From Halobellus limi (GTDB lineage: Archaea > Halobacteriota > Halobacteria > Halobacteriales > Haloferacaceae), in contig NZ_CP031311.1 in NCBI RefSeq assembly GCF_004799685.1, forward strand, positions 434,001 to 498,000: a DNA stretch of 64,000 bases, written 5' to 3'. The notes under the pieces are model-generated. The model ran no database searches. It was given only the letters and a program-made list of their open reading frames with translations, and was not told the origin of the DNA. Below are positions 1 to 64,000 of the stretch, in pieces (the first letter of the stretch is position 1; every line of letters starts with the position of its first letter). Position numbers and translations under genes: made by a program.

Positions 1-949
1 TGTCTGCGAGCCCGGGGCTCATCCCGAAGGCGTTCGTCACCTCGCCGTTGACGACGAGGAGGAGACACGGCTCGGTGCTCTCGGTGTCGGCCTGGTACGT
101 ACATCGCGTCCCGCCGGGCTGTGCGAGTCCCGTGTCCTGCATCGCCGTCTGGAACTCCGGCGCGACGGGTTCGGAGACCGTCACGGGGACGTACGCGCCG
201 CCGGCGTCGCCCTCCTGTGCGGTCCCGATGCTCTGGAAGTCCTCCTGCTGGAGGACGACGTCACGGGCGTAACCGCTCCCGTTCTCGGTTGGGTAGTACG
301 CCTCGATCACGACGGTCCCGCGCTCGCCGACGAGGTCGCGGACCGACGAGGCGTCCTGGTTCGGCACCTCGACGAGGACGTAGTTGTCGCCCTGGGCGGT
401 CGTCACCTGCTGGACCGTTCCGCCGGAGAGGCCGGCCTCGTTGATCTTGTTCTGGAGGATCCGCACGACCTCCTGTCGTGTCGTCTCCGTGACGCCCTCC
501 CGCGTCGTCTCGTAGCCGTATCCGGCGTCCTCGAGGGCGGCGGCGAGCTGCTCAGTGGTGACGCCCTCCGCCGTCACCTCGATGGTGTTGCCCGACTCCG
601 ACTGCGGTTGTGCGGTCGACTGCCCTCCGGACTGCGCACCGTATCTGGCGATGACGTCCGCCGGCCCGGCCCCTTCGAGCTCCGCGGCGACGTTCTGTTC
701 GACCGTGCGCGGCTCGTCGCCGCCGAAGTCGACCTCCTCGGCCGTGACGCCGACGAGCGGCGCGCGGACGCGTGTCCCGCCGGAGAGCTCCAGTCCGTAC
801 TGGAGGTTCGTCACGCTGCTCGTGCCCGCGACGTTACCTCCGTCGCCGCCGTCGTCCGCCGCGAGCGTCGGCGAGAAGAGTGCGAACGCCGAGATCAGGA
901 TGAAGACCACGAGCAGGATCACCCGCCAGTTGTCGCGAACGTCGATCAT
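1..949 (-). CDS. secD: SecD preprotein translocase accessory subunit (5' part only)
   Basis: Membrane protein that works with SecF to pull exported proteins through the SecYEG channel. The first 316 codons are visible; the 3' end lies beyond base 1. The product starts MIDVRDNWRVILL, which gives an N-terminal membrane segment (about residues 8-30), followed by a large external domain with the SecD P1-type motif YGLELSGGTR. The ATG at 949-947 overlaps the secF stop codon (ATGA), so the two genes are translationally coupled, in secF-secD order as is usual in haloarchaea. Identity is firm; the C-terminal membrane bundle cannot be checked. Confidence 0.95.
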   Translation of the reverse strand, partial: MIDVRDNWRVILLVVFILISAFALFSPTLAADDGGDGGNVAGTSSVTNLQYGLELSGGTRVRAPLVGVTAEEVDFGGDEPRTVEQNVAAELEGAGPADVIARYGAQSGGQSTAQPQSESGNTIEVTAEGVTTEQLAAALEDAGYGYETTREGVTETTRQEVVRILQNKINEAGLSGGTVQQVTTAQGDNYVLVEVPNQDASSVRDLVGERGTVVIEAYYPTENGSGYARDVVLQQEDFQSIGTAQEGDAGGAYVPVTVSEPVAPEFQTAMQDTGLAQPGGTRCTYQADTESTEPCLLLVVNGEVTNAFGMSPGLAD

Positions 950-1836
950 CAGCGGTTCACCCCCTCGAACTTGTACCAGCGAAGCAGACTCAGATTCAGC
1001 ATGTACGTGTTCATCAGGTCGGTCGCGAGCCCGAAGACGAGCACCGTCCCGATCGCCGCCAGGAGCTGAATGCCGAACAGCGTCGCCGTGACCGTCATCA
1101 CGAGCATCGCGACGATCGACGTCAGCGTCATCGTCACGCCGGTCCGCATCGCCCGGTACGTCGACTCGTAGAAGTCACCCGAGCGCCGGAGGACGTGGTT
1201 GTTCAGGAGGATGTCCGAGTCGACGGAGTACCCGATGAGCATCAGGAGCGCCGCGACGGTCCCGAGTGAGAGTTCGATCCCGAGGACGTTCATCAGCGCC
1301 AGCGGGATCATGATGTCCGAGAACGCCGAGATGACGACGGCGATCGAGGGGACGAACACGCGGAACATCGCGAAGACGAGCACGCTCATCCCGAGGAACG
1401 CGACCGCGAGCCCGCCGATCGCGAGGGTCTGCGTGTCGCCGCCGAAGCTCGCCGAGACGGTGGATATCGACCGGACGTCGAGCCCGGCGTCCTCGGCCTG
1501 TTGCTCCAACTCGGTCGCGCCGACCGACTCCGACCCCGGTCCGGACTGGAACGTCACGACGTAGACGCTCTGTGCCGGCACGGATCGGATGGACTCGGGC
1601 TCCGCGGAGAACGCCGACCTGATCTGCTGTTCGGCTTCCGACTGCGGTCCGTCGATAGCGACCTGTACCTCCGTCCCGCCGGTGAACGCGATGCCCTGGT
1701 TCACCGGTGAACCGGTCATCACGTACCAGCCCGCGATGATGAGGAGCGCCACCACCAGCACGGCGAGCGGGATCGCCGCGAGCTGGCGGTTCGTGTACCG
1801 GGTGTAGTCGACCTCCGGTACCGTGAACTCGACCAT
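949..1836 (-). CDS. secF: SecF preprotein translocase accessory subunit
   Basis: A 295-residue partner of SecD. It has an N-terminal membrane segment (residues 20-41), an external P1-like domain containing GIAFTGGTEVQV, and five further hydrophobic segments from about residue 135. The SecF signature region around SLGTVAALLMLIGYSVDSDI carries the conserved Asp pair of the family. Length is normal. The start ATG at 1836 lies about 27 nt downstream of a TATA-like box, so the secF-secD message is probably leaderless. Confidence 0.95.
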   Translation of the reverse strand: MVEFTVPEVDYTRYTNRQLAAIPLAVLVVALLIIAGWYVMTGSPVNQGIAFTGGTEVQVAIDGPQSEAEQQIRSAFSAEPESIRSVPAQSVYVVTFQSGPGSESVGATELEQQAEDAGLDVRSISTVSASFGGDTQTLAIGGLAVAFLGMSVLVFAMFRVFVPSIAVVISAFSDIMIPLALMNVLGIELSLGTVAALLMLIGYSVDSDILLNNHVLRRSGDFYESTYRAMRTGVTMTLTSIVAMLVMTVTATLFGIQLLAAIGTVLVFGLATDLMNTYMLNLSLLRWYKFEGVNR

Positions 1837-1858
1837 AGACTCCGGTCGAGAGCCGCGC

Positions 1859-1868
1859 CGAATAAGCC
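1859..1868 (-). promoter_or_regulatory. TATA box for secF-secD
   Basis: Read on the minus strand this is GGCTTATTC, centred about 27 nt upstream of the secF ATG. That spacing is what haloarchaeal leaderless promoters show. No other start signal is visible in the 100-bp spacer. Confidence 0.5.
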
Positions 1869-1936
1869 TTCTTATGCTCGGCTACGCGTGATGCGCCACG
1901 GGGCGACCCGGCACGTCTGCTCGCCGCCGATCCCCG

Positions 1937-2464
1937 TCAGGGCATATAGCGAACCGAGAGCACACCCGGTGCCGAGCGGATTTCGACCCGGTCGACGCCG
2001 AGCCGTGCGGCCCGAGAGCGCAGCTGCTCTTCGTCCTCGAGCACGTCGTCGACGGCCGCCTCAGTGCCGTCTTCGGGGACCGTGATCACGTGGATTTCGC
2101 CCGTCCCGGCGCGTTCCTCGCGGGTGAGGTCGCCCACCCCTTGTTCCGCTGCGAGCTCTCTCGAGTGGGCCGTCGGCGGCTCGTCGCTCCGCTCGACTGA
2201 CAGCGTGCGACGCGACGAGGTCTTCACGAGCTGATAGGAGACGTTGAGCGGCGGGTCGGGCGCCACGGCGCCCTCGACGACGTCGTCGCGCTCGACACCC
2301 GGGTTCGAGGAGAGGGTGTGTACCTGACCGCTCTCGACGTCTTTGAGCACCGCCGAATCAGACTCGGCGGCGGTCACGAGGAACGTCCCCTCGATCCGCT
2401 CTCCGTCCTCGGTCGCAGCGTCCGGCTCGTCCGGTCCGTCGATGTCGTGATCGGCGTCAGTCAT
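1937..2464 (-). CDS. DUF5812-like haloarchaeal protein
   Basis: A 175-residue, highly acidic soluble protein. It starts with an Asp/Glu-rich tail (to about residue 22), followed by a compact domain beginning EGTFLVTAAESDSAVL that looks like a small beta-rich domain, then a C-terminal helix/strand region ending LGVDRVEIRSAPGVLSVRYMP. I recall this family as DUF5812, found near secDF in haloarchaea; function unknown. It follows the membrane-protein gene with an ATGA-type overlap to the in-frame downstream extension of that gene, so the two are probably co-transcribed. Confidence 0.7.
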   Translation of the reverse strand: MTDADHDIDGPDEPDAATEDGERIEGTFLVTAAESDSAVLKDVESGQVHTLSSNPGVERDDVVEGAVAPDPPLNVSYQLVKTSSRRTLSVERSDEPPTAHSRELAAEQGVGDLTREERAGTGEIHVITVPEDGTEAAVDDVLEDEEQLRSRAARLGVDRVEIRSAPGVLSVRYMP

Positions 2465-2558
2465 TGGCGCGTCGTAGTCGGTCGGCGCACTTGCGGGTTT
2501 CGTCGTCGAACGCGCCGCTCACGGACCCGTCGATCCGCCGGATTCGGAACGCCTCGAT
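2457..2558 (-). other. Coding-like 33-codon extension after an amber stop
   Basis: After the TAG of the upstream membrane-protein gene (2561-2559) the same frame stays open for 33 codons, starting IEAFRIRRIDGSVSGAFDD, and ends at a TGA (2459-2457) that overlaps the ATG of the DUF5812-like gene. Almost all third bases are G or C, and the terminal overlap is just what a real gene in this genome would have. Either the TAG is a recent mutation or sequence error truncating a roughly 210-residue protein, or a tiny separate gene (GTG start, about 21 residues) sits here. Confidence 0.55.
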
Positions 2559-3092
2559 CTACCGGAAGAGGCGGTGTGCGAGACCGACAAGCAGCGCCCC
2601 GGCCAGCGGCACGGCCCAGGAGAGCACGGGTGGAATCGCGTACAGTCCCGCGATCAGCGGCGCGAAGAGGCCGCTCGGCTGCGGGCGCGTCACCGTCTCG
2701 CCGTCGAGCACGAACGTCTCCGGCATCGAGGCGACGAGGCCGAGATACAGCGAGAGGAGAAAGACGAACCCGGCGGCCGCGAGTGCCGTCTCGTGACGCG
2801 GCGAGGACGTCGCCCCCTTCCGGCGGCGACGCGCCACGATCAGGACCGGCGCGATCGCCGGCAGGACGACGAGCAGGCCGACGACGACGTAGAACGACCG
2901 CGAGAGCGTGAGCGACCCCCCCTGCGCCGCGGCGGTCTGTCCGATCAACACGACGACCGCGATGCCGACGAACAGCGCGATGAGACCGATGGCGAGCGCG
3001 CTCGCGATGACGTACAGTTTGAACAGCCGCGACTCGCTGGAGCGGAACGCGTAGGGGAACGCGCCGAAGACGCCGTCGTAGCCGGATGCCAT
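2559..3092 (-). CDS. Haloarchaeal four-segment membrane protein, possibly C-terminally truncated
   Basis: A 177-residue protein with four hydrophobic segments, at about residues 27-53, 66-86, 100-120 and 148-170. A basic loop (ARRRRKG) follows the second segment, suggesting a cytoplasmic loop there. No enzymatic motif is visible and I do not recognise the family. The TAG stop follows HRLFR and the frame continues for 33 more codons of typical composition (see the adjacent entry), so the natural protein may be longer. It is divergent from pgi and upstream of the DUF5812-like gene. Confidence 0.75.
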   Translation of the reverse strand: MASGYDGVFGAFPYAFRSSESRLFKLYVIASALAIGLIALFVGIAVVVLIGQTAAAQGGSLTLSRSFYVVVGLLVVLPAIAPVLIVARRRRKGATSSPRHETALAAAGFVFLLSLYLGLVASMPETFVLDGETVTRPQPSGLFAPLIAGLYAIPPVLSWAVPLAGALLVGLAHRLFR

Positions 3093-3218
3093 CGTTCGGG
3101 GTTGGGAGCGCGACGGTTTGAACGAACCGGTCGGTCGCTAGGCTCCGCTCCTCGGCGATTCCGTCCCGGCGGCCTCGGGACCGACCACTTTTTCGTCGCG
3201 CGGGGTCGTCGTCGAGGT

Positions 3219-4511
3219 ATGCACGTCGATCTCGGCAGTTCACTCGACGCGACGCCCGGCGTCTCCCGGGCGTCGCTGGAGCGGCTGGACGAACAGGTGG
3301 CGGCCGCCCACGAGCGGATCGCGGCCGGTCGCGACGCTCACGAACACGGCTACGAGGCGCTGAATCTCCCCTCGACGGTGGATCTGGACGCGATCCGAAC
3401 CGCGGTCGCGCCGTTCGACGACGCGGAGGCGGTGCTCACCGTCGGAATCGGCGGGAGCGCCCTCGGAGCGGCGACCTTCGCCGACGCCCTCGCTGGCCCG
3501 GACGACCCCGACGCGTACTTCCTCGACAACGTCGATCCCGAGCACGTCTCGCGACTGCTGGACTCTCTGCCGCTCGATCGAACGGTCCTCAACGTCGTCT
3601 CCCGATCGGGGACGACGGCGGAGACGCTCGCGAACTTCCTCGTCGTCCGCGAGTCGATGGCCGACGCCGGCGTCGACTGGACGGACCGGACGTTCGTGAC
3701 GACCGGCGAGTCCGGGAACCTGCGGTCGCTCGCGGAGAAACACGACCTCCCGTCGCTCTCGGTCCCCGACGGCGTCCCCGGTCGGTTCTCGGCGCTCTCG
3801 ACAGTCGGGCTCGCCGTGGCGGCGATCCAGGGCCACGACCTGGACGCGATCCGTGCGGGCTCGGCGGACGCCGCCGGCGGCCTGTCCGGTTCGCTGTTCG
3901 AGACGCCCGCCTACGCCTACGGCGCGACGACGTACGCGCTCGCGGGGCGCGGCGCGGTCACGAACGCGATGATGCCGTACGCCGAACGCCTGGAGACGTT
4001 CGCCGAGTGGTTCGCACAGCTCTGGGCCGAGAGCCTCGGGAAGGACGGCCTCGGACAGACGCCGGCGCGGGCGCTCGGTGCGACCGACCAGCACTCGCAG
4101 CTCCAGCTGTACCGCGCCGGCCCACGCGACAAGCTCGTGACGCTCGTTCGGCCGCGAGACTACTCGGATCGGGCGATCCCCGAGACCGACCTCGACGGGC
4201 TGTCGTACCTGGGCGGCTCGTCCCTCGGCGACCTGCTCGACGCCGAGTTCGAGGCGACGGAGGCCAGCCTCGTCGAGTCGGGCGTCCCGGCGATCCGCGT
4301 CGAGATCGACGCCGTCGACGAGCGGAGCCTCGGCTCGCTGCTCTACGAGATGGAGGCGGCGTGCGTCCTCTACGGCGAACTCGCGGCGGTCTCGACGTTC
4401 ACGCAACCGGCCGTCGAGTGGGGGAAGAACGCCGCGCGCGGCCTGCTGGGCGGCGGCGACTTCGAGGAGGCCGAGGCCGTCGACCAGCGGACGAGCCTCG
4501 TCGTCGAATAG
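3219..4511 (+). CDS. pgi: Glucose-6-phosphate isomerase
   Basis: Interconverts glucose 6-phosphate and fructose 6-phosphate in the cytoplasm. The 430-residue protein has the SIS-fold signatures of the family: GIGGSALGA near residue 77, VVSRSGTTAET near 127, the catalytic-region Glu in YAERLETFAEWFAQLWAESLGK, and ATDQHSQLQ near 289, then a C-terminal helix with EWGKNAARGLL. The ATG at 3219 follows a T-rich TATA-like stretch (3188-3195) by about 27 nt; the longer open frame upstream is a GC artefact overlapping the divergent gene. Size is normal for archaeal/bacterial short PGI. Confidence 0.95.
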   Translation: MHVDLGSSLDATPGVSRASLERLDEQVAAAHERIAAGRDAHEHGYEALNLPSTVDLDAIRTAVAPFDDAEAVLTVGIGGSALGAATFADALAGPDDPDAYFLDNVDPEHVSRLLDSLPLDRTVLNVVSRSGTTAETLANFLVVRESMADAGVDWTDRTFVTTGESGNLRSLAEKHDLPSLSVPDGVPGRFSALSTVGLAVAAIQGHDLDAIRAGSADAAGGLSGSLFETPAYAYGATTYALAGRGAVTNAMMPYAERLETFAEWFAQLWAESLGKDGLGQTPARALGATDQHSQLQLYRAGPRDKLVTLVRPRDYSDRAIPETDLDGLSYLGGSSLGDLLDAEFEATEASLVESGVPAIRVEIDAVDERSLGSLLYEMEAACVLYGELAAVSTFTQPAVEWGKNAARGLLGGGDFEEAEAVDQRTSLVVE

Positions 4512-4639
4512 CGAGGGGACAGCGGGGGATCGACGACGAACGGACGGCTGGGCGACGAACGAACGGGCAGACGACGCGTCGTCGCCGTCGGGTCCCGATC
4601 CGGTCGTGACTCCGTGGGGCCGTGACTCGGTCTGGCGAA

Positions 4640-4742
4640 CAGTCGGCACACGACCGGGCGCGTCCGTTTCGACCGGACCGCCCGCAACTCCCGCGTCGAC
4701 GTGCCGAACGACCGCGGCCCGACGCGGGACGGCTCTCAGATC
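4640..4742 (-). ncRNA. Candidate structured RNA, copy A
   Basis: The predicted start is at the conserved GATCTGA (4742 downward). A short hairpin follows (CCCG-CGT-CGGG, within 4718-4730). Then comes a long arm closed by TCGGCAC/GTGCCGA (4707-4701 with 4649-4643), whose apical helix pairs GGGCGGTCCG with CGGACGCGCCC (one bulge). A second copy at 58710-58800 has the same blocks and order, but a different apical helix that still pairs. Nothing suggests translation. A function cannot be assigned: archaeal box C/D, H/ACA, SRP and RNase P RNAs do not fit the visible motifs. Confidence 0.6.
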
Positions 4743-4775
4743 ACGGGGTCGCTGGCCCCGTCTTGGTTTATAAAC
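4743..4775 (-). promoter_or_regulatory. Promoter with dyad for RNA copy A; TATA is a perfect palindrome
   Basis: GTTTATAAAC at 4775-4766 is a strong and fully palindromic TATA box. Between it and the conserved GATCTGA lies an inverted repeat, ACGGGG-CCAGCGA-CCCCGT (4761-4743). The distance from the TATA to GATCTGA is 23 nt in both copies, so the dyad occupies the stretch where an operator would block initiation. Because the TATA is symmetric it could also fire toward rpoH. Confidence 0.55.
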
Positions 4776-4819
4776 TCTCGCCGGTGTCGGCGCCCGACCA
4801 CCCCCCGACCGCCGCAACA

Positions 4820-4922
4820 CCTTTATCCGGGACTCGCGTGTGTCAACGCAACACGAGTGCTGGGGGTACTCGTGATGGTGAGCCGCGCTTATCCGACCCG
4901 GAGTTGGCAAGGGTTAAATGGC
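4820..4922 (+). promoter_or_regulatory. Likely promoter region of the RNA polymerase operon
   Basis: Three TATA-like elements face rpoH: CTTTATCC near 4832, GCTTATCC near 4889 and GGTTAAATG near 4914. All lie 70-160 nt before the rpoH ATG, so whichever is used leaves a leader, unlike most genes here. Which one is active cannot be decided from sequence. Confidence 0.4.
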
Positions 4923-4991
4923 TCCCATCCGAACCGGCCTGTAGTATCCCGTGACAACTTCTTCCCCAATCAACACCCAGCACACCCAGAC

Positions 4992-5219
4992 ATGGTAGAC
5001 GTAAGCCAACACGAGCTCGTCCCCGAGCACACGCTCATCGAGGAGGATGAGGTCGAGTCGATGCTGACGGAGTACGACGTCAAACGCGCGGAGCTTCCGA
5101 AGATCAAGCGGAAGGATCCGGCGCTGCCCGACGACGCGGAAGTCGGCGACGTCGTCAAGATCGTCCGCGACTCCCGAACCACAGACAAAGCGGTATCCTA
5201 CCGACTGGTGATCGAATGA
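4992..5219 (+). CDS. rpoH: RNA polymerase subunit H
   Basis: A 75-residue archaeal homologue of the Rpb5 C-terminal domain. It sits in the lower jaw of RNA polymerase and contacts downstream DNA. Family signatures visible are [32 protein letters not shown] and the C-terminal SYRLVIE. It is the first gene of the polymerase operon, and its TGA overlaps the ATG of the next gene by four bases. Confidence 0.96.
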
Positions 5220-6784
5220 ACCGACAGGACCGACGCGCCGTCTCGCGAGAGTACTTCTCTGAGGAACGGCTCGCAGAACACCACTTCCGCTCGTTCAACA
5301 ACTTCCTCGAGCGGGGGATGCAGGACGTCGTCACCGAGAAGGAACGGATCGAGACCGACATCGGCGACAAGGAGGGCGAAGAGCCCGTCTTCGTCGAACT
5401 CGGCGACGTCCGCATCGAGACCCCGCGCGTCCGAGAGGCCGACGGCTCCGAGGAACTGCTGTTCCCCCAGGAGGCCCGCCTCCGGAACATCACCTACGCC
5501 GCGCCGGTGTTCATGGAGATGTCCATCGTCCGCGGCGGCGAGGAGGAAGAGGAGATGGTCGTCGACACGACCGAGACGAAGGTGGGACGGATGCCCATCA
5601 TGGTCGGCTCCTCGAAGTGCAACATCGACGGCCTCTCCGAGGAGGACCTCGTCGAGATCGGCGAGGACCCCGTCGACCCCGGCGGCTACTTCATCGTCAA
5701 CGGCTCCGAGCGGGTGCTGATGACGTCGGAGGACCTCGCGCCGAACAAGATCCTCGCGGAGTACGACTCGAAGTACGGCGACGAGATCCAGGTCGCGAAG
5801 ACCTTCTCCCAGCGGCGCGGGTACCGCGCGCTCGTCCTCTGTGAGCGCAACCGCGAGGGACTGCTCGAAGTCTCCTTCCCCTCTGTCTCCGGCAGCGTCA
5901 ACTTCGTGACGCTCGTCCGCGCGCTCGGGCTCGAATCCGACGAGGAGATCGTCCACCGCGTGAGCGACGACCCCGAGATCGTGAAGTTCATGCTCGAAAA
6001 TCTGGAGGAGGCCGACGTCCAGACCGAGCAGGAGGCGATCGAGACGCTCGGCGAGCGCGTCGCCGGCGGCCAGGGCAAGAACTACCAGCTGAAGCGGGCG
6101 AACTACGTCATCGACCGCTACCTCCTCCCGCACCTCCACGAGGACGGCGTCGACGACGAGGACGTCCGCATCAACAAGGCGTACTACCTCTGTCGGATGG
6201 CCGAGGCGTGCTTCGAGCTCGCGCTCGACCGCCGCGAATCCGACGACAAGGACCACTACGCGAACAAGCGGCTGAAGGTCTCCGGCGACCTGATGAAGGA
6301 CCTGTTCCGGACCGCCCTGAACAAGCTCGCACGCGACGTGAAGTACCAGCTCGAACGGGCGAACATGCGGAACCGCGACCTCACCGTCAGCACCGTGGTC
6401 CGCTCCGACGTGCTCACCGAGCGGCTCGAACACCCGATCGCGACGGGCAACTGGGTCGGCGGCCGCTCCGGCGTCTCCCAGCTCGTCGACCGGACGGACT
6501 ACATGGGCGTGCTCTCGCACCTGCGTCGGCTGCGCAGCCCGCTCTCGCGGAGTCAGCCGCACTTCGAGGCGCGCGACCTCCACGCGACCCAGTGGGGTCG
6601 CATCTGTCCCTCCGAGACCCCCGAGGGACCGAACTGCGGACTCGTGAAGAACTTCGCGCAGGCGATGGAGCTCTCACAGAACGTCGAGGACGAACAGTCG
6701 CTCAAGCGCGAACTGGCGTCGATGGGCGTGGAAGGAATCCCCGGTATCGAGGGACCGGCAGCCGGTACACCCGCGGACGACTAA
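5216..6784 (+). CDS. rpoB2: RNA polymerase subunit B'' (N-terminal part of beta)
   Basis: A 522-residue protein corresponding to the N-terminal half of eukaryotic Rpb2. In euryarchaea with a split beta subunit this is B''. It carries the protrusion and lobe domains and ends with the fork region, seen as [21 protein letters not shown] near residue 461. The C-terminal tail is Gly/Ala/Asp-rich. It overlaps rpoH by 4 bp and is followed by rpoB' after 3 bp, so it lies firmly within one operon. Confidence 0.96.
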
Positions 6785-6787
6785 ACG

Positions 6788-8617
6788 ATGGCTCAGGCAC
6801 AACGAGAGGCGAAAGTCTACGTCAACGGCAGTCTGGTCGGCACGCACCCCGACCCCGAACAGCTCGCAGAACAGATCCGAGAGGCGCGCCGCCGCGGCGA
6901 CGTCAGCGAGATGGTGAACGTCTCCGTGAAGGAGCGCACCCGCGAGGTCATCGTCAACGCGGACTCCGGCCGCGCACGCCGGCCGCTCATCGTCGTCGAG
7001 GACGGCGAACCGCTCCTCGGCGACGACGAGATCGAGGCCGTCAAAGAGGGCTCCCTGGAGTTCGAGGACCTCGTCGAGCGCGGCTACGTCGAGTTCATCG
7101 ACGCCGAGGAGGAAGAGGACATCTACGTCGCCGTCGACGAAGACGAGGTCAGCGAGGACCACACCCACCTCGAGATCGACCCGCAGCTCATCTTCGGCAT
7201 CGGCGCGGGGATGATCCCCTACCCCGAGCACAACGCGTCGCCCCGGATTACGATGGGCGCGGGGATGATGAAGCAGTCGCTGGGGCTGCCCGCGGCGAAC
7301 TACCGGATCCGCCCCGACACGCGACAGCACCTCCTGCACTACCCGCAGCTGTCGATGGTCAAGACCCAGACCACAGAGCAGATCGGGTTCGACGAGCGGC
7401 CGGCGGCGCAGAACTTCGTCGTCGCCGTGATGTCGTACGAGGGCTTCAACATCGAGGACGCTCTCGTGATGAACCAGGGTTCGGTCGACCGGGCGATGGC
7501 CCGCTCGCACTTCTTCCGGACCTACGAGGGCGAGGAACGGCGCTACCCCGGCGGTCAGGAGGACCGCTTCGAGGTCCCGAGCCAGGACGTCCGCGGTGCG
7601 CGCGGGGAAGACGCGTACACGCACTTAGACGAGGACGGCCTCGTCAACCCCGAGACGCGAGTCGACGAGAACTCCGTGCTCCTCGGGAAGACCTCGCCGC
7701 CCAGGTTCCTCGAAGAGCCCGACGACATGGGCGGGCTCTCGCCGCAGAAGCGACGCGAGACCTCGGTCACGATGCGCTCGGGCGAATCGGGCGTCGTCGA
7801 CACGGTCACCCTGATGGAGGGCGAGGACGGTTCCAAACTGGCGAAGGTCTCCGTCCGCGACCAGCGAATTCCGGAACTCGGCGACAAGTTCGCGTCCCGG
7901 CACGGTCAGAAGGGCGTCGTCGGCCACCTGGCTCCCCAGGAGGACATGCCCTTCACCGAACAGGGCGTCGTGCCCGACCTCGTGTTGAACCCCCACGCGC
8001 TGCCGTCGCGGATGACGGTCGGCCACGTGCTGGAGATGCTCGGCGGGAAGGTCGGCTCGCTCGAAGGACGGCGCGTCGACGGGACCGCCTTCCAGGGCGA
8101 GTCCGAAGAGGAACTCCGCGGCGCCCTCGAAGACCACGGCTTCAAGTCCTCCGGCAAGGAGGTCATGTACTCCGGCGTCACCGGCGAGCAGATCGAGGCC
8201 GAGATCTTCGTGGGGACGATCTTCTACCACAAGCTCTACCACATGGTGAGCAACAAGCTGCACGCCCGCTCGCGCGGGCCGGTGCAGGTGCTCACCCGCC
8301 AGCCCACCGAGGGTCGCGCCCGCGAGGGCGGCCTCCGACTGGGCGAGATGGAGCGCGACACCGTCATCGGCCACGGGGCCGCGATGGTGCTGCAGGAGCG
8401 GCTCCTCGACTCCTCCGACAAGGAGACCGTCTACATCTCCGCCGACACCGGGATGGTCGCGGTCGAGGACCGCGGCCAGCGCCGCATCTACGACCCCGTC
8501 ACCGGCGACGAGGACGACATCCACGAGATCGAGATCAGCTACGCGTTCAAGCTGCTGCTCGACGAGATGATCGCGCTCGGCATCCGACCACGCCTGGACC
8601 TCGAAGACGCGGTCTGA
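6788..8617 (+). CDS. rpoB1: RNA polymerase subunit B' (C-terminal part of beta)
   Basis: A 609-residue subunit holding the hybrid-binding and wall regions of beta. Visible signatures are [44 protein letters not shown] and [10 protein letters not shown], with the basic residues of the active-centre face. Near the C terminus the segment [13 protein letters not shown]...YDPVTG aligns with the place where many archaeal and eukaryotic homologues have a CxxC...CxxC zinc site; here no Cys is present. It starts 3 bp after rpoB''. Confidence 0.96.
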
Positions 8618-8641
8618 CCACCCACACACCTCACCCACACA

Positions 8642-11575
8642 ATGTCAATGCAGACACCCAAAGAGATCGGTGCCATCCAGTTCGGGCTGATGGACCCGGA
8701 GACGTACCGAGACATGTCCGCGACGAAGATCATCACCGCGGACACGTACGACGACGACGGCTACCCAATCGACATGGGGCTGATGGACCCCCGCCTCGGG
8801 GTCATCGACCCCGGCCTCGAGTGTCGGACCTGCGGGTCGCACTCGGGCTCGTGTAACGGGCACTTCGGCCACATCGAACTGGCCGCGCCCGTCATCCACG
8901 TCGGCTTCACGAAACTCATCCGACGGCTCCTCCGCTCGACCTGTCGGGACTGCGGTCGCCTTTCCCTTACGGCCGAGGAGCAAGACGAGTTCCGCGAGGG
9001 CCTCCAGCGCAACGAGGAACTCGGCGAGGACTGGACGGACGTCCTCAAGTCCGCGGTCCGGCAGGCCCGGAAGGCCAGCCGCTGTCCGCACTGCGGCGCG
9101 CCCCAGCACGACATCAAACACGAGAAGCCGACCACCTACTACGAGGTCCAGGACGTCCTCGCGGGCGATTACTCCGAGCGCATCGCCTCGGCGATGCAGC
9201 CGGACGCCGACGAGGACGACGGCGGGATGTCGCCGAGCGAACTCGCCGAGGAGTCGGGGCTCGACCTCGGTCGCGTCAACGACATCCTCTCCGGGGAGTT
9301 CCGACCCGTCGGCGAGGACCGGAAGAAGCTCGAGAAGGCCCTCGACGTCGACCTCACCGAGGAGGACATGAACAAGCTCATGCCCTCGGACATCCGCGAC
9401 TGGTTCGAGGACATCCCCGACGAGGACATCGAGACGCTGGGAATCGACCCCTCGCGGTCGCGCCCCGAGTGGATGATCCTCACCGTGCTGCCGGTCCCGC
9501 CGGTCACCGCGCGGCCGTCGATCACGCTGGACAACGGCCAGCGATCGGAGGACGACCTGACGCACAAGCTGGTCGACATCATCCGCATCAACCAGCGGTT
9601 TATGGAGAACCGCGAGGCGGGCGCGCCGCAGCTGATCATCGAGGACCTCTGGGAGCTGCTGCAGTATCACGTCACCACGTTCGTCGACAACGAGATCTCG
9701 GGCACGCCGCCGGCGCGACACCGCTCCGGCCGCCCGCTGAAGACGCTCTCCCAGCGCCTGAAGGGCAAGGAGGGTCGCTTCCGCGGCTCGCTGTCCGGGA
9801 AGCGCGTGAACTTCTCCGCGCGGACCGTCATCTCGCCGGACCCGACGCTCTCGCTCAACGAGGTCGGCGTCCCAGAGCGCGTCGCTCGGGAGATGACCCA
9901 GACGATGAACGTCTCCGAGCGGAACGTCGACCGGGCCAAGCAGTACGTGCGGAACGGCCCCGAGGGTCACCCCGGCGCGAACTACGTCAAGCGCCCCGAC
10001 GGACGCCGGCTGAAGGTGACAGAGAAGAACTGCGAGGAGCTCGCCGAGAAGATCGACGCCGGCTGGGAGGTCAACCGACACCTCATCGACGGCGACATCG
10101 TGATCTTCAACCGGCAGCCGTCGCTGCACCGGATGTCGATTATGGCTCACGAGGTCGTCGTGATGCCGTATAAGACCTTCCGACTCAACACCGTCGTCTG
10201 TCCGCCGTACAACGCCGACTTCGACGGCGACGAGATGAACATGCACGCCCTGCAGACCGAGGAGTCGCGGGCGGAGGCCCGCGTCCTGATGCGCGTGCAG
10301 GAGCAGCTCCTGAGCCCGCGCTTCGGCGAGAACATCATCGGCGCGATCCAGGACCACATCTCCGGGACCTACCTCCTCACCAACGGCAATCCGGAGTTCA
10401 CCGAGACGCAGGCGCTGGACCTGCTCCGGGCGACGAGCATCGACACCCTGCCCGAGCCCGCCGGCGAGGACGACACCGGCGCGCCGTACTGGACCGGCCG
10501 ACAGCTCTTCAGCGAACTCCTGCCCGACGACCTGAACCTCTCGTTCACGTCGTCGGCGGGCGACGAGGTCGTCATCGAGGACGGCCAGCTGATCTCGGGC
10601 ACCATCGACGAGGACGCCGTCGGGGCGTTCGGCGGCGAGGTCGTCGACACGCTGGCGAAGGTGCACTCGAAGACGCGAGCGCGCGTGTTCGTCAACGAGG
10701 TCGCGTCGCTGGCGATGCGCGCGATCATGCACTTCGGGTTCTCGATCGGGATCGACGACGAGTCGATCCCCGGCGAGGCCAACGAGCAGGTCGACGAGGC
10801 GATCGGCAACGCCTACGACCGCGTCCAAGAGCTCATCGAGATCTACGAGGCCGGCGAGCTCGAGTCGCTGCCGGGTCGGACGGTCGACGAGACCCTGGAG
10901 ATGAAGATCATGCAGCAGCTCGGGAAGGCCAGAGACTCCGCCGGCGAGATCGCGGAGGACCACTTCCGCGACGACAACCCGGCGGTCGTGATGGCCCGCT
11001 CGGGCGCGCGTGGGTCGATGCTGAACCTCACCCAGATGGCCGGCTGCGTCGGCCAGCAGGCGGTTCGCGGCGAGCGGATCAACCGCGGATACGAGGGACG
11101 GACCCTCAGCCACTACCAGCCGAACGACCTCTCGGCGGAGGCGCACGGCTTCGTCGAGAACAGCTACCGGGGCGGCCTCACCCCGCGGGAGTTCTTCTTC
11201 CACGCGATGGGCGGCCGCGAGGGCCTGGTCGACACCGCGGTCCGGACGTCGAAGTCCGGCTACCTGCAGCGTCGGCTGATCAACGCCCTCTCGGAACTGG
11301 AGGCGCAGTACGACGGCACCGTCCGCGACACCTCGGGGACGGTCGTCCAGTTCGAGTTCGGCGAGGACGGCACCTCGCCCGTGAAGGTGTCCTCCTCGGA
11401 GGACAACCCGATCGACGTCGAGAACGTCGCCGACCGGATCCTCGACGCCGAGTTCGAGTCAGAAGCGGAGAAAGAGCGGTTCCTCGGCCGGCAGGAGCAG
11501 CCGACGAACATCTCCGAGTACGCCGGTCCGGGACTCGACAAGGCGCGGAACCTGGGGGTGGAGTCCGATGACTGA
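8642..11575 (+). CDS. rpoA1: RNA polymerase subunit A' (N-terminal part of beta')
   Basis: The 977-residue large catalytic subunit. It has the N-terminal zinc motif [17 protein letters not shown] (residues about 60-77), a second Cys cluster CRDCG...CPHCG, and the catalytic Mg-binding loop [12 protein letters not shown] near residue 525. The bridge-helix region follows ([20 protein letters not shown]). No intein interrupts the active-site blocks. It ends eight bases inside rpoA''. The ATG at 8642 is chosen over the one two codons on because it gives the usual N terminus. Confidence 0.96.
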
Positions 11576-12803
11576 GGAGTACGAGCACGTCACCGACGAC
11601 ATCGAGGCCATCGTGCGGGATCACAACCTGCCCGAGAGCCTCAGACACCGAATTTACGAAACGATCGAGGACCGCGAGGGCGTCGACCTCGACCAGGCCG
11701 ACGAGATCGCACAGGCGGTCTCCTCGCGGTACGAGGACTCCCGCGTCGAGGCCCACGACCCCGTCGGGACCGTCTCCGCGCAGTCGATTGGTGAGCCCGG
11801 GACCCAGATGACGATGAACACGTTCCACTACGCGGGCGTCGCCGAGATCGACGTCACGCAGGGGCTTCCCAGGCTCATCGAACTGGTCGACGCGCGGAAG
11901 ACGCCCGACACGCCGATGATGACGGTGCACCTCGAGGACGAGTACGCCGAGAACCGCGAGCGCGCCCACGAGGTCGTCTGGCAGATGGAGGCGACGAAGA
12001 TCCTCGCGCTCGGCGACATCTCGACGAACGTCGCGGACATGATCGTGCAGGTCGACCTCAACGAGGAGACGCTCGAAGAGCGGTGGCCGACCGTCGACAG
12101 CACGGACACCGTCGCCCAGGAGATCGCCGAGACCATCGAGGACTCCCTCGGGGTCAACACGCGTCGCTCGGAGACGCTCATCGAGTTCGGCCCCGACGAG
12201 CCGAGCTACCGCCGGCTCCTCCAGCTCGTCGAGGAGCTGCGCGAGATCGTCTTCAAGGGGTTAGAGGACATCTCGCGCGTCGTCATCCGCAAGGAGGACA
12301 ACGAGCGGACCGACGGCGAGGAGTTCGTCCTCTACACCGAGGGGTCGGCCTTCGGCGACGTCCTCACGATCGAGGGCGTCGACGCCACGCGGACGACGAG
12401 TAACAACATCCACGAGGTCTACCGAAACCTCGGCGTCGAGGCCGCCCGCGAGACCATCATCAACGAGACGATGGAGACGCTGCGCGAACAGGGCCTCGAC
12501 GACGTGAACATCCGGCACCTGATGCTCGTCGCCGACATCATGACGAACCGCGGCGAGATCGAGTCGATCGGGCGCCACGGCATCTCGGGCTCGAAGGACT
12601 CCGTCCTCGCCCGCGCCGCGTTCGAGGTGACCGTCAACCACCTGCTCGACGCGGCCGTCCACGGCGAGGAGGACGACCTCGACGGCGTCATCGAGAACGT
12701 CATCGTCGGCAAGCCGGTCTCGATCGGGACCGGCGACGTCGACCTCCGGATGGGGTCGATCGAGGCCGACGGCGGCGTCGAGCTCGATCCCGCGGACGAC
12801 TGA
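11568..12803 (+). CDS. rpoA2: RNA polymerase subunit A'' (C-terminal part of beta')
   Basis: A 411-residue subunit containing the trigger loop and the rest of the clamp/jaw. The trigger-loop signature [20 protein letters not shown] lies near residue 65, followed by [18 protein letters not shown]. It is the split-off C-terminal part of beta' found in all archaea. The start overlaps the end of rpoA' by 8 bp, which couples the two halves and favours equal amounts. Confidence 0.96.
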
Positions 12804-12806
12804 CCG

Positions 12807-13229
12807 ATGCGGATCACGCTGTCGGACGACGCGCGCCGGTACATCGCCCGCTTCGAGGACGAGACGGGGGCGACCGCCCGCGACTGCCTCGTCTACGACG
12901 AGCGGGTCGTCATCCTCGTCGCGGCCGGCGAGATGGGTACCGCGATCGGTCCCGGCGGCGAGCACGTCCGCGCGGTCGAGGAGTCGATCGGCCGCGACGT
13001 GGAACTCGTCGAGGACGCCGACACGCCGGTCGCGTTCGTCGAGAGCGCGCTCGCGCCCGCGGCCGTCCGACACGTGACGCTCTCCGAACAGGGCGGCGAG
13101 CGGATCGCCTACGCCGAGGTGCCGGACGCCGACCGCGGCGTCGCCATCGGCACGGAGGGGAAGAACATCGAGACGGCGCGGACGCTCGCCGAGCGGCACC
13201 ACGAGATCGACGACATCCAGTTGACGTAG
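12807..13229 (+). CDS. nusA: NusA-like transcription factor (KH domains only)
   Basis: A 140-residue archaeal NusA: two KH RNA-binding domains without the N-terminal or S1 parts of bacterial NusA. The KH motifs GTAIGPGGEHVRAVEE (about residue 49) and GVAIGTEGKNIETART (about residue 112) are clear. It starts 3 bp after rpoA'' and closes the polymerase operon, as in other euryarchaea. It is thought to act in termination/antitermination or rRNA transcription; direct evidence in haloarchaea is limited. Confidence 0.93.
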   Translation: MRITLSDDARRYIARFEDETGATARDCLVYDERVVILVAAGEMGTAIGPGGEHVRAVEESIGRDVELVEDADTPVAFVESALAPAAVRHVTLSEQGGERIAYAEVPDADRGVAIGTEGKNIETARTLAERHHEIDDIQLT

Positions 13230-13344
13230 CCGCGTTCGACCGCCGCCACCGACTGGGATCTCGCTCTGTCGACCGCCGCCGACCGGGAGCCGGCGTTCCC
13301 GCTTCCACGCCACACTTTTTGTCCCGGTCCCCGTCTGTCCGGTC

Positions 13345-14277
13345 GTGCTCTCCGAACTGTTCGGGCCGGTTCTGGCGGGGACGACCCAGATCGTTCCGCC
13401 CGGACTGTTCGACGGGGTCGTCGCCGAGTCGTACGCCGACCTGGCTCGCGGCCTCCTCGGATTCGTCGTCGCCGCGGCGGTGACGTACTCGCTCGGCCGC
13501 CTCGTCGTCGTCCCGCTCGCCGTCCGCATCGTCGCCGCGCGGAACCGGAACAACCCCACGATCGCCTCGGCGGCGCGGACGTACGCGCACGCCCTCGTCG
13601 TCGTGGTCGCGGGGTTCGTCGGCGTCGCCGGCGCGGGCCTGTGGTCGCTCCTGACGAACCTCTCGATCGTCGTCGCCGCCCTGACGCTCGTCGTCGGCGC
13701 GGCGAGTCAGGACGTCGTCGGCTCGCTCACGAGCGGGCTGTTCCTGGTTTCGGATCCCGACTTCAACGTCGGCGACTGGATCGCCTGGCCCGGCGGCGAG
13801 GGCGTCGTCGAGGAGATCGACTTCCGGGTCACCCGGGTTCGGACGCCGAACAACGAGACGATCACCGTCCCGAACACCGAACTGACGGCGAACGCGCTCA
13901 CGCGACCGTACGGCCGCGCTCGGTTCCGCGTCACGGAGACGGTCGACGTCGCCTACGGCGACGACGTGGAGCTGGCGCTCCGCGAACTGACCGAGGTGGC
14001 CCGCGAGGACGACCGCGTCCTCGACGATCCGTCCCCGACCGCCACGCTCGTCTCGTTCGAGGGGAGTTCGGTCCGCACGCAGGCGGAGTTCTGGGTCGAG
14101 GATCCGATGGACGTCGACCTCGTGACGCTCCAGTCGGACTTCAGACGCCGGGTGAAGTCCCGGTTCGACGAGGTCGGCCTGACGCTCGGGCCGCCCTCGG
14201 GACACGAACTCAGCGGCGAGCTCGACGTCGCCGTCGAAGGGGAGCCGACCGCTGCGTCCGGCGACGACCCCCGGTGA
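13345..14277 (+). CDS. MscS-family mechanosensitive channel
   Basis: A 310-residue small-conductance mechanosensitive channel protein. Hydrophobic segments lie at about residues 35-60, 84-103 and 108-125. The last continues into the pore helix and the MscS beta domain, which includes NVGDWI and VPNTELT. The C-terminal third is the alpha/beta cage domain. The GTG start follows a TATA-like ACTTTTTG (13313-13320) by about 28 nt, supporting a leaderless message. It would release solutes on hypo-osmotic shock. Confidence 0.88.
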   Translation: MLSELFGPVLAGTTQIVPPGLFDGVVAESYADLARGLLGFVVAAAVTYSLGRLVVVPLAVRIVAARNRNNPTIASAARTYAHALVVVVAGFVGVAGAGLWSLLTNLSIVVAALTLVVGAASQDVVGSLTSGLFLVSDPDFNVGDWIAWPGGEGVVEEIDFRVTRVRTPNNETITVPNTELTANALTRPYGRARFRVTETVDVAYGDDVELALRELTEVAREDDRVLDDPSPTATLVSFEGSSVRTQAEFWVEDPMDVDLVTLQSDFRRRVKSRFDEVGLTLGPPSGHELSGELDVAVEGEPTAASGDDPR

Positions 14278-14461
14278 GCGGCGCTCGCCGACCGCTCCGC
14301 GAATCGAACTGTCGAAGGACCCGAAACGACACGCTCTCCGTGCCGTTCAGTCGCTCTCCTCCGACGAGTGACCGTAACCGAGACCGAAACGACGCCCTCA
14401 GATCCGTCCTTAGGGGTCGCTAACCCGCCCTGCGGCCGTCTCGCCGGATCCGAAAAGGGAG

Positions 14462-14470
14462 GCTTAAGTA
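14462..14470 (+). promoter_or_regulatory. TATA box for rpsL-rpsG
   Basis: GCTTAAGTA lies about 30 nt upstream of the rpsL ATG at 14496, the normal spacing for a leaderless haloarchaeal transcript. Confidence 0.5.
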
Positions 14471-14495
14471 GCTCCGCCGGGAACTCAGGGTCACT

Positions 14496-14924
14496 ATGGC
14501 GAACGGCAAATACGCCGCGCGAAAACTCAAGCAGGACCGGCAGAAGCGCCGCTGGTCCGACTCGGAGTACGCGCGACGCGAGCGCGGTCTCGGTGCAAAG
14601 TCCGACCCCCTCGAGGGAGCCCCGCAGGGGCGCGGAATCGTCCTCGAGAAGGTCGGGATCGAAGCGAAACAGCCCAACTCGGCCATCCGAAAGTGCGTCC
14701 GGGTGCAGCTCATCAAGAACGGGAAGCAGGTCACCGCCTTCTGTCCGGGCGACGGCGCGATCTCGTTCATCGACGAGCACGACGAGGTCACGATCGCCGG
14801 GATCGGCGGCGCGAAGGGTCGTGCGATGGGCGACCTCTCCGGCGTGAACTACAAGGTCGAGAAGGTCAACGGCGTCTCGATGATCGAACTGGTCCGCGGC
14901 AACGCAGAGAAACCGGTGCGCTAA
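14496..14924 (+). CDS. rpsL: Ribosomal protein S12 (uS12)
   Basis: A 142-residue decoding-centre protein of the small subunit. The signatures [15 protein letters not shown] and [17 protein letters not shown] are the archaeal/eukaryotic (S23e-type) form. It opens the S12-S7 operon; rpsG follows after one base. Length is normal. Confidence 0.97.
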
Positions 14925-14925
14925 G

Positions 14926-15540
14926 ATGTCCGAGAGCGAAGCCCCCGAGCCGGATTCCCCGGCCGACAGCGAGGAAGCGGAGACGAACGCGCAACTGTTC
15001 GGCGTCTGGGACGTCACCGAGATCGAGTACTCGGACCCCTCGACGGAGCGCTACATCAACGTCACGCCCATCGCGCACACGATGGGACGACACGCCGGCA
15101 AGCAGTTCCAGAAGTCCGAGATCAGCATCGTCGAGCGCCTCGTCAACCGCCTGATGCAGACCGAGGAGAACACGGGCCACAAGCAGAAGACGATGAAGAT
15201 CGTAAAGGAGGCCTTCGAGATCGTCCACGAGCGCACCGAGGAGAACCCGGTGCAGGTGCTCGTCCGCGCGGTCGAGAACGCCGCCCCGCGAGAGGAGACC
15301 GTCCGCCTGAAGTACGGCGGCATCTCGGTCCCGCAGGCCGTCGACGTCGCGCCCCAGCGCCGCGTCGACCAGGCCCTGAAGTTCATCGCCGAGGGCACCC
15401 AGCGCGGCTCCTACAAGACGCCCCAGAGCGCCGACGAGGCGCTCGCGCAGGTCCTCATCGGCGCGGCCGACTACGACGTCCAGTCGTACGCCATCGGCCA
15501 GAAAGAGGAGTCCGAGCGCGTCGCCGAAGCGGCACGGTAA
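14926..15540 (+). CDS. rpsG: Ribosomal protein S7 (uS7)
   Basis: A 204-residue protein that nucleates assembly of the 30S head. It has an acidic N-terminal extension of about 25 residues, typical of halophiles. The S7 core follows, with EISIVERLVNRLMQTEENTGHK and APREETVRLKYGGISVPQAVDVAPQRRVDQA. It is separated from rpsL by one base and is the last gene before a divergently placed minus-strand gene. Confidence 0.97.
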   Translation: MSESEAPEPDSPADSEEAETNAQLFGVWDVTEIEYSDPSTERYINVTPIAHTMGRHAGKQFQKSEISIVERLVNRLMQTEENTGHKQKTMKIVKEAFEIVHERTEENPVQVLVRAVENAAPREETVRLKYGGISVPQAVDVAPQRRVDQALKFIAEGTQRGSYKTPQSADEALAQVLIGAADYDVQSYAIGQKEESERVAEAAR

Positions 15541-15701
15541 CCCGTTCGCACCCGACGTTCGGTTTTCTCTCCGTCCTCTCTCCGTTCTCTCTTCGTCTAC
15601 TCCTCGCCTTCTCTCCGTTCTCCCGCTCCGCTCGTTCGACAAGCGACGGCGTTCCGGACCTTCCGCGCTCCGCTCGTACCGCCGGACGTACGTCCGGAAT
15701 C

Positions 15702-16466
15702 TCAGTCGGCGGCGACGTCCCCGCCGGGGTCGCCCACGACGTACGCGCGGGTGGCGTCGACGAGCGCCTTCCGGTAGTCGCTCGCGGAGGGGTCCTCCCC
15801 GAGCGTGCGGAACCGCCGCTTGAACGCGTCGAGGTCGACGCCCGGCGCGTCGTCGGCGGCGGCGTGTGCCAGGTCGTAGATGCGGTGGTCCCTGTCGACG
15901 ACGTCGTGGCGCTCGACGAGTCCGAGCGCGAACGCGGCGTTGACGGCGGTGATGTCGGGATCCGACCCGGCCGTGACGCGGCGCGAGTCGGGCCACGGCG
16001 AGGGGTCCGGGCGCGTCGCCACCGCCCGCGCCAACTCGGATTCGAGGAAGGCGACGAGTTTCGCCGGCGGCATCACAGACAGGGTGATGTCGTCGGCGTA
16101 GATGTCCTTCATATGGTTCGCGATCTGATAGCAGTGAGCGACCTTTCGGCGTTCGACCGACTCCCCGGAGAGGGCCAGAAAGAGCGCCTCCTCGGTCTTC
16201 ATGTGGTGGGAGGCGTGGCCCTCCTCGTTGCGGGCCATGTGTGCGAGTTCGTGGACCACCAGCCCCCGAGCCATCGCGCTCGTCGCCGCCTGTCGCGAGA
16301 TGTTCAGCACGTGGTGGTCCTCGTAGTGGGCCGCCCAGGTCCGCTCGTCGGGATCGGACCTGACGTCGACGTACACCGGCAGTTCGAGGTCGTACTCGGT
16401 CTCGAACAGGTCGCCCGCGCCGAGAAACGGGTCGGCCGGGACGTCGCCGCGTACTCGAAGGTCCAT
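15702..16466 (-). CDS. DUF5781-like protein with HExxH zinc-peptidase motif
   Basis: A 254-residue soluble protein. VVHELAHMARNEEGH near residue 93 matches the HExxH zinc-binding motif, and downstream acidic residues could supply a third ligand, so metallopeptidase chemistry is possible but unproven. I recall the family as DUF5781 in haloarchaea. A longer open frame reaches 16613, but the ATG at 16466 (MDLRVRGDVPADPFLG) is preferred because coding-type composition and the conserved-looking start begin there. It lies between rpsG and fusA on the opposite strand. Confidence 0.75.
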   Translation of the reverse strand: MDLRVRGDVPADPFLGAGDLFETEYDLELPVYVDVRSDPDERTWAAHYEDHHVLNISRQAATSAMARGLVVHELAHMARNEEGHASHHMKTEEALFLALSGESVERRKVAHCYQIANHMKDIYADDITLSVMPPAKLVAFLESELARAVATRPDPSPWPDSRRVTAGSDPDITAVNAAFALGLVERHDVVDRDHRIYDLAHAAADDAPGVDLDAFKRRFRTLGEDPSASDYRKALVDATRAYVVGDPGGDVAAD

Positions 16467-16699
16467 GTGTGTCCTTCTCAGGGAGTGATCGACCAAGACT
16501 CTTGCCCCGCCGTTCCGGTCCGCACCGTCCGGATCGCGTCGGGACCCGGTGTCGGGGGCATGTCGGTCGCGCTTGGCTCGACCGACGGCCGGCCGTGTGA
16601 CAAACCGAAGCATACCCGCGTATCGACGGTCGTATCCGTCGATTTCGGCATCGGCAAAACACTACCCTTTTGACCCTCCTACCGGTACTGGGTCGTATA

Positions 16700-18889
16700 A
16701 TGGGCCGACGAAAGAAGATCGTACAAGAGTGTGAGCAACTGATGGACAAACCGGAGCAGATCCGGAACATCGCCATCGCGGCTCACGTCGACCACGGGAA
16801 GACCACACTGACGGACAACCTCCTCGCCGGGGCGGGGATGATCGCCGACGAGGGCGAGGCGACCCGGCTGATGATGGACACCGAGGAGGACGAACAGGAA
16901 CGCGGGATCACCATCGACGCGGCGAACGTCTCGATGACCCACGAGTACGAGGATCAGAACCACCTGATCAACCTCATCGACACGCCCGGCCACGTCGACT
17001 TCGGTGGCGACGTCACGCGGGCGATGCGCGCCGTCGACGGCGCGCTCGTCGTCGTCGACGCCGTCGAGGGCGCGATGCCGCAGACCGAGACGGTCGTCCG
17101 GCAGGCGCTGCGCGAGGGCGTCAAGCCCGCGCTGTTCATCAACAAGGTCGACCGACTCATCTCCGAGCTCCAGGAGGGGCCCCAGGAGATGCAGGAGCGG
17201 CTGATGGACGTCATCGGCGACGTCAACGAACTCATCCGCGGGATGACAGAAGAGCGCGACGACGTCGACGACTGGACGGTCTCCGTCGAGGACGGCACCG
17301 TCGCGTTCGGCTCGGCGCTCTACAAGTGGGGCGTCTCCGCGCCGTCGATGGCCCGGACCGGCATCGGCTTCCCCGAGATCATCGAGATGGAACGCAACGA
17401 CGAGCGGCTCGAACTGCACGAGCAGTCGCCGCTGTCGGACGTCGTCCTCGACATGGTCGCCGAGCACTTCCCCAACCCGCTCGACGCCCAGCCCCGCCGT
17501 ATCCCGCGCGTCTGGCGCGGCGACGACGAGTCCGAGCTCGCGGCGCAGATGCGCGAGGTCGACGCCGACGGCGAGGTCGTCTTTATGGTGACGGACATCT
17601 CGATGGACCCCCACGCCGGCGAGATCGCCACCGGACGGCTGTTCAGCGGCACGATCAAACAGGGTCAGGAGCTGTACGTCTCGGGCACCGCGGGCAAGAA
17701 CCGCGTCCAGTCGGTCGGGATCTTCATGGGCGGCGAGCGCGAGGAGCTCGACCGCGGCGTCCCGGCGGGGAACATCGCGGCCGTCACCGGCCTGCGCGAC
17801 GCCATCGCCGGCTCGACGGTCTCCTCCGTGGAGATGACGCCGTTCGAGTCGATCGAGCACATCTCCGAGCCGGTCATCACGAAGTCCGTCGAGGCGAAGA
17901 GTATGGACGACCTGCCGAAGCTCATCGAGACGCTCCAGCAGGTCGCGAAGGAGGACCCGACCATCAGGGTGGAAATCAACGAGGACACGGGCGAGCACCT
18001 CATCAGCGGACAGGGCGAGCTCCACCTCGAAGTCATCACCCAGCGCATCCAGAAGAACCAGGGCATCCCGGTCCAGACCGGTGAGCCGATCGTCGTCTTC
18101 CGCGAGGCCCCCCAGCAGCAGTCCCGCGAGGTCGAGGGCGTCTCGCCGAACCGGCACAACAAGTTCTACATCACCGTCGAACCCCTCTCCGACGACATCG
18201 TCGAGGCGATCAAGCGCGGCGAGGTCTCGATGGACATGCCGGAACTGGAGCGCCGCGAGGCGCTGCAGGAGGCCGGGATGGACAAAGACACCTCCCAGGA
18301 GGTCGAGCACATCCACGGGACGAACATCCTCATCGACGACACGAAGGGGATCCAGCACCTCAACGAGACGATGGAACTCGTCATCGAGGGGCTCGAGGAG
18401 GCCCTCGACGACGGTCCGCTGGCCAACGAGCCCGTCCAGGGGTCGCTCCTCCGCCTGCACGACGCGAAGCTGCACGAGGACACGATCCACCGCGGCCCGG
18501 CGCAGGTCATCCCCGCAGTTCGGGACGCCGTCCACCGCGCGCTCATCGACGCCGACATCAAACTGCTCGAACCCATCCAGAACGTCCGAATCGACGTTCC
18601 CTCCGAGCACATGGGCTCGGCGTCCGGCGAGATCCAGGGCCGCCGCGGCCGCGTCGACGACATGTTCCAGGAGGGCGACCTGATGGTCATCGAGGGCATC
18701 GCGCCCGTCGAAGAGATGATCGGGTTCTCCTCGGACATTCGCTCTGCGACCGAGGGCCGCGCCTCGTGGAACACCGAGAACGCCGGCTTCCGCGTGCTCT
18801 CCGATAACCTCCAGCGCGAGAAGATCATGGAGATCCGCGAGCGCAAGGGAATGAAACTCGAACTGCCGCAGTCCGTCGACCAGTTCTAG
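16700..18889 (+). CDS. fusA: Translation elongation factor aEF-2
   Basis: A 729-residue ribosomal translocase GTPase. The G1 motif [12 protein letters not shown] lies near residue 30, with [10 protein letters not shown] (G3) and NKVDR (G4). The diphthamide His sits in the domain IV loop [12 protein letters not shown] near residue 600. Domains II-V follow in normal order with no insertion. The ATG at 16700 ([15 protein letters not shown]) is the standard archaeal start; the upstream in-frame ATG at 16670 lies in the promoter area. Confidence 0.97.
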
Positions 18890-19044
18890 GCCGCGTCCGA
18901 ATCGACTCTCGGCCGCGCGCCTCGACTCGACGGCTGCGACCGTCGGCCCGCCGACGTCGCCGTTCGATCCGCTCTTCGCAGACGATTCTCCGTATCGATA
19001 CTCGGGCCAGTACTTTCAAGCGACTCTCCGTCCTGCGCGCACCT

Positions 19045-20169
19045 ATGCGCACTCGAATCGTCTCTCTTCTCGATCAGATCGGATTCGGCTCGCCGCCCGA
19101 GTCGATCACGCCGACGAACCCCTCCGCCCTCCGCGTCGCCGCCAGCGCCGTCGTCTCTCTGACCGGCCTCGCGCTGCTCGTCCCGAACCTCTTTCCGGTG
19201 TTCGACGGCGGGGGCGCGTTCTCGATCGCGCTCGGCCTCGTGGGGGCGCTCGTCTCGCTCGGCCTCGTCGCCGTGGGCGGCCTGCTGTACTACAGCGGCT
19301 TCAGCGACCGCAACGCGGTCCGGATCGCCGTCTGGAACGTCCTCGGCGTCGCCGTCCTCGGGAGCGTGATGCTCGCGCACGCGATCGCGCAGAACCGCCT
19401 CTCGGGCGGCATCGCGCCCTCGATGTTCACCGTCGGGAACCTGCTGGCCGTCGGCGCGGCCGCGCACGTCATCATCGGCGTCTACGACGCGCGTCGGGTC
19501 CGCGCCGAGCAGCTCGCCCGCGAGCGACGGCGGACGGCGGTCCTGAACCGGGTGCTCAGACACAACCTCCGGAACGAGGCGCAGGTGCTCGCGGGTCACG
19601 CGGACATCGTCGCCGGCGTTCCCGACGCAGAGCGGATCCGTCAGTCGGCGGCGGTGCTGAAACGCAGCGCCGAGACCGTCGGCAGCCTCGCTGAGGGCGC
19701 GAAGACGATCACCCGCGAACGCGACAGGGCGGCCGAGGAGTACGGACCGACCGATCCGGCGGCGGTCTTGGAGGCCGCCGTCGAGCACGCCCGCGATCGG
19801 TTCCCCGGGAGGTCGTTCGAGTTCGACGCGCCGGACGACCTCGACGCGACCGTCCGCGCCAGCGACGGGCTCCGGACGGCGCTGGACGAACTGCTGGAGA
19901 ACGCGGCCGAACACGGCGAACCGCCGATCGAGGCGTCGGTGCGAGTCCTCCCGGACACGGTGGAACTGGCTATCACCGACCACGGCGACGGGATCCCCGA
20001 CCACGAGCGGGACGTCGTCGCGGGCGAGACCGACATCACCCAGTTGACGCACGGGAGCGGACTGGGGCTGTGGGTCGCGAAGACGGTCGCGGGCACGCAC
20101 TGGGGGTCGCTGTCGTTCTCGGCGACCGACGACTCGACGACGGTGACGCTGTCGGTGCCGCGGGCCTAG
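19045..20169 (+). CDS. Membrane-bound sensor histidine kinase
   Basis: A 374-residue kinase. Four hydrophobic segments (about residues 32-51, 58-85, 92-113 and 126-145) form a compact membrane sensor with no extracytoplasmic domain and no PAS domain. The H-box is LNRVLRHNLRNEAQVLAGHAD (phospho-acceptor His), typical of haloarchaeal kinases. The ATPase domain has ELLENAAEHG (N box), DHGDGIPDHE (G1) and GSGLGLWV (G2). No response regulator is adjacent, so it is an orphan. The signal it senses is unknown. Confidence 0.88.
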   Translation: MRTRIVSLLDQIGFGSPPESITPTNPSALRVAASAVVSLTGLALLVPNLFPVFDGGGAFSIALGLVGALVSLGLVAVGGLLYYSGFSDRNAVRIAVWNVLGVAVLGSVMLAHAIAQNRLSGGIAPSMFTVGNLLAVGAAAHVIIGVYDARRVRAEQLARERRRTAVLNRVLRHNLRNEAQVLAGHADIVAGVPDAERIRQSAAVLKRSAETVGSLAEGAKTITRERDRAAEEYGPTDPAAVLEAAVEHARDRFPGRSFEFDAPDDLDATVRASDGLRTALDELLENAAEHGEPPIEASVRVLPDTVELAITDHGDGIPDHERDVVAGETDITQLTHGSGLGLWVAKTVAGTHWGSLSFSATDDSTTVTLSVPRA

Positions 20170-20215
20170 CCCGACGGCGCCGGGATCGACCGCCGGCCTT
20201 TCGCCGCCGGCAATG
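20170..20215 (+). terminator. GC hairpin after the histidine kinase
   Basis: Just after the stop codon the DNA contains facing GCCGGC blocks around CTTTC (about 20190-20212), a plausible stem-loop. No T-run follows, so this is a weak call. Confidence 0.3.
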
Positions 20216-20230
20216 CGTGCCATCGACGAA

Positions 20231-20240
20231 GGCTTATATC
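20231..20240 (+). promoter_or_regulatory. TATA box of the ACT/hom operon
   Basis: GGCTTATATC lies 26-31 nt upstream of the ATG at 20264, not near the ACT gene start at 20410. The message is therefore predicted to begin at or next to the small ORF. Confidence 0.6.
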
Positions 20241-20263
20241 GGTCCGGGAGTTGACGTTGGGGT

Positions 20264-20413
20264 ATGTGTACGGAAATGATCTCGCGGTCCGGACCCCCGC
20301 TCGGTGGGGGCCCCGGAGTCGCCGTCTCCCGACGCGTATCGCGCGGTGATCCCGTCGGACGTCTCGCTCCGGCGGACGAGGGCTCGAACTCCAAGGGAGT
20401 GACCCACCTGTGA
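20264..20413 (+). CDS. 49-residue leader ORF upstream of the ACT/hom operon
   Basis: Begins MCTEMISRSGPPLGG and ends NSKGVTHL. A TATA box stands at leaderless distance from its ATG, and its TGA overlaps the GTG of the ACT-domain gene (CTGTGA), so it is placed to be translated first and to couple with the next gene. The DNA encoding residues 8-18 can form a strong GC hairpin (about 20282-20315). It could be a regulatory leader peptide or a small structural protein. Third-position GC is lower than in neighbours, so protein conservation needs checking. Confidence 0.5.
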   Translation: MCTEMISRSGPPLGGGPGVAVSRRVSRGDPVGRLAPADEGSNSKGVTHL

Positions 20414-21033
20414 CGTCCGCGCTCGGATCCGACGCCGAGTCGGACGCGGAGTCCGACGCCGACGCGGAGCGGGCGTCCCGGTCTCGCGGCGGGATCGACG
20501 ACGCCGGCGACGCCGAGCGCGACCCCCAGCCCCACACGATCCGCCTCGAACTCGCGGACGAACCGGGGCAGTTGCTCGCCGCGCTGGAACCGATCTCGGA
20601 GAACGGCGGGAACCTGCTTTCGATCTTCCACGAGCGCGGCAACGTCACGCCCCGGGGTCGGATCCCCGTGGAGGTCGACGTCGAGGCCACGCCGGACCGC
20701 TTCGACGCGATCGTCGACGCGCTCCGCGAGGAGGGCGTCAACGTCGTGCAGGCGGGTGCGGAACACTACGCCGAGGAGGTCGCCGTGCTGCTCGTGGGCC
20801 ACCTCGTCGACACCGACCTCTCCGATACGCTCCGCCGGATCGAGGCCAATCCGGCGACGTCGATCGCGGACTTCTCGCTGAACGCGCCGGAGGGCCGGAG
20901 CGACACGTCGAGCGCGCGTCTCCGGATGGCGACGCGGGCCGGCGAGACGGCGGCGGCGCTGGACCTCGTCCGCGCCATCGCCGACGAGAAGGACCTCCAC
21001 GTCGTCGAACCGCTCGCGGGGGGTGCGGTATGA
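20410..21033 (+). CDS. ACT-domain amino-acid-binding regulatory protein
   Basis: A 207-residue protein. It has an acidic, low-complexity N terminus (about 35 residues), followed by an ACT domain starting IRLELADEPGQLLAALEPISENGGNLLSI-like at residue 43, and a second half that may be another ACT-like fold. ACT domains bind amino acids allosterically. The neighbour is homoserine dehydrogenase, with a 4-bp overlap, so it probably senses an aspartate-family amino acid (inference). The GTG start overlaps the leader ORF stop. Confidence 0.85.
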   Translation: MTSALGSDAESDAESDADAERASRSRGGIDDAGDAERDPQPHTIRLELADEPGQLLAALEPISENGGNLLSIFHERGNVTPRGRIPVEVDVEATPDRFDAIVDALREEGVNVVQAGAEHYAEEVAVLLVGHLVDTDLSDTLRRIEANPATSIADFSLNAPEGRSDTSSARLRMATRAGETAAALDLVRAIADEKDLHVVEPLAGGAV

Positions 21034-21989
21034 GCGACGGAAAGCGCCTCGCCGTCATCGGTGCGGGCGCGGTCGGCAGTTCCGTCGTCGACCTCGCCGC
21101 GGAGTACGGCCACTCGGTCGTCGCGTTCGCGGACTCCGCCTCGGCGGTCGTCGACGCCGAGGGGATCGACGCCGGGGCAGCGCTGGACCGGAAGTCGAGC
21201 GAGGGAGTCGTCGGCGACGACGACCCGGACGCGGCGCTCGACTCCGAGTACGACGTGCTCGTCGAGGCGACGCCGACGACGCTCGGGGACGCCGAGCCCG
21301 GGTTCTCACACCTCGCGTCCGCCCTGGAACGCGACCGCCACGTCGTCCTCGCGAACAAGGGCCCGGTCGCCGAACGGTACGCCGACGTCCGGGAACTGGA
21401 GCGCGAGAGCGCCGGCGAGGTCCGGTTCGAGGCGACGGTCGGCGGGGCGATCCCGATCATCTCGACGGTCGAGGACCTCTCTTCCTCTCACGTCACCGCC
21501 GCCCGCGGCGTCCTCAACGGCACGGCGAACTTCATCCTCTCGCGGATGGCCGCCGAGGGGATCGACTACGAGCACGTCCTCGCGGAGGCGCAGGATTTGG
21601 GCGTCGCGGAGGCCGACCCGACGTTCGACGTCGAGGGGACCGACGCCGCGCTGAAGTGCGTCATCCTCGCGAACGTGCTCTCGGCGGGCGAACGGGAGTT
21701 CACGCTCTCGGACGCCGACGTCGAGGGGATCACGAACGTCCCCGGTAGCGCGCTCGAACTCGCCGCGGAGGACGGCCGGACGATCCGGCTCGTCGGCGAG
21801 GCGACGCGCGACGGCATCCGCGTCGGGCCGCGCCTGGTCCCACAGAACGCCGCCCTCGCGGTGACGGGGACTCGGAACATCGTGCAACTGGAGACGACGC
21901 ACGCGGGACAGCTGAACCTCAGCGGACGGGGGGCTGGCGGGCCGGAGACGGCCTCTGCGGTCCTCGGCGACGTCGGCCGGCTCGACTGA
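21030..21989 (+). CDS. hom: Homoserine dehydrogenase
   Basis: Reduces aspartate semialdehyde to homoserine for threonine and methionine synthesis. The 319-residue protein has an N-terminal NAD(P)-binding Rossmann motif (AVIGAGAVGSSVV) and the catalytic domain signatures VRFEATVGGAIPII and LNGTANFILSRM. Next comes DLGVAEADPTFDVEGTDAALK, which matches the family active-site block. It has no C-terminal ACT domain; the separate ACT gene upstream may supply that control. Confidence 0.94.
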   Translation: MSDGKRLAVIGAGAVGSSVVDLAAEYGHSVVAFADSASAVVDAEGIDAGAALDRKSSEGVVGDDDPDAALDSEYDVLVEATPTTLGDAEPGFSHLASALERDRHVVLANKGPVAERYADVRELERESAGEVRFEATVGGAIPIISTVEDLSSSHVTAARGVLNGTANFILSRMAAEGIDYEHVLAEAQDLGVAEADPTFDVEGTDAALKCVILANVLSAGEREFTLSDADVEGITNVPGSALELAAEDGRTIRLVGEATRDGIRVGPRLVPQNAALAVTGTRNIVQLETTHAGQLNLSGRGAGGPETASAVLGDVGRLD

Positions 21990-22150
21990 GCGGCGGGGGA
22001 GGATCCCCCCTTCACCGCCGATATCGCCCGTGGTAGATGCTCCCACAAACCGCGATACGGCGGCGTTTCGGCCGTCTACGTATCGAAATGGTTTTAGGGC
22101 TTTCTGGCTAAAGAAGCCGGTACAGAGCGCCTTAGCGCGTGACCCACACT

Positions 22151-23416
22151 ATGAGTGACAAACCGCACCAGAACTTGGCCATCATCGGCCACGTCGACCA
22201 CGGGAAGAGTACGCTGGTCGGGCGACTCCTGTACGAGACAGGATCCGTCCCCGAGCACGTAATCGAGCAGCACCGAGAGGAAGCCGAAGAGAAGGGCAAA
22301 GGCGGCTTCGAGTTCGCCTACGTCATGGACAACCTCGCCGAGGAGCGCGAGCGTGGTGTCACCATCGACATCGCCCACCAGGAGTTCGACACCGACGACT
22401 ACTACTTCACCATCGTCGACTGTCCGGGCCACCGTGACTTCGTGAAGAACATGATCACGGGCGCCTCGCAGGCCGACAACGCGGTGCTCGTCGTCGCGGC
22501 CGACGACGGCGTCGCGCCCCAGACCCGAGAGCACGTGTTCCTCGCCCGCACGCTGGGCATCAACGAGCTCATCATCGGCGTCAACAAGATGGACCTCGTC
22601 GACTACAGCGAGGACTCCTACAAGCAGGTCACCGAGGAGGTTCAGCAGCTCCTCAACCAGGTCCAGTTCAACTCCGAGGACGCGACGTTCATCCCGATCT
22701 CGGCCTTCGAGGGCGACAACGTCGCCGAAGACTCCGAGAACACGTCGTGGTACGACGGCCCGACCCTGCTCGAAGCGCTCAACGCCCTGCCGGAGCCGCA
22801 GCCGCCGACAGACGCGCCGCTGCGCCTGCCGATCCAGGACGTCTACACCATCTCCGGCATCGGGACGGTCCCGGTCGGGCGTATCGAGACCGGGACGATG
22901 AGCCCCGGCGACAACGTCTCCTTCCAGCCGTCGGACGTCGGCGGCGAGGTCAAGACCGTCGAGATGCACCACGAGGAAGTGCCGCAGGCCGGCCCCGGTG
23001 ACAACGTCGGGTTCAACGTCCGCGGCATCGGCAAGGACGACATCCGCCGCGGCGACGTCTGTGGCCCCGCCGACGACCCGCCGTCGGTCGCCGAGACGTT
23101 CAAAGCGCAGATCGTCGTGATGCAGCACCCCTCGGTCATCACCGCCGGTTACACGCCGGTCTTCCACGCCCACACGGCGCAGGTCGCCTGTACGATCGAG
23201 TCGATCGATCAGAAGCTCGACCCCGCCTCGGGTGAGGTCGCCGAGGAGAACCCCGACTTCATCCAGTCCGGCGACGCCGCGGTCGTCACCGTGCGACCGC
23301 AGAAGCCGCTCAGCATCGAGCCGTCGGGCGAGATTCCGGAGCTCGGTTCCTTCGCGGTCCGCGACATGGGGCAGACCATCGCGGCCGGGAAGGTCCTCGA
23401 GGTCAACGAGCGATAG
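22151..23416 (+). CDS. tef1a: Translation elongation factor aEF-1 alpha
   Basis: A 421-residue GTPase that delivers aminoacyl-tRNA. It shows [20 protein letters not shown] (G1), [20 protein letters not shown] (G3) and [10 protein letters not shown] (G4), then beta-barrel domains II and III. The ATG at 22151 ([15 protein letters not shown]) is the family start; the in-frame ATG at 22139 would add four residues not usual in haloarchaea. The stop is followed directly by rpsJ. Confidence 0.97.
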
Positions 23417-23725
23417 ATGCAGCAGGCACGCGTCCGTCTCGCCGGCACGAGCCCGGACGACCTCGACGACATCTGCGACGATGTCCGCGAGATCGCGAAC
23501 AAGACGGGGGTCAACCTCAGCGGACCGATTCCGCTGCCGACGAAGACGCTCGAAGTGCCCGCGCGGAAGTCCCCCGACGGCGAGGGGACGGCCACCTGGG
23601 AGCACTGGGAGATGCGCGTCCACAAGCGTCTCATCGACATCGACGCCGACGAACGCGCGCTCCGTCAGCTGATGCGGATTCAGGTGCCGAACGACGTCAG
23701 CATCGAGATCGTCCTCGAAGACTGA
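23417..23725 (+). CDS. rpsJ: Ribosomal protein S10 (uS10)
   Basis: A 102-residue small-subunit protein. It contains the archaeal S10 pattern [20 protein letters not shown] and the C-terminal [15 protein letters not shown]. It follows tef1a with no spacer, the usual archaeal arrangement, so the two form one operon. Confidence 0.97.
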
Positions 23726-23811
23726 CCGGTCGGACTCACCGACGACACGACGCCCCCTTTCGACCCGACGTCGCGGTCTCGCGACGACACAGGGTGTGGC
23801 GCTAAGGCGTC

Positions 23812-23830
23812 GACGTCACTTCGTGACGTC
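23812..23830. terminator. Perfect stem-loop after rpsJ
   Basis: GACGTCAC-TTC-GTGACGTC: an 8-bp perfect stem with a 3-nt loop in the 185-bp gap between rpsJ and the tRNA gene. It could end the tef1a-rpsJ message or be a symmetric protein site; there is no clear T-run after it. Confidence 0.35.
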
Positions 23831-23910
23831 TCTTCGTTGTGGTGTGATCAGCACGCACGCGGGAGACGAAACAGAAGGTACAAATGACGCGCCGCCTTCG
23901 GACGTAATGC

Positions 23911-23982
23911 GGGCTCGTAGATCAGCGGTAGATCGCTTCCTTCGCAAGGAAGAGGCCCTGGGTTCAAATCCCAGCGAGTCCA
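23911..23982 (+). tRNA. tRNA-Ala (anticodon CGC)
   Basis: A 72-nt gene. Acceptor stem GGGCTCG pairs with CGAGTCC (one G-T pair). The anticodon arm CTTCC-TTCGCAA-GGAAG gives anticodon CGC, reading GCG. The T arm CTGGG-TTCAAAT-CCCAG is canonical, the discriminator is A, and CCA is not encoded. Its 3' end from 23969 is duplicated at 39299, so it is the integration target of the adjoining element and stays intact. A weak TATA-like GTACAAATG lies about 30 nt upstream. Confidence 0.95.
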
Positions 23983-24007
23983 CTCCCTTCTGGCCTTCTC
24001 GCGAAGG
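23969..24007 (+). repeat. Left attachment site (attL)
   Basis: It begins TCCCAGCGAGTCCACTCCC inside the tRNA gene. The first 22 bp are identical to 39299-39320; after two mismatches, GCCTTCTCGCGAAGG is identical again. The last 14 bp form a CCTTC-TCGC-GAAGG hairpin. The tRNA 3' end lies in the identical core, which explains why integration leaves the tRNA functional. Confidence 0.9.
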
Positions 24008-24033
24008 CTCGGATACCTCGCTCGTGAGCGCCT

Positions 24034-24056
24034 CGCTCAGTATTCTTCACTGAGCG
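24034..24056. repeat. Stem-loop just inside attL
   Basis: CGCTCAGT-ATTCTTC-ACTGAGCG, an 8-bp perfect stem. A diverged version of the same tract, including a CGCTC...GAGCG pairing, follows attR near 39363-39385, so homology at the two junctions extends past the 39-bp repeat. Confidence 0.6.
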
Positions 24057-24082
24057 ACCGGTGTAACAAACCCTCGAAGGAT

Positions 24083-24265
24083 GTGAAGTTCGCCACCTTC
24101 GGGCTCGATCCCCGCGCCGTCCCCGAAGGAAACGGCGATATCGGAGGCAATTCTCGGTGCTCTGAGACTCGCGGTCAGCTTATCTGCGAGTTCTGCGGCG
24201 GAGTCATCGAGAATCCCAATCAACGCTGTCCTGCTCTCGATGACGGGAGGTGCCGATCCCTATGA
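24083..24265 (+). CDS. Small zinc-finger protein (60 residues)
   Basis: A GTG-started 60-residue ORF. Residues 35-57 contain CEFCGG followed by two more Cys (QRCPALDDGRC), a possible four-Cys zinc site. The stop overlaps the next gene's ATG (ATGATG), as at every junction in this operon, which supports its reality. The N-terminal half is not obviously structured. No family is recognised. Confidence 0.55.
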   Translation: MKFATFGLDPRAVPEGNGDIGGNSRCSETRGQLICEFCGGVIENPNQRCPALDDGRCRSL

Positions 24266-24531
24266 TGGACCTCTCACGAGGTTCGTCTTCCGGGCCCTCG
24301 GAGTGCCTCCACTGCGGTTCTCACGTGAGCCGGAACTTCCGGCGTACCTTCGGCGACGACGAGCAGCGGGCGCACCGCTGCCTCGCGTGCGACAGCCGCC
24401 CGCGCGTCCAACAGGGCTCTGCCGCCGGTCGTACTGTTCCCTATCCGGATCCTGAGGATCAACGCGAACGGAACAAGGGCCCCCGCGTTCGTGCCGCTGA
24501 ACGGGTCGCCAACCGAGGTGAGGACTTTTGA
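24262..24531 (+). CDS. DUF7563-like zinc-ribbon protein
   Basis: An 89-residue protein. An N-terminal zinc ribbon has ECLHCGSHVSRNF followed by HRCLACDS (CxxC...CxxC). This matches short haloarchaeal plasmid/virus proteins I recall as DUF7563. The C-terminal 45 residues are basic and look disordered. It overlaps both neighbours by 4 bp. A GTG start four codons upstream is possible. Role unknown; likely nucleic-acid or protein contact within the element's operon. Confidence 0.65.
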   Translation: MMDLSRGSSSGPSECLHCGSHVSRNFRRTFGDDEQRAHRCLACDSRPRVQQGSAAGRTVPYPDPEDQRERNKGPRVRAAERVANRGEDF

Positions 24532-25052
24532 GTCTCACTTCCGATCCCGAGCCCGCGGATCCCAAAGAGATCGGGAGGGACGTTGAGGGTCGTGTCGTCG
24601 ACGCGCTCGGTCTGATTCGCGCGGCGGACGATCCCAACGCGTTCTACGATGCCGTCACGACCGGCGTCATCGCACCTGAGACCGTCGACTGTGAGGTTCC
24701 CGTTCAGTTCGGTGTGCCGCTGATTCAGACGGGCATCGAGATCGAGACGAAGGGAACGCGACGTCGAATCTCCAACGGTGAAGAACGGAGTACGTTCGGA
24801 CGGTGGGTGTTCAAAGGGCGAGATCACGGACAGCACGCGAAGCTCCTCGACGCGAACGCCTACTACGCGCTCACCGCCTACGACGTCGTCGACAACGCGC
24901 GAGTTCTCCTCGCGATCGCGATCATTCCAGCCTCGCTCGTCGACGAACACCTCCGCGATCGGTGGTACTCGATCGATCGAGCAGAAGGGACGATCGCCCG
25001 GCTCTCTTGGAAGCACATCTTCGACGACCTCGACGGAGGTGACGGCCGGTGA
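24528..25052 (+). CDS. Element protein resembling a PD-(D/E)xK nuclease
   Basis: A 174-residue protein with a TTG start overlapping the previous stop (TTGA). After an N-terminal helix (DVEGRVVDALGLI), the segment IEIETKGTRRR gives an E-x-K pattern, then a basic turn and GRWVFKGRDHGQHAKLLDANAYY. This order (helix, acidic strand, ExK strand) is seen in restriction-endonuclease-fold nucleases, but I cannot confirm the fold by eye. In an operon with a replication-type protein, a nuclease or resolvase role is reasonable. Otherwise hypothetical. Confidence 0.5.
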   Translation: MSLTSDPEPADPKEIGRDVEGRVVDALGLIRAADDPNAFYDAVTTGVIAPETVDCEVPVQFGVPLIQTGIEIETKGTRRRISNGEERSTFGRWVFKGRDHGQHAKLLDANAYYALTAYDVVDNARVLLAIAIIPASLVDEHLRDRWYSIDRAEGTIARLSWKHIFDDLDGGDGR

Positions 25053-25669
25053 TCCGGTCGACGTACTTTTCGGCACTCGCGAACGGCGACGTCGAGCCCG
25101 CCTCGGAGTCGAAGGTGATCGCGGTCGTCCGCCGTGATCCGCCCGAGTGGACGGAGGAATTCGTCGATCGTCACGTGCCGACGCTCGCGCCGCCGGAGGA
25201 TCTCCTCGACTCCTACAAGACGGTCGAAGAGGCCGCCGAACGAGACAACCACGATGACCCCCGACGCGTCGCGTGGGAGAGCGTCGGCTTCGAGGATCGG
25301 TACCACGATCATCTCGATACGGGTCCGGTCCAGCAGGTTCTCGAAGCGGTCGAACAGGAAGCCACCCAGCGCGCCGTGTGGCTCGTCTGCTGGGAAGCGT
25401 CCGAACGGTGGTGTCACCGACGACTACTCCGACAGCGGCTTCAGGACGGCCACACCGAGACGTTCTCGACGGACGTCTCACTCCCGCCGAAGGAAAACGA
25501 GTACCCAGGTCATCGCATCGACGAGATTGCGTGTCATCCAACCCAGCACGAGTTCGTCGACGGGCCCGCGCCGCACACGAAGGTCTGTGATCGCTGCGGG
25601 CTCGGGTCGACGACGATCACCGACTTCCTCGATCAGGATTCGGGAGCTTCAGGAGTTGAGAGCCGATGA
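25049..25669 (+). CDS. DUF488-type protein with C-terminal Cys/His cluster
   Basis: A 206-residue protein, GTG start. AVWLVCWEASERWCHRRLL (about residues 109-127) matches the DUF488 hallmark CxE....CHR. The last 50 residues add a Cys/His-rich tail (ACHPTQHEF...HTKVCDRCGLG) that may bind zinc. DUF488 proteins are common beside mobile and repair genes, but their activity is not established. It overlaps neighbours by 4 bp on both sides. Confidence 0.7.
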   Translation: MIRSTYFSALANGDVEPASESKVIAVVRRDPPEWTEEFVDRHVPTLAPPEDLLDSYKTVEEAAERDNHDDPRRVAWESVGFEDRYHDHLDTGPVQQVLEAVEQEATQRAVWLVCWEASERWCHRRLLRQRLQDGHTETFSTDVSLPPKENEYPGHRIDEIACHPTQHEFVDGPAPHTKVCDRCGLGSTTITDFLDQDSGASGVESR

Positions 25670-27426
25670 CTGCGGGGAGGTTCATCGAGCCGCAGTCCCA
25701 CGAAGCGGATATTCACTTCATCTTCGCCGAGGACGGGCTCGATCCCTACTACGCGCTCAATGCGGTGATTCGGAAAGAGCACGACGATTGGCAAACCGAG
25801 GGGAAGCCCAAGACGACGATGGAGTTCAGAGGCGAGACGTGGGCGCTCGTCGCTGACTACGATCAACAGCCAATCGATCCGTGGAGTCACGAGAGCTACC
25901 GAATGGAATCCGCCCCGCTGTTTCGGATCTACTTCGCCGCGAAAGACGCATTATACGACGGGAAACCGGCAGATCAGTCGGGGAAGGTTCGGGGCGGAAC
26001 GATGACGATCCGGCCTCGATGGCCGAATATGACCAAGGACGGTGGGACACCGGTCCGTGGTGTGCCGGATCTTGGAAAGCCGTATATCGACGTTCAGGTG
26101 CAGGCGTCGAACATCGAGCATAGTTGCTATCCAGAACTCGTCAGAACAGCGATGGCTGCGTTCGACGTCTCCCACCGGTACTTCGAGAACCCGCACGAGA
26201 TGAGCAATATCAACGACTTGGCTCGGTACGTCCGCGTGCGCCGCTCGAAGTCGAGTCCGCTGTACGCCGCGGACGGACCGATCGCCCGGACGCACGCGGT
26301 TCTGGAAGCTGGCCAGGAAGGGTACCGAAAACATGTCGAGGACCACACGAAGGTTCCTGGCTATCACGTTAGCACGATCGTCGATGACAAGCGAGCCCGC
26401 GATATCATCCCGGGTCAGCAGCTCGGAAAGGAAATCAAACACTACTACCCGAGAGATCCCTCCTACTACGAGCCCGGAGACGCGCTATACCACCCGAAGC
26501 TCGAAGTCGCCTATCAAACCGCACGGACTGATGAGACGCTTCGATGGAGCGATCTCGACGAGGCGGTTCGCGAACTCGACGAGGCGATCTACAACTACCT
26601 CGACTGGGCGGATCTGCCGGTCCGAGCCGACGAGGAGACGTTCAGATCCGACGAGTATTTCGATGCGTCGGCGGAGTCGCACCGGTCGGTAAAACTCGTC
26701 GACTGCCCGCTCCCCGACGTCGAGGACGAACAGGAGCACGTCGTAATGCGACTGTGGGGGAACACGCTCGAATCCGATCGCGATCTCATCGACTCGCTCG
26801 TCACCGACGGTGGGAAGCCGACTCGCGAGGAATTGGCGAATCGAACCGGTTACTCCTATCGAACGGTCCGCCGGTTCGTGAACCGCTGCGAGGACGTCGT
26901 GCGCGACGCCTACGATGGACTGAGCATCGACTCGAAGCACAAGGAGCAACTGCTGATCGACCGCGTTCGGACGGCGGAATCGCAGTTCCGCGAGAGCGTC
27001 GAGCACGCGGTACTGAACGCGGCCGACGTCGTCGAGAACCGAGGCCGCTCGAAGTGGTCGGAGGTCAAACAGCGGTACAACGTGAGCCTCTCGGATGGAA
27101 AGACGAAACAGGTTCTCGACGTCGGATACCGTCCCGAGGACCGCGAGGATCTGGCTGACGTGATTCGATCGATTCGGCTCGCCGCTCGCGAACGCTTTCG
27201 ATCGATCCGGCGGTTCGCCCTGGAGGTGACGACGATCGACGGGGAACACCGCCGAATCCCGAACCTCGAATCGTGGAGACCGGGCGCGGCGAAGACGACA
27301 CGAGAAATCAGTAAGCCGGACTGGGTCGACGACGCCGAGCAGCTCGCGGACGAGCGTTACGGTCGGGCGCTCGACGACCTCGCAGACGCGCGACGTCGGA
27401 AGGTGATCGACGAAGTCACCGAGTAG
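25666..27426 (+). CDS. Large element-specific protein, probably replication-related
   Basis: A 586-residue protein, last of the five-gene overlapping operon. It begins MTAGRFIEPQSHEADIHFIFAEDGLDPYYAL, a start I associate with a haloarchaeal plasmid/island family (DUF7845, from memory). The middle contains a winged-helix-like stretch REELANRTGYSYRTVRRFVNR near residue 385; the C-terminal third is helical and highly charged. No Walker, HUH or primase motif is visible. The adjacent 800-bp non-coding region with inverted repeats makes a replication-initiator role attractive, but this is inference. Confidence 0.6.
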   Translation: MTAGRFIEPQSHEADIHFIFAEDGLDPYYALNAVIRKEHDDWQTEGKPKTTMEFRGETWALVADYDQQPIDPWSHESYRMESAPLFRIYFAAKDALYDGKPADQSGKVRGGTMTIRPRWPNMTKDGGTPVRGVPDLGKPYIDVQVQASNIEHSCYPELVRTAMAAFDVSHRYFENPHEMSNINDLARYVRVRRSKSSPLYAADGPIARTHAVLEAGQEGYRKHVEDHTKVPGYHVSTIVDDKRARDIIPGQQLGKEIKHYYPRDPSYYEPGDALYHPKLEVAYQTARTDETLRWSDLDEAVRELDEAIYNYLDWADLPVRADEETFRSDEYFDASAESHRSVKLVDCPLPDVEDEQEHVVMRLWGNTLESDRDLIDSLVTDGGKPTREELANRTGYSYRTVRRFVNRCEDVVRDAYDGLSIDSKHKEQLLIDRVRTAESQFRESVEHAVLNAADVVENRGRSKWSEVKQRYNVSLSDGKTKQVLDVGYRPEDREDLADVIRSIRLAARERFRSIRRFALEVTTIDGEHRRIPNLESWRPGAAKTTREISKPDWVDDAEQLADERYGRALDDLADARRRKVIDEVTE

Positions 27427-27589
27427 CGCGGTCGGTCGTGAGAGGCATCACTATCCTGAACCCTCGAATTCGGGGCTCGCGCGACAAATCCTCGGTTTTA
27501 TCGCTCATTTTCGTGTCATTTTCGCGGTGATTTCCTCGACTCGGAGATCTCGACGTCGAGGGCGACCGGCCGGGGGGAGGCCGATCGTC

Positions 27590-27610
27590 CCTTAGCAGGT
27601 GTGGCTAAGG
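27590..27610. repeat. Inverted repeat CCTTAGC/GCTAAGG
   Basis: A 7-bp perfect stem with loop AGGTGTG, 165 bp after the end of the large replication-type gene; it could be its terminator or a protein-binding dyad. Confidence 0.5.
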
Positions 27611-27655
27611 CCACGGACCCAAAAGACACCGCACACCCTCGGACGAGTCAGCGCC

Positions 27656-27676
27656 GCGCGCCCCTGGAGGGCGCGC
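27656..27676. repeat. Inverted repeat GCGCGCCC/GGGCGCGC followed by A6
   Basis: An 8-bp perfect GC stem with a 5-nt loop, followed by six A residues on the plus strand. Strand-wise this is the wrong side for a plus-strand intrinsic terminator. Confidence 0.5.
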
Positions 27677-27864
27677 AAAAAATCGGGCCCCTACGTGCGT
27701 GAGAGCGGATCCGCGCTTCCCCACGCGGCTGTGGCCTCGACCGCTCGCACGGACGGGCAGTATCCGCGGAAGCGCGCTCGACCCCCCGCGCGTCCTGGTG
27801 CGCGACGCCGTACGCGGACCCCCGCTCGTCTGCCTGGCTCTACTCAGCGTCGAGGCAATGACAC

Positions 27865-27898
27865 ATACATAATAATACAATCATATCGTATTATGTAT
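27865..27898. repeat. AT-rich inverted repeat ATACATAATA/TATTATGTAT
   Basis: 10-bp perfect arms around a 14-bp AT-rich spacer. The arms contain no G/C beyond one pair, which makes this the most easily melted spot in the surrounding 3 kb. It may serve as an unwinding element, a regulator site or a pair of divergent TATA boxes. Confidence 0.6.
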
Positions 27899-28229
27899 AT
27901 TTCGTCGACGTCGCTATTCGGGGGGTAGGGGGGTGGTCGCCGTGGATGTTAATCCCGCGCGCGTGTGCGAAGCGATCGATCGCGGCGCTCGCGATCGGTC
28001 TATCAGCGGCCGGAGGCGTAGATCCCGATCTCCGATCCGGGCTCGGTCGCTTTTTTTGATATTCGCTCGTAAAACCGATTTTCGTGTTGCACCTACTCCC
28101 CCCATTCGCCGTGATCGAGCCGAACACCGTCGCCGGTAAATCAAAAGAAGATTCGGCTAACCGGGATGTTTCCTCGTGAGATGCTGTTCGGGAGATAGTT
28201 TTATCATAGGTGGTTGTCACGCGACGGCT

Positions 28230-28490
28230 ATGCAGAAACTCAGAAAAGACAGCGGTTCCGGCGTCGTCACGATCCCGAAGCAGTATCTCTCGCTCGACGA
28301 CGTCATTGAGGACGGCGAGTTCGGCGAAGAGGTGGCTGTTTCCGTCGAACGCCTCGATCGTCGATGCTACGTGGTTCGGATTCCCGACGACGGTGGACTT
28401 CCCGATCTCACGGAGACGGAGTTCGTCGAGCGGCTCGTCGGCCAACGGCTACTCAATTCTGACTTGTCTCGATCCAGTCTCGCGGACTGA
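28230..28490 (+). CDS. AbrB/SpoVT-type DNA-binding protein
   Basis: An 86-residue protein whose first 45 residues fit the swapped-hairpin AbrB domain: MQKLRKDSGSGVVTIPKQYL, the usual start of archaeal AbrB regulators and antitoxins. The rest is acidic. No toxin gene follows: an inverted repeat and a Usp gene do. A transcription regulator is therefore more likely than an antitoxin. The start ATG is preferred over an upstream in-frame ATG at 28176 because the TATA-like box at 28199 fits it. Confidence 0.75.
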   Translation: MQKLRKDSGSGVVTIPKQYLSLDDVIEDGEFGEEVAVSVERLDRRCYVVRIPDDGGLPDLTETEFVERLVGQRLLNSDLSRSSLAD

Positions 28491-28497
28491 TTTTCAA

Positions 28498-28522
28498 ACT
28501 GGATTGAAATTCTCAATCCGGT
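28498..28522. repeat. Inverted repeat after the AbrB gene
   Basis: ACTGGATTGA-AATTC-TCAATCCGGT: 10-bp arms with a single G-T pair, starting 7 bp after the AbrB-type stop codon. It may be the terminator of that gene or an operator for the downstream Usp gene. Confidence 0.55.
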
Positions 28523-28613
28523 CAGTACAGGGGAATCACGTAACGGCCAATAGGGCAATAAGAATGAGGTGATTTGGCGGAGGATCTATATTTTGAGGCA
28601 TCGAAAATAGAGT

Positions 28614-29069
28614 ATGTCCAACAGCTTATTTCAGACCACGGTCGTTCCAATTGGTGATCCCGACGATGCCGCAGACACTGCACAAATTATCGGGAAATTC
28701 ATTCCGAAAGGTGGTAAGATCCTCGTCGCTCACGTCGTTGAAAAAGGTGGGGGCGCTCCTGATAAAGCGAGCCTTGAGCAACGTGAACAGTTCGCTGAAG
28801 ACGCATACAATACCTTCGTTGAGACGTTGCCAGATGGAGACTACTCCATTGAATTTCTCCCACTGTACGGACGGGATGTGGCCGAGACGATTATTCAAGG
28901 GGCTGAAGAAGTCGATGCGACTGCCATCGCATTCGTACCCCGAGGTGGAAGTCGGTGGATCAAGTTCCTCACTGGTGATGTAGCACTTAATCTGGTTGAA
29001 AACAGTTCTATCCCCGTTATTTCATTACCCCACAAAGACGCACAGTTGGAGACGAGTCAACATTCGTGA
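28614..29069 (+). CDS. Universal stress protein (UspA family)
   Basis: A 151-residue Usp-fold protein: QTTVVPIGDPDDAADTAQ at the start strand, KILVAHVV, the acidic DGDYSIEFLPLYGRDVAETIIQGAEEVDATAIAFVPRGGS core and the C-terminal VALNLVENSSIPVISLP. The usual ATP-binding G-x2-G-x9-G-S/T is only partly met (GGSR...TGDVA), so nucleotide binding is uncertain. Its codon use is clearly AT-richer than that of neighbours, suggesting it is recent cargo of the element. Confidence 0.85.
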   Translation: MSNSLFQTTVVPIGDPDDAADTAQIIGKFIPKGGKILVAHVVEKGGGAPDKASLEQREQFAEDAYNTFVETLPDGDYSIEFLPLYGRDVAETIIQGAEEVDATAIAFVPRGGSRWIKFLTGDVALNLVENSSIPVISLPHKDAQLETSQHS

Positions 29070-29075
29070 ATATTT

Positions 29076-29192
29076 TTAATTATCTTGGATTTTGTCCCAA
29101 GCTTCCGCACACTCTTGGCAAAGATAGCCTGTGAAATCGTCTACCTCATATTCGGATACTGTCGTATCCTTCTCACATCGTTCACACCTCAT
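29076..29192 (-). CDS. 38-residue zinc-finger protein
   Basis: Starts MRCERCEKDTTVSEYEVDD and ends with CQECAEAWDKIQ; CxxC...CxxC gives a single zinc knuckle. The frame extends upstream to 29297, but the added residues look non-coding and the ATG at 29192 begins right at the first Cys pair. Such one-knuckle proteins are frequent in haloarchaeal genomes. It is convergent with the Usp gene, 6 bp apart. Function unknown. Confidence 0.6.
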   Translation of the reverse strand: MRCERCEKDTTVSEYEVDDFTGYLCQECAEAWDKIQDN

Positions 29193-29432
29193 TGTTTTAT
29201 GACTCTTGAGCGGGCGGAGAATTAATTCTTGATGAAACAACGAGCCATAATTTCGTCTGATATTCCGTCGATTCTCGGGGCGCTGTGAATCCGGCACAAG
29301 TGCTTATTTACACGGCCTCTCTTGTTCATTCGAGAACCAGATTCAGCCACGGCTATAGACGTCCAACACGCAGTCTTTATCAATTGACTCTTTCACCTCA
29401 AGTAGTCTGGAAAAAATCTTCTATAGAGTAAT
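29193..29432. other. AT-rich spacer, no gene seen
   Basis: 240 bp of lower-GC DNA between the small zinc-finger gene and the recombinase. I see no ORF, tRNA or strong dyad; an AT-rich tract near 29370-29430 may hold the end of the recombinase message. Confidence 0.4.
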
Positions 29433-30038
29433 TCAAACGAGCCCCGCTTCTTCGAAGGCGTCGTTGACGACGTCGGGCGTCGGGGCGTTTAGATACGGCT
29501 CGATCGCCTGAAACGAGTCCCAGCCGCCGACTTGCATCACCACGCGTGGATTCACCTGCTCGTCGACGAGGAGACGCTGGGCGAAACGTCGGCGGAGGTC
29601 GTGGCTGCTCACGTACTGGAAGTCCTCGTCGACCGTCTGCTCGGCCGCCCGTTCGGCCGTGCGCTTGACCACGTTTCTGATCCCGCGCTCGGAGAGCGGC
29701 ACCAGCGGCTCCTCGCGGCCGATGTCCTCGGCGGTCTGATATCGATGGACGTCGCCCTCGACGTCCTTCGGGAGGTACGCATCTCGCGGCTTCCCGCCGC
29801 TCCCGGTGGTATCCTTCCCCTCGGGAACTCGGAGGCGGTAGTGCTCTCCGTCGTCGGTGCGCTTGACGTGCTTCGGACAGATCTGCGGGATCTCGAAAGC
29901 GCGGAGTCCGACGTAGCCGCCGAGTTGGATCACGAGATCGTCTCGGTGCGTCGCCGCTGCTCGGCGGAGATCTTCCAGCTCGTCGTCGGTCATCCACACG
30001 TGGTACTGATCAGGCTTCGAGGTAGCTTCTAATCTCAT
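29433..30038 (-). CDS. Short tyrosine recombinase (catalytic domain only)
   Basis: A 201-residue site-specific recombinase of the XerC/D-integrase superfamily lacking the N-terminal arm- and core-binding domains. Catalytic residues visible: Arg in GYVGLRAFEIPQI, HxxR as SSHDLRRRFAQRLL, the GGW block (VMQVGGWDSFQAI) and nucleophile Tyr in EPYL. It is unlike the Cys-rich integrase at the right end. It may invert or resolve DNA, or may resolve element multimers. The C terminus ends nine residues or so after the Tyr, normal for the family. Confidence 0.85.
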   Translation of the reverse strand: MRLEATSKPDQYHVWMTDDELEDLRRAAATHRDDLVIQLGGYVGLRAFEIPQICPKHVKRTDDGEHYRLRVPEGKDTTGSGGKPRDAYLPKDVEGDVHRYQTAEDIGREEPLVPLSERGIRNVVKRTAERAAEQTVDEDFQYVSSHDLRRRFAQRLLVDEQVNPRVVMQVGGWDSFQAIEPYLNAPTPDVVNDAFEEAGLV

Positions 30039-30086
30039 CTCGTCTGGCTGGAGAAGGATAGCAAATAAGCCTACGGGAGCGGCCGG

Positions 30087-30467
30087 TCAGTAGGTTTCGA
30101 CGTCGACGCCCAACGTCTCGAAATCGTCGACGTTCCGCGTCAAAACAGCCTCGTCTTCGCGTTCCGCAGCAGCCGCGATCGCTGCATCACCCTTCCCAAC
30201 GACGTTACCGGATTCCCCCAGCATCCGTCCGGCACGGCGCGAAAGATCGACGTCCATCGGAATGAACGGAAGCGCCTCGATTATTCGTCGAATCTGACGC
30301 TCTTCCTCCTCGTCGGCGACACCCGTTCCGATCCCGATATATAACTCCGTGACGGTCATCGCGGGGAGCTTCATCACCACACCGCTCTCTTCCAAGGATT
30401 CGGCTTTCTGTTCCGCACCTTCATCGCCGGCGAGGAGATCGAGGACGAACGCCGTATCAAGTATCAC
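30087..30467 (-). CDS. vapC: VapC-family PIN-domain toxin
   Basis: A 126-residue PIN ribonuclease. The acidic site is complete: Asp in ILDTAFVLDLL, Glu in TVTELYIG, Asp in GKGDAAIAA and Asp in LTRNVDDFETL. The GTG start at 30467 lies inside the 3' end of the antitoxin gene (11-bp overlap), the normal vapBC layout. It would cut RNA (tRNA or rRNA in known cases) when its antitoxin is lost, helping stabilise the element. Confidence 0.88.
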   Translation of the reverse strand: MILDTAFVLDLLAGDEGAEQKAESLEESGVVMKLPAMTVTELYIGIGTGVADEEEERQIRRIIEALPFIPMDVDLSRRAGRMLGESGNVVGKGDAAIAAAAEREDEAVLTRNVDDFETLGVDVETY

Positions 30468-30696
30468 GGAATCGCTCCCGCAGCTCGCGAACCTCCTCGA
30501 CGTCGCGCTCGTCGGCCTCGTCGATCGCGTCTCGCATCGTGTCGACGTCTTCGGTATCGAGGAGTCCGGCGAGGTCGGTGATCGACGGTCGATGAGTGAG
30601 GCGGTCGACGGCCTCCGAGAACGTTTCGTCCTCGCGCTTGTGCGCCTCGATATAGGCGTACGTATCCTCGTCGAGGCGGACCGATTTCGTTCCCAT
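30457..30696 (-). CDS. vapB: VapB-family antitoxin
   Basis: A 79-residue haloarchaeal antitoxin of the type beginning MGTKSVRLDEDTYAYIEAHKREDETFSEAVDRL, with an N-terminal ribbon/helix DNA-binding part and an acidic C-terminal tail that would wrap VapC. It precedes and overlaps vapC. The ATG at 30696 fits the family start; an upstream frame extension has no coding character. Confidence 0.85.
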   Translation of the reverse strand: MGTKSVRLDEDTYAYIEAHKREDETFSEAVDRLTHRPSITDLAGLLDTEDVDTMRDAIDEADERDVEEVRELRERFRDT

Positions 30697-30932
30697 AGCT
30701 GTAGAAACAACCGTGTCGGGCTTGAATCTGATGCTGGACTGCACTCTGTTGGGTCTCTGGGTGATCTCACACTGCCCTCCCGCTGCTACGTCGGTTCCGA
30801 GTTCTCTGGAGAAGGTTGCAAGATGGAGCTACGGGAGCGACGTGATCGGTGCGGAATCAGGGTCGGATTCGGCTGTTCGTTTCCGACTTGAATAACAAAT
30901 CGGTAGGTGCCCTGAACAGTGGGAAAGCTAAT

Positions 30933-30954
30933 CTGTGAGACAGACGTCTCACAG
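30933..30954. promoter_or_regulatory. Perfect 9-bp dyad operator upstream of the RHH antitoxin
   Basis: CTGTGAGAC-AGAC-GTCTCACAG ends three bases before the ATG at 30958. Ribbon-helix-helix antitoxins bind such dyads to repress their own operon, and the position over the start would block initiation. Confidence 0.7.
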
Positions 30955-30957
30955 CAT

Positions 30958-31242
30958 ATGAGCACCGACACCGACGGGCCTGAGAACGGGCGAATGGTGA
31001 AGATCGACGCCCGTGTTCCGGCCTCGGTACTGGAGGAGATCGACGAGGAGTACGAGCGCCGTGGGTACGCCTCGCGTTCGGAGGCGATCCGTGACGCCCT
31101 TCGCGATTGGCTGAACCCGTCGGTGACGCTGTCGGAGGAAACGATCGACGCCCTGGAGACGAGCCGCGAGCAGCGCGAGCGTGGCGAGACTCGATCCCTC
31201 GACGACGTCGCGGAGAAGTACGACGTCGACCTCGACGAGTAG
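30958..31242 (+). CDS. Ribbon-helix-helix antitoxin (CopG/ParD-like)
   Basis: A 94-residue protein with the RHH pattern MVKIDARVPASVLEEIDEEYERRGYASRSEAIRDALRDWL (residues about 12-50, given here only as a marker of the strand, helix 1 and helix 2). The acidic C-terminal tail SLDDVAEKYDVDLDE would contact a RelE-type toxin. The partner downstream is broken (next entry), so this antitoxin is now an orphan. A dyad operator lies immediately upstream. Confidence 0.82.
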   Translation: MSTDTDGPENGRMVKIDARVPASVLEEIDEEYERRGYASRSEAIRDALRDWLNPSVTLSEETIDALETSREQRERGETRSLDDVAEKYDVDLDE

Positions 31243-31510
31243 TCACGAATGCGGAGGTCGAGATTACGCCGCAAGCAGACGAGCAGTGGCACAACTCGAA
31301 GACGAAGCCCGCGAGCGGATTCTGAAGAAGCTCGCCGAGGCGCGAGAGTGGACCGATCACCGCCTCGATCCGCTCAGTGGATGGCCCTACTACAAGCTCC
31401 GCGCCGGTGACTATCGGGCGATCATCACGTGGCATCGCGAGGCCGACGTCCTCGTCGTCGAGGCGGTCGGGCATCGGCGAAACGTGTACGATCGGCACCT
31501 CCCGCCGTAG
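31242..31510 (+). pseudogene. Broken RelE/ParE-type toxin gene
   Basis: Two frames together encode one RelE-like toxin. Frame one reads NAEVEITPQADEQ; near 31287 it must shift by one base into the frame AQLEDEARERILKKLAEAREWTDHRL...PYYKLRAGDYRAIITWHREADVLVVEAVGHRRNVYDRHLPP (shortened), the conserved RelE core and C terminus. A single missing base between 31286 and 31289 explains it. The expected GTG start overlapping the antitoxin TAG also reads GTC (31242-31244). Inactive unless the sequence is wrong. Confidence 0.75.
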
Positions 31511-31681
31511 GGAAGCGTACGAAATTCCAGACAGGTCGGAGATCTGCTTTACCTCTTAAATCTCAAGTGACAGCTACCGATTCGTCCGATTCTCTGGCGA
31601 ATTGTAGTTATCGAGAATAAGTAGCCGAGTGCCTAATTCACTTTTTTGTTGAAGCCCCGTAGAAGTCAAATTCACAAAATA
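31511..31681. other. Spacer with AT-rich promoter-like DNA
   Basis: 171 bp with no ORF. TCTTAAATCTC (31554-31564) and a T7 run (31643-31649) are the only promoter-like features before the next gene. Confidence 0.35.
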
Positions 31682-32305
31682 ATGCCAGACGACCAATCGC
31701 CATTCAGAGAGCTTCTTGAAGGGGTTATTCCTATTAACAAAATTTCAGACACCGTTGATCTCCTAAGATCACCTAGATGGCGTGATTTCTTCATTATGAT
31801 CTATGGGGTAGGGCTTGTTTTCAGTATATGTAGTGTGGCTGTCTTGATATTAATAGCACTATTTGCTCAAGTCTCGACTTCCAACGGTGCCCTGGGTTCA
31901 CTAAAAACGTTTTTTCTAAACGCAGGAATTCCAATTCTCGCAATTTGGTTTTTAGCTAACTATATTGCCAGAGCAGTCAACGCCACCATCGAGCCAAGAC
32001 TACCCTTCGAAGACGAAGCCGAAGAACTAGCGAGCCACTTCGACAAATATCAAGGAAGGCCCGCTTTTGAGACACTCGTCACAATAATTCACACTCTGAC
32101 TTTTTTCCTGTCTCTCAAGATCCTAATTCTGTACCGGAACAATTTGATAGTCCCGTACCCAGATGTCACCGACATATCTACGCTCGCTGTGTCGATCGTG
32201 ATTTTCTCGTTTGACCTCGGATATATTGGCCTGTTTTTGTGTATAATTTATCAATCAATGGAATTTCTCTTACGCTTGTATGAAGTACTGATCGATGATA
32301 TCTGA
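31682..32305 (+). CDS. Four-segment membrane protein of unknown function (AT-rich)
   Basis: A 207-residue protein with hydrophobic segments near residues 39-63, 77-97, 132-153 and 172-195, with polar ends and a soluble acidic stretch (PRLPFEDEAEELASHFDKYQGRP) between segments two and three. Codon use is far AT-richer than the surrounding genes, suggesting separate acquisition. No family is recognised. It may be an effector or envelope protein; neighbours (Orc1/Cdc6, HEPN protein) do not decide. Confidence 0.7.
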   Translation: MPDDQSPFRELLEGVIPINKISDTVDLLRSPRWRDFFIMIYGVGLVFSICSVAVLILIALFAQVSTSNGALGSLKTFFLNAGIPILAIWFLANYIARAVNATIEPRLPFEDEAEELASHFDKYQGRPAFETLVTIIHTLTFFLSLKILILYRNNLIVPYPDVTDISTLAVSIVIFSFDLGYIGLFLCIIYQSMEFLLRLYEVLIDDI

Positions 32306-32360
32306 TCACTTCCACTCCGGACGGCTCGCCTACAAGTAATCGAACCGAGTACGCCGAGCC

Positions 32361-33365
32361 GTGATCCGAAACGCCCGCGTTCTCAAGGAAGAGTGGGTTC
32401 CGGAGGAACTTCACTACAGAGAAGGTCAGCTCCAGAACTTATCAGCACACCTCAATCCCGTCGCTCGCGATCTCGTTTCGTCGACGGTGATGATCACCGG
32501 CCCGTCCGGAACGGGGAAAACGACGATCGCGAAGTACATCGTTCGCCAGCTGGAGCAGGAAGTCCTCGGGATCCGCTGGGGGTACGTGAACGCGATCTCC
32601 GAAACCTCGATGTCCTCGATCGTCTACTCACTTCTCCGCGACGCCGGCCGTGCGAACGATCTCCGAGCGAAGGGAACGCCGAGAGGGGTGTTGTTCGATC
32701 GCCTTCGCGACCTCGATGATCACTTCATCGCGATCGTCGACGAGATCGACGTCCTCGACGACGAGAAAACCATTCAGGCGCTCTGGGAAATCCCGAACGT
32801 CACGCTCGTACTGATCTGCGTCGACGAGGACGACTTCTTCGCCGATCTAGATTCCACCGTCGCCTCGCGGATCCGTGGCGCGGCGAAGGTGTCACTGGAG
32901 CGGTATCACCACGAGGAACTCGTCGACATTCTCTGGAGTCGGATCGACACGGGCCTAGCGTCGGGCGTCGTCGACGAGGAGACCGTCGAGTACATCGCCG
33001 ACGTCGCTGCGGGGGACGCTCGCCACGCGATCACGCTGCTCCGCCGTGCGATCCGTGAGGCCGTCGAGAAGGGAGACGAGCGGCTGACTGTTCAGCACGT
33101 CGTGCCGGTTCGGGAAGACGCACGTGAGGAGATCCACGAGCGCCACGTGGATACTCTTGGGACGCACCAACGGCACCTCTACGAGATCATCAAGGACGCT
33201 GGGGAGATCGACGCGTCGACGTTGCACGCTCGGTATGAGGATCGGGTTCAGGATCCGAGGGTGAGGAGCACGCGACGGAAGTATTTGCAATCGCTGGAAC
33301 ACTACAATCTGATCGAGTCGTCGGGGTTGGGGCGTGGAACGAAGTATAGTTTCAGGCCTCCATAA
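32361..33365 (+). CDS. Orc1/Cdc6-type replication initiator
   Basis: A 334-residue AAA+ ATPase. It has Walker A GPSGTGKTT (about residue 47), Walker B IAIVDEIDVLD, sensor-2 region AAGDARHAITLLRRAIREA and a C-terminal winged helix with STRRKYLQSLEHYNLIESSGLGRGTKY. It is shorter than chromosomal Orc1 proteins, typical of plasmid and island copies. GTG start, no better ATG. It would bind origin repeats; iteron-like repeats lie about 1 kb downstream, beyond an opposed gene. Confidence 0.9.
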   Translation: MIRNARVLKEEWVPEELHYREGQLQNLSAHLNPVARDLVSSTVMITGPSGTGKTTIAKYIVRQLEQEVLGIRWGYVNAISETSMSSIVYSLLRDAGRANDLRAKGTPRGVLFDRLRDLDDHFIAIVDEIDVLDDEKTIQALWEIPNVTLVLICVDEDDFFADLDSTVASRIRGAAKVSLERYHHEELVDILWSRIDTGLASGVVDEETVEYIADVAAGDARHAITLLRRAIREAVEKGDERLTVQHVVPVREDAREEIHERHVDTLGTHQRHLYEIIKDAGEIDASTLHARYEDRVQDPRVRSTRRKYLQSLEHYNLIESSGLGRGTKYSFRPP

Positions 33366-33392
33366 TACCTGTCTCGTGCGATAGCCCGGAAC

Positions 33393-34301
33393 TCATCCAT
33401 AATTTTCTAACCAATCGTGTGGAACATCGCACTTGGGACATCGTTTCCAACCTTCCTCGTATGGGTAAAATTCGTAGCCGCAATTGTCACAGGAAATCTC
33501 AACCAATACTCTTGTAGTTCCTACCTCCACCTCTGATTTATCTCGATCGGACCAACCTATGGGAAGTACGTTTGAGATATATTGATTCGTGTAGTCTTCA
33601 TAAACGCGCTTAAGCTCTCTACCATACAAAGCCGAGAGAACTTCGCCACCACACCTGGAGGCCTTCTCGATATCAGGGAAATCAGACTTTGGCCTTGTCG
33701 CTAATGATCGCCAATCGTGAGCAAACCGATTCCGTACTTTGGCCAGTGTTCGAAGTTTGTCTCTCTCAATCTTGCTAATTAACTCCTCTCCCCGGTATGC
33801 AGATTCTAAACAGAGTTCCCACGAAAGGAAATTCCCATTACTGTCTTTCCACTGGCCAATCTTCATTTTGATGAACGTTTCTATAAACGCAGATTGTCTA
33901 AGAATTGCAGTATCGTATTTCCCTTCTTCTAAGAGTTCATTTTGCATTGTGCGTTCATACCTAAGCATAGGAATGAATGGACCGTCAACTAGATTCGACT
34001 CTTGACTCAGAAATTCAAATATGTCATATTCAATTTGGTATACTATTCTTATGAACGGGCGTTGATCGGTTGAAAGTGGGTATTTTAATACCTTTATCCG
34101 ATCTTCTAGAGTCTGATTTTCACCGAGCAGCCCGCCACGTAGCATCCGTTCATTCGCTTCTCTCTTTTCTTCTGACGATGGTCTGCGGAAACCTATAGCA
34201 ATCTCAAAGTACTCTTCGCATAGTCTAACGAGATCGTCCGAATGGCCTTGCACTGATATTCGTCGATCTTTTGGAAGAAAAGGCGGATCTTGCATATTCA
34301 C
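33393..34301 (-). CDS. HEPN-motif protein with C-terminal zinc ribbon
   Basis: A 302-residue AT-rich gene. The middle domain is helical and carries LAKVRNRFAHDW, an R-x4-H motif as used by HEPN ribonucleases and toxins. The last 50 residues hold a zinc ribbon, ISCDNCGYEF...WKRCPKCDVPHDW. The N-terminal 100 residues are charged and not recognised. HEPN proteins often act in toxin-antitoxin or phage-defence roles; no nucleotidyltransferase (MNT) partner is adjacent. A defence or addiction role is plausible but inferred. It faces the Orc1/Cdc6 gene, 27 bp apart. Confidence 0.65.
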   Translation of the reverse strand: MNMQDPPFLPKDRRISVQGHSDDLVRLCEEYFEIAIGFRRPSSEEKREANERMLRGGLLGENQTLEDRIKVLKYPLSTDQRPFIRIVYQIEYDIFEFLSQESNLVDGPFIPMLRYERTMQNELLEEGKYDTAILRQSAFIETFIKMKIGQWKDSNGNFLSWELCLESAYRGEELISKIERDKLRTLAKVRNRFAHDWRSLATRPKSDFPDIEKASRCGGEVLSALYGRELKRVYEDYTNQYISNVLPIGWSDRDKSEVEVGTTRVLVEISCDNCGYEFYPYEEGWKRCPKCDVPHDWLENYG

Positions 34302-34342
34302 TACTATCTCTAATTGACATTAAAACACACTCTCGATCACCT

Positions 34343-34467
34343 CATTTCCGATATTCCGATAATCGCATCACAGCTCCATTTCCGATATTTCCGATATTTT
34401 GCCGTCTGCGGACCCCTAGTGTACCTAAGAACGCCGAAATCGCCATTTCCGTTCCGTTTCCGATATG
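34343..34467. repeat. Iteron-like repeats with core CATTTCCGATAT
   Basis: Three blocks: 34343-34361, 34377-34400 and 34444-34467, each starting CATTTCCG and each including one or two copies of TTCCGATA. The starts are 34 and 67 bp apart, i.e. close to one and two units of about 33.5 bp (three helical turns). The region is AT-rich. It may be the origin bound by the element's Orc1/Cdc6 protein. Confidence 0.55.
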
Positions 34468-34511
34468 ACGCCCGGTTTCACTTTTTACATACCCATTGAC
34501 GCACCGCGTGG

Positions 34512-34790
34512 ATGCAACGAATACCACCAAATCCACGGAACGCGGACCACGTCACGAGGATCGAACCCAACGTCATCGACGAGGCTGACGTCGGAACGAT
34601 CACACTGTCCGTCTTCGACAATCGGGACAGCCGTGTCGTCGTCGACGGCGGAAGCGACACGTGGGAGTTCGTGATCAACGAGGAGATCGCGTACTCTCGC
34701 TGGGACCATCACGAGCTGCCTGATTGGATCGAGCCGGTCCTCTCGCAGATCGGGATTCGAGCCTTGCGCGCCGAAGAGGAGGGCGTGTGA
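34512..34790 (+). CDS. Hypothetical protein, 92 residues
   Basis: A soluble acidic protein beginning MQRIPPNPRNADHVTRIEPN. The middle (VGTITLSVFDNRDSRVVVDGGSDTWEFVI) reads as antiparallel strands and the end WIEPVLSQIGIRALRA as a helix. Good third-base GC. No family recognised. It follows the repeat region and ends a few bases before the displaced repressor tail. Confidence 0.6.
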   Translation: MQRIPPNPRNADHVTRIEPNVIDEADVGTITLSVFDNRDSRVVVDGGSDTWEFVINEEIAYSRWDHHELPDWIEPVLSQIGIRALRAEEEGV

Positions 34791-34795
34791 TGCGG

Positions 34796-34864
34796 CTACG
34801 GCTCAGGGTGATCGTCCTCGTCGACGTCGCCCGCGAGGAACTCACGACCGAGATTGATCGGTCA
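34796..34864 (-). pseudogene. Displaced 3' fragment of a phiH-type repressor gene
   Basis: Read on the minus strand, 34860-34796 encodes LGREFLAGDVDEDDHPEP then TAG. This closely matches the C terminus of the intact repressor gene at 35549 (LGRDFLAGDVGEDDLPEP), and DNA similarity is about 80%. A 4-bp insertion near 34853 breaks the frame and there is no upstream part. The TGA of the adjacent membrane-protein gene lies within this repeated sequence, so a recombination event replaced the body of a second repressor copy. Confidence 0.7.
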
Positions 34865-35086
34865 TTTCAACATTCGACGGCCTGCGAGAGTCTCCATAAG
34901 ACCGATAACGATCAGGAAGGCCACGGTCGCAGTCAGGAGCATAATCATCATCTCGCTCAGGAACGGTATCCTGAGTCGTTCGACAAAGTCCAGTCGGGGG
35001 ACGAAGTAGAACGTGAGTGCCGCGAGAGCGATCTCTATGGGGAGCAACCACGAGTCGAGTATCTCCCGGAATTGTCCCACCGACAT
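34862..35086 (-). CDS. Small two-segment membrane protein
   Basis: A 74-residue protein with hydrophobic segments at about residues 14-33 and 45-66. It starts in a TAATG overlap with the stop of the preceding membrane gene, so the pair is co-translated. Its stop codon comes from the displaced repressor tail, so the natural C terminus may have differed. Function unknown. Confidence 0.6.
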   Translation of the reverse strand: MSVGQFREILDSWLLPIEIALAALTFYFVPRLDFVERLRIPFLSEMMIMLLTATVAFLIVIGLMETLAGRRMLK

Positions 35087-35484
35087 TATTCGATCCCTAG
35101 TGGAACATCATCGTCGTCGCTATTAGAATCTTCTTCCGGCCTGCCTTGGACGTACACAATCCGAAGCAAAAGAAAAAGACCAACGCCGAGAGCCCAAGCC
35201 GCCAGTGTGAGCGTGTTCAGCCGTGGTGAGAGCCACTCAACACTCACCCGGTCGGTCAGTTCGCTGAGTGTATTCACTGCGGCTACTAACAACAGGACGC
35301 TGGAGCCCGAGACCAAAATAAACCCAACTCGCGCGTATCCGGTTAACGGCTCGTCGTCATTCTCGAACAGTCGGCGGACGATCAGTTGGAGCAGGATCGC
35401 GACCGCAGGGAGCAAGAGCGCAATCAACTCGACGAGGCGTAACCCTATCGAGAGACCCGTCGTAGTTGAGGCCGTCGTCGCCAT
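35086..35484 (-). CDS. Three-segment membrane protein
   Basis: A 132-residue protein with hydrophobic segments at about residues 17-37, 52-71 and 91-110, and an acidic C-terminal tail (PEEDSNSDDDDVPLG). A TATA-like TTTATATG lies about 28 nt upstream on the minus strand (35506-35516), fitting a leaderless transcript. It sits between the repressor gene and the two-segment membrane gene. No family recognised. Confidence 0.65.
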   Translation of the reverse strand: MATTASTTTGLSIGLRLVELIALLLPAVAILLQLIVRRLFENDDEPLTGYARVGFILVSGSSVLLLVAAVNTLSELTDRVSVEWLSPRLNTLTLAAWALGVGLFLLLRIVYVQGRPEEDSNSDDDDVPLGIE

Positions 35485-35548
35485 CGTTGTCTACGAAAGC
35501 TATGGGCATCCATATAAAACGTCAGATGCCAACCTAGAAATTCGCTTG

Positions 35549-35827
35549 TTACGGCTCGGGGAGATCATCCTCGCCGACGTCGCCCGCGAGGAAGTCTCGA
35601 CCGAGATCGGTCAGCTCGTAGATCCCGTCATCGCTTTCCAGAAGTCCGGCTTCGGTCAGCACTCGAAGCCGTTTATAGACGTACTGCCGGTCGTACTCAA
35701 TGTTCTCAGCGAGCATCTTGGGCGAGATCAATATATCGTGGTCCTCCAGAAAGAGAAAAATCTCGTAATCAACGGGCGAGAACCACGATATTCGCTCTAC
35801 CATCTCTTCGATTTTATCTCTCGACAT
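35549..35827 (-). CDS. phiH1-repressor-like winged-helix protein
   Basis: A 92-residue winged-helix DNA-binding protein: SPVDYEIFLFLEDHDILISPKMLAENIEYDRQYVYKRLRVL forms the helix-turn-helix (shown as a marker), then the wing GLLESDDGIYELTDLGRDFL. This resembles the phiH1 virus repressor family of haloarchaeal proviruses and plasmids. ATG at 35827 is preferred to an upstream one at 35980, which lies in the promoter area (TATA-like TTATATAA near 35907). It probably represses the divergent or neighbouring element genes. Confidence 0.8.
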   Translation of the reverse strand: MSRDKIEEMVERISWFSPVDYEIFLFLEDHDILISPKMLAENIEYDRQYVYKRLRVLTEAGLLESDDGIYELTDLGRDFLAGDVGEDDLPEP

Positions 35828-35941
35828 AGTGCAAAAATCACCATCATCGTTGTTAGTTCTAACTACGTTCATATTCTCAATAAGAATACGTTCGTAGTCA
35901 AGATTTATATAACCGCAGTTGTATCGTGGATAGTGACGGCG

Positions 35942-36004
35942 CTCACCGGATACTCTGGGTCTGGAAAATCTCCGGACCACTGCCCTAAGCAGCGGTCCGG
36001 TGAG
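35942..36004. promoter_or_regulatory. Nested inverted repeats between repressor and divergent gene
   Basis: The outer arms CTCACCGGA (35942-35950) and TCCGGTGAG (35996-36004) are perfect. Inside, CCGGACC-A-CTGC/GCAG-C-GGTCCGG (35972-36000) forms a strong hairpin with loop CCTAA. The two pairings compete for GGTCCGG. Position just before the ATG at 36020 suggests an operator or a leader switch. Confidence 0.5.
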
Positions 36005-36019
36005 TGGTCGTCAGATCCT

Positions 36020-36526
36020 ATGACAACCGACTCTAGCAATGTCGGGGCAGCGGATAAAACCCCCGACACGGCGGACGCATCGACGACGAACGACACGTGC
36101 GGAATCTGCGGGCGCGAGGTCACGGGGATCTCCGCGCGCGCTCCCGGTCGGCGCACGCTCGAACCGTGCGGTCACGCTGTCTCGTTCCTGAGCGCGGGCC
36201 AACTGCGAGCGCGTGAACGAATGAGCGAAAGTGGGCGAATGCTCACCGACGGCGGCGAGCAGACCCTGCAGGGCTACGATATGGCCGAGCACGTCGACGT
36301 GGAGGCCGCCGTCAAGGCGATCGAGGAGTCCGACGACGTTCGGGACGTGTACCTCGACGTCGTCGCTGGGTTGACGCAGTCGATGAAGGTGATCGTCGGC
36401 GGCGACAACCCGAGCACGATGGCGTTTTACGACGCGCTCCGGGAGCACGGGCTCACGATTCGGTGGGCAGCTGTTCGACCCGACGGATCACTTCGCGTGG
36501 CCCTCGATGCGGGGAAAGGCGAATGA
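36020..36526 (+). CDS. Hypothetical protein with N-terminal zinc ribbon
   Basis: A 168-residue protein. After a Ser/Thr/Asp-rich tail, TCGICGREVTG and EPCGHAVSF provide three or four zinc ligands, then a helical acidic linker. A C-terminal alpha/beta domain follows, DVEAAVKAIEESDDVRDVYLD to IRWAAVRPDGSLRVAL. The frame upstream of 36020 runs far into non-coding DNA and is ignored. No family recognised. The upstream nested inverted repeats suggest control by the adjacent repressor. Confidence 0.65.
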   Translation: MTTDSSNVGAADKTPDTADASTTNDTCGICGREVTGISARAPGRRTLEPCGHAVSFLSAGQLRARERMSESGRMLTDGGEQTLQGYDMAEHVDVEAAVKAIEESDDVRDVYLDVVAGLTQSMKVIVGGDNPSTMAFYDALREHGLTIRWAAVRPDGSLRVALDAGKGE

Positions 36527-36537
36527 TCCGTTCGACG

Positions 36538-36840
36538 TTACCGGTTGTCGACGAAGCAGTCTGTGTCGAGGGCGTCGATCTCGGCGTACATCTTCGATTC
36601 GACCTCGGCGATCTGCTCGTCGTCTCCGCTCATCGGGACATCCGCGAACGACTCCGCGAGGTGGTCGAGCGTGGCGTAACAATCGAAGCAGACGACCGCG
36701 GCCGGCCCGTGCGGGAAGTAATCGAAGTCCCGGTTCTCACGGAGGTACTGCCCGAGCCTGTTGGGGAACGAGAAGTACTCCGGGTGCTCGCCGAGCGACT
36801 CCCCGCAGCGGGCGCAGTGATCGGGTTCGGATTCGGACAT
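36538..36840 (-). CDS. Small zinc-finger protein (100 residues)
   Basis: Begins MSESEPDHCARCGESLGEHPEYF; a second Cys pair CFDCYATLDH lies about 40 residues later, giving CxxC...CxxC. The body resembles short haloarchaeal element proteins with a split zinc knuckle. The gene is convergent with the preceding one (11 bp apart). Function unknown. Confidence 0.65.
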   Translation of the reverse strand: MSESEPDHCARCGESLGEHPEYFSFPNRLGQYLRENRDFDYFPHGPAAVVCFDCYATLDHLAESFADVPMSGDDEQIAEVESKMYAEIDALDTDCFVDNR

Positions 36841-36855
36841 TGTGACAATTCAGGT

Positions 36856-36945
36856 ATGAGATACGACGAGCAAGAGCTTTCGGGTGAATCGGAGAACCGG
36901 CTACGAACTGACGGGTACGGCGACGAGGACGGTGGTCGGCGATGA
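36856..36945 (+). CDS. 29-residue ORF overlapping the next gene
   Basis: Begins MRYDEQELSGESENRLR and ends GDEDGGRR. It is too short for confident calling, but it has coding-type third bases and its TGA overlaps the next ATG (ATGA), as in the rest of this gene run. Confidence 0.4.
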   Translation: MRYDEQELSGESENRLRTDGYGDEDGGRR

Positions 36946-37280
36946 GCAGCACCGAGACGTTCACCCGCCTCGACGTCGACGAGCGCCGCGATCTCCTCGA
37001 ACGCGTCGAGGCGATCGAGCCCGGCGCGCGGGTGCGGATCTCCTACGATTCCGCTCGAAGCTCGAACGATCAGACGGTGGAGGCTCGCGTCGTCGACCAG
37101 GACGACGTCGCGCTGTACGGTCGCACGAGTGATCTGAAAGGAAGCGTCTACGTCGACGTCTGGAACCTCGACGCGAAGTACCACGCGGGCATCGTCGTGA
37201 AGACGACCGGCGGACGGCTGTCGAACCGAGAGCCGAGTCTGGGCGAACTCCTCGACGTCGAGGTGATCGACGATGAGTGA
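36942..37280 (+). CDS. Hypothetical protein, 112 residues
   Basis: A soluble protein with an N-terminal helix (DVDERRDLLERVEAIEPGARVRI) followed by a probable beta-barrel-like region, QTVEARVVDQDDVALYGRTSDLKGSVYVDVWNLDAKYHAGIVV (marker), ending in an acidic helix. Such all-beta small proteins recur in haloarchaeal plasmids without known role. It overlaps the next gene by 8 bp. Confidence 0.6.
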   Translation: MSSTETFTRLDVDERRDLLERVEAIEPGARVRISYDSARSSNDQTVEARVVDQDDVALYGRTSDLKGSVYVDVWNLDAKYHAGIVVKTTGGRLSNREPSLGELLDVEVIDDE

Positions 37281-38031
37281 CTCGAAGACGCTCGTACTCG
37301 TCGGCTGCGGCGCGGCGAAGCGAGACGAGCCCGCCCCGGCGAAGGATCTCTACACGTCGACGTACTTCGCGAAGAAACGCGAGTACGCCGAGACGGTCGG
37401 CGACGCGTGGCTGATCCTCTCGGCGGAGCACGGGCTCATCGCCCCCGAACGGGTGATCGATCCGTACGAGACGAGTATCGACGATCTCGACGACGATGCG
37501 CTCGACGTGCTCGCGCACGACGTCGGATTGTCGCTGATCGATTGGACCACGAACGAGATCGCGAAGGGCTTCGACGTCGAGGAGATCGTCGTGCTCGCGG
37601 GTCGGAGGTACGTCGATCCGCTTCGGGAACGCGACGCGTTCTCGGCGGGGATCTCTCCGGCGGTCACGTTCCCCCTCCAGACGAACGATCTCGGTGGGAT
37701 CGGCGAGCAAATGCGTTGGCTCGCCGAGCGCGTCGAGGCCGTGAGCGCGGAGCAGCCGAGTCTCGTCACTGACGGCGGAGAGTATCCACACCCGCTTGAG
37801 GACGTCGACGGCCTCGAAGAGATCGAAGTCGAGTGCGCCGTCGCGATCGAGACGCCCGACGAGCCGGCATACTGCGGCGGGTGGAGCGACACGGTCGAAC
37901 TCGCCGCGCCCGCCCAGTTCGATCCTGATACCGCGCGGATCACGCTTCCGGGCTTCAGTTGGGAGTGTCCCGAGTGCGGCCAACCACACGAGTTCGAGGT
38001 CGAGGGAATCCGGGTGAGTAATCTTGTCTGA
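37273..38031 (+). CDS. DUF6884-like protein with C-terminal zinc ribbon
   Basis: A 252-residue protein. The N-terminal domain has LVLVGCGAAKRDEPAPAKDLYTSTYF, WLILSAEHGLIAP and a following DPYETSIDDL, a pattern I associate with DUF6884. That family appears in phages and mobile elements and is of unproven function. The C-terminal 50 residues add a zinc knuckle (SWECPECGQPHEF). It overlaps both neighbours. Confidence 0.65.
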   Translation: MSDSKTLVLVGCGAAKRDEPAPAKDLYTSTYFAKKREYAETVGDAWLILSAEHGLIAPERVIDPYETSIDDLDDDALDVLAHDVGLSLIDWTTNEIAKGFDVEEIVVLAGRRYVDPLRERDAFSAGISPAVTFPLQTNDLGGIGEQMRWLAERVEAVSAEQPSLVTDGGEYPHPLEDVDGLEEIEVECAVAIETPDEPAYCGGWSDTVELAAPAQFDPDTARITLPGFSWECPECGQPHEFEVEGIRVSNLV

Positions 38032-38197
38032 GCGATCCGGAGACGTCGTCTATCACGTCGTCTGCCACGGGTGCGACTACGAGGACGTCGTCGAGGACGA
38101 TCGCGGGCTCGCGGTGACGAGCGAGATTCTCCACCGGAAGCAGACGGGTCACACTGTCGAGTACGCGGAGATCGGCCCGGGTGGTCTCACACGATGA
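38024..38197 (+). CDS. 57-residue protein between DUF6884 and integrase genes
   Basis: TTG start overlapping the previous gene by 8 bp and a TGA overlapping the integrase ATG (ATGA). The product contains VVYHVVCHGCDYEDVVEDD and a helix EILHRKQTGHTVEY, i.e. one CxxC and two His that could bind zinc. Overlaps on both sides argue it is real. Confidence 0.6.
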   Translation: MSERSGDVVYHVVCHGCDYEDVVEDDRGLAVTSEILHRKQTGHTVEYAEIGPGGLTR

Positions 38198-39231
38198 AGG
38201 ACGAGGAGAACCACGAGCGCCGTCGTGACCACTTGAAGCCGATGACGCCCGAGGAGGGCGTTGAGCGCTGGCTGGAACAGCGAGAGCCGAGCGTCGCGAA
38301 GTCGACCTTTCAGAACAACCAGACCACGATCGAGCAGTTTCTCTCGTGGTGTCGGGACGAGGGAATCGAGAATCTGAACGAACTCACCGGCCGCCGCATC
38401 GCCGACTACGTGCATCACCGACGCCAGGACGTGAAGCCGATCAGTCTCCAGAAGGAGCTGTCCGCGGTTCGGCTCGCACTCGCGTATTGGGCGGATATCG
38501 ACGCCGTCGAACCAGGCCTTCGGGAACGCGTTCACGCGCCGGAGGTCGCTGACGGTGCCAAAGCGCGAGACGTGAAGGTCGATACGGAGGTCGCCGAGGA
38601 GATCTTGGGGTTCTTGGAGCGGTATCGGCGCGCTACCCGGGAGCACGTGGTGTTAGCCCTCTGGTGGCAGACGGGGATCCGACTCGGTGCGATTCGGGGT
38701 TTCGATCTGAGGGACCGTCGACCGGATGATCAGGCGCTCGCGATCAAACACCGACCCGAGGAGGATACGCCGCTGAAGAACGGCCGTGAGGGCGAGCGCT
38801 GGGTTTGGCTCGGTGAGGGCCTCTATGACCTCGTTCAGGAGTACATCGATATCCATCGGATCGATGTACGCGACGAGTATGGCCGTCAGCCGCTGTTCAC
38901 GACTCGACAGGGGCGGGTGAGCGATTCGACGCTCCGGGACCTCTCGTACCGTTGGACCCAGCCGTGTCGGTGGGACGAGTGTCCGCACGGTCGGGAGCAG
39001 GAGTCGTGTGAGGCCTACGGGACGCCGAACACACCGAGTAAGTGTCCATCGACACGATCGCCGCACGGGTGGCGTCGCGGCTCGATCACCGATCACTTGG
39101 CTCGCGGTGTTTCGCCCGAGGTCGTTTCTGAGCGGATGAATGTCTCGCTCGAAGTGTTGTATCGACACTACGACGCTCGACAGCCGGACGAGAAGATGGC
39201 TGTTCGCCGTGAGCACCTTCAGGAAAAATAA
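38194..39231 (+). CDS. int: Tyrosine integrase of the element
   Basis: A 345-residue integrase. It has an N-terminal SAM-like core-binding domain (STFQNNQTTIEQFLSWCRDEG) and a catalytic domain with Arg in WWQTGIRLGAIRG, HxxR as SPHGWRRGSI and Tyr in EVLYRHYDA. A haloarchaeal Cys-rich insertion (CRWDECPHGREQESC) precedes the HxxR box. It ends 68 bp before attR, the expected place for the enzyme that recombined the tRNA-Ala site. All catalytic residues are present, so it is probably active. Confidence 0.92.
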   Translation: MKDEENHERRRDHLKPMTPEEGVERWLEQREPSVAKSTFQNNQTTIEQFLSWCRDEGIENLNELTGRRIADYVHHRRQDVKPISLQKELSAVRLALAYWADIDAVEPGLRERVHAPEVADGAKARDVKVDTEVAEEILGFLERYRRATREHVVLALWWQTGIRLGAIRGFDLRDRRPDDQALAIKHRPEEDTPLKNGREGERWVWLGEGLYDLVQEYIDIHRIDVRDEYGRQPLFTTRQGRVSDSTLRDLSYRWTQPCRWDECPHGREQESCEAYGTPNTPSKCPSTRSPHGWRRGSITDHLARGVSPEVVSERMNVSLEVLYRHYDARQPDEKMAVRREHLQEK

Positions 39232-39298
39232 ACCGATGAGAGAAGTCATCAACGCGAAGCACGATTTAGATAGTCGCGCAGTTTTCCGATCAACACTC

Positions 39299-39337
39299 TC
39301 CCAGCGAGTCCACTCCCTTCCCGCCTTCTCGCGAAGG
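39299..39337 (+). repeat. Right attachment site (attR)
   Basis: A copy of attL with two mismatches at 39321-39322. It includes only the last 14 bases of the tRNA, so it is not a gene. About 48 further bases (39338-39385) align without gaps to the sequence inside attL at roughly 65% identity. Confidence 0.9.
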
Positions 39338-39568
39338 TCTCACTTCTTCGCTGGAGAGCCCTTCGCTCGACAATCTTCGCGGAGCGCAGACGTCCGTCGA
39401 CGAGCGATCGTCGCTCTCGAGACCCTCCATCGCAGGCTGCTTATACTGTCGGCTATCCCGTTCAGAGCGCGTCATAGAAACTTCTCCCGTCTGTCTATCC
39501 TCAAGCGTGCGACCACGACAGGTCGGAAGTTAACACATATATCCGACAACTGCGTATTCCAGTTTTAT
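39338..39568. other. Spacer after attR, no gene
   Basis: Apart from the diverged att-flank similarity (to about 39385) I see only promoter-like AT tracts (CACATATATCC near 39533, TTTTATATG at 39563) ahead of the TFS-like gene. Confidence 0.45.
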
Positions 39569-39885
39569 ATGCGATTCTGTGACGAGTGTGGTTCGATGAT
39601 GCACACGGAGGGCGACACGTGGGTGTGTCGCTCCTGTGAGAACGAGGAGCCGCGGGACTCGCAAGCAGAAGCGGCGATGGCGACCCAGGATGTACAGCGG
39701 GACGGGGGGCACCCGCCGTGGCCGACGCGACCCAGGGCTCCACCGAGACGATGCAGGAGCCTTGTCCGGACGAGGACTGCGACGGCGACCGAGCCTACTA
39801 CGAGATGATGCCGAAGCCGGGCGGCTCCTACGAGGTTCGGCTGTTCACCTGTGTCGAGTGCGGCTACAAGTGGCGCGAGTCCTGA
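39569..39885 (+). pseudogene. Frameshifted TFS/RPA12-like zinc-ribbon gene
   Basis: The first frame reads MRFCDECGSMMHTEGDTWVCRSCENEEP, the N-terminal zinc ribbon of transcription factor S / RPA12-like proteins. After GQ-rich linker codons the frame is lost near 39704-39713 (a G6 run). The other frame then gives PCPDEDCDGDRAYY...FTCVECGYKWRES and a stop. The total of 317 nt is one base short of 106 codons. The second ribbon lacks the Asp-Glu pair used for transcript cleavage in true TFS, so this may be an RPA12-type paralogue. Loss is genuine or a sequence error. Confidence 0.7.
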
Positions 39886-40320
39886 CAGCGCATCTCGCGA
39901 ACCCCGCCGCTTACATATTACAGAGACCCCCACGTCAGGCTCTCAGCTCCCGGATGATCTCGGTCTAGTCCCACACATCGATTCCAAACCGACTCCCACG
40001 ACGTTCTTGAGGTTATCAACACCCTCTGTCACGAGAGCCTTCGTTGGGATGTTCCTTCTCCCGATTATCGGTACGGTAATCGTTGGAATACTCTCTCCCG
40101 AAACGGAACCGAAGACGGGGCGGTGATCGGACTCCTCGGTCACCCAAAACGCTCGATTCGACTTCTGTGTCTCGCACCGGCTTCTGTAACCTACATATCC
40201 CAACATTTTCTACCGGTTGCACCACGGAAACTCGGCTGTGAATGGGTCTACGACGCGCGGAGTTCGAGACATTCGCGATCCTTGAGTCATCGAACGCTTC
40301 ACGGATTTACGGCCGGCCGC
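39886..40320. other. 435-bp gap with a possible decayed membrane ORF
   Basis: The only hint of coding is RAFVGMFLLPIIGTVIVGIL on the plus strand (about 40037-40096), a membrane-like segment within an otherwise unconvincing frame ending at 40126. Composition is lower-GC than the chromosome. It may be decayed DNA left by earlier integration at this tRNA. Confidence 0.35.
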
Positions 40321-40710
40321 TCAGCCGTCCACGACCGCGACGGCCTCGACCTCGACGAGGAGCTTCGGATCGATCAACCGACTCACCTCCAGCATACTCG
40401 TCGCCGGGCGGATATCGCCGAAGTACTCGCCGTGCGCGTCGCCGACGGCCTCCCAGTCGTCGATGTCGGTGACGAACATCCGGGTCCGGACGACGTCCGC
40501 TAACGAGCCATCGGCCTCTCCGAGCGCTTCCTCGACGTTCGCGAGCGCTCGCCTGGTCTGCTCGTAGGGATCGCCCTCGCCGACGACGTTGCCCTCGTCG
40601 TCGGTCGCGGTCGTACCGGAGACGTGAATCTGAGAACCGATCCGGACGGCCCGGGAGTAGCCGACTCTCGATTCCCACTCCGTGCCCGAAGAGATTCGGC
40701 GGCGTTCCAT
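40321..40710 (-). CDS. RidA-family enamine/imine deaminase
   Basis: A 129-residue YjgF/YER057c/UK114-family protein: VRIGSQIHVSGTTATDDEGNVV, DPYEQTRRALANVEEALGEADG and VVRTRMFVTDIDDW, where the Arg in TRMF is the substrate-carboxylate ligand of RidA. The family forms trimers and hydrolyses reactive enamines/imines. The C-terminal Glu of the VEVEAVAVV strand is also present. Single-gene unit between decayed DNA and a membrane gene. Confidence 0.88.
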   Translation of the reverse strand: MERRRISSGTEWESRVGYSRAVRIGSQIHVSGTTATDDEGNVVGEGDPYEQTRRALANVEEALGEADGSLADVVRTRMFVTDIDDWEAVGDAHGEYFGDIRPATSMLEVSRLIDPKLLVEVEAVAVVDG

Positions 40711-40923
40711 ACGTTCTGGCTGCGCGCCGGTTTGAAACGCGTTTCGGGTGATCGGAGGCAGTGTTCAGATACGCGATTGCCGGCCGGGAACCCGTCGTTG
40801 GGTGGGAGGCTGAAAGAGAGCGTTCGAGGGCGTCTCACCGTCGGTTTCACTTCTCTCGCTCCCCTCTGAACAGTACCTGAAGCCTCCAGTAAACTTTTGT
40901 CACCGTTGTCGAATCACGCGTGT

Positions 40924-41388
40924 ATGGCAGTACTCGTCTTCGGGGTGTGGCTTCTGCTGTGGGGGGTCGTGGGGGCGTCGCTCGTGATCACGACGACGAC
41001 GCCGGCACCGACGACCGCGCTCGGTCTCCTGTTTCAATCCCCCGGCCAGTTCTACCTGGAGGGCGTTCTCACCCTCCGTCAGTTCGCGCTCTTGACGACA
41101 ATTCCCGCCCGCTGGACCGACGTCGGCTACGCGGTCGTGGCGACGATTCCGCTGATGATCCACTTTTCGCTGGTCGGTCTCGCGGCCGATTTGACGGTAG
41201 CGCGTTCGTCCGACGGCCCCGGGTTCGTCGAGATGATCTTCGTTGTCGGAGTGCCGCTCGCGCTCCTCGCGCTCTTCGGCGCGGCGGCACTCGAACTCGG
41301 CGCGCAACTGCTCGTCGTCTCGATCCTCGCCCTGGGCGTCGGATTCCTCACGCTGTTCCTCGCCAAAGGGCTCGCGGCACTCGGGTGA
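40924..41388 (+). CDS. Membrane protein, four hydrophobic segments
   Basis: A 154-residue protein, start MAVLVFGVWLLLWGVVGASLV (given as marker), with further segments near residues 64-84, 102-125 and 127-150. No charged catalytic pattern or known family. It converges with the next membrane gene five bases away. A T-rich element AAACTTTTGTC (40889-40899) lies about 28 nt upstream. Confidence 0.65.
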   Translation: MAVLVFGVWLLLWGVVGASLVITTTTPAPTTALGLLFQSPGQFYLEGVLTLRQFALLTTIPARWTDVGYAVVATIPLMIHFSLVGLAADLTVARSSDGPGFVEMIFVVGVPLALLALFGAAALELGAQLLVVSILALGVGFLTLFLAKGLAALG

Positions 41389-41393
41389 GTCGC

Positions 41394-42257
41394 TCACGGC
41401 CGGCCGATCCGGCGGTGTCGCTGCCAGAGGTAGTACCCACCGGCGGGGACAGAGACCATCCAGACGAAGGGCAGGAGTATGTTGCACAGGTGGGCGACGG
41501 CCACGCCGGTCCACACTCGGCGGTCGGGGCTCCAATCGGCGTCGCTCTCGTCGACGGCCCGTGCGTCGAGATACAGCGAGAGGCTGAACACCGGGATGAG
41601 CAGGACGCCCCCGACGAGCGAAAGGACGAGCACGAACGGCAGCAACGCACCGACCGACGGCGCGACGTCGTAGACGAATGCCGCGTTGTCCGGCGTGCCG
41701 AGCGTCGCGAAGACGATCGGTGCCGACACGAGGACCACCGCGTAGGTCGCAACCGTGAGCGCGACGCCGTAGTACCACCGAGAGACGCGCCCGGATCGCT
41801 GCGATCCCGTCTCGTGGGGCGCGTCCGCCTCACGGGAGGTGTTCTCGTCGGTGGTATCGTACCACCCGTCACCGTCGTAGACGTCGCTTGCGACGTCGCC
41901 GGACGTCTCGGTGGATCGCCACCGTCGCAACAGGTACGCCGAGCCGACGAAGAGGAGCAGCGGCGAGTCGACGAGGGCGAGCCCCGCGATGGGGACCACG
42001 ATACCGACGACGCCCCAGAGCCGATAGTTCGGCGACCACGACTCCGCGCTCCGGCCGACCGCGCGGGCGTCGAAAAACAGCGACACCGCGAACACGGGGA
42101 TCAACAGCATACTCACCAGGACGAACACCGCGGGGACGAAATCGAACGCGGTCGGCGATCCGCCCGACTCCGGGAACAGCAGCTCGAGACCGATCCAGCC
42201 GAGGACTTCGAGGAGCGGAGGGAGGGCGACGCCGACCCACCAGTCTGAGTCGACCAT
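41394..42257 (-). CDS. Internally duplicated membrane protein
   Basis: A 287-residue protein built from two similar halves. Each ends with VSL/LSL-FFDARAV or YLDARAV followed by a WSPNYR/WSPDRR turn and hydrophobic segments. A polar 45-residue linker (DGDGWYDTTDENTSREAD) joins them. About three hydrophobic segments per half give six to seven in total. The invariant DARAV...WSP motif after the second segment of each half suggests a functional loop. Family not recognised. Confidence 0.65.
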   Translation of the reverse strand: MVDSDWWVGVALPPLLEVLGWIGLELLFPESGGSPTAFDFVPAVFVLVSMLLIPVFAVSLFFDARAVGRSAESWSPNYRLWGVVGIVVPIAGLALVDSPLLLFVGSAYLLRRWRSTETSGDVASDVYDGDGWYDTTDENTSREADAPHETGSQRSGRVSRWYYGVALTVATYAVVLVSAPIVFATLGTPDNAAFVYDVAPSVGALLPFVLVLSLVGGVLLIPVFSLSLYLDARAVDESDADWSPDRRVWTGVAVAHLCNILLPFVWMVSVPAGGYYLWQRHRRIGRP

Positions 42258-42405
42258 ACGGACGGCGCGGGCGCGAGCGTGAGAACGGTTTCGGTCCCCT
42301 CGCCCGCTAGTCGTCTAGTCGCCGCGAACGGCACTGCCGCTCGGCGGAAGATGGGTGTTGAAAAGTCGCCCGACGCGCGGTGCGCAGGTAGCGGTCAGGT
42401 CCCGA

Positions 42406-42711
<306 letters not shown>

Positions 42712-42858
42712 CTACAAGATGGGGATATTAAACAGTATCGGGACCCCGCGGCGGTCACGCCCGCCGCTGTCGCGCTCGTCGCCTCGTCTGCGGCGCGCGC
42801 CGCTGGCGAACTGACGCCGGGAGGGACCGGTGCGGCCGCCCCACCGAAGCCACCGGAC

Positions 42859-45066
42859 TCACCGAAGCCACCGGAGGATCGGCGTCGACGCGCGAACCAG
42901 CCGATCGACCGTCGACACCGCCTCGTCGGCCTCGCGCTCCGTGACGCCGTCGCCGTACTGCGCCCGTTCGTACAGTTCGACGACCCGTCTGGCTTCCGCC
43001 GCCGAACGCGACTCGCCCGTCGGCAGCGATTCGACGTAGGCCCGCGGCGTCTCCCCCGGACGGCGCGCTCGGTGCTCCCGTTCGAGGAGGGTGCCCAGCC
43101 TGTCGTAGGCGCGGCGAACGTCGGAGTCCGGGTCGCGACGGCGCTGGAACTGGACGGAGAGCAGTCCGATCGCTCGCTCCGCCATCGTCGTCCGGCGTGC
43201 CCCCGCGGCGACGCCGACGAGGCCGATCAGCGCGACGACGAGCGTCCGCCGGGTGGGCATCGTCGGGAACGGACCCGCTCCGCCGTCCGATGGGCCCGCG
43301 GTCGGCACGGCTTCTGCGAACCCGTCGGCGGGGGGCTGCGTTCCGTTCGTCGGGTCCGTGGTGGTGACCTCACCCGGCGTCGACGGGCTCTCCGCGCCGG
43401 TGCCGTTCGGGGTGTCGGTCCCGTTGCTCGGTATCGGCGTCGTCCCGTTCGGCTCGCCGTAGTCGATGTTATCGAGGCCGCTCTGTTGCGCCTCCGCGAT
43501 CCGGGCGTCCTCTGCGGTCTGTCGCGGTCCCGACGGCGTCGGATCGAACCGGACCCAGCCGGTGTCGGGGAAGTAGACCTCGACCCACGCGTGGGAGTGG
43601 AGACCGCGGACGACGTGCGTGCCGTTTCCGAGGTCCTCGCCGGAGGTGTAGCCGGTCACGAAGCGCGCCGGGACCCCCTGCGAGCGGAGCATCACGACCA
43701 TCGTCGTCGCGTAGTAGGTACAGTAGCCGGCGTCCATCTCGAAGAGGAAGGCGTCGGCGACGTCGCCGGTCGGGCGCGGGACGCTCAGGGAGTACTCCTT
43801 GTTCTCTTCGAGGTAGGACTCGATCGCGACGGCCTTGTCGTAGGGCGTCTCCTCCTCGCCCGCGACGGTCTCGGCCCGTTCGCGGACGCGGTCGGTCGTG
43901 CTCTCCGGCAACTGGAGGTACGACGAGGACACGCGATCGGGGTAGTCGGTCCCGGCCGCCCGGAGCCGCTCGCTCGTCGAGTTCGGCACGCGACTCGTGA
44001 CGGTGTAGTTCTCGCCGGCCTGCAACGTCGTCTCCGGTCGGATCCCGCCCTGTGGGGTGACGACCGTCTCGGACGCCACCGCGCCGCCGACGTCGACCGG
44101 CTTCCACGCCGCCGGGAGGATCGAGAGCGGCGCCTCCGCGGTGACGGTCTGTTCGAGTTCGCGCGTCGACCCCGGTGGACCGGAGAGCCGACCGTCGTAC
44201 GGGCGCGTGTTGCCCGTCCGGACCCAGCCGTCGCCCGTGTAGCGATCGTAGGCGGCCGTCTGCCAGTACTCGGACCGGGGGCTCTCGACCGTGAATCGAA
44301 CGTCGGGCGAGAGGCGGATGCTCCCGACGATGTCGACGTTGTCCCGGGACTCGACGATGCTGGCCTCGACGGTCGGCGCGCCGCGGTCCGGCAGGAGCGG
44401 CGACCCCGCCGCCCCCGGGACGACCGAGAACGTCGCCGAGACGACGATCATCGCCGCGAGCAGCGCGGTCAGCACGTCGGCCTGCGCCAGTCCGCCGCCG
44501 TGACGCTCGAACGTGGACGCCGCGACCGTCGTCGTCGCCCCGAGCACGCCGACGACGGTCGCCACGGCGTCGGCGTCGCCGGTCAGCACGACGAGCGCGA
44601 GCGCGAGGCTCCCCGCGACCACCGCCGAGACGTACCGCCGCCTGACGGCGAGATACCACGAGAGGAACACCGGGCCGGGGACGACGGCGATCGCCCACAC
44701 CCCCGCGCCGACGAGGCGGAGGATCGACAGCCCAGTCAGCAGGGCCAGCGTGTCGTTGACTACGCGCTCGGGCGTCAGCAACGCCACCTGGCTCTGCGGC
44801 AGCGCGAAGAGGTAGGTCAGAAGGCCCAGAAACAGGAGTCCCGAGGTGACTCCCAGCGCCACGCGGACGCCGACGTACCGCCCCACGAGCGCCGCGAGCG
44901 CGATCGACGCGACGACGACGGCGGCGAACTCGGGACTCCCGCCGACGACGTCCGTGACGCGCCACAGGACGCTCGCGTAGGCCCCGGTCAGCGCAGTCAG
45001 GCCGACGAACGCGAGGCCCCTCTCGCCGTCGACGCGCCGCGACCGTCCGCCCGGAATCGAACTCAT
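42859..45066 (-). CDS. TgpA-like transglutaminase-domain membrane protein
   Basis: A 735-residue protein with six or seven N-terminal membrane segments (to about residue 215) and an outside domain with a transglutaminase-like triad. Cys lies in DAGYCTYYATTMVVML, His in GLHSHAWVEVYFPDTGW, and Asp in VRFDPTP. A Pro/Thr-rich linker, one more membrane segment (near residue 608) and a C-terminal DUF4129-like domain follow. It is the third gene of the moxR-DUF58-transglutaminase operon, overlapping DUF58 by 4 bp. This trio is widespread; its substrate in archaea is unknown. Confidence 0.85.
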   Translation of the reverse strand: MSSIPGGRSRRVDGERGLAFVGLTALTGAYASVLWRVTDVVGGSPEFAAVVVASIALAALVGRYVGVRVALGVTSGLLFLGLLTYLFALPQSQVALLTPERVVNDTLALLTGLSILRLVGAGVWAIAVVPGPVFLSWYLAVRRRYVSAVVAGSLALALVVLTGDADAVATVVGVLGATTTVAASTFERHGGGLAQADVLTALLAAMIVVSATFSVVPGAAGSPLLPDRGAPTVEASIVESRDNVDIVGSIRLSPDVRFTVESPRSEYWQTAAYDRYTGDGWVRTGNTRPYDGRLSGPPGSTRELEQTVTAEAPLSILPAAWKPVDVGGAVASETVVTPQGGIRPETTLQAGENYTVTSRVPNSTSERLRAAGTDYPDRVSSSYLQLPESTTDRVRERAETVAGEEETPYDKAVAIESYLEENKEYSLSVPRPTGDVADAFLFEMDAGYCTYYATTMVVMLRSQGVPARFVTGYTSGEDLGNGTHVVRGLHSHAWVEVYFPDTGWVRFDPTPSGPRQTAEDARIAEAQQSGLDNIDYGEPNGTTPIPSNGTDTPNGTGAESPSTPGEVTTTDPTNGTQPPADGFAEAVPTAGPSDGGAGPFPTMPTRRTLVVALIGLVGVAAGARRTTMAERAIGLLSVQFQRRRDPDSDVRRAYDRLGTLLEREHRARRPGETPRAYVESLPTGESRSAAEARRVVELYERAQYGDGVTEREADEAVSTVDRLVRASTPILRWLR

Positions 45067-46400
45067 CTCGACACCGCTCCCGACCCGTGTTCATCCGGGG
45101 CCTCCCTGTGCTCGACGCTCGCCGCCGCCTCCGGATCTGCGACGGGTCCGGTCGCTCCTCCGTCGGCGGCGACGGATCCGGTCACCCCTCCGTCGGCGGC
45201 GACGGATCGGGTGGCCCGCCCCTCGACGACGTCACCGCCGTCGACCAGCGTCTCGAAGTCGCGTTCCCGGCCGTCGAACCGGACCGTCGTCGAATCGGCT
45301 CCGGCGACGATCTCCACGTCGGCCGATTCCCTGGGGACTGGGCCGCCTTCGACCACGGCGAGGTGATCGAGCAGTTCGCGGCGTCGACCGGCGGCCGCCT
45401 CCACGCTCCCCGAGGGTGTCGTCAGCGTGACGCCCGCTCCGTCGCGAACGAGCGAGAGGCACACCGACGCGGCCGCTTCGGCCATCGCGTCGGCCGCGCC
45501 GTCGTCGTTCGTCCGCGCGCTTCCGTCTCCTGTACCCCCACCGTCGTCTTCCGGCCGCTCCACGCCGACTCTCGTCTCTCCGGTGACGGTCCCGGCGGCG
45601 ACGGTGACGTGTTCGGGGTCGGCGTCGGCGGTGAACTCCCGGACCACGAGGCCGTCGCGCTTCGCCGAGGACTTCCAGTGGACGTCCCTGAGCGCGTCGC
45701 CCCGCACGTACTCGCGCAGGCCGTCGAACTCGTCGCGCCCCGCCGCGGAACGGGACCGAGACGCCGCCCTGAGGTCCGCCCGGACGGCACCCGACAGCGA
45801 CCGCACGCGCGGGAAGGCGACCAGCGCGTCGCGGGCGTCGACCTCGCGGGTCCGTTCGACGAGTCCGAGGACGTCAGTCGCGACGACCGACGCGGGACCG
45901 ATCTCGTGCTCGCCGCGACGCTTCGGGGTGACGTCGTAGGTCACGGCGTCGCCGCCGACGGTCGCTTCGATCACCGCTTCCCGGTCCCCGGCCGTCGTCG
46001 TTCCGCTCCCGGCCGTCGCCGCTCCGTCCCCGGCCGTCGTCGTTCCGCTCCCGGCCGTCACCGCTCCGTCCCCGGCCGTCGCCGCTCCGTTGTCCCCCGG
46101 CTCGCCCCGAACGTCGGCCGGGAGCCGGTCTCTGACCGTGGCGGGATACGACTCCGGCGCGTCGAGCGTCAGTTCGACGACGCCGGTCGTTCCGGACTCG
46201 GCGGCGGGCGGGAGCCGCCGCTCGATCGACGGTTCCGGTGCGCGCCAGACCTGGACGACCGCCGCGACCAGCGCGACCGCGATCGGAAGCACGACGGCGT
46301 CGAGCGTCCGCGGCCCGAACACCGCGCCGGCGGCGAGCGCACCGGCCCCTACGGCGAGGACCGCGTACCCCCGTCGCGTCGGCCTGAGGTTCGGCGTCAT
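45063..46400 (-). CDS. DUF58-domain membrane protein
   Basis: A 445-residue protein: two N-terminal membrane segments (about residues 11-50), a beta-rich outer region, then the DUF58 core with YVRGDALRDVHWKSSAKRDGLVVREF, a vWA-like fold that usually acts with MoxR ATPases. It has two low-complexity tracts: the TAG/GDGA tandem repeat (see repeat entry) and GS/VAADGG repeats near the C terminus. The ATG at 46400 is chosen; a GTG at 46448 overlapping the moxR stop would add 16 basic residues and cannot be excluded. Confidence 0.85.
   Translation of the reverse strand: MTPNLRPTRRGYAVLAVGAGALAAGAVFGPRTLDAVVLPIAVALVAAVVQVWRAPEPSIERRLPPAAESGTTGVVELTLDAPESYPATVRDRLPADVRGEPGDNGAATAGDGAVTAGSGTTTAGDGAATAGSGTTTAGDREAVIEATVGGDAVTYDVTPKRRGEHEIGPASVVATDVLGLVERTREVDARDALVAFPRVRSLSGAVRADLRAASRSRSAAGRDEFDGLREYVRGDALRDVHWKSSAKRDGLVVREFTADADPEHVTVAAGTVTGETRVGVERPEDDGGGTGDGSARTNDDGAADAMAEAAASVCLSLVRDGAGVTLTTPSGSVEAAAGRRRELLDHLAVVEGGPVPRESADVEIVAGADSTTVRFDGRERDFETLVDGGDVVEGRATRSVAADGGVTGSVAADGGATGPVADPEAAASVEHREAPDEHGSGAVSR
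45986..46090. repeat. 42-bp tandem repeat inside the DUF58 gene (2.5 copies)
   Basis: Units 45986-46027 and 46028-46069 differ by one base, and a half unit follows at 46070-46090. The frame encodes alternating GDGA-TAG and GSGTTTAG turns, a flexible Gly/Thr/Ala linker. Near-identity shows recent expansion, so copy number may vary between strains. Confidence 0.85.
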
Positions 46401-46444
46401 CTCGTTTCCTCTCACCTGTCGTTCCGCTCGCTCACGCCCCTCGG

Positions 46445-47419
46445 TCACTCGACGGCGACGTCTTCGAGCGCCCGCTCGACGATCTCTCGTCCATCGACCG
46501 ACGAGTCCGTCCGGATCCGGTGGCTCAACACCGTCGGCGCCTCCGTCTGAACGTCGTCGGGGAGGACGTACCCGCGACCCTCGAACATCGCGCGGGCCTG
46601 CGACGCCCGGACGAGCGCGATCGCCCCGCGCGGACTCGCCCCCAGGCGGGCGTGCTCCCGCGTGTAACCCGCCAGCCGCGAGACGTACGCGCGGACGGGT
46701 TCCCGCACGGTGACGCCGGCGACGGTCGCGCGCGCTCGGCGGACGTCCTCGACGGTGGCCACCGCGTCGAGCGACTCGATAGGGTGCTCGCCGGCGACCC
46801 GCCCGAGCAACTCCGTCTCCTCGGCCTCGGTCGGATAGCCGAGGCGGATCTTCTTCGTGAACCGGTCGACCTCGGCGACCGGCAGCTCGTAGGTACGGCC
46901 GGGTTCGACGTCGTTCTGCGTCGCGATGACGGTGAAGGGGTCGGGAACGGGGTGGGTCTCGCCGTCGACGGTCACCTGTCCCTCGGCCATCACCTCCAGC
47001 AGCGCCGCCTGCGTCTTCGGCGGCGCGCGGTTGATCTCGTCGCCGAGGACGACGTTCGCGAACACCGGGCCGGGCTGGAACTCGAACTCGCGGGTCTTCT
47101 CGTTGAACACGCTCACGCCCGTCACGTCGGAGGGGAGGAGGTCGGGGGTGAACTGCACGCGGTTGAACGAGCAGTCCAGCGAGGTCGCGACCGCGCGCGC
47201 GAGCATCGTCTTGCCGACGCCGGGGACGTCTTCCAGCAGGAGGTTGCCGCGGGCGAAGAGCGTGACCAGGATGTGTTCGATGGCGTCGCGGTGGCCGACG
47301 ATGACGCGCTCGACGTTGTCGACGATCCGGGTGGTCAGCTCGGTCGCTTCGTCGATGTCGAGCCGCGAGACCGAACTCGACCGCGGTTCCGGGTCTGGGA
47401 CGGCGTCTGCGTCAGTCAT
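46445..47419 (-). CDS. MoxR-family AAA+ ATPase
   Basis: A 324-residue ATPase: Walker A EDVPGVGKTMLARAVA, Walker B VVLGDEINRAPPKTQAALLEVM, arginine/sensor region VAEVDRFTKKIRLGYP and a C-terminal lid with ASPRGAIALVRASQARA. MoxR proteins act as chaperone-like partners of vWA/DUF58 proteins, here encoded just downstream. It is first in the operon. The ATG at 47419 is the natural start. Confidence 0.93.
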   Translation of the reverse strand: MTDADAVPDPEPRSSSVSRLDIDEATELTTRIVDNVERVIVGHRDAIEHILVTLFARGNLLLEDVPGVGKTMLARAVATSLDCSFNRVQFTPDLLPSDVTGVSVFNEKTREFEFQPGPVFANVVLGDEINRAPPKTQAALLEVMAEGQVTVDGETHPVPDPFTVIATQNDVEPGRTYELPVAEVDRFTKKIRLGYPTEAEETELLGRVAGEHPIESLDAVATVEDVRRARATVAGVTVREPVRAYVSRLAGYTREHARLGASPRGAIALVRASQARAMFEGRGYVLPDDVQTEAPTVLSHRIRTDSSVDGREIVERALEDVAVE

Positions 47420-47428
47420 GGATAGGGC

Positions 47429-47472
47429 AGCGTGTGCGAGTCGGGCCGGTCGGTCGACGGGCCCGACACGCT
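47429..47472. repeat. Inverted repeat upstream of moxR
   Basis: AGCGTGT...GTCGGGCC pairs with GGGCCCGAC...ACGCT around an 11-nt loop, with a 4-nt bulge on one side. It sits 10 bp upstream of the moxR ATG in the 261-bp spacer toward mutS; no other element is clear in that spacer. Confidence 0.35.
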
Positions 47473-47680
47473 ATCGTGGGTCCATAACTCCCGCGCACAC
47501 GTAACTCTGCTGGGCGTCTGCGCCGGCTCCGAACGTCCGATCGGCCGCGTCCGGAAGCACCTCCGTCCGCGACTCGTTCCCGCCGTCGCCGACGCATATG
47601 TCCGTTTCGCCGCCGGCCCACCGCCGCGTCCCGCGCGGGTTTCCCGTCCGCTTTTGGTGTTCGACCGCCGTCCGATAGGT

Positions 47681-50600
47681 ATGGAACGGGCGGAGTCCGA
47701 CACGGACCGCGAGGCCGAAGCGCGCGTCGGGAGCGACGACGTCGACTCGGCGTCGGAGTCCGACGCTGTCTCGGGAGCCGACGGAGCCACGGGCAATGAG
47801 TCGACGACGCCCGCCGCGGACGGGGAGTCGGAGCCCCGCCCCGAGGGGCCGCCCGAGAAGATGCTCGCGCGTCGCGAGGAACTCACGCCGATGCTCTCGC
47901 AGTACCTCGATCTCTGTGAGGCCCACCCGGACGCGCTCGTGCTCTTTCAGGTGGGCGACTTCTACGAGGCGTTCTGCGAGGCCGCAGAGACGGTCGCCCG
48001 CGTCTGCGAGGTGACGCTCACCCAGCGCGAGGACTCGACGGGCACCTACCCGATGGCGGGGATCCCGATCGACAACGCGGCGTCGTACCTCCAGTCGCTG
48101 CTCGATGCGGACTTCAGAGTCGCCGTCGCCGACCAGGTCGAGGACGCCGAGGAGGCCTCGGGACTGGTCGACCGCGCGGTGACGAACGTCGTCACGCCGG
48201 GCACCGTCGTCGACGACGAGCTGCTCGACCGCGCGAGCGCGACGTACCTCGGCGCGCTCGTCGGCGGCGAGCGCGGCGACGATGACACACAAAAATCGAC
48301 CGACAACACCGGCTCGGCCGCCCTCGCGACGCTCGACGTCTCGACGGGCGAGTGTCAGGTGACGAGCGCCACCGAGGACCGGATCCGCGACGAACTCGAA
48401 CGCCTCGCGCCGGCGGAACTCCTCGTCGCGTCCGCGACTGACGTCGACGCCGGATCCCTGGGGTTCGAGACGATGGTGACCGATCACGAGGCGGCGGCGT
48501 TCGACCTCGACGAGGCGGACGAGACGCTCTCGGGGTACGTGTCGGAGCCGACGGCCGTCCTCGATTCGCCGGCCGAGCGGCGCGCCGTCGGCGCGCTCCT
48601 GGCGTACGCGGAGTACACCCAGGGCGACGACGGCGCGCTCTCGTACGTCTCCCGCGTCCGGCGGTACGACCTGCGGCGATCGCTCCGGCTCGACGCCAAC
48701 GCGATGCGCAGCCTCGAACTGTTCGAGTCGCGCCACCCCGGCCGGGGCGAGACGCTGCTCGACGCACTCGACCGGACGGCGTGTGCGCCCGGCCGCCGGA
48801 AACTGGAGGCGTGGCTCCGCCGGCCGCTGATCGACCGGGGAGAGATCGAGCGCCGCCACGACGCCGTCGGCGAACTGCTCGACCGGCCGCTGGCCAGGGA
48901 GACCGTCCGCGACCACCTCGCGGGGGTGTACGACCTCGAACGCCTGGCCGCGCGGGTCTCCCGCGAGCGCGCGAACGCCCGGGACCTCCGCTCGCTGAAG
49001 GCGACGCTCGACGTCGTCCCGGAGGTGAAGGCCGCGCTCGACGACGCCGAGTCGGCGGCGCTCTGTGACCTCCGGGGCGACCTCGACGAACTGCGCGAGG
49101 TCCGCGACCTGATCGACCGGGCGATCGTCTCCGACCCGCCGCAGGAGATCACCGAGGGCGGGGTGATCCGTGAGGGGTTCGACGACGAACTCGACGAGAT
49201 CCGCGCGAGCGAGCGGGAGGGCCGCGAGTGGGTCTCCTCGCTGGAGGAGCGCGAGCGCGAGCGGACCGGTATCGACTCCCTCGAAGTCGGGTACAACCAG
49301 GTCCACGGCTACTACATCGAGGTGACGAACCCGAACCTCGATCGCGTTCCCGACGACTACACTCGGCGGCAGACGCTGAAGAACGCCGAGCGGTTCTACA
49401 CCCCCGAACTGAAGCGCCGCGAGGACGAGATCCTCTCGGCGGCCGAGCGCGCCGACGCCCTGGAGTACGAGGCGTTCTGCGAGGTGCGCGCTCGGGTCGC
49501 GGAGGCGACGGACAGGCTCCAGTCGCTCGCGGCGGCGCTCGCCCGGCTGGACGTCCTGGCCTCCTTCGCCGCCGTCGCCGCGAGCGAGCACTACGTCCGG
49601 CCCGCGATGGGCGCGGAGACGCTCCGGATCGAGGAGGGCCGGCACCCGGTAGTCGAGCGCACGCAGGAGGAGTTCGTCCCCAACGGGATCGACTTCGACG
49701 CGGGTCACGTCGCCGTCATCACGGGGCCGAACATGAGCGGGAAGTCGACGTATATGCGGCAGGTCGCGCTGATTTGCCTGCTCGCGCAGGCCGGGTCGTT
49801 CGTCCCCGCGACGTCGGCGGAACTGCCCATCTTGGATCGCATCTTCACCCGGGTCGGCGCGTCCGACGACATCGCGGGCGGGCAGTCGACGTTTATGCGC
49901 GAGATGTCGGAGCTGACGGACATCCTCCACGACGCCACGGAGGACTCGCTGGTCCTCCTCGACGAGGTCGGCCGCGGCACCTCGACGGCCGACGGCCTCG
50001 CCATCGCCCGCGCGACGACCGAGTTCGTCCACGAGGAGGTGGGCGCGACCACGCTGTTCGCCACGCACTACCACGACCTGACCGGCCTCGCCGAGGACCT
50101 CCCGAACGCGTTCAACCTCCACTTCACCGTGAGCAAGGGCGACGGAGCGCAGGCGTCGGCGACGGACGACGAGGGAGAGCCCTCGACGACAGTGGACGCG
50201 CCGTCCGCTTCTGCGACCGAGTCGGAGGTGACCTTCCTCCACCGCGTCGCAGAGGGCCCCTCGTCCTCGTCCTACGGCGTCGAGGTGGCCAAGCTCGCCG
50301 GCGTCCCGGACCGAGTCGTCGAGCGTGCCCGGGAGTACCTCCGGGAGTCGTCGTCGCGAGGCGACTCGGCGTCGCGGGACGCCGAATCACCCCACCCGAC
50401 GACGGACGCGGAGCCGACGCGACCGGAGTCGACGGACGCGGCGTCGAACGGCCGCGACGACACGCTCGCCGCCTACGTCGACGGGCTCGACGGGTCCGCC
50501 GATCGAAGACGCCCCGACGAGGCCGCCGACCGGAGTCGACTCGACGGGTCCGCCGACAGCGACGCCGACCTCACCGACGCCGAGCGCGCCGTCCTCGCGG

Positions 50601-50686
50601 AACTCCGCGACGTCGACGTCGCCCGCACGACCCCGCTCGAAGCGCTCAACACGCTGGAGGACCTACGACGCAGACTGGATGAGTGA
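47681..50686 (+). CDS. mutS: DNA mismatch repair protein MutS
   Basis: A 1001-residue mismatch sensor. After a 55-residue acidic tail, the mismatch-binding motif VGDFYEAF appears near residue 90. The connector, core and clamp domains follow, then the ATPase with [13 protein letters not shown] (Walker A), [16 protein letters not shown] (Walker B) and [11 protein letters not shown] Ser/Thr/Asp-rich insertion (about 40 residues) follows the ATPase His-loop, and a long disordered tail precedes the C-terminal dimer helix. The start ATG at 47681 is chosen because the upstream frame is non-coding. It overlaps mutL by 8 bp. Confidence 0.95.
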
Positions 50687-52391
50687 CGATTCGCCGGGCT
50701 CGGCGGCCGAGGACCGAGCGGTTCGACGCCTCGACGACGCCACGGTCGCGAGCGTCGCCGCCGGCGAGGTGATCACACGGCCGGCCGACGTCGTCGTCGA
50801 ACTGGTCGAGAACGCGCTCGACGCCGAGGCGACCCGGATCGACGTCGACGTCGCGGGCGACGGCACCGAGCGGATCCGCGTCCGCGACGACGGCCGCGGG
50901 ATGAGCCGGCGGGACGCCGAACTCGCGGTCGAGCGCCACACGTCGAGCAAACTCGCGCCCGACGCCGCGGTCTCCGCGGTCGACACGCTCGGCTTCCGGG
51001 GGGAGGCGCTCGCGAGCATCGCGACCGTCGCGCGCCTCGAACTCCGGACGAACGACGGCGGGCCGCGCGGGACCCGCGTCGTCGCCGAGGGCGCGCCAGA
51101 AGCGATGCGGACGGACCCGGTGGGGCGGGGCCGGGGGACGACTGTCACCGTCCGGGACCTGTTCGGCGAGACGCCCGCCCGCCGGGAGTCCCTCGGGGCC
51201 TCCAGAACGGAGTTCGCGCGCGTGAGCGACGCCGTCTCCAGGTACGCCCTCGTCCGTCCGGACGTCGCGTTCTCGCTGACCCACGACGGTTCCGACGTCT
51301 TTTCGACGCCCGGCACGGGCGCGTACGACGACGCGCTCCTCGGCGTCTACGACCGCGAGGTCGCCGGGCGGGCGACCGAACTCGACGCCGGCCGGCGCGT
51401 CGAGTCGGAGGGGGCCGACGCGGACGAACACGGCGAGATCACGCTCTCGGGGACGTTGGCACCGCCGTCTCTCACCCGCGCGCGCCGAGATCACGTCTAC
51501 GTCGCGGTCGACGGACGACCCGTCCGCAACGAGCGACTCGGGCGCGCCGTCGTCGCGGGGTACGGCGACCTGCTCCCCGACGACCGCGCGCCGATCGCCG
51601 TCGTCTCGATTTCGCTCCCCGAGTCGTGGGCGGACCACAACGTCCACCCGCGAAAGCGGACGGTCCGACTCCGCAACCCAGACGAGGTCGAGCAGGCGGT
51701 CGAGTCGGCCGTCCGCGACGCGCTCTCGACGGTCGACCGCCGCCGGAGCGAAGACCTCTCGATGGACCTCGGCGACTCGCTGGAACCGGTCTCGGACACT
51801 GAGTCCGCCTTCGACGACGTCTCCGTGATCGGGCAGTTCCGGGACCTCTACCTTCTGTGTGAGCGCGACGACGACCTCCTCGTCGTCGACCAGCACGCGG
51901 CGCACGAGCGGATCAACTACGAGCGCCTCCGCGACGCGGTCGACGGCGAGACCCCGACGGCGACGGTCGACCCGCCGGCGCGCGTCGAACTGACGCCGGC
52001 GCAGTACGCGACGGTCGCGTCCTCGACCGACGAGTTGGCCGCGCTCGGCTACGACCTCGACCCGTTCGGCGAGACGACGGTGCGCGTCCGGTCGGTCCCC
52101 GCGCCGATGGGCCGGGCGGCCGCCCCCGAGAGCGTCCGCGACGCCGTCGACGCGATCCGCGGGGGAACGACGCCGGAGTCCGGTCGCGATGCGCTGTTGA
52201 AGGACCTCGCGTGCCACCCGTCGCTGAAGGCCGGCGACGAACTCACCGACGAACGGGCCGCGGCGCTCCTCGAACGACTCGGTGAGTGTGAGAACCCCTA
52301 CGCCTGCCCGCACGGTCGCCCGACCGTCCTCGCCGTCGAAGAGGAGACGCTCGTGCGGGGGTTCGGTCGGCGCGGCACGCGGATGGAGTGA
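50679..52391 (+). CDS. mutL: DNA mismatch repair protein MutL
   Basis: A 570-residue GHKL ATPase: [40 protein letters not shown] and [12 protein letters not shown] are the three N-terminal motifs. The C-terminal domain carries [12 protein letters not shown], matching the DQHA(x)2E(x)4E metal-binding endonuclease motif, with [12 protein letters not shown] and CPHGRP completing the site. This MutL is therefore predicted to nick DNA, as expected where no MutH exists. Coupled to mutS by an 8-bp overlap. Confidence 0.95.
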
Positions 52392-52427
52392 GGTCCCGGA
52401 GTCGGAGGGTTCGGGGCCCGAGGCCGC

Positions 52428-52778
52428 TCACCACTCCTTGCAGTCCGCACAGACGCGCTCGTCGCCCTGCAGCCAGAGGCGATCGACAGTCCGGCCGCAG
52501 CCGGGACACTCGACGCCCTCGGGGTCCCACTGGTACGTCGCCGTCGCGGGTTCGACCTCGGCGTCTCCGATGGGGTCGGACGCGGTGTCAGTGGTTTGGG
52601 ACGCCTCGTCGGTCGATTCCCGGGACGTTTCCTCGGCCGATCCCCGGGACGCTTCCTCTTCCGGTCCGTCGGCCTCCTCGTCCGCAGAACCGTCTTCTCC
52701 GTCCGCCGTCGACTCTCGGTCCGCCGCGTCGCTCGCCCCGTCGACCGCGAACTCGTCCAGCGAGCGATCCCGCGCCAT
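52428..52778 (-). CDS. Haloarchaeal zinc-ribbon protein with acidic linker (DUF7573-like)
   Basis: A 116-residue protein starting MARDRSLDEFAVDG, followed by about 50 Ser/Glu/Asp-rich residues, then a C-terminal zinc ribbon with VECPGCGRTVDRLW and ERVCADCKEW. The RDRSLDEF start and C-terminal ribbon match a haloarchaeal family I recall as DUF7573. The linker looks fully disordered. Single gene, converging on mutL. Confidence 0.7.
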   Translation of the reverse strand: MARDRSLDEFAVDGASDAADRESTADGEDGSADEEADGPEEEASRGSAEETSRESTDEASQTTDTASDPIGDAEVEPATATYQWDPEGVECPGCGRTVDRLWLQGDERVCADCKEW

Positions 52779-52869
52779 ATCCGGGTGAAGCGACGGGAGC
52801 GGCTTAGCCGTGGCGACTCCGCGCGGCGGCGTTCCGTACACACATATACGATGCGGTCCAACGACCGGT

Positions 52870-53115
52870 ATGGTCACGGTCATCGACTTCGTCGTGCAGT
52901 TGCTCACGAGCGTCGTCAGCCTCGTCGAGATATTCCTCACCGACGTCCTCCTCGGCGTCGACCCGATCACCGCGATATCCTTCCTCGTCGGGGCCGGCCT
53001 GACGGCCGCCGCGGTCGTCGCACTGGCGTATCTCGCGCTGGGCGCGCTGGTGAATCAGCTAACCGGCCTCGGATCGAGCGCGCGCGAGTCGGTGCCCGAG
53101 CGCACCCCGCGGTAG
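52870..53115 (+). CDS. Small two-segment membrane protein
   Basis: An 81-residue protein. Hydrophobic segments lie at about residues 3-25 and 34-60, with a polar C-terminal tail (SSARESVPERTPR). A CACATATACG TATA-like box (52841-52851) stands about 26 nt before the ATG at 52870, supporting a leaderless transcript and this start over upstream frames. Family not recognised. Confidence 0.7.
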   Translation: MVTVIDFVVQLLTSVVSLVEIFLTDVLLGVDPITAISFLVGAGLTAAAVVALAYLALGALVNQLTGLGSSARESVPERTPR

Positions 53116-53196
53116 CGACGGATCACCTCGCGTTCTCGCTCCGACCCTTTCGCCCCGATTTTCTCCTTCGCGTTCTCGCTCCCGACTCTCTCGCTC

Positions 53197-53949
53197 TCAC
53201 TCGCCCGTCCACGCGCGGATCGCCCGCCGGATCACGTCGGTCTCGACCTCGCGGAAGTGCGCGTCGTGCTCGCCGTGGTCGCCCCACTCGAAGTCGCGGA
53301 CGACGACGACGGGCGTGCCGCCGTCGCCCTCGCCGGCGAGGAGGTTCGCCGCCGCGGCGAGTTCGTCGACGACGCTCTCGACGGCGACGGAGAGTTCGCG
53401 GCCGTCGCGGTCGGTCTCGCCGCGCCAGTCGCGGCCGGGCGCGAGGCCGGCCCAGCCGATCGCGACGCCGCGCTGGCCCTCCCGGAACGGCCGCCCGCAG
53501 GTGTCGGTGACGACGACTCGATCCGCCGGGAGTCCCTTCCGGATCCGCTCTGCGCTCTCGGAGGGGCGCTCCGGCAACAGGAGGAGGTCGCCGTCCGGCA
53601 CGTTCGAGCGGTCGATGCCGGCGTTGACGCCGACGTGGCCGAAGCGCGTCTCCGTCAGGAGAAACGGCGCCTCCAGGAGCACCTCGACGCTCTCTTCGAG
53701 GACGGCCTGGGCGAATCGGGGGTCTCTCTCTTTCCCGGTGCGCGCTTCGAGATTCGCGGCGACCTCTCTCGCCCGCGGGCCGGCGGGGAACTCCGCGAGG
53801 TCGGCACTTCGACCCTCGGCCTTCGAGACCACCGTCGAGGCGACGCAGACGACGTCGTCGGGGCGGAGGTCGACGCGCTCGCGGATCAGCGCCGCGAGGT
53901 CGTGACCCGCTCGCACCTCCGGGAGGTCGGGGACGGCGAACAGTTCCAT
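53197..53949 (-). CDS. cofE: Coenzyme F420-0:L-glutamate ligase
   Basis: Adds glutamate residues to F420-0 with GTP. The 250-residue protein begins MELFAVPDLPEVRAGHDLAALI and contains DDVVCVASTVVSKAEGRSADL, then HVGVNAGIDRSNVP near residue 107 and VVVTDTCGRPFREGQRGVAIG, all CofE landmarks. Length matches archaeal CofE. The larger open frame upstream is antisense to the next gene. Its presence means F420 is used by this organism. Confidence 0.92.
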   Translation of the reverse strand: MELFAVPDLPEVRAGHDLAALIRERVDLRPDDVVCVASTVVSKAEGRSADLAEFPAGPRAREVAANLEARTGKERDPRFAQAVLEESVEVLLEAPFLLTETRFGHVGVNAGIDRSNVPDGDLLLLPERPSESAERIRKGLPADRVVVTDTCGRPFREGQRGVAIGWAGLAPGRDWRGETDRDGRELSVAVESVVDELAAAANLLAGEGDGGTPVVVVRDFEWGDHGEHDAHFREVETDVIRRAIRAWTGE

Positions 53950-54077
53950 ACGGCGAAGAGCGCGCCCGCGGACAAAAAGCGAACAGGTGCTGGCCAGCGT
54001 CGCCGGTACGTCGAACGAGCGGGTGCGGGTCGTCGCCGGCCCGTCGATCGGGGGATCCTTCCGACGCGAACGGATCG

Positions 54078-54593
54078 CTACCCGCCGTCGCCGCGGTGCA
54101 GCGTCACCGACACCGCCTCGCCGTCGACCGTCGCGGCGTACATCGTCGGCTCCGATCCGGGGGGCGCTCCGGTCGCGCTCCCGGGGTTGAGCAGCCGTAC
54201 GCCGTCGACGACTTCGTCGAGGGGCTCGTGAGTGTGTCCCGCGACGCCGACGGCCTCCGGGCCGCCCTCCTTCCGAACCGTTTCGGCGACCCGGGACTCG
54301 TACCCGCGTCGGGGGCCCGCCCCGTGCGTGAGGACGAACGCGACGTCCTCGACGCGGAGCGTCTCGACGACCGGCAGGTCGAGAGACGGGGGATCGATGT
54401 TGCCGACGACGGCCGTGAGCGACCCCTCGCCGCCGGCCAGGTCGACGATCCGTTCGTAGGCGGCCGCGCTGTCGAAGTCGCCGGCGTGGACGACGTGGTC
54501 GGCGGCGCGGATCCGGTCTTCGACCCACGCCGGAATCGAGTCGGCGCGGGAGGGCACGTGCGTGTCGCTGACGAGCGCGAGTTCGACGGTCAT
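54078..54593 (-). CDS. YfcE/MJ0936-type metallophosphoesterase
   Basis: A 171-residue calcineurin-like phosphoesterase. Metal-site motifs: LALVSDTHVPSR (D-x-H), VVHAGDFDS (GD), VVGNID (GN), LTHGAG, and GVAGHTHEPLDEV (GHTH). The C-terminal LLNPGSATGAPPG is typical of the YfcE group, which hydrolyses phosphodiesters in vitro. Physiological substrate unknown. Divergent from the Nudix-eIF2B fusion, 57 bp apart. Confidence 0.9.
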   Translation of the reverse strand: MTVELALVSDTHVPSRADSIPAWVEDRIRAADHVVHAGDFDSAAAYERIVDLAGGEGSLTAVVGNIDPPSLDLPVVETLRVEDVAFVLTHGAGPRRGYESRVAETVRKEGGPEAVGVAGHTHEPLDEVVDGVRLLNPGSATGAPPGSEPTMYAATVDGEAVSVTLHRGDGG

Positions 54594-54650
54594 ACCCGGA
54601 AGAGAGGGGCCACCGAAAAGACGTTTCGCCCCGGGCGCCAACGAGAGGAT

Positions 54651-56066
54651 ATGGCTCACGTCGTCACGTGCTTCGTCCGTGAGCGGGGGAAGGTGCTTCT
54701 CACCCGGCGGAGCGACGCTGTCGGCACGTATCGGGGGCGCTGGGCGGGCGTCTCGGGATACGTCGAGGAGGAAGCCGACGGGGTCGACTCCCCCGACGCC
54801 GATTACGACTCTCTCGACGCCGATTCCGACCCCCTCGACGCCGAGCGCGACGCCCGCCGCGAACTCCGCGAGGAGGTCGGCCTGACGGCCGAGGACCTCG
54901 AACTCGTCCGGACCGGCGAGCCGGTCGCCGTCGACGACGAGCAGGGCTCCTTCGTCGTTCACCCGTTCCTCTTCGAGAGCGACACCCGCGAGGTGACGAC
55001 GAACGAGGAACTCGCCGAAGTCGAGTGGGTCGACCCGACCGCGATTCTGGAGAGAGAGACCGTCCCGCGGCTCTGGGAAACCTGGCGGCGGGTCGCTCCG
55101 ACCGTCGAGACGGTTCGTGAGGACCGAACCCACGGGTCGGCGTGGATCTCCGCCCGCGCGCTCGAAGTCCTCCGCGACGCGGCCGCGGAGGCGGGCGTGC
55201 GTGCGGACGAGGACGGGAGTGCGGAAACGGCGAACCGGGCGGACGTCCTCGATGTCGCGGACGACCTCCGCGGGGCCCGCCCCGAGATGGCGGCGGTCGC
55301 GAACCGCGTGAACCGCGTCGTCGCCCGGACGCTCCGCGCCCGCGACGATCCCGAGCGCCTCGTCGAACGGGCCATCGAGGCACTCGAAGCGGCGTTCGAG
55401 GCCGACTCGGCGGCGGCGAGGACGGCCGCGACGCGACTCCGGGACGCGGACGCGACCGCGGTCGCGACGCTCTCGCGGTCCGGCACGGTTAGGGAGGCGA
55501 TTGCGGAACTGACCGCCGGCGGCGATCGGCCCCTCTCCGAACTCGTCGTCGCCGAGTCGCGCCCCGAGTGCGAGGGCGTCGCCGTCGCGGAGTGGGCCGC
55601 CCGCGAGACGAACGCGTCGGTGACGCTGACGACGGAGGCCGCGCTCCCGACGGCGCTCGCCGACCGCGGCGTCGACGCCGTCGTCGTCGGTGCCGACTCG
55701 ATCCTGCCGAACGGCGACGTGGTGAACAAGACCGGGACGCGCGTGCTCGCCCTCGCGGCGCGGGAACTCGACGCTCCCGTCTACGCGGTCGCCTCGAAGG
55801 ACAAGGTGCGGCCGGCGGGCGAAGAAGAGGGCGACGGCACGAACGACGGCGAGGGCGACGACGCGCAAGCGGACGTTCCCGACGTCGAATCGCCCGCCGA
55901 GAACGTATACGACGGCGACGCCGACGTCTCGGTCCACGCGCCCACGTTCGAGGTGACGCCCGCCGCGCTCGTCGACGGAATCGCCACCGAAGAGGGTCTG
56001 TTGGACCCCGAGGAGGTACGACGAATCGCCGAAAGGCACGCCGAGAACGCCGCCCGGGTGGGATGA
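54651..56066 (+). CDS. Nudix domain fused to an eIF2B-like domain
   Basis: A 471-residue two-domain protein. Residues 1-150 form a Nudix hydrolase; the box is split by an acidic Asp/Ser/Pro insertion of about 20 residues between GYVEEE and AERDARRELREEVGL. Residues 200-471 form an eIF2B alpha/beta/delta-like (also ribose-1,5-bisphosphate isomerase-like) Rossmann domain with TLSRSGTVREAI, DAVVVGADSILPNGDVVNKTGT and APVYAVASKDK. A further acidic insertion follows. This fusion is known in haloarchaea; a nucleotide-sugar salvage role is possible, not shown. Confidence 0.85.
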   Translation: MAHVVTCFVRERGKVLLTRRSDAVGTYRGRWAGVSGYVEEEADGVDSPDADYDSLDADSDPLDAERDARRELREEVGLTAEDLELVRTGEPVAVDDEQGSFVVHPFLFESDTREVTTNEELAEVEWVDPTAILERETVPRLWETWRRVAPTVETVREDRTHGSAWISARALEVLRDAAAEAGVRADEDGSAETANRADVLDVADDLRGARPEMAAVANRVNRVVARTLRARDDPERLVERAIEALEAAFEADSAAARTAATRLRDADATAVATLSRSGTVREAIAELTAGGDRPLSELVVAESRPECEGVAVAEWAARETNASVTLTTEAALPTALADRGVDAVVVGADSILPNGDVVNKTGTRVLALAARELDAPVYAVASKDKVRPAGEEEGDGTNDGEGDDAQADVPDVESPAENVYDGDADVSVHAPTFEVTPAALVDGIATEEGLLDPEEVRRIAERHAENAARVG

Positions 56067-56235
56067 GTTGATCTCGGAGGTCGTCCGCCAGCGCTCGAAG
56101 CGAGGGATACTTCACTCGTGCGCGCCGATTCGAACGCGGTGGCGATGACGAGGGTTACCCCCACTCAGCCCCTTGTGATGACACCTTCTCACCGAGCCAC
56201 CGTTCACCGACCGACGACGCGCTGGGTCGCCCGAT

Positions 56236-56856
56236 TCAGCTGACGAACTTCAACAGGTCGTCGCGCTTCTGCTCGTGAAACTGCGTCCGCAGCGCCTCGT
56301 TCAGCGCGTCGATGTCGCCGCGCTTCGCGCTGATCGGTGCGATGGTCTCGCGCCACTGCTTCCACGGCGGATGGAGGCCGAGGCGGTCGCAGAGGTCGTC
56401 GAGCCGCTCGTCGCGGTCGTCGACCTTGTCCATCTTGTTGACGGCGACGATCGTCGGGACCTCCAGGTCCCACAGGAAGTGAAACAGTTCGACGTCGTGG
56501 GGGATCTCGTCGGGACCCGAGTGCCGATCGATGATGTCGATCACGCTCTTGCCGTCGACGACGAGCACGGCCGCGAGGACGTCGTCGGCGTTCGACTCGA
56601 TGTAGCGAACGAGGTCGGTCTTGATCTGCTCGCGGTGTTCCTCCTCGACGCCGGACATGAATCCGAAGCCGGGGAGGTCGGTGAACATGAAGTTCTCCGA
56701 GACCCAGTCGAAGTGATTCGGCGACCGCGTCACGCCGGGTTTCTGCCCGGTCGTGAACTTCGAGTGGCCGGTCAGCTCCCGCATCAGCGTCGACTTCCCG
56801 ACGTTCGACCGGCCGACGAGGACGACCTCCTCGCGGTCCGGGCGATCTTCGAACAT
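56236..56856 (-). CDS. engB: EngB-type GTP-binding protein
   Basis: A 206-residue GTPase: [16 protein letters not shown] (G1), a GVTRSPN G2 region, TDLPGFGFM (G3), [11 protein letters not shown] (G4) and PISAKRGD (G5). Matches the YihA/EngB family involved in large-subunit assembly in bacteria; archaeal copies are presumed similar. Single gene; the 169-bp spacer beyond it toward the Nudix-eIF2B gene is empty. Confidence 0.9.
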
Positions 56857-56967
56857 AGCGGATAAAGGCCGTCGTCGGGGTTAACGGTGACGTTCGGCCG
56901 TCCGCCGCAACCGCGGGGACGTCGGTGTCGCCGGACCCACAGGAGTCACCGACCTCCGCCGAGCGCA

Positions 56968-57465
56968 TCACGCCGTCGCGGCGTCTTCGACTGCCTCCGC
57001 GACCTCCACGACGAGTTCGTCGAAGTCGGGGTTTTCCCCGTCTTTGACCCACTTGTAAGCCACCACTCCGTCGGTGTCGACGACGAAGACGCTCCGCTCT
57101 GCGACTTCGAGCATCCCGTACATTCCGTCGAGGACGACGTCGTACTCGTAGATCACCTCGTGGTCCCAATCGGAGAGCATCGGGAAGTTCAGTCCCTCCT
57201 CGCGGATCCAGACGTTCTGCGAGAACGGGAGGTCGACGCTCACGCCGTACACCTGCGCGTCGAGGTCGTCGAACAGCCCCATCGAGTCACGGAAGGAGCA
57301 CATCTCTTCGGTGCAGCCGCTGGTGAAGGCGGCCGGATAGAACGCCAGAACGATCGGCCCGTCCGGGATCGCCTCGGAGAGCGTGAACGGTTCCATGTCG
57401 TTGTACGCCTCGCCGCCGGCCAGCGGCAGCGTGAAGTCGGGTGCCTCGTCTCCGACGTCGACCAT
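56968..57465 (-). CDS. Peroxiredoxin (AhpC/Bcp type)
   Basis: A 165-residue thiol peroxidase starting MVDVGDEAPDFTLPLAGGEA. The peroxidatic site is FYPAAFTSGCTEEMCSF, with the first Cys peroxidatic and a second Cys five residues on, the one-helix resolving Cys of Bcp-like enzymes. The conserved Arg of the site (near VAERSVFVVD) is present. Reduces peroxides with thioredoxin-like donors. The ATG at 57465 is chosen over the longer frame. Confidence 0.92.
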   Translation of the reverse strand: MVDVGDEAPDFTLPLAGGEAYNDMEPFTLSEAIPDGPIVLAFYPAAFTSGCTEEMCSFRDSMGLFDDLDAQVYGVSVDLPFSQNVWIREEGLNFPMLSDWDHEVIYEYDVVLDGMYGMLEVAERSVFVVDTDGVVAYKWVKDGENPDFDELVVEVAEAVEDAATA

Positions 57466-57503
57466 AGTCGTCGGTCGGCGCGGTGGCATTTCACCGTTGC
57501 CCC

Positions 57504-58070
57504 TCACGGGAGGAGTCCCTCCTCGCGGGCCAGCAGCACGCCTTCCAGCGTCGCGTCGTTCATCGACGACGAGCGCGCGACGTCGAGCGCCTCCGTCACC
57601 GGAACGGAGTGCACTGAGAGGAACTCGTTCTCGTCGAGGTCGCGTTCGACGGGCGTGAGGTCCGTCGCGAAGACCAGCCCGCGGCGGTGTCTGAGCACGC
57701 CGGTCGAACACCAGAAATCCTCCAGCAGCGCGGTACTCTCCGCCTCGAACCCCGTCTCCTCGCGGAGTTCCCGCGCCGCGGCAGCCGTGAACGACTCGCC
57801 CGCCTCGACGATTCCCGCCGGGAGCTCCAGTTGCGTCTCTCGGATCGTCGGTCGGTACTGTTCGACGAACACCAGCGAGTCGTCCTCGACGGCGACGACG
57901 ACGACCGCGGTGGCGAGTTCAGCCCAGTAGTACCGCTTCGTCGACCCGTTCGGCTGCTCGACGAGGTCGTAGCCGCCGGTGTACCACCCCGTCTCGTACT
58001 CCGTCGCGGACTCGCGGACGGGCCACTCCGGTTCGGGCAGGGACTCGTGTCTGCGTCCGTCGTCGGTCAT
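57504..58070 (-). CDS. Nudix hydrolase (ADP-ribose pyrophosphatase-like)
   Basis: A 188-residue protein with a perfect Nudix box: GIVEAGESFTAAAARELREETGF. The preceding VFVEQYRPTIRETQLELPAG is the pattern of ADP-ribose/ADP-sugar pyrophosphatases (QYR, E-P-AG). Substrate is inferred. The ATG at 58070 (MTDDGRRHESLPEP) is preferred over one 13 codons upstream, which lies in the gap to the next gene. Confidence 0.88.
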   Translation of the reverse strand: MTDDGRRHESLPEPEWPVRESATEYETGWYTGGYDLVEQPNGSTKRYYWAELATAVVVVAVEDDSLVFVEQYRPTIRETQLELPAGIVEAGESFTAAAARELREETGFEAESTALLEDFWCSTGVLRHRRGLVFATDLTPVERDLDENEFLSVHSVPVTEALDVARSSSMNDATLEGVLLAREEGLLP

Positions 58071-58105
58071 ACGCGTCCCTCCGGAGGGACGGGGCTTAAC
58101 CGTGG

Positions 58106-58573
58106 TCACTCCTCGGCGGTCGACCCGGCTGACGTCGGGTCGGCGTCCTCCCCGTCCTCGAACCGCGGCCGGTAGACCCGAGCGAAGGCCTGCCGGCGGA
58201 GCGTTCCCACGGCCGCCTCGCGCTCGTTCTGGTAGGTCGCGGCGACGACCGTCTCGGCGAACGGGGCGGCGTGCCAGACGACGCGGTCGACGTCCTCGCT
58301 GCCGAGTTCGATCACCTCGTAGTCGGAGTTAGTCTCCAGCCACTCGTCGAACTCCTCGCGGGTGCCGACGGTGACGGCGAGTCGCTCGGCGAAGACGACG
58401 TTCCGCGCCCGTTCGACGACCTCGCCTGTCACCCGCTCGCGGTACTCCTCGCGGTCGAACTCCATCGCCTTCGCCGCCTCCCGGACGACCTGCTGTGCGG
58501 TCGGACCGGCGGACTCGAAGGCCTCAGTCGCCTCCGCGATCGATTCCGGCGACAGCGTTCCCTCGGTCTCCAT
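58106..58573 (-). CDS. DUF5809-like haloarchaeal protein
   Basis: A 155-residue soluble, helical and acidic protein. It begins METEGTLSPESIAEATEAFES and contains PTAQQVVREAAKAMEFDREEY and a beta-rich middle (VVWHAAPFAETVVAATYQNE). I recall the pairing with the next minus-strand gene as DUF5809-DUF5810 in haloarchaea. Function unknown. The 312-bp gap between the two holds the second structured-RNA candidate on the opposite strand. Confidence 0.7.
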   Translation of the reverse strand: METEGTLSPESIAEATEAFESAGPTAQQVVREAAKAMEFDREEYRERVTGEVVERARNVVFAERLAVTVGTREEFDEWLETNSDYEVIELGSEDVDRVVWHAAPFAETVVAATYQNEREAAVGTLRRQAFARVYRPRFEDGEDADPTSAGSTAEE

Positions 58574-58677
58574 ACGCTCTCGTCTGCGACTCTCACACAA
58601 ACGCTTTCGGTCTCGTTCCCTGCGACGGTCGACCGAGGGCGCTCCTCCCGGCATCGCGACCAGCGCTCCGGCGTGGG

Positions 58678-58709
58678 TTTATATACGAACGAGGCACCAG
58701 AGGCCTCGT
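58678..58709 (+). promoter_or_regulatory. Promoter with dyad for RNA copy B
   Basis: TTTATATAC (58678-58686), then the inverted repeat ACGAGGC-ACCAGAG-GCCTCGT (58689-58709), then GATCTGA. The TATA-to-GATCTGA distance equals that of copy A. The arms differ from copy A by a paired change (G-C in A, A-T in B), so the symmetry is kept. Confidence 0.55.
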
Positions 58710-58800
58710 GATCTGAACGCTGTCCCGCGCCGGGCAGCGGGTGTTCGGCACGCCGGCGCGGGTACGGCTGGCCCGAGCGCCAGCCGCGGTGTGCCGACTG
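58710..58800 (+). ncRNA. Candidate structured RNA, copy B
   Basis: From GATCTGA at 58710-58716. Next is hairpin CGCTG-T-CCCG-CGC-CGGG-CAGCG, then the arm closed by TCGGCAC/GTGCCGA (58745-58751 with 58791-58797). Its apical helix GGCTGGC/GCCAGCC (58766-58772 with 58779-58785) has a CCGAGC loop. The conserved CGCGGG block lies inside the arm. It is about 90 nt, in an intergenic gap with no ORF and antisense to nothing. The 3' end is not defined by a T-run; conservation with copy A fades after GCCGACTGT. Confidence 0.6.
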
Positions 58801-58885
58801 TCAGCCATACTCCGTCGCCGCTCCCGACGCCGTCGCGTCTGCGCCCTCGACTGTCGCATCGCGTCGCGTCTGCACCCCCCGACTG

Positions 58886-59377
58886 TCACACGGCGTCGCT
58901 GTTCGCATCGCCCGCCTCGTCGCCCGGGTCTTCCGTCTCGCTCCCCTCGGCGGACGATCTCGAATCGTCTTCGTCCCCCTCGCCGTCGAGCATCTCGGCG
59001 GTCATCGCCCGCGCCTCTTCGAGCACGTCTCTCGCCTCCTCGTCGAGCGTCCCCGCGCCGGCCGCCGCCGCGGCCTCCGGGTCGATGCCGGCCGGCCGGG
59101 TACCCTCGACCCCCGGCTGCCGGTGCCCGTGGTCGTGGCCGCCGTGACCGTGGTCGTGGACGGTGTCCTCGAACACCTGCTCGTAGTCCGTCTCCTCGGC
59201 GAGTTCGGCCACCTTCGGCGCGAGTTCCTCCTCGCCGTGCGCCGACCAGTCGTCGACGTGTTCGTCGAGCCACGCCTCGTGCTCGTCGCCGTGGACCATC
59301 GCGGTGAACGCCAGATGGTTCGCGAGGTGCGTCGCGTCCTGCTGGGGGATCTCACAGACGGGACAGGCGAAACCCAT
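58886..59377 (-). CDS. DUF5810-like zinc-finger protein
   Basis: A 163-residue protein. The N-terminal C2H2-like finger FACPVCEIPQQDATHLANHLAFT is followed by helical HGDEHEAWLDEHV, a His-rich tract (HDHGHGGHDHGHR), and an acidic C-terminal tail. The His tract could bind Ni or Zn. The ATG at 59377 starts directly at the finger (MGFACPVC); an upstream ATG adds residues of no coding character. I recall the family as DUF5810; function unknown. Confidence 0.75.
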   Translation of the reverse strand: MGFACPVCEIPQQDATHLANHLAFTAMVHGDEHEAWLDEHVDDWSAHGEEELAPKVAELAEETDYEQVFEDTVHDHGHGGHDHGHRQPGVEGTRPAGIDPEAAAAAGAGTLDEEARDVLEEARAMTAEMLDGEGDEDDSRSSAEGSETEDPGDEAGDANSDAV

Positions 59378-59444
59378 AGCCGCGGGTACGTCGCAGACGT
59401 ACAAGTGCGTGTGGTTCCCGACCGATCCGTCGGAGCGTTCGCCC

Positions 59445-59996
59445 TCACTCCGCGGAGCGCCACGCCTCGACGTCGACGACGAGGATCAGCGCGTCTTCGC
59501 CGTCGCCGTAGTAGCGCGGCACGCGCCGCGTCGGCTCGAAGCCCTCCTCGCGGTACAGCGAGCGAGCGGCGTCGTTGCCCTCGCGAACTTCGAGCTTCAC
59601 AACCACCGCGCCGGCGAGCGCGAGCCCGAAGAGGGCCTCGCGCAGGAGGCGACGGCCGACCCCCTCGCCGCGCGCGTCCGGGCGGACCGCGAGGTCCTTG
59701 ATGTGACCGATGTCGCGACCGTTGTTGGGCATCACGTCGCCGACGACGTAGCCAAGCAGGGTGTCGTCGCCGTCGACGCCCGGTCCGACGGCGACTAAGA
59801 ACGCCGGCGCGTCCAGCACCGACTCGAACGCGGCGTAGGGCCACGGCTCCGAGAAGGCGTTCCGCTCGATTCGGAGCACGTCGAGCAAGTCGGCGCGGTC
59901 GGCGGGCCGGACGGTGACGGCCGGCGTCGCACCGATGTAGGAGTCGCCTCCTCCCGCGTGATTCCGCGCTCCCTCGTCACTGGACGGTCCGCTCAC
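59445..59996 (-). CDS. rimI: RimI-like GNAT N-acetyltransferase
   Basis: A 183-residue GNAT: VRPADRADLLDVLRIERNAFSEPWPY at the start is typical of RimI/Ard1, with acetyl-CoA loop VRPDARGEGVGRRLLREALF (Q/R-x-x-G-x-G/A) and LYREEGFEPTRRVPRYYGDGEDALIL at the end. Likely acetylates protein N termini; substrate unproven. The GTG at 59996 gives about 25 disordered residues before the fold; a TTG at 60023 is also possible. Confidence 0.85.
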   Translation of the reverse strand: MSGPSSDEGARNHAGGGDSYIGATPAVTVRPADRADLLDVLRIERNAFSEPWPYAAFESVLDAPAFLVAVGPGVDGDDTLLGYVVGDVMPNNGRDIGHIKDLAVRPDARGEGVGRRLLREALFGLALAGAVVVKLEVREGNDAARSLYREEGFEPTRRVPRYYGDGEDALILVVDVEAWRSAE

Positions 59997-60113
59997 GTCC
60001 CGGGCTAGGGGACTGCGTGGCAAAAGTCCGCTGGCTCGTCGTCGTAGCCGCCGCTCGGAACTGACTCCAAAAAACGGAGAATCGGTGTCGAAACCGCTCG
60101 TAGAGCGGTCCGC

Positions 60114-62093
60114 TCAGTCGTCCGCGGGCGTCGCGCCGCTGCTTCCCTCGTCGGCGTACTGCTCCTTCGTGAGTCGGAGCTTGCCGCCGGCTTCGAGGAT
60201 GCCGCGCTCGCGCTCGGAGGCGTCGAGTTCGGCGGTGGCCTCCCAGTCGCCGTTCACGCGGATGGTGAACTCGGTCTCGCCGGCAGCGACGGCCTCGGCG
60301 ACGTCGGTGACGATCTCGACGTCGTCGCCCTGGTCGATCCGCTCGTAGGTCTCCTCGTCGATCGCCAGCGGGACGATCCCGAAGTTGAACAGGTTCGCCT
60401 TGTGGATGCGGGCGAACGACTGCGCGAGGACGGCCTCGATGCCGAGGTACTGCGGGCACATCGCCGCGTGCTCCCGGGAGGAGCCCTGGCCGTAGTTCTC
60501 GCCCGCGACGAGGACGCCGCCGTCGGCGTCGAGCGCGCGCTGTGCGAACGTGTCGTCGACGCGCGAGAGCGTGAACTCCGAGAGCTTCTCGATGTTCGAG
60601 CGGTACTTGAGGATGTCAGAGGTGGCCGGGATGATGTGGTCCGTCGTGATGTTGTCCTCCATCTTCAGGAGCACCTCACCCTCGATGTCGGCCTCAAGCG
60701 GCTCGCCGATCGGCGCGGAGCCGATGTTCGGGCCCTTGACGAGACCGTCGTCGACGGCCTCCTCGGGCTCGATGATGTCGGTCTTCGAGCCGTCGTACTT
60801 CTCGGGGAGCTCGACGCCGGGGGCCTCGAGGTCGCCGAGTTCGTCGGCGAGGTCTCGGGGGTCGACGAGTTCGCCCTTGATCGCCGCGGCGGCGGCGACC
60901 TCCGGCGAGGCGAGGAAGACGGAGTCGTCCTCGATGCCCGAGCGGCCCTCGAAGTTGCGGTTGAACGTCCGCACGGACACGGAGTCCGAGGAGGGGACGT
61001 GGCCGATGCCGATACAGGCACCGCAGGTCGCCTCCGAGAAGTTGACGCCGGCCGCCATCATCTCGGCGGTCCAGCCCTGACGGGAGAGGATCTCCGAGGC
61101 CTGCTTGGAGCCGGGCGCGACGATCATCTCGGTCTTCATGTCGACCTCGCGGCCCTCCAGCATCTTCGCGGCCGGGAGGATGTCCTCGTAGCCGCCGTTC
61201 GTACAGGAGCCGACGATGACCTGCTCGACCGACTCGCCGGCGACCTCGCGGACCGGTACGACGTTGTCCGGCATCGAGGGCTTCGCGACGAGCGGTTCGA
61301 TCTCGGAGAGGTCGATGACGACCTCGTCGGCGTACTCGGCGTCCTCGTCGGGCGAGAGCTCGACGTACTCGTCCTCGCGGCCCTGTCGTGCGAGGTAGTC
61401 TCTCGTCTTCTCGTCGGTCGGGAAGATCGAGGAGGTCGCGCCGAGTTCCGTCCCCATGTTGGTGATCGTCGTCCGCTCCGGAACCGAGAGCGTCTCGACG
61501 CCGGGGCCGGTGTACTCGAAGACCTTGCCGACGCCGCCCTTCACCGAGAGGCGTCGCAGCATCTCGAGGATGACGTCCTTCGCGCTGGACCACTCGGGGA
61601 GTTCGCCTTCGAGCCGGACGTTGACGACTTCCGGCATCTCGACGAAGTACGCGCCGCCGCCCATCGCGACGGAGATGTCGAGGCCGCCCGCACCGATCGC
61701 GAGCTGGCCGAGGCCGCCGGGCGTCGGCGTGTGGGAGTCCGAGCCGAGCAGCGTCTTACCGGGCGCGGCGAAGTTCTCCTTGTGGACGTTGTGGCAGATG
61801 CCGTTGCCCGGACGGGAGAAGTACGCGCCGTAGGTCCCGGCCGCCGAGCGCAGGAAGCGGTGGTCGTCGGTGTTCTTGAAGTCGAACTGGTAGGTCTGGT
61901 GGTCGCAGTACTGCGCCGCCAGCTCCGTCTGGACCTCGTCGAGTTCCAGCGCCTCGAACTGCAGCCACACCATCGTACCGGTCGTGTCCTGTGCGAGCAC
62001 CTGGTCGATCTCGATCCCGATCTCCTCTCCGGGTTCGAGGTCGCCCTCGACGAGGTGGTCGTCGAGGATTTTTTCCGTGAGCGTCTGTCCCAT
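60114..62093 (-). CDS. acn: Aconitate hydratase
   Basis: A 659-residue TCA-cycle enzyme. The three 4Fe-4S Cys lie in IVGSCTNGG and ATCGACIGIGH. Other landmarks are LLGSDSHTPTPGGLG near residue 110, GENYGQGSSREHAAM and the C-terminal swivel domain starting at about residue 480. The size is that of the short aconitase found in haloarchaea and some bacteria. The ATG at 62093 follows a TATA box at leaderless distance; the longer frame is ignored. Confidence 0.95.
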   Translation of the reverse strand: MGQTLTEKILDDHLVEGDLEPGEEIGIEIDQVLAQDTTGTMVWLQFEALELDEVQTELAAQYCDHQTYQFDFKNTDDHRFLRSAAGTYGAYFSRPGNGICHNVHKENFAAPGKTLLGSDSHTPTPGGLGQLAIGAGGLDISVAMGGGAYFVEMPEVVNVRLEGELPEWSSAKDVILEMLRRLSVKGGVGKVFEYTGPGVETLSVPERTTITNMGTELGATSSIFPTDEKTRDYLARQGREDEYVELSPDEDAEYADEVVIDLSEIEPLVAKPSMPDNVVPVREVAGESVEQVIVGSCTNGGYEDILPAAKMLEGREVDMKTEMIVAPGSKQASEILSRQGWTAEMMAAGVNFSEATCGACIGIGHVPSSDSVSVRTFNRNFEGRSGIEDDSVFLASPEVAAAAAIKGELVDPRDLADELGDLEAPGVELPEKYDGSKTDIIEPEEAVDDGLVKGPNIGSAPIGEPLEADIEGEVLLKMEDNITTDHIIPATSDILKYRSNIEKLSEFTLSRVDDTFAQRALDADGGVLVAGENYGQGSSREHAAMCPQYLGIEAVLAQSFARIHKANLFNFGIVPLAIDEETYERIDQGDDVEIVTDVAEAVAAGETEFTIRVNGDWEATAELDASERERGILEAGGKLRLTKEQYADEGSSGATPADD

Positions 62094-62120
62094 AACACCG
62101 GAGAATCGACCGTCTACGAT

Positions 62121-62127
62121 TATAAAT
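62121..62127 (-). promoter_or_regulatory. TATA box of acn
   Basis: TTTATAA on the minus strand, 28-34 nt upstream of the acn ATG. The remaining spacer to 62377 shows no gene; GGTTTTGCG near 62349 may be the box of the next gene. Confidence 0.65.
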
Positions 62128-62377
62128 CCCGCGTGTTTGAGGTCGGAGATATGTCCCTTATACACATAGTGGGTCCTAATTCGATACGAACAGGCACCGT
62201 CGTCGTCGATCGATTTTCCGTCCGCAGACACGGTAGGAGGCATACCGGTACACGGCCTGGGGGGGTGTCTGGGTCCACCGGACGAGTGGCATCTCCGCGA
62301 AATACTGTCCGGACTCCGAGGGGAGCCGCCCGCCGGGAGAGCGATACGGTTTTGCGCGCGGAATCCGCGCTTCCGCT

Positions 62378-62845
62378 ATGTTCCGCTCCGGCCAGTTCGT
62401 CGCCTCGCAGATCGAGTCGGTCTCCGACGAGCAGATCCAGCCGAACGGCGTCGACCTCACGCTCGGCGACGTCCTCGAACAGACCGAACCCGGCCGCGTC
62501 GGGGTCGACGGCAAGACCGTCGGCGCCCGTGAGCCCGTAGATGCCGACGCGGACGTCTTCGACCTCGACCGCGGGGGCTACATCCTCCAGTACGCGGAGA
62601 CGATTTCCGTCCCCGAGGATCACGTCGGGTTCCTCTACCCGCGCTCGACCCTGATGCGGAACTCGTGTATGCTCAACACGGCCGTCTGGGACGCCGGCTA
62701 CGAGGGCAGAGGAGAGGGGCTCCTGCAGGTGCACCACCCGATCAGACTCGAACGCGGCGCGCGCGTCGCCCAGCTCGTGCTGGCGGAAGCGTCCCACGAC
62801 GACGTCTACGACGGGACCTACCAGGGCGAGCGAACCGATCGGTAG
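62378..62845 (+). CDS. dut: dUTPase/dCTP-deaminase-family nucleotidohydrolase
   Basis: A 155-residue protein: MFRSGQFVASQIESVSDEQIQPNGVDLTLGDV (marker), GFLYPRSTLMRNSCMLNTAVWDAGYEGRGEG and HHPIRLERGARVAQLVLAEA. These match the trimeric dUTPase/DCD fold, with the PRSTLMRN phosphate site and DAGYEG uracil loop. No Glu of the deaminase type is visible where DCD needs it, so dUTPase is favoured. It removes dUTP and supplies dUMP. Confidence 0.88.
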   Translation: MFRSGQFVASQIESVSDEQIQPNGVDLTLGDVLEQTEPGRVGVDGKTVGAREPVDADADVFDLDRGGYILQYAETISVPEDHVGFLYPRSTLMRNSCMLNTAVWDAGYEGRGEGLLQVHHPIRLERGARVAQLVLAEASHDDVYDGTYQGERTDR

Positions 62846-62946
62846 AGCGCGGAAGCGCACCCGCTCACGCGGTCGTCGCAGGTCGCGTTCGGGGGATCGG
62901 CGGACGCGTCCCGGCTCCCACAAGCCACCGGGGTTACCCAAAGGCA

Positions 62947-62953
62947 CATTTAC
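62947..62953 (+). promoter_or_regulatory. TATA-like box of pan
   Basis: CATTTAC lies 26-32 nt before the ATG at 62979, consistent with a leaderless message. The 133-bp gap to dut holds nothing else. Confidence 0.4.
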
Positions 62954-62978
62954 GACCGACTCCAAGTGCGGGCAACTG

Positions 62979-64000
62979 ATGTCCCGTAGTCCGTCCCTTC
63001 CAGATCGTCCGCGTCTGGACCTCGACCCGGAAATGTCGGACGCCGAACGCCTCGCGGCGATCCGCCAGCACTACGAACGGCTCCTCAACGTCAACGACGA
63101 ACTCGACGAACGGCTCTCTTCGGCGACCGACCGCCAGGAGGAGCTGCGCGAGGAGGTCGAACAGCTGAAACGTCGCAACGAGACGCTGAAGACCTCCTCG
63201 CTGTACCTCGCGACGGTCGAGGAGCTGACCGACGACGGCATCGTCATCAAACAGCACGGCAACAACCAGGAGGTGCTGACCGAGGCGTCGCCGCACCTCG
63301 ACAGCGAACTCGAAGCGGGCGATCGAGTCGCCATCAACGACTCCTTCGCCATCCAGCAACTGCTGGACGACGAGACCGACTCCCGCGCGCAGGCGATGGA
63401 GATCGAGGCCTCGCCGGCGGTCTCCTACGAGGACATCGGCGGCATCGACGAACAGGTCCGGGAGGTCCGCGAGGCCGTCGAGGACCCGCTCACGAACCCG
63501 GAGATGTTCGAGAAGGTGGGGATCCAGCCGCCGTCGGGCGTCCTCCTGTATGGGCCCCCGGGGACGGGCAAGACGATGCTCGCGAAGGCCGTCGCCAACG
63601 AGACCGACGCTACCTTCATCAAGATGGCCGGCTCCGAGCTGGTGCGGAAGTTCATCGGCGAGGGCTCGCGGCTCGTCCGCGACCTCTTCGACCTCGCCGC
63701 CGAGCGCGAGCCCGCGGTGATCTTCATCGACGAGATTGACGCCGTCGCCGCCAAGCGGACGGACTCGAAGACCTCCGGCGACGCCGAGGTCCAGCGGACG
63801 ATGATGCAGCTCCTCTCGGAGATGGACGGCTTCGACGACCGCGGTGACGTCCGTATCATGGCCGCGACGAACCGCTTCGACATGCTCGACGAGGCGATCC
63901 TCCGCCCCGGCCGCTTCGACCGCCTCATCGAGGTCCCCAAGCCCGCTCCGGAGGGTCGCGAACAGATCCTCGAGATCCACACCCGCGACATGAACGTCGC
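62979..64000 (+). CDS. pan: Proteasome-activating nucleotidase (5' part)
   Basis: The first 340 codons of an AAA+ unfoldase that feeds the 20S proteasome. An N-terminal coiled coil (about residues 23-70, ERLLNVNDELDERLSSATDRQEELREEVEQL as marker) precedes an OB domain (about 75-130). Then come Walker A GPPGTGKTMLAKA, the pore loop VRKFIGEGSRL (aromatic-hydrophobic-Gly), Walker B VIFIDEIDAVA and SRH region ATNRFDMLDEAILRPGRFDR. The remaining C-terminal lid and HbYX tail lie past the window, so gating ability cannot be checked. Confidence 0.94.
   Translation, partial: MSRSPSLPDRPRLDLDPEMSDAERLAAIRQHYERLLNVNDELDERLSSATDRQEELREEVEQLKRRNETLKTSSLYLATVEELTDDGIVIKQHGNNQEVLTEASPHLDSELEAGDRVAINDSFAIQQLLDDETDSRAQAMEIEASPAVSYEDIGGIDEQVREVREAVEDPLTNPEMFEKVGIQPPSGVLLYGPPGTGKTMLAKAVANETDATFIKMAGSELVRKFIGEGSRLVRDLFDLAAEREPAVIFIDEIDAVAAKRTDSKTSGDAEVQRTMMQLLSEMDGFDDRGDVRIMAATNRFDMLDEAILRPGRFDRLIEVPKPAPEGREQILEIHTRDMNV

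Follow-up and report, generated by a model that had tools for sequence, protein, structure and literature searches.

A dispersed family of haloarchaeal RNAs predicted to join a leaderless two-codon reading frame to an H-type pseudoknot

The window, that is, the whole stretch of 64,000 nucleotides from Halobellus limi analysed here, carries two related tracts: copy A on the minus strand (4775-4640), located between pgi and rpoH, and copy B on the plus strand (58678-58800). Both were present where the first-pass annotation had placed them. As that annotation had also stated, the two tracts have in common, in this order, a TATA box, GATCTGA, GTCCCGCG, TTCGGCAC, CGCGGG and GTGCCGACTGT, and the arm TCGGCAC/GTGCCGA is the same in copies A and B. 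The features of both copies are listed in Table 1.

Table 1. Positions of the elements of copies A and B in the window, with the basis of each assignment.
Feature	Positions	Strand	Basis
Copy A, TATA box (TTTATAAA)	4767..4774	-	Sequence; family-wide TATA spacing
Copy A, promoter-region element GGNCCA, about -15 to -10	4753..4758	-	Family alignments
Copy A, predicted leaderless two-codon ORF GTG-ATC-TGA, at the predicted transcription start	4736..4744	-	RTG-NNN-stop in 185/192 members
Copy A, linker from stop codon to pseudoknot, 6 nt	4730..4735	-	6-7 nt in 178/192 members
Copy A, P1 5′ strand, pairs with 4689-4698	4720..4729	-	Covariation
Copy A, loop 1 (GGCCGCGGTCGT), holds the conserved GCGGTYG	4708..4719	-	Alignment conservation
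Copy A, P2 5′ strand TCGGCAC, pairs with 4643-4649 and crosses P1	4701..4707	-	Covariation
Copy A, P1 3′ strand	4689..4698	-	Covariation
Copy A, loop 3, variable hairpin (earlier "apical helix")	4650..4688	-	Unconserved in copy A orthologues; length varies
Copy A, P2 3′ strand GTGCCGA	4643..4649	-	Covariation
Copy A, conserved 3′ motif CTGTTCGCC, where sequence conservation ends	4634..4642	-	Alignment conservation
Copy B, TATA box (TTTATATA)	58678..58685	+	Sequence
Copy B, promoter-region element GCACCA	58694..58699	+	Sequence, alignment
Copy B, predicted leaderless two-codon ORF GTG-ATC-TGA	58708..58716	+	Family codon pattern
Copy B, linker, 7 nt	58717..58723	+	Sequence, family spacing
Copy B, P1 5′ strand CCCGCGCCGG, pairs with 58753-58762	58724..58733	+	Covariation
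Copy B, P2 5′ strand TCGGCAC	58745..58751	+	Covariation
Copy B, P1 3′ strand CCGGCGCGGG	58753..58762	+	Covariation
Copy B, loop 3, variable hairpin	58763..58790	+	Sequence, loop 3 folding comparison
Copy B, P2 3′ strand GTGCCGA	58791..58797	+	Covariation
Copy B, conserved 3′ motif, variant CTGTCAGCC	58798..58806	+	Sequence

Homologues were sought by blastn and with covariance models. With copy A as the query against 60 related genomes, blastn recovered other copies with E values down to 1e-28, at least 14 matches falling in the window's genome (G000) and 10 to at least 14 in the other genomes of the genus that have the family. A covariance model built from 29 members and spanning the TATA box to P1′ (model R1) detected 59 copies in the window's genome at E ≤ 1e-12, so that the original description as a two-copy family no longer holds. 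In the same genus, this model found 18-54 copies in each of 11 further genomes and no copy in five others. At E ≤ 1e-5, at least one copy was present in 236 of 392 genomes of the haloarchaeal order, representing 59 of 95 genera. The other positive genera or genomes that were fully counted with a broader, full-length covariance model of the family (model R2) contain 2-22 copies each. Among 296 sampled genomes of the phylum, the 34 positives were all members of the same order. A contig pattern scan revealed at least three copies in records named Halobacterium sp. KA-4, Halosimplex pelagicum, and a Halobacteriales MAG. Scanning with a covariance model, as the first-pass annotation had proposed, thus uncovered many homologues beyond the window's genome. 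We consider a large, dispersed family of stand-alone RNA genes in haloarchaea, each copy with a predicted TATA promoter of its own, to be strongly supported.

The five genomes of the genus without copies gave only chance-level scores in a permissive family scan as well. They include those of L279 (G009) and L280 (G010), which are classed in the same genus yet have a G+C content of 43-44% in a 10 kb sample, compared with 66% in the window. Second, weak matches to model R1 occur near a full copy at L136 5316-5405 and L081 772-861 and may represent decayed or tandem copies. In Rfam 15, tRNA was the sole match of the whole window at the gathering score; copies A and B and 20 other members matched nothing meaningful, also when A, B and ten members were scanned permissively. 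A description of the family was not found in the open-access literature.

To analyze the fold, we scanned all column pairs in an alignment of 52 diverse members (A4), with no structure supplied. The strongest double changes fell nearly all into two helices, P1 (columns 55-61/88-94) and P2 (columns 77-83/108-114). Among the 52 members, 94.6% of the P1 and P2 cells were paired, compared with 75.5% after shuffling, and 164 cells had changed on both sides, compared with 46.8 ± 5.2 in the shuffled controls. Two-sided changes were observed for 15 of the 17 base pairs, and pairing dropped to 30-50% when the partner columns were slid by 1-3 positions. The covariation thus exceeds chance expectation, the point on which a check had been suggested, and, together with the many homologues, it bears out the initial claim of a small structured RNA family. 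The arms CCCGCG/CGCGGG and TCGGCAC/GTGCCGA cross each other, which makes them a pseudoknot rather than nested stems. Two crossing helices with compensatory changes, as required for an H-type pseudoknot RNA, strongly support a predicted fold in which P1 (10 bp) crosses P2 (7 bp). Nested minimum-energy folds of copies A and B were no better than those of shuffles (z = -0.12 and -0.84, respectively), calculated with a tool that cannot model pseudoknots; the structural case therefore rests on covariation.

Over P1 and P2, G·U outnumbered A·C by 59 to 5, a count slightly favoured by the choice of the P1 register for maximal pairing; in P2, where no such freedom exists, the numbers were 8 and 3. The excess of G·U indicates that the structured RNA corresponds to the strand running from the TATA box to P2′, and an RNA on the opposite strand was rejected on these counts. 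The conserved block begins at the TATA box and takes in the GGNCCA element 5′ of the start codon, as would be expected of a repeat or promoter motif acting at the DNA level. Double changes in crossing helices and a G·U excess on one strand are, however, signs of RNA, and the synonymy of stop codons described below is a sign of translation; an explanation at the DNA level appears hardly credible. The order of the strands, P1, P2, P1′, hairpin, and P2′, is also that of HDV-like ribozymes. This candidate was rejected because the P2 and P1′ strands are separated by 1-2 nt in the aligned members, with no P3 hairpin between them; the family further differs from these ribozymes in lacking their conserved catalytic core.

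Between promoter and pseudoknot, GTGATCTGA makes better sense as three codons, a start, a sense codon, and a stop; the codon pattern of the family strongly supports this reading, which the first-pass annotation overlooked. At the predicted transcription start, 185 of the 192 distinct members have GTG or ATG followed by one codon and a stop, and the triplets are thus conserved as codons, as in a two-codon minigene. The start triplet is GTG in 170 and ATG in 19 members, whereas the third triplet is TGA in 168, TAA in 10, TAG in 10, and TGG in one. The middle codon is variable, with 24 kinds counted, mostly ATC, ACC, and ACG. When the frame was shifted by 1, 2, or 3 nt, the pattern was absent among the 192 members. 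If the second and third positions of the stop codon were independent, TGG would be about as common as TAG; since TGG is nearly absent, the two positions are linked. The linkage is strong (Fisher p = 1.5e-10, phylogeny ignored), although this value overstates independence because the TAA and TAG members are mostly found in the window's genus, the others being L184, L262, and L264.

The pattern had been set down before 40 further members were fetched, and 39 of these fitted it, 38 by script and L238 by eye; the 40 are new sequences and form part of the 192, but they were found via model R2, which was built from pattern-bearing members, and are therefore not an unbiased draw. The one failure, L277, has TGC as its third triplet. 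Together with L122, L200, and L215, it makes up the four members in which the mini-ORF is broken outright. L188 contains one extra codon with the frame kept, and L140 and L141 can be read as ATG-TGA. At the copy A locus, the orthologue in G014 reads ATG ACG TAG, compared with GTG ATC TGA in the window; both start and stop have changed and are nevertheless kept.

The distance from the first base of the TATA box to the start codon is 30 nt in 153 and 31 nt in 30 of the 192 members. In these 183 members, the start codon coincides with the expected start of transcription, and the ORF is therefore predicted to be leaderless. A GGNCCA-like element, which is unusual in archaeal promoters, lies between the TATA box and the start codon family-wide and may be the mark of a dedicated regulator. 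A dyad had been described between the TATA box and GATCTGA. We compared the stem score of each member's own sequence with that obtained after permuting the halves between members, and the scores were 4.18 and 4.16, respectively (z = 0.4), with z = 28 for P1 as the control. The dyad, which sits 5′ of the predicted transcription start, was thus rejected as a conserved RNA stem.

The apical hairpins of both copies can pair, as proposed earlier, but they belong to a variable, lineage-specific insert in loop 3 and do not constitute a conserved helix. Within the genus, loop 3 is a hairpin-rich insert that folds better than mononucleotide shuffles (mean z = -1.9); in most members outside the genus, it is minimal. 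The loop 3 of L072, with a length of 106 nt, folds far above mononucleotide shuffles (z = -6.4) and resembles a separate palindromic insert. Neither loop 3 nor the 3′ flank is conserved among the copy A orthologues, and a guide-RNA function was rejected for both on this ground.

In recoding, the pseudoknot follows the shift site at a distance of 5-9 nt (PMC8211752). The family shares with such cassettes, which consist of a stop or slippery site, a spacer, and a pseudoknot, the H-type fold and a spacing within this range, namely 6-7 nt between stop codon and P1 in 178 of the 192 members. Readthrough or frameshifting at the stop of the mini-ORF could in principle lead to a longer protein. In contrast to recoding cassettes, however, only a single codon precedes the stop, and a conserved downstream frame is absent: with respect to the mini-ORF, P2′ falls into each of the three phases (61/49/44, p = 0.23), and in 23 of 154 members another in-frame stop occurs ahead of the 3′ motif. 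As the downstream frames are unconserved, no longer protein is implied. The recoding element was rejected, and we regard a recoding signal as very improbable.

At the loci examined, the copies are mostly intergenic, and all four arrangements of the neighbouring genes are present. A riboswitch or leader of the downstream gene was rejected, since most of the copies to which a neighbour was assigned have that gene in antisense orientation. Between co-directional genes, antisense copies are about twice as frequent as sense copies (61 versus 30 in three sets), and a convergent gene often has its stop codon within 0-30 nt of the 3′ motif. These two observations would suit a cis-acting antisense or termination element at the 3′ ends of genes. 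Such an element is difficult to reconcile, however, with the occurrence of all four arrangements, with the G·U bias, which places the structure on the TATA-driven strand, and with the neighbours, for which no common function emerged among the loci read; we consider it quite improbable. Besides pgi and rpoH, inspection of translations pointed to tRNA-guanine transglycosylase, aroC, aroA, moeA paralogues, and rtcB as neighbours. In a genus with about two copies per genome, copies are found beside rtcB and near glyA. The L113 copy is flanked by two genes whose translations resemble relatives of archaeal tRNA-guanine transglycosylase.

Several loci are kept within the genus, and some copies adjoin the same gene in other families. 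Some occupied loci correspond to empty sites in other species, and these sites are too diverged to show insertion ends or target duplications. Loci filled in one species and empty in another, copy numbers ranging from 0 to 59 among related genomes, and P1 and P2 sequences that are nearly uniform within the genus, as after a recent burst, are all compatible with a selfish or mobile RNA element amplified within genera, without host function at most loci. In the copy A orthologues, however, the core persists and loop 3 and the flanks diverge; promoter, mini-ORF, and both helices are retained in orthologous copies, which argues for selection at individual loci. Furthermore, a single 151-base query from copy A gave only one match, at chance level, in phage and plasmid records, and one exact family pattern had zero matches in IMG/VR. 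A phage or plasmid origin was rejected, as the queries used gave no match, and a selfish element seems improbable.

We are highly confident of the predicted architecture, composed of a TATA promoter, a two-codon ORF, an H-type pseudoknot, and a 3′ motif resembling CTGTTCGCC. The RNA is predicted to be 80-200 nt long and to begin on GTG or ATG, encoding Met and one further amino acid before the stop. A ribosome would bind the 5′ start codon directly, with this codon in the P site, and would form one peptide bond, yielding a dipeptide. P1 would begin at about nucleotide 16-17, close to the front of a ribosome placed in this way. Whether the P site is occupied by the start codon or the A site by the stop codon, the pseudoknot would lie at or near the mRNA channel entry, so that the ribosome would halt or terminate at the knot and the RNA would stay folded. 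The RNA might then act in trans, either keeping ribosomes bound or favouring the release of dipeptidyl-tRNA, as two-codon minigenes do, or it may serve as a reporter of initiation and termination. The presence of many copies without a conserved targeting segment points to dosage rather than to individual targets. As judged from the sequences, the best explanation as a whole is a two-codon minigene RNA that is leaderless and brings a ribosome up against a pseudoknot, and we would give it an even chance. Ribosome engagement as the mode of action, with the RNA serving as a translation decoy or sensor in trans, has in our estimate slightly less than an even chance. More tentatively still, the family might be a new RNA class, with a leaderless minigene plus H-type pseudoknot in up to about 60 copies per genome, that parks the ribosome and regulates translation globally.

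Alternatively, the pseudoknot could be the functional unit, bound by protein in an RNP, with a mini-ORF that is merely protective: its immediate stop might prevent translation through the structure, or a ribosome at the 5′ end might shield the RNA from exonuclease. Loop 1, the pseudoknot, and the 3′ motif indeed equal the mini-ORF in conservation, and the effect of the axe-txe minigene has been explained by ribosomes protecting the mRNA (PMC8708949). Nuisance translation, on the other hand, would be expected to cost the start codon, yet 189 of the 192 members keep GTG or ATG, and the spacing between stop and knot is fixed at 6-7 nt. We therefore judge a purely protective mini-ORF to be unlikely.

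In eukaryotic mRNAs, start-stop and very short upstream ORFs are minimal ORFs able to hold a ribosome. The ATG-TGA of L140 and L141 is similar to such start-stop elements, but the haloarchaeal RNA is a stand-alone molecule rather than an mRNA leader. The bar minigene of phage lambda reads AUG AUA UAA. Like the haloarchaeal family, the two-codon minigenes of lambda bar and axe-txe have a single sense codon between start and stop. Known minigenes, however, have leadered or internal starts and no attached structured RNA, whereas in the haloarchaeal family the start is predicted to be leaderless, a pseudoknot follows, and dozens of copies exist. Two-codon ORFs are the most toxic minigenes reported in E. 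coli, through dipeptidyl-tRNA drop-off, and minigenes are expected to cause either this drop-off or ribosome occupation; the axe-txe minigene acts in cis only, and it is for E. coli that trans effects of minigenes have been published (PMC8708949); both points weigh against the mode of action proposed here.

Ribosome-associated sRNAs have been described in Haloferax volcanii, namely rancRNA_s194, sRNA_61, and SHOxi (PMC6104027, PMC12482152), and for sRNA_61 and SHOxi, ribosome occupancy was reported without a detected protein; sRNAs of this kind are abundant in the species (PMC12482152). Compared by description, their likeness to the family lies in ribosome occupancy; the accessible parts of these reports describe neither a pseudoknot nor a two-codon ORF in the three sRNAs (PMC6104027, PMC12482152). 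What appears to be new is the combination of minigene and pseudoknot as a stand-alone, multi-copy RNA, for which the function we propose is hypothetical. If our interpretation is right, an RNA class that joins a minimal reading frame to a pseudoknot exists in an order with genetically tractable models. Leaderless initiation, the early drop-off of peptidyl-tRNA, and roadblocks formed by pseudoknots could then be studied in a natural system, and the class may help to explain ribosome footprints on haloarchaeal sRNAs without detected protein. Sequence-only searches have classified most Haloferax sRNAs as "not conserved" (PMC3956466); such searches could miss families that are kept mainly by structure and codon pattern.

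A further observation concerns the plus strand 5′ of rpoH, at window positions 4840-4960 (CACGAG...TTGGCAAGGGTTAAATGG...CTGTAGTATCCCGTGACAACTTCT). Blocks of this stretch are recognisable even in low-G+C genomes without copy A, and it may represent another non-coding RNA or a structured leader.
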